This document shows positions 1 through 34,295 of a stretch of 34,295 nt of DNA, in pieces (the first letter of the stretch is position 1; each line of letters begins with the position of its first letter). This stretch comes from an uncultured Verrucomicrobiota bacterium (lineage in GTDB: Bacteria > Verrucomicrobiota > Verrucomicrobiia > Chthoniobacterales > JACTMZ01). The position numbers were made by a program, and so were the translations under genes. Below the pieces are notes generated by a model that saw only the letters and a program-made list of their open reading frames with translations, did no database searches and was not told where the DNA came from. The stretch is taken from assembly GCA_903953565.1 (NCBI GenBank), contig CAJBKE010000062.1, forward strand, positions 1 to 34,295, read 5' to 3'.

Positions 1-169
1 CAGTCGGGCAAAATCTTATCCTGCCTTTTATCTTCTTCTATCCGTGGCTAAGTGCCTTTCCTCTTTTCGGATCGAGCTGTCCCCCCCCTCAAGGACTTCC
101 GAAATCACGCCTTGCCGGCCAGGCGGTCGCGCAGCGGGGCGCGCAGGCGCCGGCACAGCGGTCCAGCCC

Positions 170-267
170 TTTTGGAGTGCAGCGGCATGAAGCCGCTTTG
201 CCTCGGGCGGTTCAGCCTCGCGCTCCGAGAATGAAAAAAAGCGCCGTCATGCCGGCGCACTCCAAAA
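170..267. repeat. Palindromic element, family C (98 bp)
   Basis: The ends TTTTGGAGTGC (170-180) and GCACTCCAAAA (257-267) are an 11-bp perfect inverted repeat. Inside are two hairpins, AGCGGC/GCCGCT at 181-197 and GCGCCG/CGGCGC near 241-258. The architecture of outer arms enclosing smaller hairpins resembles the other repeat families in this window, but the sequence is different. Only one copy is visible here, so its status as a dispersed repeat is inferred from its shape. The right arm overlaps the rodA terminator. Confidence 0.5.
234..258 (-). terminator. Rho-independent terminator of rodA operon
   Basis: Read on the minus strand this is a GC-rich hairpin (GCGCCG - GCATGA loop - CGGCGC) followed by seven T residues. 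It lies about 20 nt after the rodA stop codon at the end of the six-gene minus-strand operon. It doubles as the right-hand hairpin of the family C palindrome. Confidence 0.65.
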
Positions 268-278
268 AACCGCAGCGC

Positions 279-1400
279 TCAGCGCGACCATCCCGCCGAA
301 CTGCCCCCGCCTCCGCGATGCACCCAGATGCTTTGCAGGATGCCGACGCTGAAGAGGACCGCCACGACGAAGGATCCGCCGTAGCTGACCAGCGGCAGAG
401 GCAGACCGGTGATCGGCGTCACGCCGATGGTCATGCCAATATTCATGAAAGTATGGGTGAAGATGAGGGTGGTCAGACCGACCCCGAGCAAACGCCCGAG
501 TTCGTCCTTCGATTTGAGCGAGACGTAAAGCCCCAGTCCCACGAAGGCGAGGAAGGCGAGGAGGATGAGCAGGCCCCCAATGAAGCCGTGCTGCTCGCCG
601 ATGACGGAAAAAATAAAGTCGTTGTGCACGATGGTGCTGGGGAGAAAACCCAGTTCGTTGAGCGTGTTCTCCGCCTTGAAGCCCTTGCCGTCCCATCCGC
701 CCGAACCGATGGCGGTGAGCGATTGATTGATCGTCCAACCCGCGCCCTGAGGGTCGAGTTCCGGGTCGAGGAAAGTGATGATGCGCTGCCGTTGGTAGGG
801 ACGCAGACCGAAGTTGACCATCAGCGGAATGATGGCCACAGCCAGCAAGATGAGAGTGAGCAGATAGCGCGCCGGAACCCGCGCCGCGTAGAGCATGGCG
901 AGCATGACCGGCAGCCAGACGAGCGACGAACCGAGGTCGGGTTCGGCGAGGATCATGGCACAGGGGATTCCAGTGATCGCGGCGCAGAGCGCAATGCGCA
1001 GCGGCGCCGGCATGTCATCGTATTCGGAAAGGAAAATGGCCATCAGCATGATGCCGGCAAGAATGGCGAGCTGCGACGGCTGGAAGCTCATCACGCCGAG
1101 ATCGAGCCAACTGCCGCTGCCGTAGACGGTCTTGCCGACAAGGTGCACCGCGACGAGGCCGAGCAAACCCGCGATGTAAATCGGCAGGGCCCCGCGCCGG
1201 ATCCAGTGGTAGTCGGTGAAGGCAACGCCGAGGCAAACGATGAGACCGATACCCAGCCAGACGAGTTGGCGGTTCCAAAAGTCCTGCTCGCGCATCCATG
1301 TCGCGCTGTAGATGGCAAAGATGCCGAAGAGACCGAGCGCGATGACCAAGCCGAACAACGGCCAGTTGAGCCCCGTGAATTTTCTCAACAGATAAGTCAT
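279..1400 (-). CDS. rodA: Rod-shape-determining protein RodA (SEDS glycosyltransferase)
   Basis: This 373-residue polytopic inner-membrane protein belongs to the FtsW/RodA/SpoVE (SEDS) family, which polymerises lipid II into glycan strands for lateral wall growth together with a class B penicillin-binding protein. About ten hydrophobic segments run through the sequence. The SEDS signature is clear: the VHNDFIFSVIGEQHGFIGG stretch carries the Asp (D261) that aligns with the essential E. coli RodA Asp, and the PITGLPLPLVSYGGS region near the C-terminus is typical. Length and lack of extra domains favour RodA over FtsW. The start is 9 nt after the upstream ABC ATPase stop, so it is the last gene of the operon. 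No PBP2 gene is present in the window. Confidence 0.92.
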   Translation of the reverse strand: MTYLLRKFTGLNWPLFGLVIALGLFGIFAIYSATWMREQDFWNRQLVWLGIGLIVCLGVAFTDYHWIRRGALPIYIAGLLGLVAVHLVGKTVYGSGSWLDLGVMSFQPSQLAILAGIMLMAIFLSEYDDMPAPLRIALCAAITGIPCAMILAEPDLGSSLVWLPVMLAMLYAARVPARYLLTLILLAVAIIPLMVNFGLRPYQRQRIITFLDPELDPQGAGWTINQSLTAIGSGGWDGKGFKAENTLNELGFLPSTIVHNDFIFSVIGEQHGFIGGLLILLAFLAFVGLGLYVSLKSKDELGRLLGVGLTTLIFTHTFMNIGMTIGVTPITGLPLPLVSYGGSFVVAVLFSVGILQSIWVHRGGGGSSAGWSR

Positions 1401-1409
1401 GTCGCGCGA

Positions 1410-2201
1410 TCAGGCCGCCAGCTTGGGCACGGCGGAAAGAAGTTTCTTGGTATAGTCATGCCGCGGATTCGCGTAGATCTCGCCGGCCGGTGCCGATTCG
1501 ACGATTTTGCCGTGGTGCATGACGATGACATGGTCGCTGACGTGCTCGACGACTGCAAGGTCATGCGCGATGAACAGGTAGGCAACACCCAGCTGTTCCT
1601 GCAAGTCCTGCAGCAGGTTGACGATCTGCGCCTGCACGCTCACGTCGAGGGCGCTGACCGGTTCGTCGCAGACGATGAATTTCGGTTTCACCGCCAAAGC
1701 GCGCGCGATGCCGATGCGCTGGCGCTGGCCGCCGCTGAATTCGTGCGGATAACGTCCCATGGCATCGGCGGGCAGCCCGACGAGTTTGAGAAGTTCCGCC
1801 ACGCGGTCGCGACGCTCGTCGCGGGTCATGGTGGGAAAATGGATTTCCAGCGGCTCGGCCAGGATGGCTCCGATGGTCATGCGCGGATTGAGCGAACCGA
1901 AGGGGTCCTGGAAAATCATCTGCAGATCCTTGCGCAGCGGACGGAATTCCGACTCGGGCAACGGAAGAATGTCGCGGCCCTCGTAAAGCACCTGACCCGA
2001 CGTCGCGGGCGTCAGCTTGAGCAAAGTGCGGCCGACCGTTGTCTTGCCGCTGCCGCTCTCACCGACAAGGCCGACCGTCTTGCCCGCCTCGATATCGAAA
2101 CTGACATCATCGACCGCCTTGATGTCGCCCGTCTGCCGGCGAAGCACGCCGCCATAGACGGGGAACCACGTGCGCAGGTTGCGGACGGAAAGCAGCGGCA
2201 T
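1410..2201 (-). CDS. OppF/DppF-like ABC transporter ATP-binding protein, orphan
   Basis: The protein has 263 residues and all ABC ATPase motifs: Walker [10 protein letters not shown] (about residues 47-55), signature [15 protein letters not shown], Walker [13 protein letters not shown], and the H-loop in [11 protein letters not shown]. The N-terminal [17 protein letters not shown] and the internal [17 protein letters not shown] are typical of the OppF/DppF class of oligopeptide or nickel importers. It is shorter than full OppF proteins (usually about 320 residues) and ends soon after the region where the C-terminal oligopeptide-binding extension would begin. No permease, binding protein or OppD partner is in the window, so the substrate is unknown. 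It sits between the PTS-like gene (47-nt gap) and rodA. Confidence 0.85.
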
Positions 2202-2248
2202 GGGCGAAATGTGCCCTCAGGCGCGCGCGCCCGCAAGAACCTCTTCGG

Positions 2249-2683
2249 TCAGGCGATCCACTCCTCGAGCGTGTCCGCAAAATCCTCCGCCGTGGCGGCA
2301 GAGGCGAGAGCGGCGACCTTCCGCTCGTCACGACACGTTCGGGCCAAAGCCCCGACTTTGCGCAAATACTGCTCGGTCATGGCCGAGGGGATGGCGAAGG
2401 CAAAAACAAAGCGCGGACCAGCAGGGCTGTTCCAGCGCAGGGCGGACAAAGCCATGTCCTTGACCGCGGCGCTGCGCCCGTGAACCAGAACCACACCGCC
2501 GCCGGAGCCTTCGAGGTCCATCACCTGTTTGGGACCGATCCAAGGACGGAACTCGTCCCATGATGTGATGCGCGGATCGTCGCGCAGCAGGGAAACTGCC
2601 GCTTCCACCGCGCTGTCGCGCGAATCCGCAGACACATCGAGCCGCACGCGCGCCGGATCGAGGAGACGTTTTTCCCCGCTCAT
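2249..2683 (-). CDS. PTS EIIA type-2-like (PtsN-like) protein
   Basis: This 144-residue protein resembles the fructose/mannitol EIIA (PTS_EIIA_2) fold. The central VVLVHGRS segment matches the phospho-histidine site (H68) that normally reads IPHAR, and the C-terminal half, with YLRKVGALARTCRDERKVAALASAATAEDFADTLEEW, matches the usual helical end. The family accepts phosphate from HPr/NPr, either for sugar transport or, as PtsN, for regulation. No EIIB, EIIC, HPr or EI gene is nearby, which favours a regulatory role. The start codon overlaps the nadK stop as ATGA, so the two are translationally coupled. The similarity is moderate and the retained histidine is the strongest argument. Confidence 0.6.
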   Translation of the reverse strand: MSGEKRLLDPARVRLDVSADSRDSAVEAAVSLLRDDPRITSWDEFRPWIGPKQVMDLEGSGGGVVLVHGRSAAVKDMALSALRWNSPAGPRFVFAFAIPSAMTEQYLRKVGALARTCRDERKVAALASAATAEDFADTLEEWIA

Positions 2684-3534
2684 ACGTTACTGCCGCTCCA
2701 CTTCAGCTTTTCCCGCAGCACGCCGCTGAAGGTGCGGCCGGGCAGCGTGGCCAGACGCAACTTCTCCTCGGCCCGCGAGACGCGCAGCACGTCGGCCGGT
2801 CCGAACTCGCGGATCTCCTGGCCGTCGACATTGACCGTGACGCCCAGACCCGGGCTGACCAGACGCAGTTCGAGTTGCGCGGTGTCGGCCACCACGGTGG
2901 AGCGGTTGGTCAGGACATGCGGACAAATCGGCGTGATGACCAGGCACGCGCTGTCGGGGAGGAGCAAGGGGCCGCCCGCCGACATGGAATAGGCGGTGGA
3001 TCCGGTCGGCGTAGCCACAATGAGACCGTCGGCGTGGTAAACCGACAACTCTTCACCGTCGATCCGCACCTCGACTTTGATCAGCTGCGAATGATGTCCG
3101 CGGCTGACCACCGCATCGTTCAAGCCGGTGAAAGTCTCCACAACGCGACCGTCGCGCTCGAGTTCGACCCGAAGAAGGGTGCGCGAGCTGAGTTTGAAAT
3201 CGCCGGCCGCGATGCTGTCGACCGCGCGCGACCAGTCTTCTCCGCTCACGCCGGTGAGGAATCCGAGCGAACCCACATTGATGCCGAAGATCGGGGGCGC
3301 GGCACCACGCATGCGGTGCAGCGCGCGCAGAATCGTGCCATCACCGCCCAGGACGATGAGAAGATCGCAAGACGCGGCAAGTTGAGGGTCATCCACGCCG
3401 GGACTGCCGGCCATGGCGGCGGTGCTCTTTTCCAACAAGACCTCGACACCTCGGGCGGCGAGCGCCTCGGCCAGCGAACGCACGAGGGCGGCGGATTGCG
3501 GTTTGTCCGTCCGGGCGAGGATTCCGGCTTTCAT
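2680..3534 (-). CDS. nadK: NAD kinase
   Basis: ATP/polyphosphate-dependent NAD kinase converts NAD+ to NADP+ in the cytoplasm. The 284-residue protein has the diagnostic GGDGT motif (residues 63-67, in LLIVLGGDGTILRAL), the GLNDAVVSRG segment and the conserved YHADGLIVATPTGSTAYSMSAGGP region that forms the NAD pocket. An in-frame ATG five codons upstream exists, but the ATG at 3534 overlaps the tlyA stop as ATGA and gives the normal N-terminus (MKAGILARTDKPQ), so I use it. The 3' end overlaps the PTS-like start in the same way. The tlyA-nadK neighbourhood is common in bacteria. Confidence 0.93.
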   Translation of the reverse strand: MKAGILARTDKPQSAALVRSLAEALAARGVEVLLEKSTAAMAGSPGVDDPQLAASCDLLIVLGGDGTILRALHRMRGAAPPIFGINVGSLGFLTGVSGEDWSRAVDSIAAGDFKLSSRTLLRVELERDGRVVETFTGLNDAVVSRGHHSQLIKVEVRIDGEELSVYHADGLIVATPTGSTAYSMSAGGPLLLPDSACLVITPICPHVLTNRSTVVADTAQLELRLVSPGLGVTVNVDGQEIREFGPADVLRVSRAEEKLRLATLPGRTFSGVLREKLKWSGSNV

Positions 3535-4259
3535 GGCTTGAGCAGGCAAAGGAATTCGCGGTTGCCCTCCGCTCCGGCGATGGGCGAATCAATCACCCCT
3601 CCCCACGACCATCCGAGGGACGCGGCAAAATCGCGGATTTTATCCACTGCTTTGAGGCGTGCATTGTCGTCGCGCACCACGCCACCGCGGCCCACTTCGG
3701 CGCGGGATAATTCAAACTGCGGCTTGATCAAGGCCACGATCATTCCGCCGTCACTAAGAACCCCCGCGGCCGGCGGCAAGACCAAAGTCAGGGAAATGAA
3801 ACTCACATCGGCCACGATCAGGCTGACTTTTTCCGGAAAATCACCCGACTGCAGGTGGCGTGCGTTGCAGTGTTCCATGACGACGACACGCGGATCGCTG
3901 CGGATTTTCCAATCGAGTTGCCCGTGGCCGACATCGAGGGCGTAGACCTTGACCGCGCCGTGCTGGAGCAGGCAGTCGGTGAAGCCTCCGGTCGAAGCGC
4001 CGACGTCGAGACAGACCCAACCCGAAGGATCGATCCCGAAGTGTACGAGCGCGGCCTCGAGTTTATGTCCGCCACGGCCGACATAGCGGTCTGCCTCGCG
4101 CACTTCGAGCGGAGCATCGTCGGCCACGGCAAGCGAAGGTTTGTCCAGGCGCGTGCCCGCGGAAAACACCGCGCCCGCCATGATGAGACGCTGCGCTTTT
4201 TCGCGCGAGGTGCACAGATCCCGCCGCACGAGCAGGACATCCAGCCGCTCCTTGGCCAT
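3531..4259 (-). CDS. tlyA: TlyA-family rRNA 2'-O-methyltransferase (S4 + FtsJ domains)
   Basis: The 242-residue protein has an N-terminal S4 RNA-binding domain (about residues 3-60, KERLDVLLVRRDLCTSREKAQRLIMAG) and an FtsJ-like SAM methyltransferase domain starting at VCLDVGASTGGFTDCLL (about 83-98). TlyA proteins methylate the ribose of specific cytidines in 16S and 23S rRNA; many are still labelled hemolysins. The chosen start at 4259 gives MAKERLDVLL, the usual family N-terminus; a longer open frame to 4325 would overlap the upstream gene. It follows the GYF gene by 7 nt and overlaps nadK by 4 nt. Confidence 0.9.
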   Translation of the reverse strand: MAKERLDVLLVRRDLCTSREKAQRLIMAGAVFSAGTRLDKPSLAVADDAPLEVREADRYVGRGGHKLEAALVHFGIDPSGWVCLDVGASTGGFTDCLLQHGAVKVYALDVGHGQLDWKIRSDPRVVVMEHCNARHLQSGDFPEKVSLIVADVSFISLTLVLPPAAGVLSDGGMIVALIKPQFELSRAEVGRGGVVRDDNARLKAVDKIRDFAASLGWSWGGVIDSPIAGAEGNREFLCLLKP

Positions 4260-4266
4260 GATGCGG

Positions 4267-4794
4267 TCAGTCCGCGCGCAATCCGGCCTCCTGCAACCGG
4301 CGCTCCAACTGCCGGATACGGGCATCGGTCATTTCGAGCTCGCGGCGCCGTTCCACGAGGAGGAGTTCCAGTTCGCGAATGCGCTGCTGCAGGTTCTGGC
4401 GGATGGTGCGGCGGCCGGGTTCGCCGGCGGCAATATCCTCCAAGGGCGGCGGTTGGCCTTGGAAAAATCCGGAATGGCGCAGAATGGTGTCCGCGCCCGT
4501 GCAACAATTGATCAGCACCGTGTCGGCATGGATTTCGCCGAGGCGAAGGAACTCCTGGACCGCTTCCTCCGTGGTCGGGCCATAGTAGGACTCTTCACCG
4601 AGCTGGATGAGGTAGTCCATGTGCAACTGCTGCAGCATGGGAGCCTTGACCCAATTGACCCGGTCGTCGCTGACCATGTCCTGCGGCGAGACCTGTGCGG
4701 CGCGCGCCCATTCCTTGAGCTTGGAAAAATCGACCGGACCGAAGACTTCGCCGTCTTCGTGCTTTTTCAAAAACCATTTTGCGGAATGCTCCAT
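4267..4794 (-). CDS. GYF_2-domain protein with C-terminal coiled coil
   Basis: The 175-residue protein begins with KWFLKKHEDGEVFGPVDFSKLKEWARAAQVSPQDMVSDDRVNWVKA, a GYF_2-like domain of the kind bacteria use for peptide or protein contacts. A second, shorter repeat-like stretch follows (LGEESYYGPTTEEAVQEFLRLGEI). The C-terminal third, from IRQNLQQRIRELELLLVERRRELE onward, is a charged heptad-type coiled coil. No signal peptide or membrane helix is seen. The open frame continues far upstream, but that part overlaps plus-strand genes; ATG at 4794 is chosen, with ATGs at 4806 and 4809 as alternatives. It is the first gene of the tlyA-nadK-rodA operon. Its precise job is unknown. Confidence 0.7.
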   Translation of the reverse strand: MEHSAKWFLKKHEDGEVFGPVDFSKLKEWARAAQVSPQDMVSDDRVNWVKAPMLQQLHMDYLIQLGEESYYGPTTEEAVQEFLRLGEIHADTVLINCCTGADTILRHSGFFQGQPPPLEDIAAGEPGRRTIRQNLQQRIRELELLLVERRRELEMTDARIRQLERRLQEAGLRAD

Positions 4795-4893
4795 CCCGAT
4801 ACGCATCATCTTCGCGTTGCCACCGCCGGGAAGCGAGCAAATCCCACGCGCCGCTTGCCTCGGGGCCACTGCTGCGTCATTATTGTGGATCAG

Positions 4894-5031
4894 ATGTTCA
4901 GGCTGACGCGCCAGGAACGCCGGCTCGTCGCTTTCATCCTGGCGGCTTTTCTTGCGGGGCTTGGAATCAAGCACTGGCGGGAGACGCGGGAGACAAAAGC
5001 GGCGGTGGCGGAATTGGCGCAGGATCCTTGA
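4894..5031 (+). CDS. 45-residue single-helix membrane peptide
   Basis: The peptide starts MFRLTRQERRLVAFILAAFL and has one hydrophobic helix (about residues 11-25) preceded by a basic segment and followed by a charged tail (HWRETRETKAAVAELAQDP). It ends 3 nt before the Minf_1886-type gene and is probably co-transcribed with it. The N-terminus resembles the membrane anchor that precedes ComEA-like helix-hairpin-helix domains, but no such domain follows. No ribosome binding site stands out. I do not recognise a function. Confidence 0.5.
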   Translation: MFRLTRQERRLVAFILAAFLAGLGIKHWRETRETKAAVAELAQDP

Positions 5032-5034
5032 CCC

Positions 5035-5472
5035 ATGCAAAAACCGGCTTTTCACGAAACTCTCGACCAAGTGGTCTCGCTCGATCCGCGCTACAGTCGC
5101 GAAGCCTACGGCTTCCTGCGCGAGGCGCTCGAGTTCACCCAGAAAAAACGCCGCAAGTCGCGCGCCGAATCGACCCACGTCTCGGCCAACGAACTCCTCG
5201 CCGGCTTCCGCGATTATTCGCTCCAGCAATTCGGTCCGATGGGACTCACCGTCCTCGAATACTGGGGCGTCCGCTCCACGGGTGACGTGGGCCGCATGGT
5301 TTTCAATCTCATCGAGGCCGGGGTCTTCGGTCGCGCCGACGATGACCGCATCGAGGATTTCGAAAATGGTTTCAGCTTCGAGGAAGCTTTCGTCGCGCCC
5401 TTCCGTCCGGTCGAAAAGAAAACCTCCCGCCGCGCCCCGCGTTCTCGCAAAGTCGCGCAGGAGGCCAACTGA
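5035..5472 (+). CDS. Minf_1886 family protein
   Basis: The 145-residue protein matches the conserved hypothetical family named after Methylacidiphilum infernorum Minf_1886, which I know mainly from Verrucomicrobia and Planctomycetes. Recognisable parts are the N-terminal AFHETLDQVVSLDPRYSREAYGFLREALEFTQKK, the HVSANELLAGFRDYSLQQFGPMGLTVLEYWGV core and the DVGRMVFNLIEAGVF segment. The C-terminus is basic and disordered (KKTSRRAPRSRKVAQ). It is soluble, with no catalytic motif I can name. It sits between the 45-aa membrane peptide and the M16 peptidase gene (26-nt gap). Confidence 0.8.
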   Translation: MQKPAFHETLDQVVSLDPRYSREAYGFLREALEFTQKKRRKSRAESTHVSANELLAGFRDYSLQQFGPMGLTVLEYWGVRSTGDVGRMVFNLIEAGVFGRADDDRIEDFENGFSFEEAFVAPFRPVEKKTSRRAPRSRKVAQEAN

Positions 5473-5498
5473 CGCGGCCGGCCCCGCGCCGACCCGCC

Positions 5499-8060
5499 AT
5501 GCAGAACCTCCTGCCCCATCCCGACGACCCCGCCGCCGCGGCGCTGGCCCGCGGCCGCACGCAAACCCGCGTGTTGCCCAATGGCTTCACTGTGCTGGTC
5601 GAGCCCGACCACTCCGCCCCGGTAGCCAGCGTGCAGGTCTGGGTGCAAAGCGGCAGCATCCATGAGGGATCATGGCTCGGCGCCGGATTGTCGCATCTGC
5701 TCGAGCACATGATTTTCAAGGGCACGGAAAAACGCGGACCGAACGAAATCGCCCGCGCCGTGCAGGAGGCGGGCGGCTATGTCAATGCCTACACCTCGTT
5801 CGACCGCACAGTTTACTGGATCGACGTGCCGGCGGACGGTGCGTCCACCGCCATGGAATTGCTCGCCGACGCGACTTTGCATTCGATCCTTCCCGCCGAG
5901 GAATTTTCCAAGGAACAGGAAGTCATCCGCCGCGAATTCGCCATGGGCTTCGACGATCCGAACCGCATGAGCACGGAGCTGATGCTTTCGACGGCTTTCA
6001 GCGCCAGTCCCTACCGGCATCCGATCATCGGTCACCTCGAAGTTTTCAACCGCCTGACCCGCGACGACCTCGCCGCTTACTACCGCGCGCGCTACACGCC
6101 GGAGAACATGTTCCTCGTCGTCACCGGCGATGTGGACCCCGCGCAGGTTTTCGCCGATGCGGAGAAAAATTTCGGGCCCGCATCCCGTCAGGCTCAGCCG
6201 CCGCTCTTCATCCCGCACGAACCCGCGCAACTCGGACGGCGCGAGGCGCACGAGGAATTCGAGACCGAGCTGACGCGTTGCTCCCTCGTCTGGCACATCC
6301 CGCCCGTCACCCACCCCGACACCGCGCCGCTCGACGTGCTCGCCACTGTCTTGGGCGGCGGACGCAGCACGCCTTTGCATCTTGAGCTGCGCGAGAAGAA
6401 GAACCTCGTTCACCACATCTCGGCTTATTCCTACATGGCCGGCGAGATGGGACTCTTCGGCATCGACTTCCTTTGCGAGCCGGACAAACGCACGGAAGCC
6501 GCGCAGGCCGTGCTGGAAATCGTCGATCGCTACTGCGGGCAAACCGCCACGCCCGCCGAGGTGACCAAGGCCCGCAAAAGCATCCTCGCCGATCAATTGA
6601 ACAATCTGTCGACCGCCCGCGGCCGCGCTTCCGACATCGGCGGCAGTTGGCTCCTCGCCCGCAATCCCGACCTCGGATCGGAATACCTCGGGCACATCGG
6701 ATGCGTCGAAGCCGCCGACCTGCAGCGCGTGGCCCGTCGCTACCTTACCGAATCGAAGGCCACCATCACCTCACTCAATCCGAAAGGTTCGCTCGATCTC
6801 GCCTCCCGGGCGGCCCGCGTCGCCGGAGCGCGAAAGATCGAAAAATTCACCCTGCCCAACGGCCTGCGTGTGCTGGTCTGCGCGGACCACAAACTGCCGC
6901 TGGTCAATCTCGTCGCCGTGTTTCGCGGAGGATTGCTGGCCGAGACCGCCGCAACCAACGGGGTCACCGCGCTGGCCGCACGCACTCTGATCAAAGGCAC
7001 GGAACGCCGCAGCGCCGAGCAACTCAACGACGAAATCGAGGCCGTCGGCGGACAGATCCGCGCCGACTCCGGCAACAACAGCTTCAGCGTTTCCGTCGAG
7101 GTGATGAAACCCGACCTCGGTCTGGGCATGGACATTTTGTCCGACGTGCTGGCGCACGCCGCGTTTCCGGAAGAAGAAATCGCGCGCGAAAAGGAAGACC
7201 AGATTGCTTCGATCAAAGCGGAGGACGAACAAATCACCACCGTGGCGAGGAATGCCATGCGGCGGGCCGTTTTCGGCGCTCACCCCTACGGTCTGCGTTC
7301 GAGCGGGACGGCGGAGTCGGTGGAATCGCTGACCCGCGAGCAGCTGCTCGCCTTCCGGGAGGAATGCGTCACCGCCAAGAACGGCGTGCTCGCCATCTTC
7401 GGCGATGTTTCGGTCAAGGAAGTGCGCTCCATGGCCGCGGAAATGTTCGGCGGACTGCGCGAGGGCAAGTTGCTCATGACCGATCCACCGGTCACACCAC
7501 CGCTCGGTGCCGCCGCGGAAATCGTGGTCAACGAACCCAAACAGCAGGCCGTTCTCATGGCCGGATTCCGCGGTGCGGATGCCTTGAGCGCGGACCGCGC
7601 GGCGTTGGAGTTGATCGATACGGCGAGCAGCGACATGGCCTCGCGCTTTTTCCACCGCATCCGCGAAGAGTTGGGATTGGCCTATTTTGTCGGCGCCGCG
7701 CAAATGATGGGCTTTGCCCCGGGCATCTTCACTTTCTACCTCGGCACCGATCCGGCCAAGGTCGATCTGGTGCGGAAAAATTTCGACGAGGAAATCGCGG
7801 CTCTGGCCGCCGAAGGTTTGACCAAAGCCGAACTGAGCCGGGCAAAAAAGAAACTCATCGGCAGCGAGGCCATCCGGAATCAATCCCTCGAGACTTTCGC
7901 CCACGTCGTCGCGGTGGACGAGCTTTACGGCCTCGGTGCAGAGCACCACGCCGAGCGGGCCGCGGAGATCAACGCAGTCACGCTGGAACAGGTGCGCGAG
8001 GTGGCGCGGAAGTATTTCCGCGATCCGTTCCGGGCGACGGTGCTGGTGACGCCGGCTTGA
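5499..8060 (+). CDS. M16 (pitrilysin/insulinase) family metallopeptidase, two tandem M16 units
   Basis: The 853-residue zinc peptidase contains two M16 halves. The N-terminal half carries the inverted zinc motif HLLEH (H66, E69, H70) in GLSHLLEHMIFKGTEKR and the third ligand Glu in EVIRREF (E146, 76 residues after H70). The second half begins near residue 448 (RKIEKFTLPNGLRVLVCADHKLPLVNLVAVFRGG) and lacks HxxEH, as expected for the inactive partner unit, but keeps the RIREELGLAYFVGA segment. No signal peptide is obvious, so the location is either cytoplasmic or periplasmic by an unrecognised route. Such proteins degrade peptides in a closed chamber. It is the last gene before repeat family B, whose left arm starts 4 nt after the stop. 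Confidence 0.92.
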   Translation: MQNLLPHPDDPAAAALARGRTQTRVLPNGFTVLVEPDHSAPVASVQVWVQSGSIHEGSWLGAGLSHLLEHMIFKGTEKRGPNEIARAVQEAGGYVNAYTSFDRTVYWIDVPADGASTAMELLADATLHSILPAEEFSKEQEVIRREFAMGFDDPNRMSTELMLSTAFSASPYRHPIIGHLEVFNRLTRDDLAAYYRARYTPENMFLVVTGDVDPAQVFADAEKNFGPASRQAQPPLFIPHEPAQLGRREAHEEFETELTRCSLVWHIPPVTHPDTAPLDVLATVLGGGRSTPLHLELREKKNLVHHISAYSYMAGEMGLFGIDFLCEPDKRTEAAQAVLEIVDRYCGQTATPAEVTKARKSILADQLNNLSTARGRASDIGGSWLLARNPDLGSEYLGHIGCVEAADLQRVARRYLTESKATITSLNPKGSLDLASRAARVAGARKIEKFTLPNGLRVLVCADHKLPLVNLVAVFRGGLLAETAATNGVTALAARTLIKGTERRSAEQLNDEIEAVGGQIRADSGNNSFSVSVEVMKPDLGLGMDILSDVLAHAAFPEEEIAREKEDQIASIKAEDEQITTVARNAMRRAVFGAHPYGLRSSGTAESVESLTREQLLAFREECVTAKNGVLAIFGDVSVKEVRSMAAEMFGGLREGKLLMTDPPVTPPLGAAAEIVVNEPKQQAVLMAGFRGADALSADRAALELIDTASSDMASRFFHRIREELGLAYFVGAAQMMGFAPGIFTFYLGTDPAKVDLVRKNFDEEIAALAAEGLTKAELSRAKKKLIGSEAIRNQSLETFAHVVAVDELYGLGAEHHAERAAEINAVTLEQVREVARKYFRDPFRATVLVTPA

Positions 8061-8064
8061 TGAA

Positions 8065-8180
8065 TTGTAGCGGCGGTCTATGACCGTCGGACGCTTTCTT
8101 TTTTAGGCACCGACGGTCATATCAGTTGGCTTCGCTTTGCTTCAGCCCGTCTCGCTTTGCTCGGCTGACCGCCGCTACAA
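8065..8180. repeat. Palindromic repeat family B, full copy (116 bp)
   Basis: The ends TTGTAGCGGCGGTC (8065-8078) and GACCGCCGCTACAA (8167-8180) form a 14-bp perfect inverted repeat. An inner inverted pair, TATGACCGTCGG (8079-8090) and CCGACGGTCATA (8110-8121), encloses a T-rich stretch, and the left end alone can form CGGTC-TAT-GACCG. A second, truncated copy is at 34204-34295. The element lies between the M16 gene and the DUF1844 gene. Confidence 0.75.
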
Positions 8181-8205
8181 GAGGAAGAAGGAGAGATCGG
8201 GGAAA

Positions 8206-8233
8206 TTGCAATCGGGAGCGGGCGCGCTTAAAA
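8206..8233 (+). promoter_or_regulatory. Candidate promoter of DUF1844-STAS-GPP34 operon
   Basis: TTGCAA (8206-8211) and TTAAAA (8228-8233) are separated by 16 nt. The -10 box ends 7 nt before the ATG at 8241, so transcription would start at or next to the start codon. No Shine-Dalgarno sequence is visible in front of this gene, which fits a leaderless mRNA. Confidence 0.4.
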
Positions 8234-8240
8234 CATCCCC

Positions 8241-8630
8241 ATGGCCGAAGTGCAAAATTCCCAACAGTCCGGCGAAATGACCCGCCGCTTCATCGAATTC
8301 GTTCTCATGCAGGCGCAGCAGATCGCGCTGATGCTCGGACAGATCCCCGGGCCCGACGGAAAACCCATGGAGCCGAACCTCCCCATCGCGCGTATCTTCA
8401 TCGATCAGCTCGAAATGATCCGCGAGAAAACGCGCGGCAATCTGACCAAAGAAGAGGAAGACATCCTGACCAAGGTGCTGGCCGATTTGCAGTTGGCCTT
8501 CGTCGAGGCGGGAAACCAGGGGCCCGCCGCCCCCGCGGTCACGGCGGCACCGGAAGCTCCCGGGACACCCGTTGTGGACAGCCCGCCGGACGAAGAGGAC
8601 AAAAAGAAATTCAGCAAAAGCTACGGTTGA
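8241..8630 (+). CDS. DUF1844 domain protein
   Basis: The 129-residue protein matches DUF1844: a helical N-terminal stretch RFIEFVLMQAQQIALMLGQIPGPDGKPMEPNLPIARIFIDQLEMIREKTRGNLTKEEEDILTKVLADLQLAFVE is characteristic, especially the EKTRGNLTKEEE segment. The tail (residues 92-129) is Ala/Pro-rich and acidic, then basic, and probably disordered. The function of the family is not established. It heads a likely three-gene operon with the STAS and GPP34 proteins. The start is set by the ATG directly after a promoter-like element. Confidence 0.85.
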   Translation: MAEVQNSQQSGEMTRRFIEFVLMQAQQIALMLGQIPGPDGKPMEPNLPIARIFIDQLEMIREKTRGNLTKEEEDILTKVLADLQLAFVEAGNQGPAAPAVTAAPEAPGTPVVDSPPDEEDKKKFSKSYG

Positions 8631-8663
8631 TTACGGCCGCCGCGGTCCCCACACTCCGATCCC

Positions 8664-8987
8664 ATGGAAATCATCGAGTCGGTTGTCAACGGAACCCCGG
8701 TCCTGACTTTGCGCGGACGCCTCGACGGCATCGCCGCTCCGGCCGTCGAGGAGAAGGTTGAGGCTCTCCTCCCCACCACCCCGCGCATGGTGTTCGATTG
8801 CTCCGGCCTCGAATACGCCAGCAGTGCGGGGTTGCGCGTCTTCCTCGCCACGGCAAAGAAGCTGAAGACGGCCGGCGGACGCTGCGGTTTCGCCGCACTC
8901 ACCCCTTCGCTGCGCGAGATTTTCGATATCTCCGGATTTCTCGATGTTCTCGAGGTCCACGAGAACCTGGAGTCCGCCACTGCCTGA
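8664..8987 (+). CDS. STAS-domain anti-sigma factor antagonist
   Basis: The 107-residue single-domain STAS protein is of the SpoIIAA/RsbV type. The DCSGLEYASSAGLRVFLATAKKLK segment is the classic phosphorylation loop, and S54 is the likely phospho-acceptor for an anti-sigma serine kinase. In partner-switching pathways the unphosphorylated form binds the kinase and frees a sigma factor or another target. No kinase, phosphatase or sigma factor gene is in the window, so its partner is encoded elsewhere. It begins 33 nt after DUF1844 and ends 4 nt before GPP34, pointing to co-transcription. Confidence 0.88.
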   Translation: MEIIESVVNGTPVLTLRGRLDGIAAPAVEEKVEALLPTTPRMVFDCSGLEYASSAGLRVFLATAKKLKTAGGRCGFAALTPSLREIFDISGFLDVLEVHENLESATA

Positions 8988-8991
8988 AGCC

Positions 8992-9657
8992 ATGCAACAA
9001 CTCACTTTCACCGAAGAAATCGTCCTCCTTGCCTTGGACGACAAAACCGGGGCGCAACTTCCCTTGCCCGTCACCGCGCTGGGCTACGGCTTGGCCGGAG
9101 CCGTGCTGGCCGACCTGGCCATGGCCGGGAAAATCGACACCGATGCGCAACAATTGACCGTGCTTGATCCGTCCCCCACCGGCGATCCCCTGCTCGACCC
9201 CTGGCTCGCGCTGATCACGGCGGAGACTAATCCGCGTTCCGTCGCCTACTGGCTCTCCGTGCTGGCCGACCGCCGGCAGGAGATCGAGCAACCCGCGCTC
9301 GACCGGCTCATCGCCCGCGGCATCCTCAAACGGCAGGACAAAAAAATCCTCTGGGTTATCGGCCTGCGGCGCTACCCCACGATCGACGGTCACGAGCGCA
9401 CCGAGGTGCGCACCCGGCTCGGACAACTCATCCTCGGGGAGGATTTGCCCGACCCGCGCGATGCCACACTCCTCAGTTTGTTGCGAGGCTGCCGGCTGAC
9501 GGACAACATTTTCGACGGACCGGAATTTTCCGCGCGAGACCAACGCCTGGCCACGCTGGCCAAAATGGATCTGGTCGGCCGCGAAGTGGCAGTGGCCACG
9601 ACCGAAGCCATCGCCGCGCTTTCCGCCGCGATGATTGCCTCGGTGCCGCACATGTAG
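8992..9657 (+). CDS. GPP34 (Golgi phosphoprotein 3) family protein
   Basis: The 221-residue protein fits the GPP34 family: an N-terminal LTFTEEIVLLALDDKTGAQLP matching the LxxEELLLLALDDxxG pattern, a central KRQDKKILWVIGLRRYPTIDGHERTEVRTRLGQLILGEDLPDPRDATLLSLLRGCRL, and a helical C-terminus. In eukaryotes GOLPH3 binds phosphatidylinositol-4-phosphate and retains glycosyltransferases in the Golgi; in bacteria the role is unknown and may concern anionic membrane lipids. The start at 8992 gives the family N-terminus; an in-frame upstream ATG at 8944 would overlap the STAS gene. It follows the STAS gene by 4 nt and probably forms an operon with it. Confidence 0.85.
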   Translation: MQQLTFTEEIVLLALDDKTGAQLPLPVTALGYGLAGAVLADLAMAGKIDTDAQQLTVLDPSPTGDPLLDPWLALITAETNPRSVAYWLSVLADRRQEIEQPALDRLIARGILKRQDKKILWVIGLRRYPTIDGHERTEVRTRLGQLILGEDLPDPRDATLLSLLRGCRLTDNIFDGPEFSARDQRLATLAKMDLVGREVAVATTEAIAALSAAMIASVPHM

Positions 9658-9818
9658 AATCCGCGGAAGCTCCCGCCGGAGAAGACGGGGCGAAAGGAAG
9701 TTTCCCGAGAGTTACGGGTGAGAAAAAGTAGAAACGGCGCCCCCGCCGTTGAGAGAGTTTTTGATACAAGTCTTTACGCGGTTTCGTTTGTGCCATCGGG
9801 GTTCGAACTTTGAGCGCC

Positions 9819-9886
9819 AGGTGGATCGCGATGTCCCATCGCGATTTCCTCAGTGAATCATCGCGCCGGGACGGCGCGATCCACCT
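9819..9886 (+). repeat. Palindromic repeat family A, copy 1 (68 bp)
   Basis: The layout is AGGTGG, hairpin 1 (ATCGCGAT-GTCCC-ATCGCGAT), a 14-nt linker, hairpin 2 (ATCGCGCCG-GGA-CGGCGCGAT), CCACCT. The outer arms can pair as 12 bp. Three further copies lie at 19845, 20805 and 30968 (the last in opposite orientation). Stems are nearly invariant while the linker differs in every copy. Confidence 0.85.
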
Positions 9887-9931
9887 TAACAGATGACGAA
9901 AACCTTTTGATGCAGCTTCTACTTTTGACGA

Positions 9932-9969
9932 CAAAAAAAACCGGCGGCCTCTTGCGAAGCCGCCGGTTT
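9932..9969 (-). terminator. Rho-independent terminator of the SWIB gene
   Basis: On the minus strand an 11-bp perfect stem (AAACCGGCGGC paired with GCCGCCGGTTT) is followed by a run of T residues (eight A on the plus strand at 9933-9940). It starts 20 nt after the SWIB stop codon. Confidence 0.85.
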
Positions 9970-9988
9970 GTGAGGGATAACCGGGAGG

Positions 9989-10327
9989 TTACGCTTTGAG
10001 GTGCTTGGAGACGTGCTTGGTCATCTCGAACATGCTGACGACTTTTTTGCCGCCGAAGATAACCTTCAGCTTGTCGTCGGCGTGGATCATCGTCTTTTTG
10101 ACTTTGTCCTGCAGCTTGTTCTTCTTGATGTAGTCACAGAGCCTCTTAGTCATTTGTCCGCGGGGAGCGGGCTTGGCGCCAACAACGGCGGCGAGAGCGG
10201 CGGAAGGCGTCACCGGCTTCATGAGCGCGGGATTCGCTTTCCGTTTTTTCTTCACCACTTTTTTCTTGGCGGCCTTTTTGACGGTTTTCTTGGCTGGTTT
10301 ACTTTTGGTTGCTTTTTTCTTAGGCAT
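9989..10327 (-). CDS. SWIB/MDM2 domain protein with lysine-rich histone-like tail
   Basis: The 112-residue protein has a lysine-rich N-terminal tail (MPKKKATKSKPAKKTVKKAA and on to about residue 32) like histone H1 or chlamydial Hc proteins, followed by a SWIB domain (about 38-112) with PRGQMTKRLCDYIKKNKLQDK and a DDKLKVIFGGKKVVSMFEMTKHVSKHL end. SWIB domains occur in eukaryotic chromatin remodelers and in PVC-group bacteria, where a nucleoid role is likely but unproven. The start is supported by AAGGA about 7 nt upstream. It is a single-gene transcript with its own terminator, located just beyond the 3' end of the giant amylase gene. Confidence 0.9.
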   Translation of the reverse strand: MPKKKATKSKPAKKTVKKAAKKKVVKKKRKANPALMKPVTPSAALAAVVGAKPAPRGQMTKRLCDYIKKNKLQDKVKKTMIHADDKLKVIFGGKKVVSMFEMTKHVSKHLKA

Positions 10328-10367
10328 AACAAGTCCTTGTGTTGACAGGTTTTTCCCTAGGGAGCAA

Positions 10368-10380
10368 CCACAATTTGTGG
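10368..10380. promoter_or_regulatory. Palindrome upstream of SWIB gene
   Basis: CCACAATTTGTGG is a 13-bp symmetric sequence 41 nt before the SWIB start codon. It could be an operator or part of a small hairpin at the 3' end of the giant gene's transcript. Only one copy is seen, so this is tentative. Confidence 0.25.
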
Positions 10381-10430
10381 GGTTGGCGCAGGCCCGCCAC
10401 CACTACCCGTAGGGGCTCCCGGAGGCTGGG

Positions 10431-13400
10431 TCAGATCCCGTCGCCGCCCGGATCGGCGGAACCGGCGACCTCGACTTCGAGCCGGTAGAAACGGCCCGGC
10501 GTATTGCCAAGGCCGGTTTCGGTGACGTCCTTGGTCGTGCCGTCGCCGGTCACGGGATTACTCTGGCCATTCCCAACGTTGCTGACCGGTGCCCAATCAT
10601 CACCTGAGTCGAGAATGGTGCGGGCCATGACGGTGTAGACCCGGCCGGCGACAGTCGGGAAGGTCACGCGGAAGGTATCACCGGTCGATTCGACAGCGAG
10701 GGCGGGGAAACCGCTGGTGGCATCCTTGGGGTTGGAGCCGACGACATATTCCTCGCGATCGGCCAGAGTATCGCTGTCGAAGTCGGCAGAGCCGTCACGG
10801 TCGAGATTGCCGAAGTTTTCCAACTCCCATGCATCAGGGAGACCATCGGCATCGCTGTCGGCGGCTGGTTGCGTGAGATCCGTGCCCTGATCGAAGCCGA
10901 AGACCAACGTGGTGTTGCCGGTGATGGCCACTTCCACTTGGTGCGTCTGCGCTTGGTTGCGGCGGTTGACCGTGGTGAAAGTCGCCCCGCCCACATCCGT
11001 TGCGCCGGCATTGATCGAACTGTTGGCCGAAGTCTGGACAAACGCACGCACCGGACCGTCGCCGCTCGCATTGTTGACCAAGTTGACGCGCTTGTTATCC
11101 GGAGTGATCTGCTCGGTGCCGAGGTTGGCATGACCGTTCTTCATCAGGTCGAGCAAGTTCGGGGCAAGACCGAAGCGCACGTAGAGTTGGCCGGGGCCGC
11201 TCAGGGTGTAGGCCGCGCTGACGTTTCCGCTCCATGCATCGGGCAGCGAAATTGTCTTGGAGATGCCGGCAGTGTTGAATGTCCATGCCGCGTCGCCCGC
11301 CGAGGCAACCGTGTAATCTGCGTTAACCGCAGCGCTGTTGCCGGTGCCGAATGTGCCGCCGGTTGCCCACCAATCCTTGAAGCCGCTGGTGCGGTAGGCA
11401 CTGAGTGTCGTTGTTGTCCCGACAAAATTGCTAGCGCCCTCGACGTCCGTTTCGGTGTTGGCGTAGGAAGCGAAGTTGCCGGCGACCTGCCAGATTTTTC
11501 CGGTGGACGGATCACGCAACCACGCGGCGGTCATGCGCCCGCCCTTGGCCTCGAAAACGGCAAAGATGCGACTGTTGTAGAGCAGATATTCCACGGCTCC
11601 GTCGAGATCGACGTCCAACTCCTGCTTGCCGCGTGTCGCGCTATTTGCCGATGTGGCCCAAGCTTGGACACGCTCGAAGACTTTGGCAAAGCGCGCCTGG
11701 CCCTGGGTGTTCTTGGCAAAGTCGGCCAGCGATTGGTTGGCGAGCGAAGCGGGGCTGATGTAGTCGCCGGTGCTGAACTTTCTCAGGTCAATCCCTTGAC
11801 CGGCGTTCGGTTGATAGAAGGACGTCTGGAACATGGCGCCGCCGATGACCGCGCGAGCCACTTTTTGCAGGCTCAGTGAGCTGACAGAGTTGGCCGCGGT
11901 CCACGCAGCATTGGCATGGCCGTCGACACCGACCTGCCCGAAGGGTGACGAGGCGCCGAGGTTTTGCACCTTTAGCTTGTTGTACCAATTGTCGTAGCTC
12001 TCGCCGGTGGCCCAATCGACATAGTCCTTGGCGGTTTGATCAAGATTTTGCCCCGTGCCGCGGCCTTCAGTTCCCCACGTGCTGTAGGTATTGCCGTCCT
12101 GACCGACGTAATTGATCTGGTTGTCGGCCACCTGCTGTGCGGTGACCACTTGGATCCACGGGCGGCTGCCCAGCCAACTCACGTTGGCATCGTAGCTGTC
12201 GGCTTTGGACAATGTGCCGAAGTCGCTCATATCGCGCCAGAGGACGACTGCCTGGTCCTGCACCCCGCTGCGGGCGCGGCGGGAGAGAAGTTGGCGGACC
12301 GACAGGGCCGAGCCTTCGTCGCGGGTCTGGTCGAGGTATTCGCTGGTCACATCATGGATCGGGATGACCTTCATGCCGTTGACCTCGTTGATGCGGTAGC
12401 CGGCAGTGCCGAGGGCGGCGCTGCGGCCGAACCACTTGCGGAAGTGACGCATCTGGTCGGCGAAGACGATGCGGTAACCCATGTTGTAGATCGCGTCCAA
12501 AGACTCGTCATCGAGCACGCGTTCAGGCGCCCAGAAGATGTTCGATGACACCGAGCCGTAGATGCCGGTGAGGAATTCGTCGGCCAGCTGCTTGTTGGCG
12601 AGATTGAAAGATTGCTGGAAATACTTCGGCATGTGATCGGCGAAGGTCGAACCGACCAGATCGATTTTGTTCGCGGTGACGAGATTCCTGATGCGCTGGT
12701 TGAGGCTCGGGCCGTCGTTGAGCGCACCGGGCGTCGGGTTGTCCGCCCATTGCAGGGCCGAGGCCAGAGTGGGAGTGACGTGCAGGGTCAGCGGCACATT
12801 GTGATCTTCGTGACTCTTGATCAGGCGCTGGTAGCCAACAGAGCTGGTGCCGCTGGTGCTATGAATGAGTGACTGGGTGACGCTGGCCGGCTGGATGGCT
12901 TGGTTGCCGTGAGCCACGAGCATCACCTTGGCATTCTTGCCGCGGTCGTTACTGCCGCTGCGGCTGAAATAGCTGCTTAGTTTGCCGTTGAGAATAATGT
13001 TGTCCTGATCACGCCACCAATCGGACGCGAGGTAGTCGTCGTAGATGGTATCGCGGATGTCGTTGCGTCCGCCCAAATCACCCGAGCCCACACCGACGCC
13101 GTTGAGGCCGTTTTGCGTGTTCGGCTTGGTCACGAACACTTGGAAATTCAAAGTATTCGGATCACCCAGCCAACCGGCATCCTTGAGTTGCTGGCGCTCG
13201 ACGGCGATTTCGACCGTATCGTAGCGACTCGACCACGCAGCCTCGTTGAGCCCGCCGAAGCCGCGCGCCTCGACGCCACCGGCCGTGACGGGATTTTGGG
13301 TCTGCGTCGTGGTGTTCAGCGCAGCATTTCGATCGACGAAAATATTGCCGAAGTTTTGCCCGTAGACCGCAATGACCGCTTCCCACTTCATGTCGGTAGC

Positions 13401-16400
13401 GATATCGACCTCGTTGGGAATGGAACGCTCGCCCGCGCCGGGGTTGCCGGTGTCGACCACGATGTAGGCGTCCACCTCGCCCTGCCACGCATTCGCAGTG
13501 AGATCCATGAAGTCGATGCGGAAGTAGACGCGTCCATCACCATCCGCCTCCGTGTCGCCGCCATCGCGGAAAGAGAATGCGAGGATATCGCGGGATGTAT
13601 CGCTATCGTTGTTTGAACGATAGACATCTGCTGCGCCGTTGCTGTTGCTCTCGTTGTATCCGTCGAGGACGAGCAGATCGGTGTGCTTCCATTGCGTGAA
13701 TGTGCCAATGGTGATTGAACCCTCACCACCGCCACCACCGCCGGTGGTCGGCTGGTTCGGGTGTGTTCCGGAGGCCAGCTCCTGCGCATTGGTGAAGCCA
13801 TCGCCATCCGGATCACCCGAGGGGCCATTGTTCGGATTTCCCGCTCCGCCCGTGCGCATGCTCGTCGTTCCGTTATCGAGCGCATCGAGTCCGTATTGAG
13901 TTTCCCATCCGTCGGGCAGACCGTCGCCGTCGGTGTCGAATTTGAGCGGATCGGTCTCCGACCACTGCTCGCCGGCGTTGTAGGTCCGGTTGCGTGGATT
14001 AGTGTCGCCGTCGATAACGCCATTGAAGTTTTTGTCCTCGCCGTAGCCATCGCTCAACGCATCCTCGTCCGAGTCCGACTTGGTCGGGCTGGTTTCGATC
14101 CAGGTTTCAGTGTCAATCTTGTCGTTGGGCCAAGAACGGGCCAGCCAAGGCTCCCAAGTCGGCTCGATGGATTGGCCGTCTCCGTTCACCCAACCGTTTC
14201 GGTCGGTGTCCTCAACCCCGTCCGAAATGCCGTCGTTGTCGGTGTCGGGATTCGTCGGATCGGTCACCGTGCCGGCAGCTTGGCGGGTGCGGTCATCGCC
14301 TTGGTTCAAGGAACCGACGCCGGGCACTTTGCCGTTGTTGCCGACCACCGCATAGAACGGCGGATCGAGGTCGCCGATGAAGTTCTTGAAACCGTCGCCA
14401 TTGGTGTCGGCGTTTACGTCGGTCACGTCGGTGTTAGCCAGACGCCATCCCACCTCGAGAGCATCGGGCAGAAGATCGCCGTCCGAATCGGGACTGTTCG
14501 GCAGCGTGAGCCCGGACGCACGATGGATGTGCACGTCGCCATTGCTCCATGTTTCGGCGTTGGCTTCAGGCAGATCTTTCTTGTTCGTCTCGTCGATATC
14601 GACGAGGCCGTCCTCGTCGTCGTCATTGCTCGAATCGATGTCGGTTCCGGTGATCTGGCGCAGGATGACGCGCGCGTTGCGCACCGTCTCGGTCACTTGG
14701 CTGCCAAGCGTTGCGGTGGCTTTGAGCACGTAGGTGGCCGGTGCGGTGATCCGCCAGGTGAAGTCCCAGGTCTTGGTGTTGCCGGCGGTGGAAACCTTGA
14801 TGCCGTCCCATGAGCCGTTGTTGTTGGTGTCGGTGAAGGGTTCGGCGTTGTCGCGCACCCCGTTGCCATTCGTATCGGAGAAAAGTTCGCCCGGAGCGTC
14901 GCAGACGCCGTTGTCGTTCACATCGCTGTAGGTCTCGGCGCTGTCCCAAAGCCCAGTGTTATTGGTGTCGACGAGGGGTTCGGCCACGTCCCACTGACCG
15001 TTGCCGTTGAGGTCGGTGTAGGCCTCGCCGGTATCCCACGTGCCATTGTTGTTGGCATCGACGAAGAGTTCGGCCGCGTCCCAATTTCCGTTGCCGTTGC
15101 TATCGGTGAAAATCTCGGCCGGATCACGGAGACCGTTGTTGTTTTTGTCGGTCGAAGGCTCTTGCGCGTCCCACTTGCCGTTACCGTTGGTGTCGGTGAA
15201 AGTTTCGGTGAAGAGATCGATGCTAGGGGTGCCACTCAGAACCAGATCATTGACCGCGGCGCTGGTCTCCACGCGCACCACGTAGTCCAGCACATCGCCC
15301 GGGAGCGGCGTGTTGGGCACATCAGGGAGAATGATCTCGGTCTGGCGTCCGTCGGAACCGAGTTCGGTCGGGCGGGTGATGCGGACAAAGGGCTTGGTGC
15401 TCGGGTTGGCTTTGACCAAACGGACCGCATCGAGTTTGCGATTGTCGGGGAAGGTGTAGGTGACCTTCAACGTGTGCAGGAACTCCGCCACATCGTTGTA
15501 CATGTTGGGCAACGGGATGGCCAACTCGTGGAAGGTGTCGTTGACGTTGTAGTTGATGGTGAAGTTGTCGCGGCTCTGCACCACCGCGCCGCGTTCGGTG
15601 CCGCTCTCGGTGCTGGCGATGCTTAAGGTGAATCTGCTGATCAACTCATCGGTGTTGGAGCCGCTGTCGTTGGCATCAGGGATGCCGTCGGCCAACGACT
15701 TCGTGAAGTAGACCTTCATCGTGTAATTGTCGTCGACCCGGTCGCCATCGCGCTGCGGCCACGCGATGTTGACGCGCTGGTCGGGGCCATCCGTGTTCAC
15801 GTTGCGGACAATCTCGGTGACGTGCGCGGCGGCGGCAGTCATGTCGATGTCGCGCACCGAGGAAGCCTCGATCAGACGGATCGTGATGGCCGCAGTAGCA
15901 GGATCGGTGTTTTTGGAGGGAATATTGTTATAGCGGAAGCGCCACTCTTTCTGGTCGGGCAGGTTGACGGACGTCAGTTGAGTGGCTTGTCCCCAAGATT
16001 GCGCCAGGGCGGCGTCGTAAACACCGTTGGCGTTGATATCCGTGAATTCCTCTCCAGCCTCGCGGATGCCGTTCTGGTTAGCGTCGACGAACGGCTCGAA
16101 GCCTGGGCCGTTGCCGTTGAGGATTTGGGTCACGGCGTCGTTGTTGCCGTTGTCGCTGTCGGCGATGTGGAACCAGACATCCTCGACCGTCATGTCAGTG
16201 CGGACGACGAGTTCGTAGCTCGAGCCGCCGACCGTGTCGCCATTGTTGGCCGGGAACAGCACCTCGCCGGTGGGCGTGGCGGCATCATAGTAAAAGACCT
16301 GCGTGAAAGTCTGGTAAAGCGGCGCGGAGGTGTCCGGATTGCGGTTGAGGTGGGCACGGGCGCGGAGAACGTGGAAACCCTCGCTCAGGCCGGTCTGCGT

Positions 16401-19241
16401 GGCGAGAGGCCAGCTGGAATAAGCGGCGCTGAGCGTCGGCACGCGGGCGTAGTCGTTGTGCGGGAAGAATACTTTCGTCGACGGATTGAAATCGCCCAAG
16501 CGGAAGGTGGTCAGCATGTTTTTCTTGCGGGTGACCTCCGTCGGGCCGCTCGGCCATTGGGAGGAGGCGCCGGTTTTGTAGAAACCGATTTTGTATCTGA
16601 AGATGGTTCCCGCAGCGGGTTTCGGGATGTTGGCCGAAGCCCACCAGTCGTCGGTTGTCTGGTTGTGGCGGTAATTCAACTCGGCCACGCGGGTCGTGCC
16701 GCGACCGATGCCGCCCGCACCCTCGGGGAAACTGCCGTCGAGCGTGTAGTAAACGAAAGCCTTGAAGCCGCCACCGACGGAGTTGCTCTTGGACCAAATG
16801 ACGATATTCGCACCCGACTCGTCGAACTGCTTCGGCGGAGAGGAAATACCGCCCACATCAACGGTTGGATCATGATAAACCCATGAAGCCTGATTGCCGC
16901 CATCGGTGCCGTAATTGTTTGCCGTGGCCGGGCCATTGTTGATCGATCCTCCGCCGCCGATGGTGCGGACGTAGGTCTCCGCGCCCGGCGATCCGATCTG
17001 GCAACGCGCCGTGTCTTGCGCCGCGAATTTTTCAGCGAACTGGCGCTCGACAAAGAGCGGTTGCTCGTAGCCCATCCAGATGTCGCTGTAGATGCCGGGC
17101 GGATGGTCGCGGAAAGCCGGGTCCGTGTTGTTGGTCGGGCGCGTTCCATTGAGGTCCACGCCACCGTCGAGCTTGAGCCAGATGTTTTCCGCCGATCCGT
17201 CGGCGCGGGCCACGATGCTGAAGTTGCCGCTTTTCACCACCGGAACGGTGGTCTGGTAAGTATAATCCGGCGGGTTGGTGACGCTGGTGGGATAACCGCG
17301 ATTCGGAAGGTTGTAAGGGTTGAAACTTTTGTCACCGTCCGGGCCGTCCTTGCGCGTAACCGTGATGCGCGGAACCTCCTCGACTTGGCCGTTGTTCGAG
17401 TTGGTCTGGTATAGCGTGACGGCAGCACTCGGCCAAAGCGTGGACAACTCGGGTGTGCGCCAAGCAAAGACGTAGTAGCCACCGGGCGGGACGACGACGC
17501 TGCCGAGCTCGCCGGCATATTTGTAGAAACCGCCCATGAACGAGCCGTTGGGACCCTCCGCATATTGGTAGAGGTAGGCACCCGACCAGAAACTCGTGCT
17601 GATCGGGCGGGCCTGGCCCTGCGCAGTGTTGTCGTTGAACATCGCCACCATGGTGATCTCCTCGGAGGCCGTGCCGTTGCGCGTGTTGCCGAATTTGTCG
17701 CGATTGTCGCGGCGCTCATAGGCCATGTAATCGCTGTCGCCCCAGCGTCCCTGCTGCAAGCCGCGGGCAAAATCGTTGTGGATCTTCAAAATGTTCGGGA
17801 TGCGCGGATCACCGAATTGTCCGAGGAATTGCGTGTTCGCGTGACGCGGGAAGGCACCGCCGGATTCGCCGAGAGTGGCGGCCTTGTAATAACCATCCGA
17901 GTAAATCAGTCCCATGCCCTCGCGGAACATGTAGTGGGCGTGCTGGAATTCCTTCTGCGCCGCATAGTCACTGTCGTGGCTGTTGGCGTGGGTTACACCC
18001 AGGCTGGCAGCGAACCCGCCGGCGCCGGGAGAATCGAGACCGGCCAGAGTTGCGCCGGGGTTGCCTAGAGTGTTGTTGAGCTTGGAGCGAAGGTCGTTGT
18101 CGACGAGGCGCATGCCGGCGTCCCAATAACCGCCGTATCCCGGCGGTTGGCCGAGGTGCTCGCCTAAAACCATCGCGTCATCGCGGCCTTTCTTGTCCTC
18201 GAAAACCGAATCGCGGTGATTCGCGTCGCTGAATCCACGGGTGCGGTTGAACTGCCACTGGACCTGCCCTAGGTAGCCATCGTTGCTCGTGTCCTTGTCG
18301 GCTCCCGACTGCTTGCCGAAAAAGTAATCCGGCACGTGCTTGACCGCATCGAGGCGGAGGCCATCGGCCTTGAGGCGGTCCATTTTCCAGCGCACAGCCC
18401 GCTCGAGATACGTCTCGACGTATTCGACGTAAGCCGAACGGTTTTCGAGGATGTAGGCCTTGGCATGGTCGCGCAGTTGCTCTGCGGTTGCGCTCGCCCC
18501 GAGCGCGGCTTTGGCCCGGTCGATCAGCCAGCCGAAGTATTGGCGGTTGCCGTCCTTGTCGAAATCGTATTGCTCCGGACGGTTCAGGTCGCGGACGAAG
18601 CCGTATTTCGGGTGGGTCGAGCCCTCACTCGTCCCGAAGTTCAGGTTGTTGCCGGATTCCTGCGCGATGTCGATGAGGTCGGCCAAGCCGAGGTTTTGCA
18701 CCTGCCAGGCGCTGCCCCAATCGCGCGTATTGTCCCATTTGCGGTAAAAGCCGTCCTCGGTTTTGCGCAGGTGAAAATCCTCGGGCACCATGCCGGGATA
18801 AAGTTCTGTCTGTCCCTCGCCGCCGGTCGGCGTGTCCTCGTTGTAACCCGGGATATCGAACGCCCGGTGGTTCATGATGTTGTCGAAATAGACGCGGATG
18901 CCGAAGCAGTGCGCCACTTCCATCATGTGCTGCAAATCCGCCTCGGTGCCGTAACGCGTGCGCACCGTGTTGCGCTGGTCTTTTTGCCCGAAGTCGCACG
19001 GATCCCACAAATCGTAACCGACGGACAGGCCACCCGAGCCTTTGGTCGGGGGCGGTAGCCAGAGCGATCCATAGCCGGCCTCGGCCAATTCGGGCATTTT
19101 GCGCGCGATCTCGGCGTAAGAGACGTTGAAGAGTTGGAGCAACCCTTCGGCGCGCGCGGAGGAAAGCAGCCCGCCTGTCAGGAGGAGGCAGCCCACCGTG
19201 GCGACAACAAGCCGCCGCCAAAATGACGGGGAGAACTTCAT
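10431..19241 (-). CDS. Giant secreted bifunctional glycosidase: GH13 alpha-amylase + Ca-binding repeats + DOMON-like + GH57-like domain
   Basis: This 2936-residue protein starts with a signal peptide (about residues 1-32, hydrophobic core VVATVGCLLLTGGLL, cleavage after ARA). A GH13 domain follows with all four motifs: DNIMNH (120-125), GLRLDAVKH with nucleophile D298, VLGEHLG with acid/base E361, and NSHDSD with H422/D423. Beyond about residue 700 come beta-sandwich, CBM- or Ig-like stretches, nine 15-residue DxNxNGxWD repeats (1350-1480) and TSP3-like Asp-rich repeats (about 1570-1825). A CBM9/DOMON-like module (about 1850-2065) precedes a GH57-like barrel: VAHGNQAIQP (H2111), FWAPERV (E2240), LWRDMSDFG (D2337/D2340). 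The C-terminus has more TSP3 repeats and a small sandwich domain. It is likely a cell-surface or secreted starch/glycogen degrader. Start 19241 has AGGGGG 6 nt upstream and precedes the signal peptide; longer in-frame starts were rejected. The GH57 call is less certain than GH13. Confidence 0.88.
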   Translation of the reverse strand: MKFSPSFWRRLVVATVGCLLLTGGLLSSARAEGLLQLFNVSYAEIARKMPELAEAGYGSLWLPPPTKGSGGLSVGYDLWDPCDFGQKDQRNTVRTRYGTEADLQHMMEVAHCFGIRVYFDNIMNHRAFDIPGYNEDTPTGGEGQTELYPGMVPEDFHLRKTEDGFYRKWDNTRDWGSAWQVQNLGLADLIDIAQESGNNLNFGTSEGSTHPKYGFVRDLNRPEQYDFDKDGNRQYFGWLIDRAKAALGASATAEQLRDHAKAYILENRSAYVEYVETYLERAVRWKMDRLKADGLRLDAVKHVPDYFFGKQSGADKDTSNDGYLGQVQWQFNRTRGFSDANHRDSVFEDKKGRDDAMVLGEHLGQPPGYGGYWDAGMRLVDNDLRSKLNNTLGNPGATLAGLDSPGAGGFAASLGVTHANSHDSDYAAQKEFQHAHYMFREGMGLIYSDGYYKAATLGESGGAFPRHANTQFLGQFGDPRIPNILKIHNDFARGLQQGRWGDSDYMAYERRDNRDKFGNTRNGTASEEITMVAMFNDNTAQGQARPISTSFWSGAYLYQYAEGPNGSFMGGFYKYAGELGSVVVPPGGYYVFAWRTPELSTLWPSAAVTLYQTNSNNGQVEEVPRITVTRKDGPDGDKSFNPYNLPNRGYPTSVTNPPDYTYQTTVPVVKSGNFSIVARADGSAENIWLKLDGGVDLNGTRPTNNTDPAFRDHPPGIYSDIWMGYEQPLFVERQFAEKFAAQDTARCQIGSPGAETYVRTIGGGGSINNGPATANNYGTDGGNQASWVYHDPTVDVGGISSPPKQFDESGANIVIWSKSNSVGGGFKAFVYYTLDGSFPEGAGGIGRGTTRVAELNYRHNQTTDDWWASANIPKPAAGTIFRYKIGFYKTGASSQWPSGPTEVTRKKNMLTTFRLGDFNPSTKVFFPHNDYARVPTLSAAYSSWPLATQTGLSEGFHVLRARAHLNRNPDTSAPLYQTFTQVFYYDAATPTGEVLFPANNGDTVGGSSYELVVRTDMTVEDVWFHIADSDNGNNDAVTQILNGNGPGFEPFVDANQNGIREAGEEFTDINANGVYDAALAQSWGQATQLTSVNLPDQKEWRFRYNNIPSKNTDPATAAITIRLIEASSVRDIDMTAAAAHVTEIVRNVNTDGPDQRVNIAWPQRDGDRVDDNYTMKVYFTKSLADGIPDANDSGSNTDELISRFTLSIASTESGTERGAVVQSRDNFTINYNVNDTFHELAIPLPNMYNDVAEFLHTLKVTYTFPDNRKLDAVRLVKANPSTKPFVRITRPTELGSDGRQTEIILPDVPNTPLPGDVLDYVVRVETSAAVNDLVLSGTPSIDLFTETFTDTNGNGKWDAQEPSTDKNNNGLRDPAEIFTDSNGNGNWDAAELFVDANNNGTWDTGEAYTDLNGNGQWDVAEPLVDTNNTGLWDSAETYSDVNDNGVCDAPGELFSDTNGNGVRDNAEPFTDTNNNGSWDGIKVSTAGNTKTWDFTWRITAPATYVLKATATLGSQVTETVRNARVILRQITGTDIDSSNDDDEDGLVDIDETNKKDLPEANAETWSNGDVHIHRASGLTLPNSPDSDGDLLPDALEVGWRLANTDVTDVNADTNGDGFKNFIGDLDPPFYAVVGNNGKVPGVGSLNQGDDRTRQAAGTVTDPTNPDTDNDGISDGVEDTDRNGWVNGDGQSIEPTWEPWLARSWPNDKIDTETWIETSPTKSDSDEDALSDGYGEDKNFNGVIDGDTNPRNRTYNAGEQWSETDPLKFDTDGDGLPDGWETQYGLDALDNGTTSMRTGGAGNPNNGPSGDPDGDGFTNAQELASGTHPNQPTTGGGGGGEGSITIGTFTQWKHTDLLVLDGYNESNSNGAADVYRSNNDSDTSRDILAFSFRDGGDTEADGDGRVYFRIDFMDLTANAWQGEVDAYIVVDTGNPGAGERSIPNEVDIATDMKWEAVIAVYGQNFGNIFVDRNAALNTTTQTQNPVTAGGVEARGFGGLNEAAWSSRYDTVEIAVERQQLKDAGWLGDPNTLNFQVFVTKPNTQNGLNGVGVGSGDLGGRNDIRDTIYDDYLASDWWRDQDNIILNGKLSSYFSRSGSNDRGKNAKVMLVAHGNQAIQPASVTQSLIHSTSGTSSVGYQRLIKSHEDHNVPLTLHVTPTLASALQWADNPTPGALNDGPSLNQRIRNLVTANKIDLVGSTFADHMPKYFQQSFNLANKQLADEFLTGIYGSVSSNIFWAPERVLDDESLDAIYNMGYRIVFADQMRHFRKWFGRSAALGTAGYRINEVNGMKVIPIHDVTSEYLDQTRDEGSALSVRQLLSRRARSGVQDQAVVLWRDMSDFGTLSKADSYDANVSWLGSRPWIQVVTAQQVADNQINYVGQDGNTYSTWGTEGRGTGQNLDQTAKDYVDWATGESYDNWYNKLKVQNLGASSPFGQVGVDGHANAAWTAANSVSSLSLQKVARAVIGGAMFQTSFYQPNAGQGIDLRKFSTGDYISPASLANQSLADFAKNTQGQARFAKVFERVQAWATSANSATRGKQELDVDLDGAVEYLLYNSRIFAVFEAKGGRMTAAWLRDPSTGKIWQVAGNFASYANTETDVEGASNFVGTTTTLSAYRTSGFKDWWATGGTFGTGNSAAVNADYTVASAGDAAWTFNTAGISKTISLPDAWSGNVSAAYTLSGPGQLYVRFGLAPNLLDLMKNGHANLGTEQITPDNKRVNLVNNASGDGPVRAFVQTSANSSINAGATDVGGATFTTVNRRNQAQTHQVEVAITGNTTLVFGFDQGTDLTQPAADSDADGLPDAWELENFGNLDRDGSADFDSDTLADREEYVVGSNPKDATSGFPALAVESTGDTFRVTFPTVAGRVYTVMARTILDSGDDWAPVSNVGNGQSNPVTGDGTTKDVTETGLGNTPGRFYRLEVEVAGSADPGGDGI
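14802..15194 (-). repeat. Nine tandem 45-bp units encoding DxNxNGxWD calcium-binding repeats
   Basis: Within the giant gene, codons for about residues 1350-1480 repeat with a 15-residue period, e.g. DTNGNGKWDAQEPST, DSNGNGNWDAAELFV, DANNNGTWDTGEAYT, DLNGNGQWDVAEPLV. The DxNxNGxxDxxE pattern matches EF-hand/dockerin-like calcium loops. An isolated pair of the same type is encoded near 16020-16095. DNA identity between units is partial, so this is an old array under protein-level selection rather than a fresh satellite. Confidence 0.85.
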
Positions 19242-19295
19242 CTGGGGCCCCCTAAAGGTCCCAGATTCTTCTCTGTTGTCAAGGTTGGCAGGCAT

Positions 19296-19312
19296 TGTTT
19301 TCAACGAAAACA
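19296..19312. promoter_or_regulatory. Candidate operator upstream of the giant amylase gene
   Basis: TGTTTTC-AAC-GAAAACA is a 17-nt inverted repeat with 7-bp perfect arms, ending 55 nt before the amylase start codon. Its size and position fit a repressor or activator site, for example of a LacI/MalR-type sugar regulator. No regulator gene is in the window. Confidence 0.3.
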
Positions 19313-19451
19313 TGGCACACTTCGAGCCTTGTTTTCTCTGTAAATTTAGACAGTCGTTTGACAAAAGCGTTCAAGCCCGCCAACAGAAATACGCCTGAAG
19401 CGGGCCGTTGGACGGCAGGGTTGGCATCCGGCCCGGTCCAGCGTAAAGACA

Positions 19452-19841
19452 TTGCCAACATTTATGCCTTGGGAACACCGCTCCGAACCCCTCGCCCCGA
19501 GCCATGTCTTCGCGGGGAGGATTTTGCGGCAGATCCTGCTGGTCGCCGGCATTGTCGGCTTGGCACTGGCGGTGGGAACCGCCGGATACATAGTGATCTC
19601 CAGGGACACCGAGACGGAAAAGCTCGGTTTCGTGGATTCGTTCCTCGAGGCGAGCATGCTCATCAGCGGGGCCGGCCCGCTCTACACCGAACGCAGCTCC
19701 AGCGACACGCTGAAGATGTTTTCCGCACTCTATGCGCTGTTCGGCACGCTTGTCGTGGTTTCAAGCGTGGGAATTCTCGCCTCGCCCATCGTGCACCGGG
19801 TGTTGCACCGTTTGCATCTCGAGCGGGGACGGAACGGGTGA
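19452..19841 (+). CDS. Two-helix membrane protein, degenerate K+-channel-like
   Basis: The 129-residue protein has two hydrophobic helices (about 27-49 and 90-112) linked by a segment FVDSFLEASMLISGAGPLYTERSSSDTLKMFSALYALFG. The arrangement of helix, re-entrant-like loop and helix resembles two-TM potassium channels, but the selectivity filter TVGYG is replaced by LISGAGP. The C-terminus is short and basic (HRVLHRLHLERGRNG). Conserved membrane proteins of this shape, ending PIxHRxLHxxHL, exist in several bacteria without known function. Start 19452 is the first ATG; the ATG at 19464 is an alternative. A family A repeat begins 3 nt after the stop. Confidence 0.6.
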   Translation: MPTFMPWEHRSEPLAPSHVFAGRILRQILLVAGIVGLALAVGTAGYIVISRDTETEKLGFVDSFLEASMLISGAGPLYTERSSSDTLKMFSALYALFGTLVVVSSVGILASPIVHRVLHRLHLERGRNG

Positions 19842-19844
19842 GCG

Positions 19845-19911
19845 AGGTGGATCGCGATGTCCCATCGCGACTTTTAACAAACTTATCGCGCCGTTACGGC
19901 GCGATCCACCT
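19845..19911 (+). repeat. Palindromic repeat family A, copy 2 (67 bp)
   Basis: It has the same plan as the copy at 9819: AGGTGG, hairpin ATCGCGAT-GTCCC-ATCGCGAC, a 13-nt linker, hairpin ATCGCGCCG-TTA-CGGCGCGAT, CCACCT. It starts 3 nt after the two-helix membrane protein stop and lies 18 nt from the 3' end of ppk2. Confidence 0.85.
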
Positions 19912-19929
19912 TGGGAAACGACCTGCCAT

Positions 19930-20673
19930 TCACTTCACGCCCAACGCCGCGCCGAGGCGCCGGCAAACCGCATCAAGAGCCTTGACCCGCGCATACCATT
20001 TGAAATTCGCCGGGATGATCTGCCACGGCGCGAAGTCTGGCGAGGTCTTCACGAACATGTCCTCAGCCGCCTTGAGGTAGGCGTTCCACCGGTTGCGGTT
20101 GCGCCAATCCTCCTCGGTGATTTTCCAATTTTTCATCGGGTCAGCCGCGCGCTTCTTGAAACGCGCCATTTGCTCCTGCTTGGTGATTTGCAGCCAGATT
20201 TTGATCAAGATCGTGCCGTCATCGTGCAGGACGCGCTCGAATTCATTGATCTCACGGTAGGCGCGTTGCCATTCGGCCTTCGAACAAAAGCCCTCGATGC
20301 GTTCGACGAGAATGCGGCCATACCAAGAGCGGTCGAAAATGGCGATTTCCCCGCGACGAGGGAGCTTGTTCCAGAACCGCCAAAGGTAATGATGCGCGTA
20401 TTCCTCGTCGGTCGGCTTGATCGTCGAGTAAACGCGGATGTGGCGCGGATCGAGGCGCTCGACGAGCCGCTTAATCATCCCGCCTTTGCCCGCGGCGTCG
20501 GGCCCCTCGACGATGATTATAACACTTCGGTTGGAATTCTTCAGCGCGTGCTGGAGTTCGAGAAGGCGCAGATGTCCCGCGCGCAGTTTCTCGCGGTATT
20601 TCTCGGGCGTGTGCGATTTCGACTGGTCGAGATCGGCAAGGCGGACGGGTTTGCTGGCGGAGGCAACAGGCAT
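19930..20673 (-). CDS. ppk2: Polyphosphate kinase 2 family protein
   Basis: The 247-residue single-domain PPK2 transfers phosphate between polyphosphate and nucleotides, usually making NDP or NTP from polyphosphate. Motifs seen are Walker A GPDAAGKGG in IIIVEGPDAAGKGGMIKRL, the PTDEEYAHHYLWRFWNKLPRRGEIAIFDRSWYGRILVERIEGF block with Walker B and lid residues, and the KIWLQITKQEQMARFKKR segment. I cannot decide by eye between the ADP- and AMP-phosphorylating classes. The gene is transcribed alone and is flanked on both sides by family A repeats in the same orientation. Confidence 0.9.
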   Translation of the reverse strand: MPVASASKPVRLADLDQSKSHTPEKYREKLRAGHLRLLELQHALKNSNRSVIIIVEGPDAAGKGGMIKRLVERLDPRHIRVYSTIKPTDEEYAHHYLWRFWNKLPRRGEIAIFDRSWYGRILVERIEGFCSKAEWQRAYREINEFERVLHDDGTILIKIWLQITKQEQMARFKKRAADPMKNWKITEEDWRNRNRWNAYLKAAEDMFVKTSPDFAPWQIIPANFKWYARVKALDAVCRRLGAALGVK

Positions 20674-20804
20674 GACGCCGAAGCTAAAACGAGACCGGGC
20701 CGGCGGGCGAGCTTATGGGTTAACCGCAGAAACGATGCATCGTTTGCGCGGAGCTTAGGAGCCCCGTAATACTGAACCTCCAAAGGTCTGAGAGCGCGAT
20801 CTTC

Positions 20805-20873
20805 AGGTGGATCGCGATGTCCCCATCGCGATTTCTAGAGCGAAACATCGCGCCGGGACGGCGCGATCCACCT
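20805..20873 (+). repeat. Palindromic repeat family A, copy 3 (69 bp)
   Basis: AGGTGG, hairpin ATCGCGAT-GTCCCC-ATCGCGAT, a 14-nt linker, hairpin ATCGCGCCG-GGA-CGGCGCGAT, CCACCT. It has the same orientation as the copy at 19845 and lies between ppk2 and the ilvC terminator. Confidence 0.85.
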
Positions 20874-20882
20874 CCCCATGCA

Positions 20883-20918
20883 AAGAAAAACCCCGCGAAC
20901 CTTGCGGTGCCGCGGGGC
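20883..20918 (-). terminator. Rho-independent terminator of ilvH-ilvC
   Basis: On the minus strand the hairpin CCCCGCG ... CGCGGGG (20917 down to 20891) is followed by TTTTTCTTT. It begins about 20 nt after the ilvC stop codon. Confidence 0.75.
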
Positions 20919-20936
20919 TCTATGGGGGAAATACGA

Positions 20937-21965
20937 TCAGGCGTAGGATGCTTGCGCGCCCTTGAGGTTGCGCTTTTTGATCCAGGGCATGAGGCCACGG
21001 AGACGCTCTCCGGTTTTCTCGATGCCGTGTTTTTCGCCTTTCTTGAGCAGGGCGTTGTATTTTTTGCGGCCTTTTTTGTCTTCGGCGATCCACTCGCGGG
21101 CAAACTTGCCCGACTGCACGTCCTTGAGGACGCCTTTCATCCGCTTCTTCGTGCCGGCGTCGATGATCTTCGGTCCGACGAGGACGTCGCCCCATTTGGC
21201 GGTGTCGGAAATGCTGAAACGCATGCCCGCGATACCGGCTTCGTTCATCAGGTCGACGATGAGCTTCAACTCGTGCAGACATTCGAAGTAGGCCATCTCC
21301 GGCTGGTATCCGGCCTCGACGAGGGTCTCGAATCCGGCCTGCACCAGCGCCGAAGCGCCACCGCAAAGCACGGCCTGCTCGCCGAAGAGATCGGTTTCGG
21401 TTTCTTCCTTGAAAGTGGTTTCAAGCACGCCGGCACGCGTGCCACCGATGCCTTTGGCCCAGGCGAGGGCGGTCTTTTTGGCCTGCTTGCTCGGGTTCTG
21501 GTAGACCGCGATGAGCGCCGGGACGCCTTTGCCCTCGGTGTATTGACGACGAACGATGTGGCCGGGGCCTTTCGGCGCAACCATAATGACATCGATATCT
21601 TTCGGCGGCTTGATCGTCTTGAAATGAATGGCGAAGCCGTGGCTGAAAAGGAGCGTTTTGCCCTTCGTGAGGTGCGGGGCGATGTCCTTGTTGTAGACCG
21701 CGGCGATCTTGGTGTCCGGCACCGCGACAAAAATGACGTCCGCTTTTTTCACCGCATCAGCCGTGTTGAAGACTTGGAAGCCTTTCTTCTTGGCTACCGC
21801 GCGGCTTTTGCTGCCCGGGTAGAGGCCGATGATGACCTTCACGCCGCTTTCTTTGAGGTTGAGGGCGTGGGCGTGGCCCTGCGAACCGAAACCGATCACG
21901 GCGACCGTCTTGCCTTTGAGGACTTTAAGGTCGGCGTCTTTGTCTGTGTGGATTTTTGCTGCCAT
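20937..21965 (-). CDS. ilvC: Ketol-acid reductoisomerase
   Basis: KARI converts 2-acetolactate to 2,3-dihydroxyisovalerate (and the isoleucine analogue) in branched-chain amino acid synthesis. The 342-residue class I enzyme shows the Rossmann motif [20 protein letters not shown], the cofactor loop [13 protein letters not shown] that suggests NADPH use, and the Mg2+/substrate region [22 protein letters not shown] followed by [20 protein letters not shown]. The start is 6 nt after the ilvH stop on the same strand. The large acetolactate synthase subunit is not in the window. Confidence 0.96.
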
Positions 21966-21971
21966 GGTAAA

Positions 21972-22457
21972 TTATTCGCTGTCGGCCGTGCGGGAGAGCG
22001 CAACCTTGCCGGTGCGCGTGATCTCGGCGATGCCGAAGTGTTCCATCAAGGAAAGGAATTTGGCGATTTTGCCTTCGTTGCCGGTGATCTCGATGACCAG
22101 CTTGTCGAGGCGCACGTCGACGATCTTCGCGCGGAAGACATCGCAGATTTGCAGGACCTCGGAACGCGTCTTCTCGTTCACGTTGACGCGCATGAGCACG
22201 AGCTCGCGGTCGACAAATTCGTCGTCGCGGAAATCGTCCACCTTGATTACGTCGACCAGTTTTTCGGTCTGCTTGACCACCTGCTCGAGGACCTTGTCGT
22301 CGCCGCGGACCACGATCGTCATGCGCGACATGGAAGCGTCGAGCGTCGGGGCGACATTCAGCGTGTCGATGTTGAAACCGCGGCCGCTGAACATTCCGGC
22401 AACGCGGGTCAGCACGCCGAAACGGTTTTCGACCAGAACAGACAAGGTGTGGCGCAT
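21972..22457 (-). CDS. ilvH: Acetolactate synthase small (regulatory) subunit
   Basis: The 161-residue protein is the feedback-sensing subunit of acetolactate synthase. The N-terminal ACT domain is clear (HTLSVLVENRFGVLTRVAGMFSGRGFNIDTLNVAPT), and the C-terminal ferredoxin-like part contains KVEVRLDKLVIEITGNEGKI-type sequence. ATG at 22457 gives the standard N-terminus (MRHTLSVLVEN); a longer frame to 22520 would overlap the upstream cysteine desulfurase. A TTGACG/GATTCT promoter candidate sits 13 nt upstream, inside the preceding intergenic gap. It is followed by ilvC after 6 nt. Confidence 0.93.
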   Translation of the reverse strand: MRHTLSVLVENRFGVLTRVAGMFSGRGFNIDTLNVAPTLDASMSRMTIVVRGDDKVLEQVVKQTEKLVDVIKVDDFRDDEFVDRELVLMRVNVNEKTRSEVLQICDVFRAKIVDVRLDKLVIEITGNEGKIAKFLSLMEHFGIAEITRTGKVALSRTADSE

Positions 22458-22470
22458 AAAAAGGTCGGTC

Positions 22471-22499
22471 AGAATCCCAGAATTACCCCCGCGCGTCAA
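22471..22499 (-). promoter_or_regulatory. Candidate promoter of ilvH-ilvC
   Basis: On the minus strand TTGACG (22499-22494) and GATTCT (22476-22471) are spaced by 17 nt. The -10 box ends 13 nt before the ilvH ATG, giving a very short leader. No leucine-rich attenuator peptide fits in this space. Confidence 0.35.
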
Positions 22500-22516
22500 T
22501 GACCCAAGCCGGACGG

Positions 22517-23641
22517 TCAAAGCCGGGCCGCCGCCTGCTCCAAGGCGGCCAGCGCAGCCGGCAATTCGGCCCCCGTGTTCATGCGGCTGAAAGAGAAGCG
22601 CAGACTCGACCGCGCCTCCTCGTCCCCCACCCCCATGGCGCGCAAGACATGGGAGGCGTCGACCTCCCCGCTGGTGCAGGCAGAACCGATCGAGCAGGCC
22701 ACGCCCAAGCGGTCGAGGCCGGCGAGGAGCCCCTGCGCATCGCGGCCCGGCAGGGCAAAGTTCGTCGTGTTGGCCAGACGGTGCGCCGGATCACCGTGGA
22801 AACGCGCGTCCGGGAAACGCGAACGCACACCGGCTTCGAATTCATCGCGCAGCGCGGCAACCCGGGGCATTTCGACCGGCAAGGCCAGCATGGCCAACTC
22901 CGCAGCGACACCCAGCCCGACGATGCCGGGAACATTTTCTGTCCCGGCGCGCCGCCCCGATTCCTGGCCGCCTCCACGCAACAGCGGCGGAAGCCCGAGC
23001 CCGCTACGCACAAACAGGGCGCCCACGCCTTTCGGTCCGTGGAATTTGTGCGCCGCCAGCGAGAGGAGATGCACGGGAACACGCGCGAGATTGATCGGAA
23101 CCTTGCCGGCTGCTTGCACGGCATCGATGTGGAAAACAATGCGCCGCTCGTCAGCCAAGCGCGCCATTTCCTCCACGGGAAAAAGCACGCCGGTCTCGTT
23201 GTTAGCCCAGATCACGGAGACCAAAGCGGTATCGTCACGCAGGGCGGCGGCATATTGCGCCAGATCTGGTCGTCCGCCGCCATCGACGCGCAACCAGGTC
23301 ACCTCGAAGCCTTCGCGCTCAAGCTGCGCACACAGATTTTTCGTCGCGCTGTGCTCGATGGACGATGTGACGATGTGGCGTTTGTCCGGTTGCGCGGCCA
23401 AGGCGCCGCGAATCGCGGTGGTGATCGATTCGGTTCCGCCGCCGGTGAAGACCATCGAGTCGGCGGACGCACCAACCAACGCCGCCACCTGCGCGCGTGC
23501 TTTTTCCATCGCCTCGCGCGCCGCCCGTCCAGCGGCATGCGGACTCGATGGGTTGCCGAAACTCGCCCCGAGGAATGGCAACATCGCTTCCCGCACGCGC
23601 GGATCGATCGGCGTGGTCGCGTTGTTGTCGAGATAGATCAT
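22517..23641 (-). CDS. Cysteine desulfurase (NifS/IscS family)
   Basis: The 374-residue PLP enzyme releases sulfur from cysteine for Fe-S cluster or thio-cofactor assembly. Seen motifs are the N-terminal MIYLDNNATTPIDPRV, the SIEHSATKN block, the PLP lysine in SLAAHKFHGPKGVGALF (K199), the RAGTENVPGIVG segment and the active-site cysteine in GSACTSGEVDASHVL (C322). The short loop around C322 versus the full GSACTSG motif is typical of the NifS/IscS group. The start at 23641 gives the standard N-terminus; 15 further upstream codons are open but low in similarity. No scaffold (IscU/NifU) gene is adjacent. Confidence 0.93.
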   Translation of the reverse strand: MIYLDNNATTPIDPRVREAMLPFLGASFGNPSSPHAAGRAAREAMEKARAQVAALVGASADSMVFTGGGTESITTAIRGALAAQPDKRHIVTSSIEHSATKNLCAQLEREGFEVTWLRVDGGGRPDLAQYAAALRDDTALVSVIWANNETGVLFPVEEMARLADERRIVFHIDAVQAAGKVPINLARVPVHLLSLAAHKFHGPKGVGALFVRSGLGLPPLLRGGGQESGRRAGTENVPGIVGLGVAAELAMLALPVEMPRVAALRDEFEAGVRSRFPDARFHGDPAHRLANTTNFALPGRDAQGLLAGLDRLGVACSIGSACTSGEVDASHVLRAMGVGDEEARSSLRFSFSRMNTGAELPAALAALEQAAARL

Positions 23642-23647
23642 GGTGGA

Positions 23648-23750
23648 GTTGAGAGAGCCAAGTTGAGAGTTGAGGGAGAAAGACAACTTCTCTCAACACT
23701 CATTTGCCTTCGGCCGTCTGCGCTCCACTCCGGCTCTCATCCCTCAACTT
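23648..23750. repeat. Clustered GTTGAGRG motifs, both orientations
   Basis: The gap between the cysteine desulfurase and the glycosyltransferase holds several copies of GTTGAG(A/G)G and the inverse CTCTCAAC/CCCTCAAC, e.g. AGTTGAGAGTTGAGGGAG (23661-23678) and CTCTCATCCCTCAACTT (23734-23750). A similar cluster, CTCTCAACCCTCATCCCTCA, occurs at 29177-29200 between lptE and rsmI. The last motif encodes the C-terminus of the glycosyltransferase. Confidence 0.5.
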
Positions 23751-24465
23751 CTGTCGGCCTTTCATACCAAAAAGCGCAACGGTCGCGCCGTCCGAGATTC
23801 CCCGGCCACGCGCAGATGGCCACCTGCCTCAGGGTCTGCGCGAGGGTGAATTGCTCGACCTTGCGCGCGGAGGACGACACGGCATGGCCGAGCACGCGGA
23901 AATCGAGCCCGCGCTGCCGGCCCCAGCGCTTCAACGTGCGCGAAAATCCGATTTCCTCCCCGGCATAGACCGCCTCGTTGAATCCCCCTGTCTCCGCCCA
24001 TCCCTCGCGCAAAGCGAAAAAATACGATCCGGCGGCGAGTCGAAAATTTGCCGCGATCCAATTCCATCCGCGCACCGCACAGCGCGCAGCGCGGTCGAGG
24101 GGCGCACCTTCCAAGGCCACCTGCGCGCCGCCGCCGCAGACATCGCCGGAACCAAGCGCGGACAATGTTGCTCCGAGCACCTCTTCGCCCAGCATGGCAT
24201 CCGCATCGAGCCACACGAGCCAGGATCCGGACGAAGCGGCTGCCGCGGCATTGCGCGAACGCGCGATCTGACGATGCGGTTCGTGCACCACGCGCGCCCC
24301 CGCGGCAAGGGCAACTGCAGCAGTGCCATCGGTCGAATGATTGTCGCAGACGACAACTTCGTAGGCCGTCAATCCGCAGACACCAGCCGCCCGATGAATC
24401 GATTCGACCGCGCGACCGACGAGCAGCTCTTCATTGTAGGCCGGCACCAGAAAGCTCGTTTGCAC
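23737..24465 (-). CDS. Family 2 glycosyltransferase
   Basis: The 242-residue GT-A glycosyltransferase opens with TSFLVPAYNEELLVGRAVESIHRA, continues with EVVVCDNHSTDGTAAVALAAGARVVHE, and has the metal-binding DxD in WLVWLDADAMLGEE. The acceptor region includes AETGGFNEAVYAGEEIGFSRTLKRWG. It is soluble and without membrane helices. The donor sugar cannot be read from the sequence. GTG at 24465 is chosen because the family fold starts at the next residues and a GGGTGG element lies just upstream; an ATG at 24576 would add 37 Gly/Lys-rich residues and touch trkA. Transcription diverges from trkA. Confidence 0.8.
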   Translation of the reverse strand: MQTSFLVPAYNEELLVGRAVESIHRAAGVCGLTAYEVVVCDNHSTDGTAAVALAAGARVVHEPHRQIARSRNAAAAASSGSWLVWLDADAMLGEEVLGATLSALGSGDVCGGGAQVALEGAPLDRAARCAVRGWNWIAANFRLAAGSYFFALREGWAETGGFNEAVYAGEEIGFSRTLKRWGRQRGLDFRVLGHAVSSSARKVEQFTLAQTLRQVAICAWPGNLGRRDRCAFWYERPTEVEG

Positions 24466-24574
24466 CGAGCCACCCTGCCATGCCCTGGGCCCCTTGCAAA
24501 TCCCGCCGACAGAGACCGCTCCCGCTTTTTGCTTGCGCCCACCGCCCCCCCGACCCGCACCATAGGCCAGCTTC

Positions 24575-25924
24575 ATGAACATCATCATTGTTGGCGCCGG
24601 CGCCATCGGTCTCCACATGGCCCGCACGCTTTGCGACGAGGAGCATTCCATCTGCGTCATCGAGCAAGACGAAAAACTTGCGGCCGAACTCAACGAGCAA
24701 CTCGACAGCCGCGTATTGCACGGCAGCGGTGCCAGCGTCGAAATCCTCGAGGAAGCCGGCATTGCCAAGTGCGACGCGCTCTTCGCGCTGACCAGCCACG
24801 ACCACACCAACCTCGTCTGCAGTCTCATCGGCAAATCCCTCGGCGCACGCCGCAGCATCGCCCGCACCAGCCTCGCCATGCAGCGCGAGCAATGGCTCTA
24901 CGATTACGCGGGGCAATTCCGGGTCGATTACCTCTTCAGCCCGGCGCGCCTCGCCGCCGTGGAGCTGGCCAAATCCATCCGCAACCCCGACTGCCTCGTC
25001 GTCGAGGAAATCGCGCGCGGGCGGATCGAACTGCAGCAAATCCGTCTCGAACCCGGCAGCCCGGCTCTGGCCATTCCGCTGCGCGAACTCGGCCTCCCCG
25101 CCCGCGTGCGCATCGGCGCCATCCTCCGCCGCGGCAACCTCATCGTGCCGCATGCCAACGACGCCCTCGAGGCCGGCGACCTCGTCACGATCTACGGCCA
25201 CCCGCGGCGCCTCGCCGAGGGACTGCGCAAGCTTCACGTCTCGGAGAAGGACAATGGCAAACTCAACGTCGTCATCTTCGGCGGGGACGACTACGGATTC
25301 GCCCTCGCCCAGACGCTCGAAGGCGGGAGCTTCCACACGCGGATCATCGAAAAAGACCGCCGTCTTTGCGAACAACTCGGACGGCAATTGCAGCACTGCA
25401 CGATCATCAACGCCGATGCGACTTCCCTGCGCGAATTGAAAGAGGAACGCGTCGGGGACGCCGACTTTTTCGTGGCCGCGACGCACGATGACGAGGACAA
25501 CGTCATGGCCTGCCTGCAGGCGCGCGACCTCGGGGCCAAAGCCTGTCTCACGCTCATCCACCGGGCCGACTATGCCAGCGCCATCCAGCGATCCGGCGCG
25601 CAACTCGGCATTCTCGATGCGGTCAGCCCGCGCGTCGCCGTGGCCCGCGAGTTGTCGCGCTTCGTCACGGAAGAAGGTGCCACCGTTCTGCGCACGCTTC
25701 CGGGCGGCATCGAAATTCTTTCCTCGCCGGTGGCCGGAGACGCTGCGGCGGCCGGCCGGACAGTCGGCGAAGTCACTTGGCCGGCAGCCAGCGGACTCAT
25801 CGCCGTGCAACACGGCAACCAAGCCACCGTCCCCGCCGCCGATGACCGGATCGAGCCGGGCGATACCGTCGTGGCCATCGTCGCCCCCGAAGCGAAGAAG
25901 GACCTGCTCGCGCTTCTCGCCTGA
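24575..25924 (+). CDS. trkA: Trk potassium uptake protein TrkA (double RCK)
   Basis: The 449-residue cytoplasmic regulator of Trk K+ uptake has two RCK_N/RCK_C units. The first Rossmann motif GAGAIGLHMARTL with an acidic end of strand 2 (VIEQDE) suits NAD(H) binding. The second unit (from about residue 229, KLNVVIFGGDDYGFALAQTL) has GGDDYG, where the middle Gly of GxGxxG is Asp, so its nucleotide binding may be weakened. Each unit ends with a TrkA_C domain (about 140-220 and 368-449). trkH follows after 5 nt in the same direction, forming a complete uptake system. Confidence 0.93.
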   Translation: MNIIIVGAGAIGLHMARTLCDEEHSICVIEQDEKLAAELNEQLDSRVLHGSGASVEILEEAGIAKCDALFALTSHDHTNLVCSLIGKSLGARRSIARTSLAMQREQWLYDYAGQFRVDYLFSPARLAAVELAKSIRNPDCLVVEEIARGRIELQQIRLEPGSPALAIPLRELGLPARVRIGAILRRGNLIVPHANDALEAGDLVTIYGHPRRLAEGLRKLHVSEKDNGKLNVVIFGGDDYGFALAQTLEGGSFHTRIIEKDRRLCEQLGRQLQHCTIINADATSLRELKEERVGDADFFVAATHDDEDNVMACLQARDLGAKACLTLIHRADYASAIQRSGAQLGILDAVSPRVAVARELSRFVTEEGATVLRTLPGGIEILSSPVAGDAAAAGRTVGEVTWPAASGLIAVQHGNQATVPAADDRIEPGDTVVAIVAPEAKKDLLALLA

Positions 25925-25929
25925 CCGGC

Positions 25930-27396
25930 ATGGACTACCGGCAACTTTCCCGCGCGCTCGGCTTGCTCTTGCTGCTCATGGCGGCATCGATGGTCGCTTG
26001 CTTGGCTTATGCCGTTTATGACAATGAACCGCACTACGCCGCCGACCGCGCGCTGGGACTCTCCGCCTTGATTACTGCGTGCGCGGGTGGCTTGCTCGCG
26101 CTCCTCGGGCGCGGGGGAAGCAAGGAGATCCTGCGCCGCGAGGCCATCGCCATTGTCGGTCTGGGTTGGACGGTCAGCACGCTGTTCGGTGCCCTGCCCT
26201 ACTATTTCGCCTCGCCGTCGCTGGAGCCGGCCGCGGCGATTTTCGAATCCGCCTCGGGATTCACCACCACGGGAGCAAGTGCCATCAAGGACGTGGAAAT
26301 CATTCCCCGTGGCATCCTGCTCTGGCGCGCCACCACGCAGTGGCTCGGCGGCATGGGTATCCTCGTGCTCTTCGTCGCGGTGCTCTCCATGGCGGGTGCG
26401 GGCTCGAAGTCGCTCTTTCGCCGCGAATCGAGCGCGAAGTTCAGCGAGGGCTTCAGCTCGAGCATGCGGGATACGGCCATCCGCCTGTGGCAGATCTATC
26501 TCGGACTCTCCGTTGCCTGCTTCGCCGGCCTCGTCGTGCTCGGCATGCCGGTGTTCGATGCTGTGTGCCACACCTTCGCCACCATTTCAACCGGCGGTTT
26601 CAGCACGAAAAACACCAGCATCGCCTACTACCAGAGCGCGGCCATCGAGTGGTGGATCATTCTTTTCATGCTGCTCGGCGCCATCAGTTTCATGCTCTAC
26701 GCCTGGCTGATCGCCAGACGCTGGAGCAAATGGAATCAGGACGAGGAAACGCGGTTTTACCTCGGATTCCTGGCGGTCGTGTCCGTTTCCGTGACCGCCA
26801 GCCTCATGTATCACGCGCAAGCATCCGACTTCGCCACCGCGCTGCGCAACGCCGTTTTCCAGGTTGTCTCGATCAGTTCGACGACGGGGTTTGTCACGGC
26901 CGACTATGACAAATGGTCGGATTTCGCGCGCATTCTCATCGTGGCGGTGATGTTTGTCGGCGGTTGCGCCGGATCGACGGCCGGCGGCGTCAAAGTCAGC
27001 CGGTTGATGGTGTTTTTCAAAAACTTCCGGCGCCAGTTGATCCACACCTTCCGCCCCGGCCAGATCATTCCCGTGCGCATCAATGGCGTCCCGCTGAGCG
27101 ATTCCTACCTCGCCGAAGTCGGGCTTTTCCTCGCGCTCGTCGGATTCATCGTGGCGCTGGGCTCGCTGGCCATGGCTGCGCTCGAACCCGGCTTCGACTT
27201 GATCAGCAGCTTCGGCGCGGTCATTGCCACGCTGTTCAATACCGGCCCCGGGCTCGGAGCCGTCGGTCCGTCCCTCACCTTCGCCGACTTGGGTGCGCCC
27301 GCCCACCTGCTTCTCTCCCTCCTCATGATCATGGGGCGTCTGGAGATCCTCGCTGTGCTGGCCCTCTTTGTGCCGCAACTCTGGCGCAAATACTGA
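25930..27396 (+). CDS. trkH: Trk potassium uptake transmembrane protein TrkH
   Basis: The 488-residue polytopic membrane protein has the four pore-loop modules of the TrkH/KtrB superfamily. Visible filter segments are ASGFTTTGAS, TISTGGFSTKNTS, SSTTGFVTADYDKW and the last, FNTGPGLGAVGP. The intramembrane loop after the third module is GGCAGSTAGGVKVSR. It imports K+ driven by the membrane potential and is gated by TrkA, encoded directly upstream. The frame begins 5 nt after trkA. Confidence 0.95.
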   Translation: MDYRQLSRALGLLLLLMAASMVACLAYAVYDNEPHYAADRALGLSALITACAGGLLALLGRGGSKEILRREAIAIVGLGWTVSTLFGALPYYFASPSLEPAAAIFESASGFTTTGASAIKDVEIIPRGILLWRATTQWLGGMGILVLFVAVLSMAGAGSKSLFRRESSAKFSEGFSSSMRDTAIRLWQIYLGLSVACFAGLVVLGMPVFDAVCHTFATISTGGFSTKNTSIAYYQSAAIEWWIILFMLLGAISFMLYAWLIARRWSKWNQDEETRFYLGFLAVVSVSVTASLMYHAQASDFATALRNAVFQVVSISSTTGFVTADYDKWSDFARILIVAVMFVGGCAGSTAGGVKVSRLMVFFKNFRRQLIHTFRPGQIIPVRINGVPLSDSYLAEVGLFLALVGFIVALGSLAMAALEPGFDLISSFGAVIATLFNTGPGLGAVGPSLTFADLGAPAHLLLSLLMIMGRLEILAVLALFVPQLWRKY

Positions 27397-27418
27397 GGCA
27401 AACCCCGCGCTTCACGGC

Positions 27419-27447
27419 TTGACGCCCTGCGGCGCGGTTCCTACGTT
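27419..27447 (+). promoter_or_regulatory. Candidate promoter of bamD-lptE
   Basis: TTGACG (27419-27424) and TACGTT (27442-27447) are separated by exactly 17 nt. The -10 ends 10 nt before the bamD ATG, so the leader would be only a few nucleotides. This is similar in layout to the candidates at 8206 and 29925. Confidence 0.4.
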
Positions 27448-27457
27448 CGACCGACCA

Positions 27458-28654
27458 ATGTTTCGTCTCCGTTTCACCGGCGGGCTCATCGCCGTCATGC
27501 TCGCTGCCTGTCCCGCCTTCGGAAGTCTTCGCGCCCAGGAACCGGCCACGGTCGGCGACTACAATGACGAGGCCGCCGGCTATTTCCAGCAGGCCCAGGA
27601 CTGGGAAGCCCAAGGAAACATCAAGCGGGCCATCACCAGCTACCGCACGCTCGTCCGCGAATACCCGCTGGCCCGATCCGCCTCGGCCGCCCAATTCCGC
27701 CTCGGGGAACTTTACGATTCGCTCGGCAACTCGAAGCGCGCTTTCGATTCCTACCAGAAGCTGCTCGAGAACTACCCGCAGTCGCGCGAGTTCGACCGCT
27801 CCGTCGATGCGCAGGTGGCCATCGCCGATGCACTGATGGATCGCAGCCGCTACGACCAAGCGGCCGAAATGTATACCTCGATCCTCGCCTCGGCTCCTTA
27901 CGCCAGATTCGCGCCGTCCGTGCAGTTCAAGCTCGGCCAAGCTTACGAGAACAAGAAGGAATACGAAAAAGCCATCACCGCCTACCAAACCATCCTCGAT
28001 CGCTACCCCGACAGCAGCATGGCCGGCGACGCACTTTACCAGATCGGTTATGTGCAGTTCACCGAGGCGGAAGGACGCTCGATGGATTTGTCCGCCGCGA
28101 TCGACGCGAAGAACACGTTCGAGGAATTCCTCTTCGCCTTCCCCAAAAGCGAGAAAGCAGCCCAAGCCCGCGAAAATCTCGACATCATGAGCGGCCGCGA
28201 GGCTTTCGATCTTCTTACCATCGCCAAATTCTACGACCGCAGCAACGACTACCGCGCCGCCGTGGTCTACTACAGCGACGTCGTGCGGCGCCAACCCGGC
28301 ACTCCGGATGCCGACCTTGCCAGCGCCCGCATCGAGGAAATCCGTTCCACGGTGGGCGAAGACGAATTGCGGGCGGGCTCAGATCAGGCCGAGACCGGCG
28401 TGCGTGCCGCCATGCGGCGCCGCCTGCAGAACCAAGTCCAGACCTCCTCGCTCAGCAATTACGCCGGACCCCCTGTCTCCACCCTGCGCCCGCCCGAAGA
28501 ATTGCCCGCACCGCGTCCGCAACTACGCACGTCCTCCAGTGACGTCCGTCCGCAAGGCGGCGGCAGCCGTGGCGGCGGCGCGGCACCTGCACCCGCGGAT
28601 CTCCCGGCACCCGATCTCCCGCCAGTCGAACCCGACTTGCCGTCCTTCGAATGA
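27458..28654 (+). CDS. bamD: BamD-like outer-membrane assembly lipoprotein
   Basis: The 398-residue TPR protein has a signal peptide ending in a lipobox (VMLAAC, Cys at about residue 18), which predicts lipidation. TPR-like helices run from about residue 35 to 300 with outer-membrane-lipoprotein features such as AITSYRTLVREYPLARSASAAQFRLGELYDSLGNSKRAFDSYQKLLENYP and EKAITAYQTILDRYPDSSMAGDALYQIGYVQF. BamD is part of the Bam machinery that folds outer-membrane beta-barrels. The C-terminal 90 residues are Pro/Gly-rich and probably disordered, an addition to the core of about 245 residues. The stop overlaps the lptE start as ATGA. The start follows a candidate promoter. Confidence 0.82.
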   Translation: MFRLRFTGGLIAVMLAACPAFGSLRAQEPATVGDYNDEAAGYFQQAQDWEAQGNIKRAITSYRTLVREYPLARSASAAQFRLGELYDSLGNSKRAFDSYQKLLENYPQSREFDRSVDAQVAIADALMDRSRYDQAAEMYTSILASAPYARFAPSVQFKLGQAYENKKEYEKAITAYQTILDRYPDSSMAGDALYQIGYVQFTEAEGRSMDLSAAIDAKNTFEEFLFAFPKSEKAAQARENLDIMSGREAFDLLTIAKFYDRSNDYRAAVVYYSDVVRRQPGTPDADLASARIEEIRSTVGEDELRAGSDQAETGVRAAMRRRLQNQVQTSSLSNYAGPPVSTLRPPEELPAPRPQLRTSSSDVRPQGGGSRGGGAAPAPADLPAPDLPPVEPDLPSFE

Positions 28655-29154
28655 TCCTCCGCGGTCTGCTCACGGCGCTCTGTGCCGCGTTGCTCACAGG
28701 TTGCTACACGCTGGGAGATGCGCGGCCCGCGATGATGCGCGGCATCACGACGCTGGCTGTGCCGGTTTCGAAAAACAAAACCCTCGAGCCGAATGTCGAA
28801 GCGTTGCTGGCCGACACAATCACCAAAGCTCTCCAGACCGACGGCACCTACACCATCGCTTACAGCGACCGGGCCGATGCGGTTCTCGACACCACGCTCA
28901 TCTCGGTGCGGCGCGCGCCGGCCCGCTCGCTGCGCGGCAACGTGGTCGCCACCAGCGAATTCGTCCTCCTCTCCACGGTGAACTATAAAGTCACCGACCA
29001 GCACGACGGACGCGAACTCATGTCGGGCGATGTCACGGGACAGACCAGTTTCTTCGTCACCGCCGACCTGCAGACCGACGAGGCCCAAGCCCTGCCGCTC
29101 GCTTTCACCGACACGGCGAACAAACTGGCCAGCCGCCTCGGCGAGGGTTTCTGA
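28651..29154 (+). CDS. lptE: LptE-like LPS assembly lipoprotein
   Basis: The 167-residue lipoprotein has a short signal with lipobox ALLTGC (Cys at residue 18). The following GDARPAMMRGITTLAVPVSKNKTLEPNVEALLADTITKALQTDGTY matches the LptE pattern, in which the protein plugs the LptD barrel and helps insert lipopolysaccharide into the outer membrane. The central beta-rich part DAVLDTTLISVRRAPARSLRGNVVATSEFVLLSTVNYKVTD also fits. Translation is coupled to bamD by ATGA overlap. LptD is not in the window. Confidence 0.8.
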   Translation: MILRGLLTALCAALLTGCYTLGDARPAMMRGITTLAVPVSKNKTLEPNVEALLADTITKALQTDGTYTIAYSDRADAVLDTTLISVRRAPARSLRGNVVATSEFVLLSTVNYKVTDQHDGRELMSGDVTGQTSFFVTADLQTDEAQALPLAFTDTANKLASRLGEGF

Positions 29155-29226
29155 GCGCGAGATGAGCCTCCTCTTCTCTCAACCCTCATCCCTCAACCCG
29201 CAACTGCCCCGCAGGGGCTTCTGACC

Positions 29227-29895
29227 TTGTTCACGCTCGTCCCCAGCCCGATCGGGAACCTGGAGGATATCACTCTGCGCGGGTTGCGCACGCTGCGTGA
29301 GGCGGACGTGGTTGCCGCGGAAGACACGCGTCACGCCTCGATCCTGCTCAAACACCACGGCATCTCCCGTCCGCTCCTCAGCCTGCACGAGCACAACGAA
29401 GCGCAGCGGGCGGAGGAAATCGCCAAACGCCTCGCCGCGGGAGAAAACATCGCCATGCTCACCGATGCGGGCACGCCGGGTATTTCCGATCCCGGATTCC
29501 GCGTGGTGCGCGAATGCATCGCGCGCGGACTCGAGTTCACCGTGCTGCCCGGCGCGACATCGATCTTGCCCGCATTGGTCGGCTCGGGTTTGCCCTTGCA
29601 CGAGTTTTATTTCGGCGGATTTCTTCCGGTGAAATCCGGACGGCGAAAAACCCTGATCGAAGCCGCCTTGGCGCGCGGTGAGACCACCATCTTCTTCGAA
29701 TCACCCCACCGCATCGGCAAATCCCTCGCCGTGCTGGCCGAACTCGCGCCCGACCGCAGCGTCTGCGTAGCCCGCGAGCTGAGCAAAAAATTCGAGGAAT
29801 ACTGGCGCGGCACCGCCGCCGAACTTTCCGCTCGCGCCGAAAAACAGCCGCCCCGCGGCGAAATCTGCCTCCTCATCGCCGGCCACCAAAGATAG
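29227..29895 (+). CDS. rsmI: 16S rRNA (cytidine(1402)-2'-O)-methyltransferase
   Basis: RsmI methylates C1402 in the decoding centre of 16S rRNA. The 222-residue protein has the tetrapyrrole-methylase-like fold with VPSPIGNLEDITLRGLRTLREADVVAAEDTRHASILLKHHGI, LTDAGTPGISDPGFRVV, PGATSILPALVGSGLP, FFESPHRIGKSL and VARELSKKFEEYWRGT. It begins with TTG, with AGGGG about 9 nt upstream. It is shorter than the E. coli protein (about 286 residues) because the C-terminal helical domain is missing, which is common in some phyla. Confidence 0.93.
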   Translation: MFTLVPSPIGNLEDITLRGLRTLREADVVAAEDTRHASILLKHHGISRPLLSLHEHNEAQRAEEIAKRLAAGENIAMLTDAGTPGISDPGFRVVRECIARGLEFTVLPGATSILPALVGSGLPLHEFYFGGFLPVKSGRRKTLIEAALARGETTIFFESPHRIGKSLAVLAELAPDRSVCVARELSKKFEEYWRGTAAELSARAEKQPPRGEICLLIAGHQR

Positions 29896-29924
29896 GGCGC
29901 GGCGTCCACGACGCGCCGCCGATC

Positions 29925-29952
29925 TTGCCATTTTAGCTATTTTAGCTATTTT
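29925..29952 (+). promoter_or_regulatory. Candidate promoter/operator of the Phd-zeta operon, with 9-bp repeats
   Basis: TTGCCA (29925-29930) and TATTTT (29947-29952) are spaced by 16 nt, and the -10 ends 6 nt before the antitoxin ATG. From 29930 to 29952 the 9-mer ATTTTAGCT is repeated about 2.5 times, filling the spacer. Autoregulated antitoxins often bind short repeats over their own promoter, so this is a reasonable operator. Confidence 0.45.
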
Positions 29953-29958
29953 GGACGG

Positions 29959-30330
29959 ATGAGCACCTCTTACCAAAACCCGACCTCTCCCGCCCCGCGC
30001 GTGGCCGAGATGCCAACCATCACGGCCACCGAACTCAAAAATACCACCGCCGACGTCTTCGAGCAGGTCGCCGCCCGCCGCGCCGTGGCCATCACCCGCC
30101 ACGACAAACCGCGCGCCGTCTTACTCTCCGTCGAGCAATACGAGGCACTGACCGGACAACAAAACCCCGACTGGCTCGAGAAACTGCACGAGGAATACCG
30201 CGAAATGCTCGACCGCATGCAGGGACCGGAACAACGCGCCGCGGCCGAGAAGCTCTTCAAAGCCACGCCCGAGGAACTTGGTGAAGCCGCCCTTTGGGCC
30301 GCGCAGCAGAAAGCCAAAAACAAAGCGTGA
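29959..30330 (+). CDS. Phd/YefM-family antitoxin
   Basis: The 123-residue protein has the Phd/YefM N-terminal DNA-binding fold: PTITATELKNTTADVFEQVAARRAVAITRHDKPRAVLLSVEQYEAL (about residues 19-64). A longer than usual helical C-terminal tail (NPDWLEKLHEEYREMLDRMQ and on to KAKNKA) would wrap the toxin. The stop overlaps the start of the zeta-like gene as GTGA, the classic arrangement of a toxin-antitoxin operon. A 9-bp tandem repeat lies over its promoter. Phd/YefM proteins usually pair with Doc or RelE-type toxins, so the neighbour is unusual. Confidence 0.85.
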   Translation: MSTSYQNPTSPAPRVAEMPTITATELKNTTADVFEQVAARRAVAITRHDKPRAVLLSVEQYEALTGQQNPDWLEKLHEEYREMLDRMQGPEQRAAAEKLFKATPEELGEAALWAAQQKAKNKA

Positions 30331-30968
30331 AAAACACTCCTGTCATCGCCGTGTTGGCCGGAGTCAATGGCGCAGGGAAAAGCAGCGTGGCCGGCGGATT
30401 CTTGGAAAAAGAAGGCGATGCCTTCTTCAACCCCGACACCGTCGCGCAGCAAATCCGTAACCTGCACCCCGACATCCCGCTCAATCTCGCCAACGCCCAC
30501 GCGTGGCAAATCGGCAAGTCCCTCCTTGAGCAAGCCATCACGAGTGGACGCGACTACCGCTTCGAAACCACACTCGGCGGACACACCATCGCGCAACTGC
30601 TCGAGCAAGCCGCCCGCTCGGGTCATCGCCTGCATCTGTGGTTCTGCGGATTGGCCAGCGCCGACCTCCATCTCCGCCGCGTGCGCAGCCGCGTGGCGCA
30701 TGGCGGTCACGACATTCCTGAAGACAAAATCCGCGAACGCTGGAACCGCAGCCGCGAAAATCTCATCCGACTGCTTCCGCTCATCGACCATCTGCGCGTC
30801 TATGACAATTCCGCCGACGCAGACCCCGCGGAGGGACACCGTCCCAAACCGCTTCTGCTCCTCGAAATGCAACGCGGAAAAATCACCGCCCCCGCCGATC
30901 TGTCAGGCGCGCCGGACTGGGCGAAGCCCATCATCGCCGCCGCCATCCACCTTCACACCAGACCTTAA
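30327..30968 (+). CDS. Zeta-toxin-like nucleotide kinase
   Basis: The 213-residue P-loop protein has Walker A GVNGAGKSS near the N-terminus, then FFNPDTVAQQI and FETTLGGHTIAQLLEQA, which are the features of zeta toxins; zeta toxins phosphorylate UDP-N-acetylglucosamine and block wall synthesis. RRVRSRVAHGGHDIPEDKIRERWNRSRENL is also typical of the family. The start is GTG at 30327, overlapping the antitoxin stop; a frame from 30294 would overlap more deeply. A relation to other small P-loop kinases cannot be excluded. A family A repeat begins at the last base of its stop codon. Confidence 0.8.
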   Translation: MKNTPVIAVLAGVNGAGKSSVAGGFLEKEGDAFFNPDTVAQQIRNLHPDIPLNLANAHAWQIGKSLLEQAITSGRDYRFETTLGGHTIAQLLEQAARSGHRLHLWFCGLASADLHLRRVRSRVAHGGHDIPEDKIRERWNRSRENLIRLLPLIDHLRVYDNSADADPAEGHRPKPLLLLEMQRGKITAPADLSGAPDWAKPIIAAAIHLHTRP

Positions 30969-31035
30969 GGTGGATCGCGCCGTCCCGGCGCGATATTCCA
31001 AAAACCCTATCGCGATGAGACATCGCGATCCACCA
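30968..31035 (-). repeat. Palindromic repeat family A, copy 4 (68 bp, inverted)
   Basis: Relative to the other copies it is reversed: AGGTGG, ATCGCGCCG-TCC-CGGCGCGAT, 14-nt linker, ATCGCGAT-GAGAC-ATCGCGAT, CCACCA on the plus strand. It starts at the last base of the zeta-like gene stop and ends 2 nt before the asd stop codon, filling the whole convergent gap. Confidence 0.85.
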
Positions 31036-31037
31036 GC

Positions 31038-32042
31038 TCACTCCGCCAACAACTCCGCAATCTGCACCGCGTTCAACGCCGCACCCTTGAGCAACTGATC
31101 ACCGCAGATCCAGAAGGCCAACCCGTTCTCCATCGCGCAATCCAAACGCAGGCGCCCGATTTCGCAATCATCCTGCCCTGCCACGTGCAACGGGACGGGA
31201 TAGCCGTGACGCGACGGCTCATCCACCACGCGCAAACCGGGGGCTTTCTCCAGCGCGGCACGGGCCGCCGCCACCGACACTGGACGCTCGAACTCGGCGC
31301 TGACCGCCACGCTATGGGCGCGATAAACCGGAACACGCACGCACGTAACCGACGCGCGAAAGCCCGGCAGCCCCATGATCTTGCGTCCCTCGTTCTCCAT
31401 CTTCATCTCTTCCTTCGTGTAGCCCGTATCGAGAAACGCATCGACCTGCGGGATCACGTTGAACGCAATCTGCCACGGATAAACGGAACGCGTCGCTTCC
31501 TCGCCGCGGGCCAAGGCCTCCACCTGCGTCTTCAATTCCTCGATCGCCTTCGCGCCGGAACCGGACACCGCCTGATAGCTCGAGGCCCAAAGCCGCTTCA
31601 CGCCGAAGGCTTGGTGCAATGGCCACAGACCCATCAGCGTGATCGCCGTGGTGCAATTCGGATTGGCCAGGATCCCCTTGTGCGCGCGCGCCGCCTCCGG
31701 ATTGACCTCGGGCACAACGAGCGGGACATCGGGATCCATGCGGAAAGCCGAGGAATTGTCGATGACCACCGCGCCGGCCTTGACCGCCGCCGGGGCAAAT
31801 TCTTTCGAAATGGAACCGCCCGCACTGAAAAGCGCGAAGTCGACATCCGCGAAGGCATCCGGCGTCAACTCACGCACCTCGACCGGCGCGCCTTGGAAAT
31901 CGAGTCGCTTGCCGGCCGACTTGGCCGAGGCGAGCAAGGTGAGTTTACCCACCGGAAAATTCCGCCGCTCCAGCACGCGCATCATTTCGATGCCCACCGC
32001 GCCGGTTGCACCCGCGATTGCTACATGATAGTTCCTGCCCAT
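31038..32042 (-). CDS. asd: Aspartate-semialdehyde dehydrogenase
   Basis: Asd reduces beta-aspartyl phosphate to aspartate semialdehyde, on the route to lysine, diaminopimelate, threonine and methionine. The 334-residue protein starts with the NADP motif VAIAGATGAVGIEMMRVLERRNFP and has the catalytic cysteine in GILANPNCTTAITLMGLWPL (C130), the SSYQAVSGSGAKAIEEL block, and CVRVPVYRAHSVAVSAEF with the conserved His. ATG at 32042 gives the standard N-terminus. The gene is transcribed divergently from the L,D-transpeptidase, 79 nt apart. Confidence 0.95.
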   Translation of the reverse strand: MGRNYHVAIAGATGAVGIEMMRVLERRNFPVGKLTLLASAKSAGKRLDFQGAPVEVRELTPDAFADVDFALFSAGGSISKEFAPAAVKAGAVVIDNSSAFRMDPDVPLVVPEVNPEAARAHKGILANPNCTTAITLMGLWPLHQAFGVKRLWASSYQAVSGSGAKAIEELKTQVEALARGEEATRSVYPWQIAFNVIPQVDAFLDTGYTKEEMKMENEGRKIMGLPGFRASVTCVRVPVYRAHSVAVSAEFERPVSVAAARAALEKAPGLRVVDEPSRHGYPVPLHVAGQDDCEIGRLRLDCAMENGLAFWICGDQLLKGAALNAVQIAELLAE

Positions 32043-32121
32043 CGGAAAGCCGGCCAAAATACCATCCAAGCAGCGCAGTGCGAACAAGAAAGCGCACCGC
32101 GATACCCCGACCCGCTCCGTC

Positions 32122-32565
32122 GTGGTCGACGTCGCCAGCCAGACCCTGCGCGTCATGGAAGGACGCAAGGTTGCCGCCGAATTCCCCGTCTCGACATCCA
32201 AGTTCGGCCTCGGTTTCGAGGAGGGCAGCTTCAAAACCCCGACCGGAAAGTTCCGCATCGCCCGCAAAATCGGCGGACGCGCGACGCCATGGACCATCTT
32301 CCGCGCCCGCCAAAACACCGGCCTCTTGGCCAAACCCGGCGGCAAGGAAGACCTCGTCCTCACCCGCATCCTCACGCTCGACGGCCTCGAGCGACGGAAC
32401 GCCAACAGCCTGGCCCGCTACATCTACATCCACGGCACCAACCAAGAGGACCTCATCGGCACCCCCGCCAGTCATGGTTGCGTGCGACTTCGCAATTCCG
32501 ACATGATTTCCCTCCACCGCATGGTGCCGGCCGGCACCCCCGTCCGGATCGTCGCGCCCGCCTGA
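32122..32565 (+). CDS. L,D-transpeptidase (YkuD domain)
   Basis: The 147-residue protein is almost only the YkuD catalytic domain, which cross-links or anchors peptidoglycan. The active-site signature is present: the YIHGTNQEDLIGTPASHGCVRLRNSDM stretch has the catalytic His and Cys. The N-terminal strand VDVASQTLRVMEGRKVAAEFPVSTSKFGLG is also typical. The start is uncertain: GTG at 32122 is the first usual start, but an open reading of about 30 residues (basic, Ser/Lys-rich) extends upstream without ATG/GTG/TTG. No signal peptide is seen with this start, although such enzymes act outside the membrane. Confidence 0.85.
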   Translation: MVDVASQTLRVMEGRKVAAEFPVSTSKFGLGFEEGSFKTPTGKFRIARKIGGRATPWTIFRARQNTGLLAKPGGKEDLVLTRILTLDGLERRNANSLARYIYIHGTNQEDLIGTPASHGCVRLRNSDMISLHRMVPAGTPVRIVAPA

Positions 32566-32578
32566 CCAGCCTGTGTAA

Positions 32579-32634
32579 AGAGAGCGGCCCCTCAGGTTCA
32601 GAGAGCGATTTTCATTGTTCGAGGGCGGCTCTCT
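32579..32634. promoter_or_regulatory. Imperfect inverted repeat between L,D-transpeptidase and lipoprotein genes
   Basis: AGAGAGCGGCCC (32579-32590) and GGGCGGCTCTCT (32623-32634) pair over 12 positions with one mismatch, across a 32-nt loop. It begins 14 nt after the transpeptidase stop and ends before a TATAGT (32644-32649) that could be the lipoprotein -10 box. It could be a terminator without T-run or a regulator site. Confidence 0.35.
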
Positions 32635-32665
32635 GGCAGGATTTATAGTCTGCAAAAAAGCATAG

Positions 32666-32675
32666 AAGGAGGTGA
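32666..32675 (+). promoter_or_regulatory. Full-length Shine-Dalgarno sequence
   Basis: AAGGAGGTGA is a perfect 10-nt complement to the 16S rRNA 3' end, 7 nt before the ATG at 32683. Most other genes in the window have weak or no such site, so this marks the small lipoprotein as highly translated. Confidence 0.85.
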
Positions 32676-32682
32676 ATCCAGA

Positions 32683-32796
32683 ATGACCATCGTTAAAGTT
32701 ATCGCCATCGTCGCCGTCGCGGCTGCTTCGCTCAGCCTCGGCGCTTGCGCCAGCAAGCCGAAGCCGGCTCCGGTTTCCGCCAGCTACAGCAAGTAA
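32683..32796 (+). CDS. 37-residue lipoprotein
   Basis: The peptide MTIVKVIAIVAVAAASLSLG continues as ACASKPKPAPVSASYSK. It has a signal helix and a lipobox LGAC, so the mature part is a lipidated Cys followed by 15 residues rich in Lys, Pro and Ser. A perfect Shine-Dalgarno sequence precedes it and a strong terminator follows 29 nt after the stop, so it is a real single-gene transcript. It is small enough to resemble entericidin-type lipoproteins, but the mature sequence is different. It could serve as an abundant envelope peptide. I do not recognise a named family. Confidence 0.8.
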   Translation: MTIVKVIAIVAVAAASLSLGACASKPKPAPVSASYSK

Positions 32797-32803
32797 GCTG
32801 ACC

Positions 32804-33412
32804 TTAGGGGGAACCCTTTCTTACCAAGCCGCGGACGCAAGTCCGCGGCTTGTTCTTTTTCACCGGAACACTGACGAACGGATTTCCCGCCAGCGAAAAC
32901 CGCCAAGGCAATTCCTGAGCCCGCGAAATGCCGATGCGTCCATCGGCCACCACGGACACCGTCCCGCCCGCGAGAAAACAGCGCCGCACCGAAGAACACA
33001 GATCCGATCCGTGGTGCGCGCCCGTGACTCCGAGGGCGGCGGCCAGCCGTCCCGGACCGCCGGTAAGTTCGCGCCCCTTTTTATCTCCCCGCCGCTTTTG
33101 CATCGCACGCAACCCATGCCGCGGTTCGATCGCGCGGATCAAAACAAAACCCTCCTCCTCACCTTTGGTCAGCACGTTGAGCATCCAGTGCATGCCGTAG
33201 TTGAGATAAACATAGGCCGTTCCCGCACGGTGCCGCGCGACAAATTCACGGGCCGACGGACGGGTGAAAGTATGACACGCCGGATCACCCGTCGCCGCAT
33301 AGGCCTCGCACTCCACCACGACTCCGCGGCACGCACCCCACACCAATTCGCATCCCACCAAGGCCCGCGCGCACTCGACCGGCGACTGGGTGAAAAATTC
33401 CCGCGGGATCAC
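32804..33412 (-). CDS. 3-methyladenine DNA glycosylase (AAG/MPG family)
   Basis: The 202-residue protein matches the mammalian-type AAG family that excises alkylated purines. It shows the GVVVECEAYAATGDPACHTFTRPSAREF segment with the catalytic Glu, and GTAYVYLNYGMHWMLNVLT, a family signature around the intercalating Tyr. GELTGGPGRLAAALGV-like and RIGISRAQELPWRFSLAGNPFVS end the domain. The start is GTG at 33412, overlapping the NIF3-like stop as GTGA. The C-terminal tail KKNKPRTCVRGLVRKGSP is encoded by the terminator hairpin of the convergent lipoprotein gene. Confidence 0.88.
   Translation of the reverse strand: MIPREFFTQSPVECARALVGCELVWGACRGVVVECEAYAATGDPACHTFTRPSAREFVARHRAGTAYVYLNYGMHWMLNVLTKGEEEGFVLIRAIEPRHGLRAMQKRRGDKKGRELTGGPGRLAAALGVTGAHHGSDLCSSVRRCFLAGGTVSVVADGRIGISRAQELPWRFSLAGNPFVSVPVKKNKPRTCVRGLVRKGSP
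32825..32860 (+). terminator. Strong terminator of lipoprotein gene, inside the AAG glycosylase 3' end
   Basis: An 11-bp perfect stem, AAGCCGCGGAC and GTCCGCGGCTT, closes a GCAA tetraloop and is followed by GTTCTTTTT on the plus strand. The same bases encode the last residues of the convergent DNA glycosylase on the minus strand. Confidence 0.85.
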
Positions 33413-34152
33413 AGGGGAACCGGATGATCGACGAATTTCGACGGCAGGCGGAACTTCTTCGCGAGATGCGCGGCCAGCGCTTGCACACCAAGTGTTTCCG
33501 TGGCGTAGTGCCCGCCGTAGATCACATTGATCCCGAGTTCCTCGGCCCGCACCCAGCTCCATTGCGGACCTTCGCCCGTGACAAAAGTATCCACTCCCGC
33601 TGCGGCCGCCTTCTCCACCATGTCCCCCGCTCCGCCGGTGATCACCCCGACGCGGCGCGGACGCGCCGGACCCGCCGCGCACACCTCGGGAACACGGCCC
33701 GTGGTTTTCATCAAACGTCGCACCAACTCCGTGCGCGATCCGGCGAAAGTTCCCGCACGACCGAAGCCGAGGAAAGGTTTCAGTCCGCGTAAGCCAAGCG
33801 CTTTGGCCAGCAGCACATTGTTGCCCAACACCGCATGCGCATCGAGCGGCAGATGCACCGAGTAGAGCGCCATGTCGGCCTTGCGCATGATCTCGAGCTT
33901 CTCGCGAAAAATCCCCGTCACCGATTGCACTCCGGACCAAAAGAGCCCGTGATGCACGACGAGCAAGGAACCACTGCCGAGCGCCACCGCTTTCTTGATC
34001 ACCGGCAGACCGGCGTCAACCGAAGCGAGCACGCGCTTCACGCTCCCGCTGTTCTCCACCTGCAGTCCGTTGTGTGCCCCCGGATAGTCCTCGACCTCCG
34101 CCACCCGCAGATAGCGGTTCGCATAGGCAACAATTGCATCGAGCTTGGCCAT
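33409..34152 (-). CDS. NIF3/YbgI-family dinuclear metal-center protein
   Basis: The 247-residue protein belongs to the NIF3/YbgI (GTP cyclohydrolase I type 2 homologue) family of hexameric proteins with two bound metals. Conserved metal residues are visible in LLVVHHGLFWSG (two His), SVHLPLDAH (Asp, His) and the C-terminal GGHYATETLG (His, Glu). The biochemical role is not settled. ATG at 34152 gives the typical MAKLDAIVAYANRYL N-terminus; an ATG 12 codons upstream is possible. It is translationally coupled to the AAG glycosylase gene. Confidence 0.9.
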   Translation of the reverse strand: MAKLDAIVAYANRYLRVAEVEDYPGAHNGLQVENSGSVKRVLASVDAGLPVIKKAVALGSGSLLVVHHGLFWSGVQSVTGIFREKLEIMRKADMALYSVHLPLDAHAVLGNNVLLAKALGLRGLKPFLGFGRAGTFAGSRTELVRRLMKTTGRVPEVCAAGPARPRRVGVITGGAGDMVEKAAAAGVDTFVTGEGPQWSWVRAEELGINVIYGGHYATETLGVQALAAHLAKKFRLPSKFVDHPVPL

Positions 34153-34203
34153 CGCTGGATTGTTCGGTCGCCCCGCTGCCGGCGACAATCCAAATCCATG
34201 ACA

Positions 34204-34295
34204 TTGTAGCGGCGCTCTATGAGCGTCGGTGCCTTTCCATCCACGTTCCGACGGTCATTGGCTTCGCCTGTTTGCCTTAGGGCCATCTCCGGTTC
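34204..34295. repeat. Palindromic repeat family B, copy 2, cut by window end
   Basis: It opens with TTGTAGCGGCGCTCTATGAG and continues with CGTCGGTGCC, then CCGACGGTCATTGGCTTCGC, matching the order of elements in the copy at 8065. The inner hairpin reads CGCTC-TAT-GAGCG instead of CGGTC-TAT-GACCG, so both sides of the stem changed together. The right terminal arm lies beyond the window. It sits 51 nt upstream of the NIF3-like start codon. Confidence 0.75.

Follow-up and report, generated by a model that had tools for sequence, protein, structure and literature searches.

The window, the whole stretch of 34,295 nucleotides of DNA that was analysed, carries on its minus strand a single open frame, running from 19241 to 10431, which encodes a protein of 2936 amino acids with zero internal stops. 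The ATG at 19241 is preceded by the purine-rich stretch AGGGGGCCCC. An uninterrupted frame with an N-terminal signal peptide had been described in the initial annotation, which gave no strand; the frame was confirmed, and residues 1-31 resemble, by eye, a Sec signal peptide. The features of the gene and its product are as follows.

10431..19241, minus strand: coding sequence of the GH13 and DOMON-GH57 protein (ATG at 19241, stop codon at 10431-10433)
19149..19241, minus strand: putative Sec signal peptide, residues 1-31 (MKFSPSFWRRLVVATVGCLLLTGGLLSSARA), judged by eye
17454..19160, minus strand: GH13 alpha-amylase domain, residues 28-596 (Pfam PF00128, PDB 3bc9, predicted fold)
18348..18350, minus strand: D298, GH13 nucleophile position (D in 49/49)
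18159..18161, minus strand: E361, GH13 acid/base position (E in 49/49)
17973..17975, minus strand: D423, GH13 transition-state stabiliser position (D in 49/49)
15222..17324, minus strand: chain of predicted beta-rich domains, residues 640-1340 (secondary structure; kept in homologues)
14802..15194, minus strand: nine 15-residue DxNxNG-type repeats, residues 1350-1480 (sequence; homologue alignment)
13722..14624, minus strand: TSP3-like Ca2+-repeat region, residues 1540-1840 (Pfam PF18884)
12945..13694, minus strand: DOMON / glucodextranase-C-like beta-sandwich, residues 1850-2099 (predicted fold)
11679..12938, minus strand: GH57-like catalytic domain, residues 2102-2521 (Pfam PF03065; predicted fold)
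12909..12911, minus strand: H2111, GH57 conserved region 1 (HGNQ; H in 47/49)
12522..12524, minus strand: E2240, GH57 nucleophile position (FWAPER, region 3; E in 49/49)
12231..12233, minus strand: D2337, GH57 proton-donor position (region 4, D-x-[E/S]-x-F-G; motif register)
11022..11633, minus strand: post-GH57 beta-sandwich, residues 2537-2740 (model residues 688-891; within the span aligned to 1k1x)
10434..10859, minus strand: C-terminal TSP3-like repeat and terminal domain, residues 2795-2936 (sequence)

Pfam analysis of the window protein identified an alpha-amylase domain in the N-terminal half (PF00128, E 1.9e-9, 37.7 bits against a cut-off of 22), and the top PDB sequence match of this domain was alpha-amylase B (3bc9, E 4.9e-22; E 8.7e-35 with the family profile). 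Residues 28-1045 were modelled with a pLDDT of 83.5 and a pTM of 0.85. The predicted fold of the GH13 portion (28-596) is the (beta/alpha)8-barrel of alpha-amylases, and it matched the Bacillus and Pyrococcus enzymes with Z 25.2 and rmsd 3.5 over 400 residues (1e3x), while Foldseek returned alpha-amylases with E 2.5e-20. The complete GH13 motifs claimed at the outset were present, with D298, E361 and D423 located in GLRLDAVKH, GEH and SHD motifs, respectively, and all three residues unchanged across the full-length proteins of the family. From sequence and model we infer that the GH13 half is an active alpha-amylase-type domain, and see no ground for doubt.

The GH13 domain is followed by the beta-rich chain, of which the modelled part (640-1045) consists mostly of strands and for which a binding role may be proposed. 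Nine DxNxNG repeats had been reported and nine units were indeed found, but only eight are exact, the ninth being degenerate. These repeats, with a period of 15 residues, are probably Ca2+-binding, and the stretch is an expansion missing in most homologues. The TSP3-like repeats correspond to a Pfam call of TSP3_bac (PF18884) which lies slightly below its cut-off.

A DOMON-GH57 unit follows about 1500 residues after the GH13 domain. The initial annotation had regarded this second domain as GH57-like and had suggested an HMM search and a structure prediction, and the results of both agree with it. In the window protein PF03065 (Glyco_hydro_57) was detected with E 3.6e-5 and a score of 23.7 bits, or 26.6 bits for the segment, where the gathering score is 21.2. 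The same model was separately recovered in 47 of the 48 homologous segments (E up to 0.1), so the call is not a chance one. Matching of the GH57-region profile to PDB sequences gave a marginal GH57 match only (7e1y, E 0.19), and a fold comparison was therefore required. Alignment with canonical GH57 proteins by hhalign was likewise weak (E 0.0067, probability 5.7%) and placed E2240 on the GH57 Glu; a search of PHROGs gave no match.

A model of residues 1850-2740 built on the 48-sequence alignment was confident (pLDDT 87.6, pTM 0.87), and its predicted fold includes the incomplete (beta/alpha)7 barrel of GH57. VIA-align ranked the Aquifex aeolicus amylopullulanase 9k7c first (Z 29.4, rmsd 3.5, 331 residues), with the 4-alpha-glucanotransferase of Thermococcus litoralis, 1k1x (Z 27.8, rmsd 9.5, 478 residues), and the Staphylothermus amylopullulanase (Z 27.1, rmsd 4.2, 363 residues) next. 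The first Foldseek match was 1k1x (E 3.1e-17), and the 1k1x alignment reaches model residue 891. GH38 enzymes and deacetylases share the fold but rank clearly lower, at Z of about 18 or less; for polysaccharide deacetylases (NodB/CE4) there were zero Pfam matches and a fold likeness of Z 12-18, well under that to GH57. The DOMON region which had been noted before is glucodextranase-like by predicted fold, the first 250 model residues matching the glucodextranase DOMON (1ug9) with Z 14.8 and rmsd 3.1 over 191 residues and CBM74 (7uwv) with Z 13.3 and rmsd 3.6 over 198 residues.

H2111, E2240 and the pair D2337/D2340, singled out from the start, were all found in the second domain. E2240 aligns with the GH57 WLPE motif by hhalign and with WTPE of 7e1y by hmmsearch, and is unchanged in all 49 full-length proteins as well as in 8 standalone paralogues. 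According to a published survey of GH57 the proton-donor Asp stands third in region 4 (PMC6037648). This region reads DAELFG in canonical GH57 proteins, DDWEAF in the standalone paralogues and SDWEDF in much of the fused family. The motif register D-x-E-x-F-G puts the donor at D2337; of the two aspartates proposed as catalytic, D2337 was thus retained and D2340 was rejected. The window protein and its whole clade have Asp at the donor position. Of the 48 aligned members, 22 carry N, A, H, R, W, P, M or G there instead, a change which needs four to five events on the tree.

With respect to region 1, HGNQA retains the first His and the Gln of HxHQP and has Asn in place of the second His. The divergence of this motif had been pointed out correctly, but it is a trait of the family (H2111 in 47/49 and N2113 in 42/49 proteins) and so not a defect of this copy. 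Since region 1 varies inside GH57, with HAHLP in the canonical GH57 protein of the source genome, HGNQA is a variant which does not exclude the domain from GH57. The window copy retains E2240, D2337 and H2111, and across the family H2111, D2262, H2266 and several Trp residues are invariant or nearly so. Because 22 of the 48 aligned members are without the proton donor, GH57 catalysis is not required family-wide, and some members may have a GH57 head that is inactive or that relies on a different acid.

Scanning 84,980 species genomes with peptide patterns taken from the window protein, an approach that may have passed over distant relatives, yielded 79 loci. These loci provided 48 full-length colinear homologues, 49 proteins with that of the window, from Verrucomicrobiota, Kiritimatiellota and Lentisphaerota bins and from isolates, Cerasicoccus arenae among them. 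The records L038, titled Halieaceae, and L014, titled Candidatus Paceibacterota, are probably mis-binned Verrucomicrobiota contigs. An apparent frame of 26,627 amino acids around a homologue on G163:C61 (L131-L134) was rejected as an artefact, as 72 of the 80 kb there consist of withheld bases which read as N. In a profile search within the window's phylum, the GH57 region was detected in 38 of 388 sampled genomes and 27 of 199 genera, mostly in frames of 2.8-3.4 thousand residues. The fusion had been considered unusual; GH13 and GH57 are indeed joined in one chain, but with 48 colinear homologues it is no one-off. The fused protein is an inherited, conserved and old family of Verrucomicrobiota and their relatives, and apparently an undescribed one.

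When the N-terminal GH13 module is placed on a tree of 80 rows, three changes account for the fused proteins; this supports one fusion origin and two later changes. In marine Opitutia (L051, L054, L055, L076, L079) a second GH13 stands where GH57 stood; these proteins range from at least 2.2 to more than 4.6 thousand residues, and contig ends truncate some of them. Haloferula-like proteins (L049, L188, L189; 1.41-1.47 thousand residues) stop after the GH13 half, and are read as having lost the GH57 half. A more distant GH13-only clade (L190-L196) sits near the base of the tree, so that the point at which the fusion arose is less certain. Evolution of the two halves is coupled (correlation of GH13 and GH57 distances, r = 0.69). 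Mean distances are 0.87 in the GH57 region and 0.49 in the GH13 region, a divergence about 1.8 times greater for the former. Standalone DOMON-GH57-TSP3 proteins of about 1.1-1.26 thousand residues (L122-L130) match residues of roughly 1810-2925 of the window protein at 25-27% identity; Pfam's GH57 model gave no call on them, and no GH57 match was found when their profile was compared with PDB sequences.

Among the loci with enough sequence, 16 of 35 have a divergent secreted GH13-like gene directly downstream of the fused gene (including L013, L019, L020, L023, L030, L032, L035, L038, L041, L044 and L060), and a GH13 neighbour lies upstream at one locus, L048. These neighbours are about 1000-1350 amino acids long. 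Their identity to the second GH13 of L076, an Opitutia protein, is 38-52%, which suggests that the Opitutia double-GH13 proteins arose by joining of the GH13 half to the neighbour GH13. No such neighbour lies beside the window gene, and no carbohydrate genes were seen by eye among its neighbours, which look housekeeping; the genome context therefore names no substrate. Just after the giant gene, at 9989-10327 on the minus strand, is a gene for a small Lys/Ala-rich histone H1-like protein starting MPKKKATKSKPAKKTVKKAAKKK.

Other very large starch-type proteins were observed in the source genome (G000). Contig C27 (L121:5204-13009, plus strand) encodes a 2602-residue double-GH13 protein which falls in a separate deep clade of proteins with two GH13 domains, and its first GH13 is a distant paralogue of that of the window protein at about 30% identity. 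On contig C55, a gene for an 1853-residue GH13 protein with Ig-like and DUF11 repeats (L175:5887-11445, plus strand) is convergent with one for a 1507-residue GH57-like protein with CBM53 and fn3 (L175:12268-16788, minus strand).

The gene product is probably a secreted two-headed alpha-glucan depolymerase. This reading is based on the signal-peptide-like start, the GH13 triad, the calcium-repeat linkers, the DOMON-GH57 fold and the conservation of the protein as a unit. The modest GH57 HMM score of 23.7 bits in the window counts against it, as do the weak profile-profile alignment with canonical GH57 and the loss of the donor in 22 of 48 aligned members. From what is known of the family, the GH13 head would cleave starch or glycogen at internal alpha-1,4 bonds, while the DOMON domain and beta-sandwiches would hold the polymer. 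The GH57 head, by debranching or by transfer, would act on the products left by GH13, be they regions with alpha-1,6 branches or short maltodextrins, the substrate and linkage being a guess. In the 16 of 35 relatives which have one, the downstream secreted GH13 would probably complete the enzyme set.

We regard it as unlikely that the GH57 half has lost all or nearly all of its catalytic activity and now acts as a large module, glucan-binding or structural, which feeds polymer to GH13. Replacement of D2337 in 22 of 48 members would fit such a role, as would the greater divergence of the GH57 region, its loss in Haloferula-like species and its exchange in Opitutia. Opposed to this are the invariance of E2240 in 49 proteins and 8 standalone paralogues, the near-complete conservation of H2111, D2262, H2266 and several Trp residues, and the retention of D2337 throughout the window's own clade. 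Quite improbable, in our assessment, is a GH57-fold enzyme with another activity, such as 4-alpha-glucan transfer, branching or action on a different glycan. GH57 spans several specificities (PMC6037648), the top Foldseek match (E about 3e-17) is a 4-alpha-glucanotransferase, and GH38 and polysaccharide deacetylase folds match too, with lower Z; against these, secreted starch debranching is favoured by the DOMON domain placed immediately N-terminal to the barrel and by the highest Z, which is to an amylopullulanase, and a secreted protein would presumably profit less from branching or transfer. An artefactual joining of two genes, through assembly or a frame error, can be dismissed, since although the source genome is a 70-contig draft, the frame is unbroken and is repeated colinearly in 48 homologues from independent assemblies, isolates among them.

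Beyond the depolymerase reading, a wider and more tentative proposal is that a PVC lineage may have evolved one extracellular polypeptide with two evolutionarily unrelated alpha-glucan-cleaving sites that work in tandem on one polymer, the second head being modular and evolvable: intact, non-catalytic or differently catalysed after donor loss, deleted, or replaced by a neighbour GH13. Bicatalytic alpha-glucanases are a known kind, and GH13 and GH57 are unrelated families which have converged on alpha-glucans with a retaining mechanism. In the literature we found separate enzymes only and no description of GH13 and GH57 in a single polypeptide; CAZy and subscription journals were outside the scope of this search, and an earlier notice there is possible. 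The fusion offers a natural test of whether two alpha-glucanase chemistries gain from tethering. It also reveals a GH57-like branch which retains the nucleophile but repeatedly lacks the donor, and which includes standalone DOMON-GH57 proteins uncalled by Pfam. It further suggests a way in which Verrucomicrobiota, given their several very large enzymes of starch type, attack storage glucans.

The GH13 half shares the complete fold, the conserved regions and the catalytic triad with alpha-amylases of Bacillus and Pyrococcus type (1e3x, 1mwo, 3bc9), whereas it is longer (569 vs about 480 residues), is 20-26% identical to them and is followed by about 2300 more residues. As in the GH57 enzymes 9k7c, 7e1y (Staphylothermus marinus) and 1k1x, the second half has the incomplete-barrel fold, over 331-478 aligned residues, together with recognisable conserved regions 1-4 and the nucleophile Glu; the alignment with 7e1y begins at model residue 33, within the DOMON-like sandwich of the window protein. 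It differs from these enzymes in its low identity (12-16%), in having HGNQ rather than HxHQP, in its fusion to a GH13 enzyme and in that nearly half of the window protein's relatives lack the proton donor. The glucodextranase C-terminal DOMON (1ug9 772-1020) and CBM74 (7uwv) share the beta-sandwich and, like the window domain, adjoin an alpha-glucan enzyme, while the window domain is without a Pfam sequence match and sits before GH57. The double-GH13 proteins of the same genome (C27, 2602 residues) and of Opitutia (L076) are likewise very large and have a homologous N-terminal GH13 module; their second head is a divergent GH13, where the window protein has DOMON-GH57.
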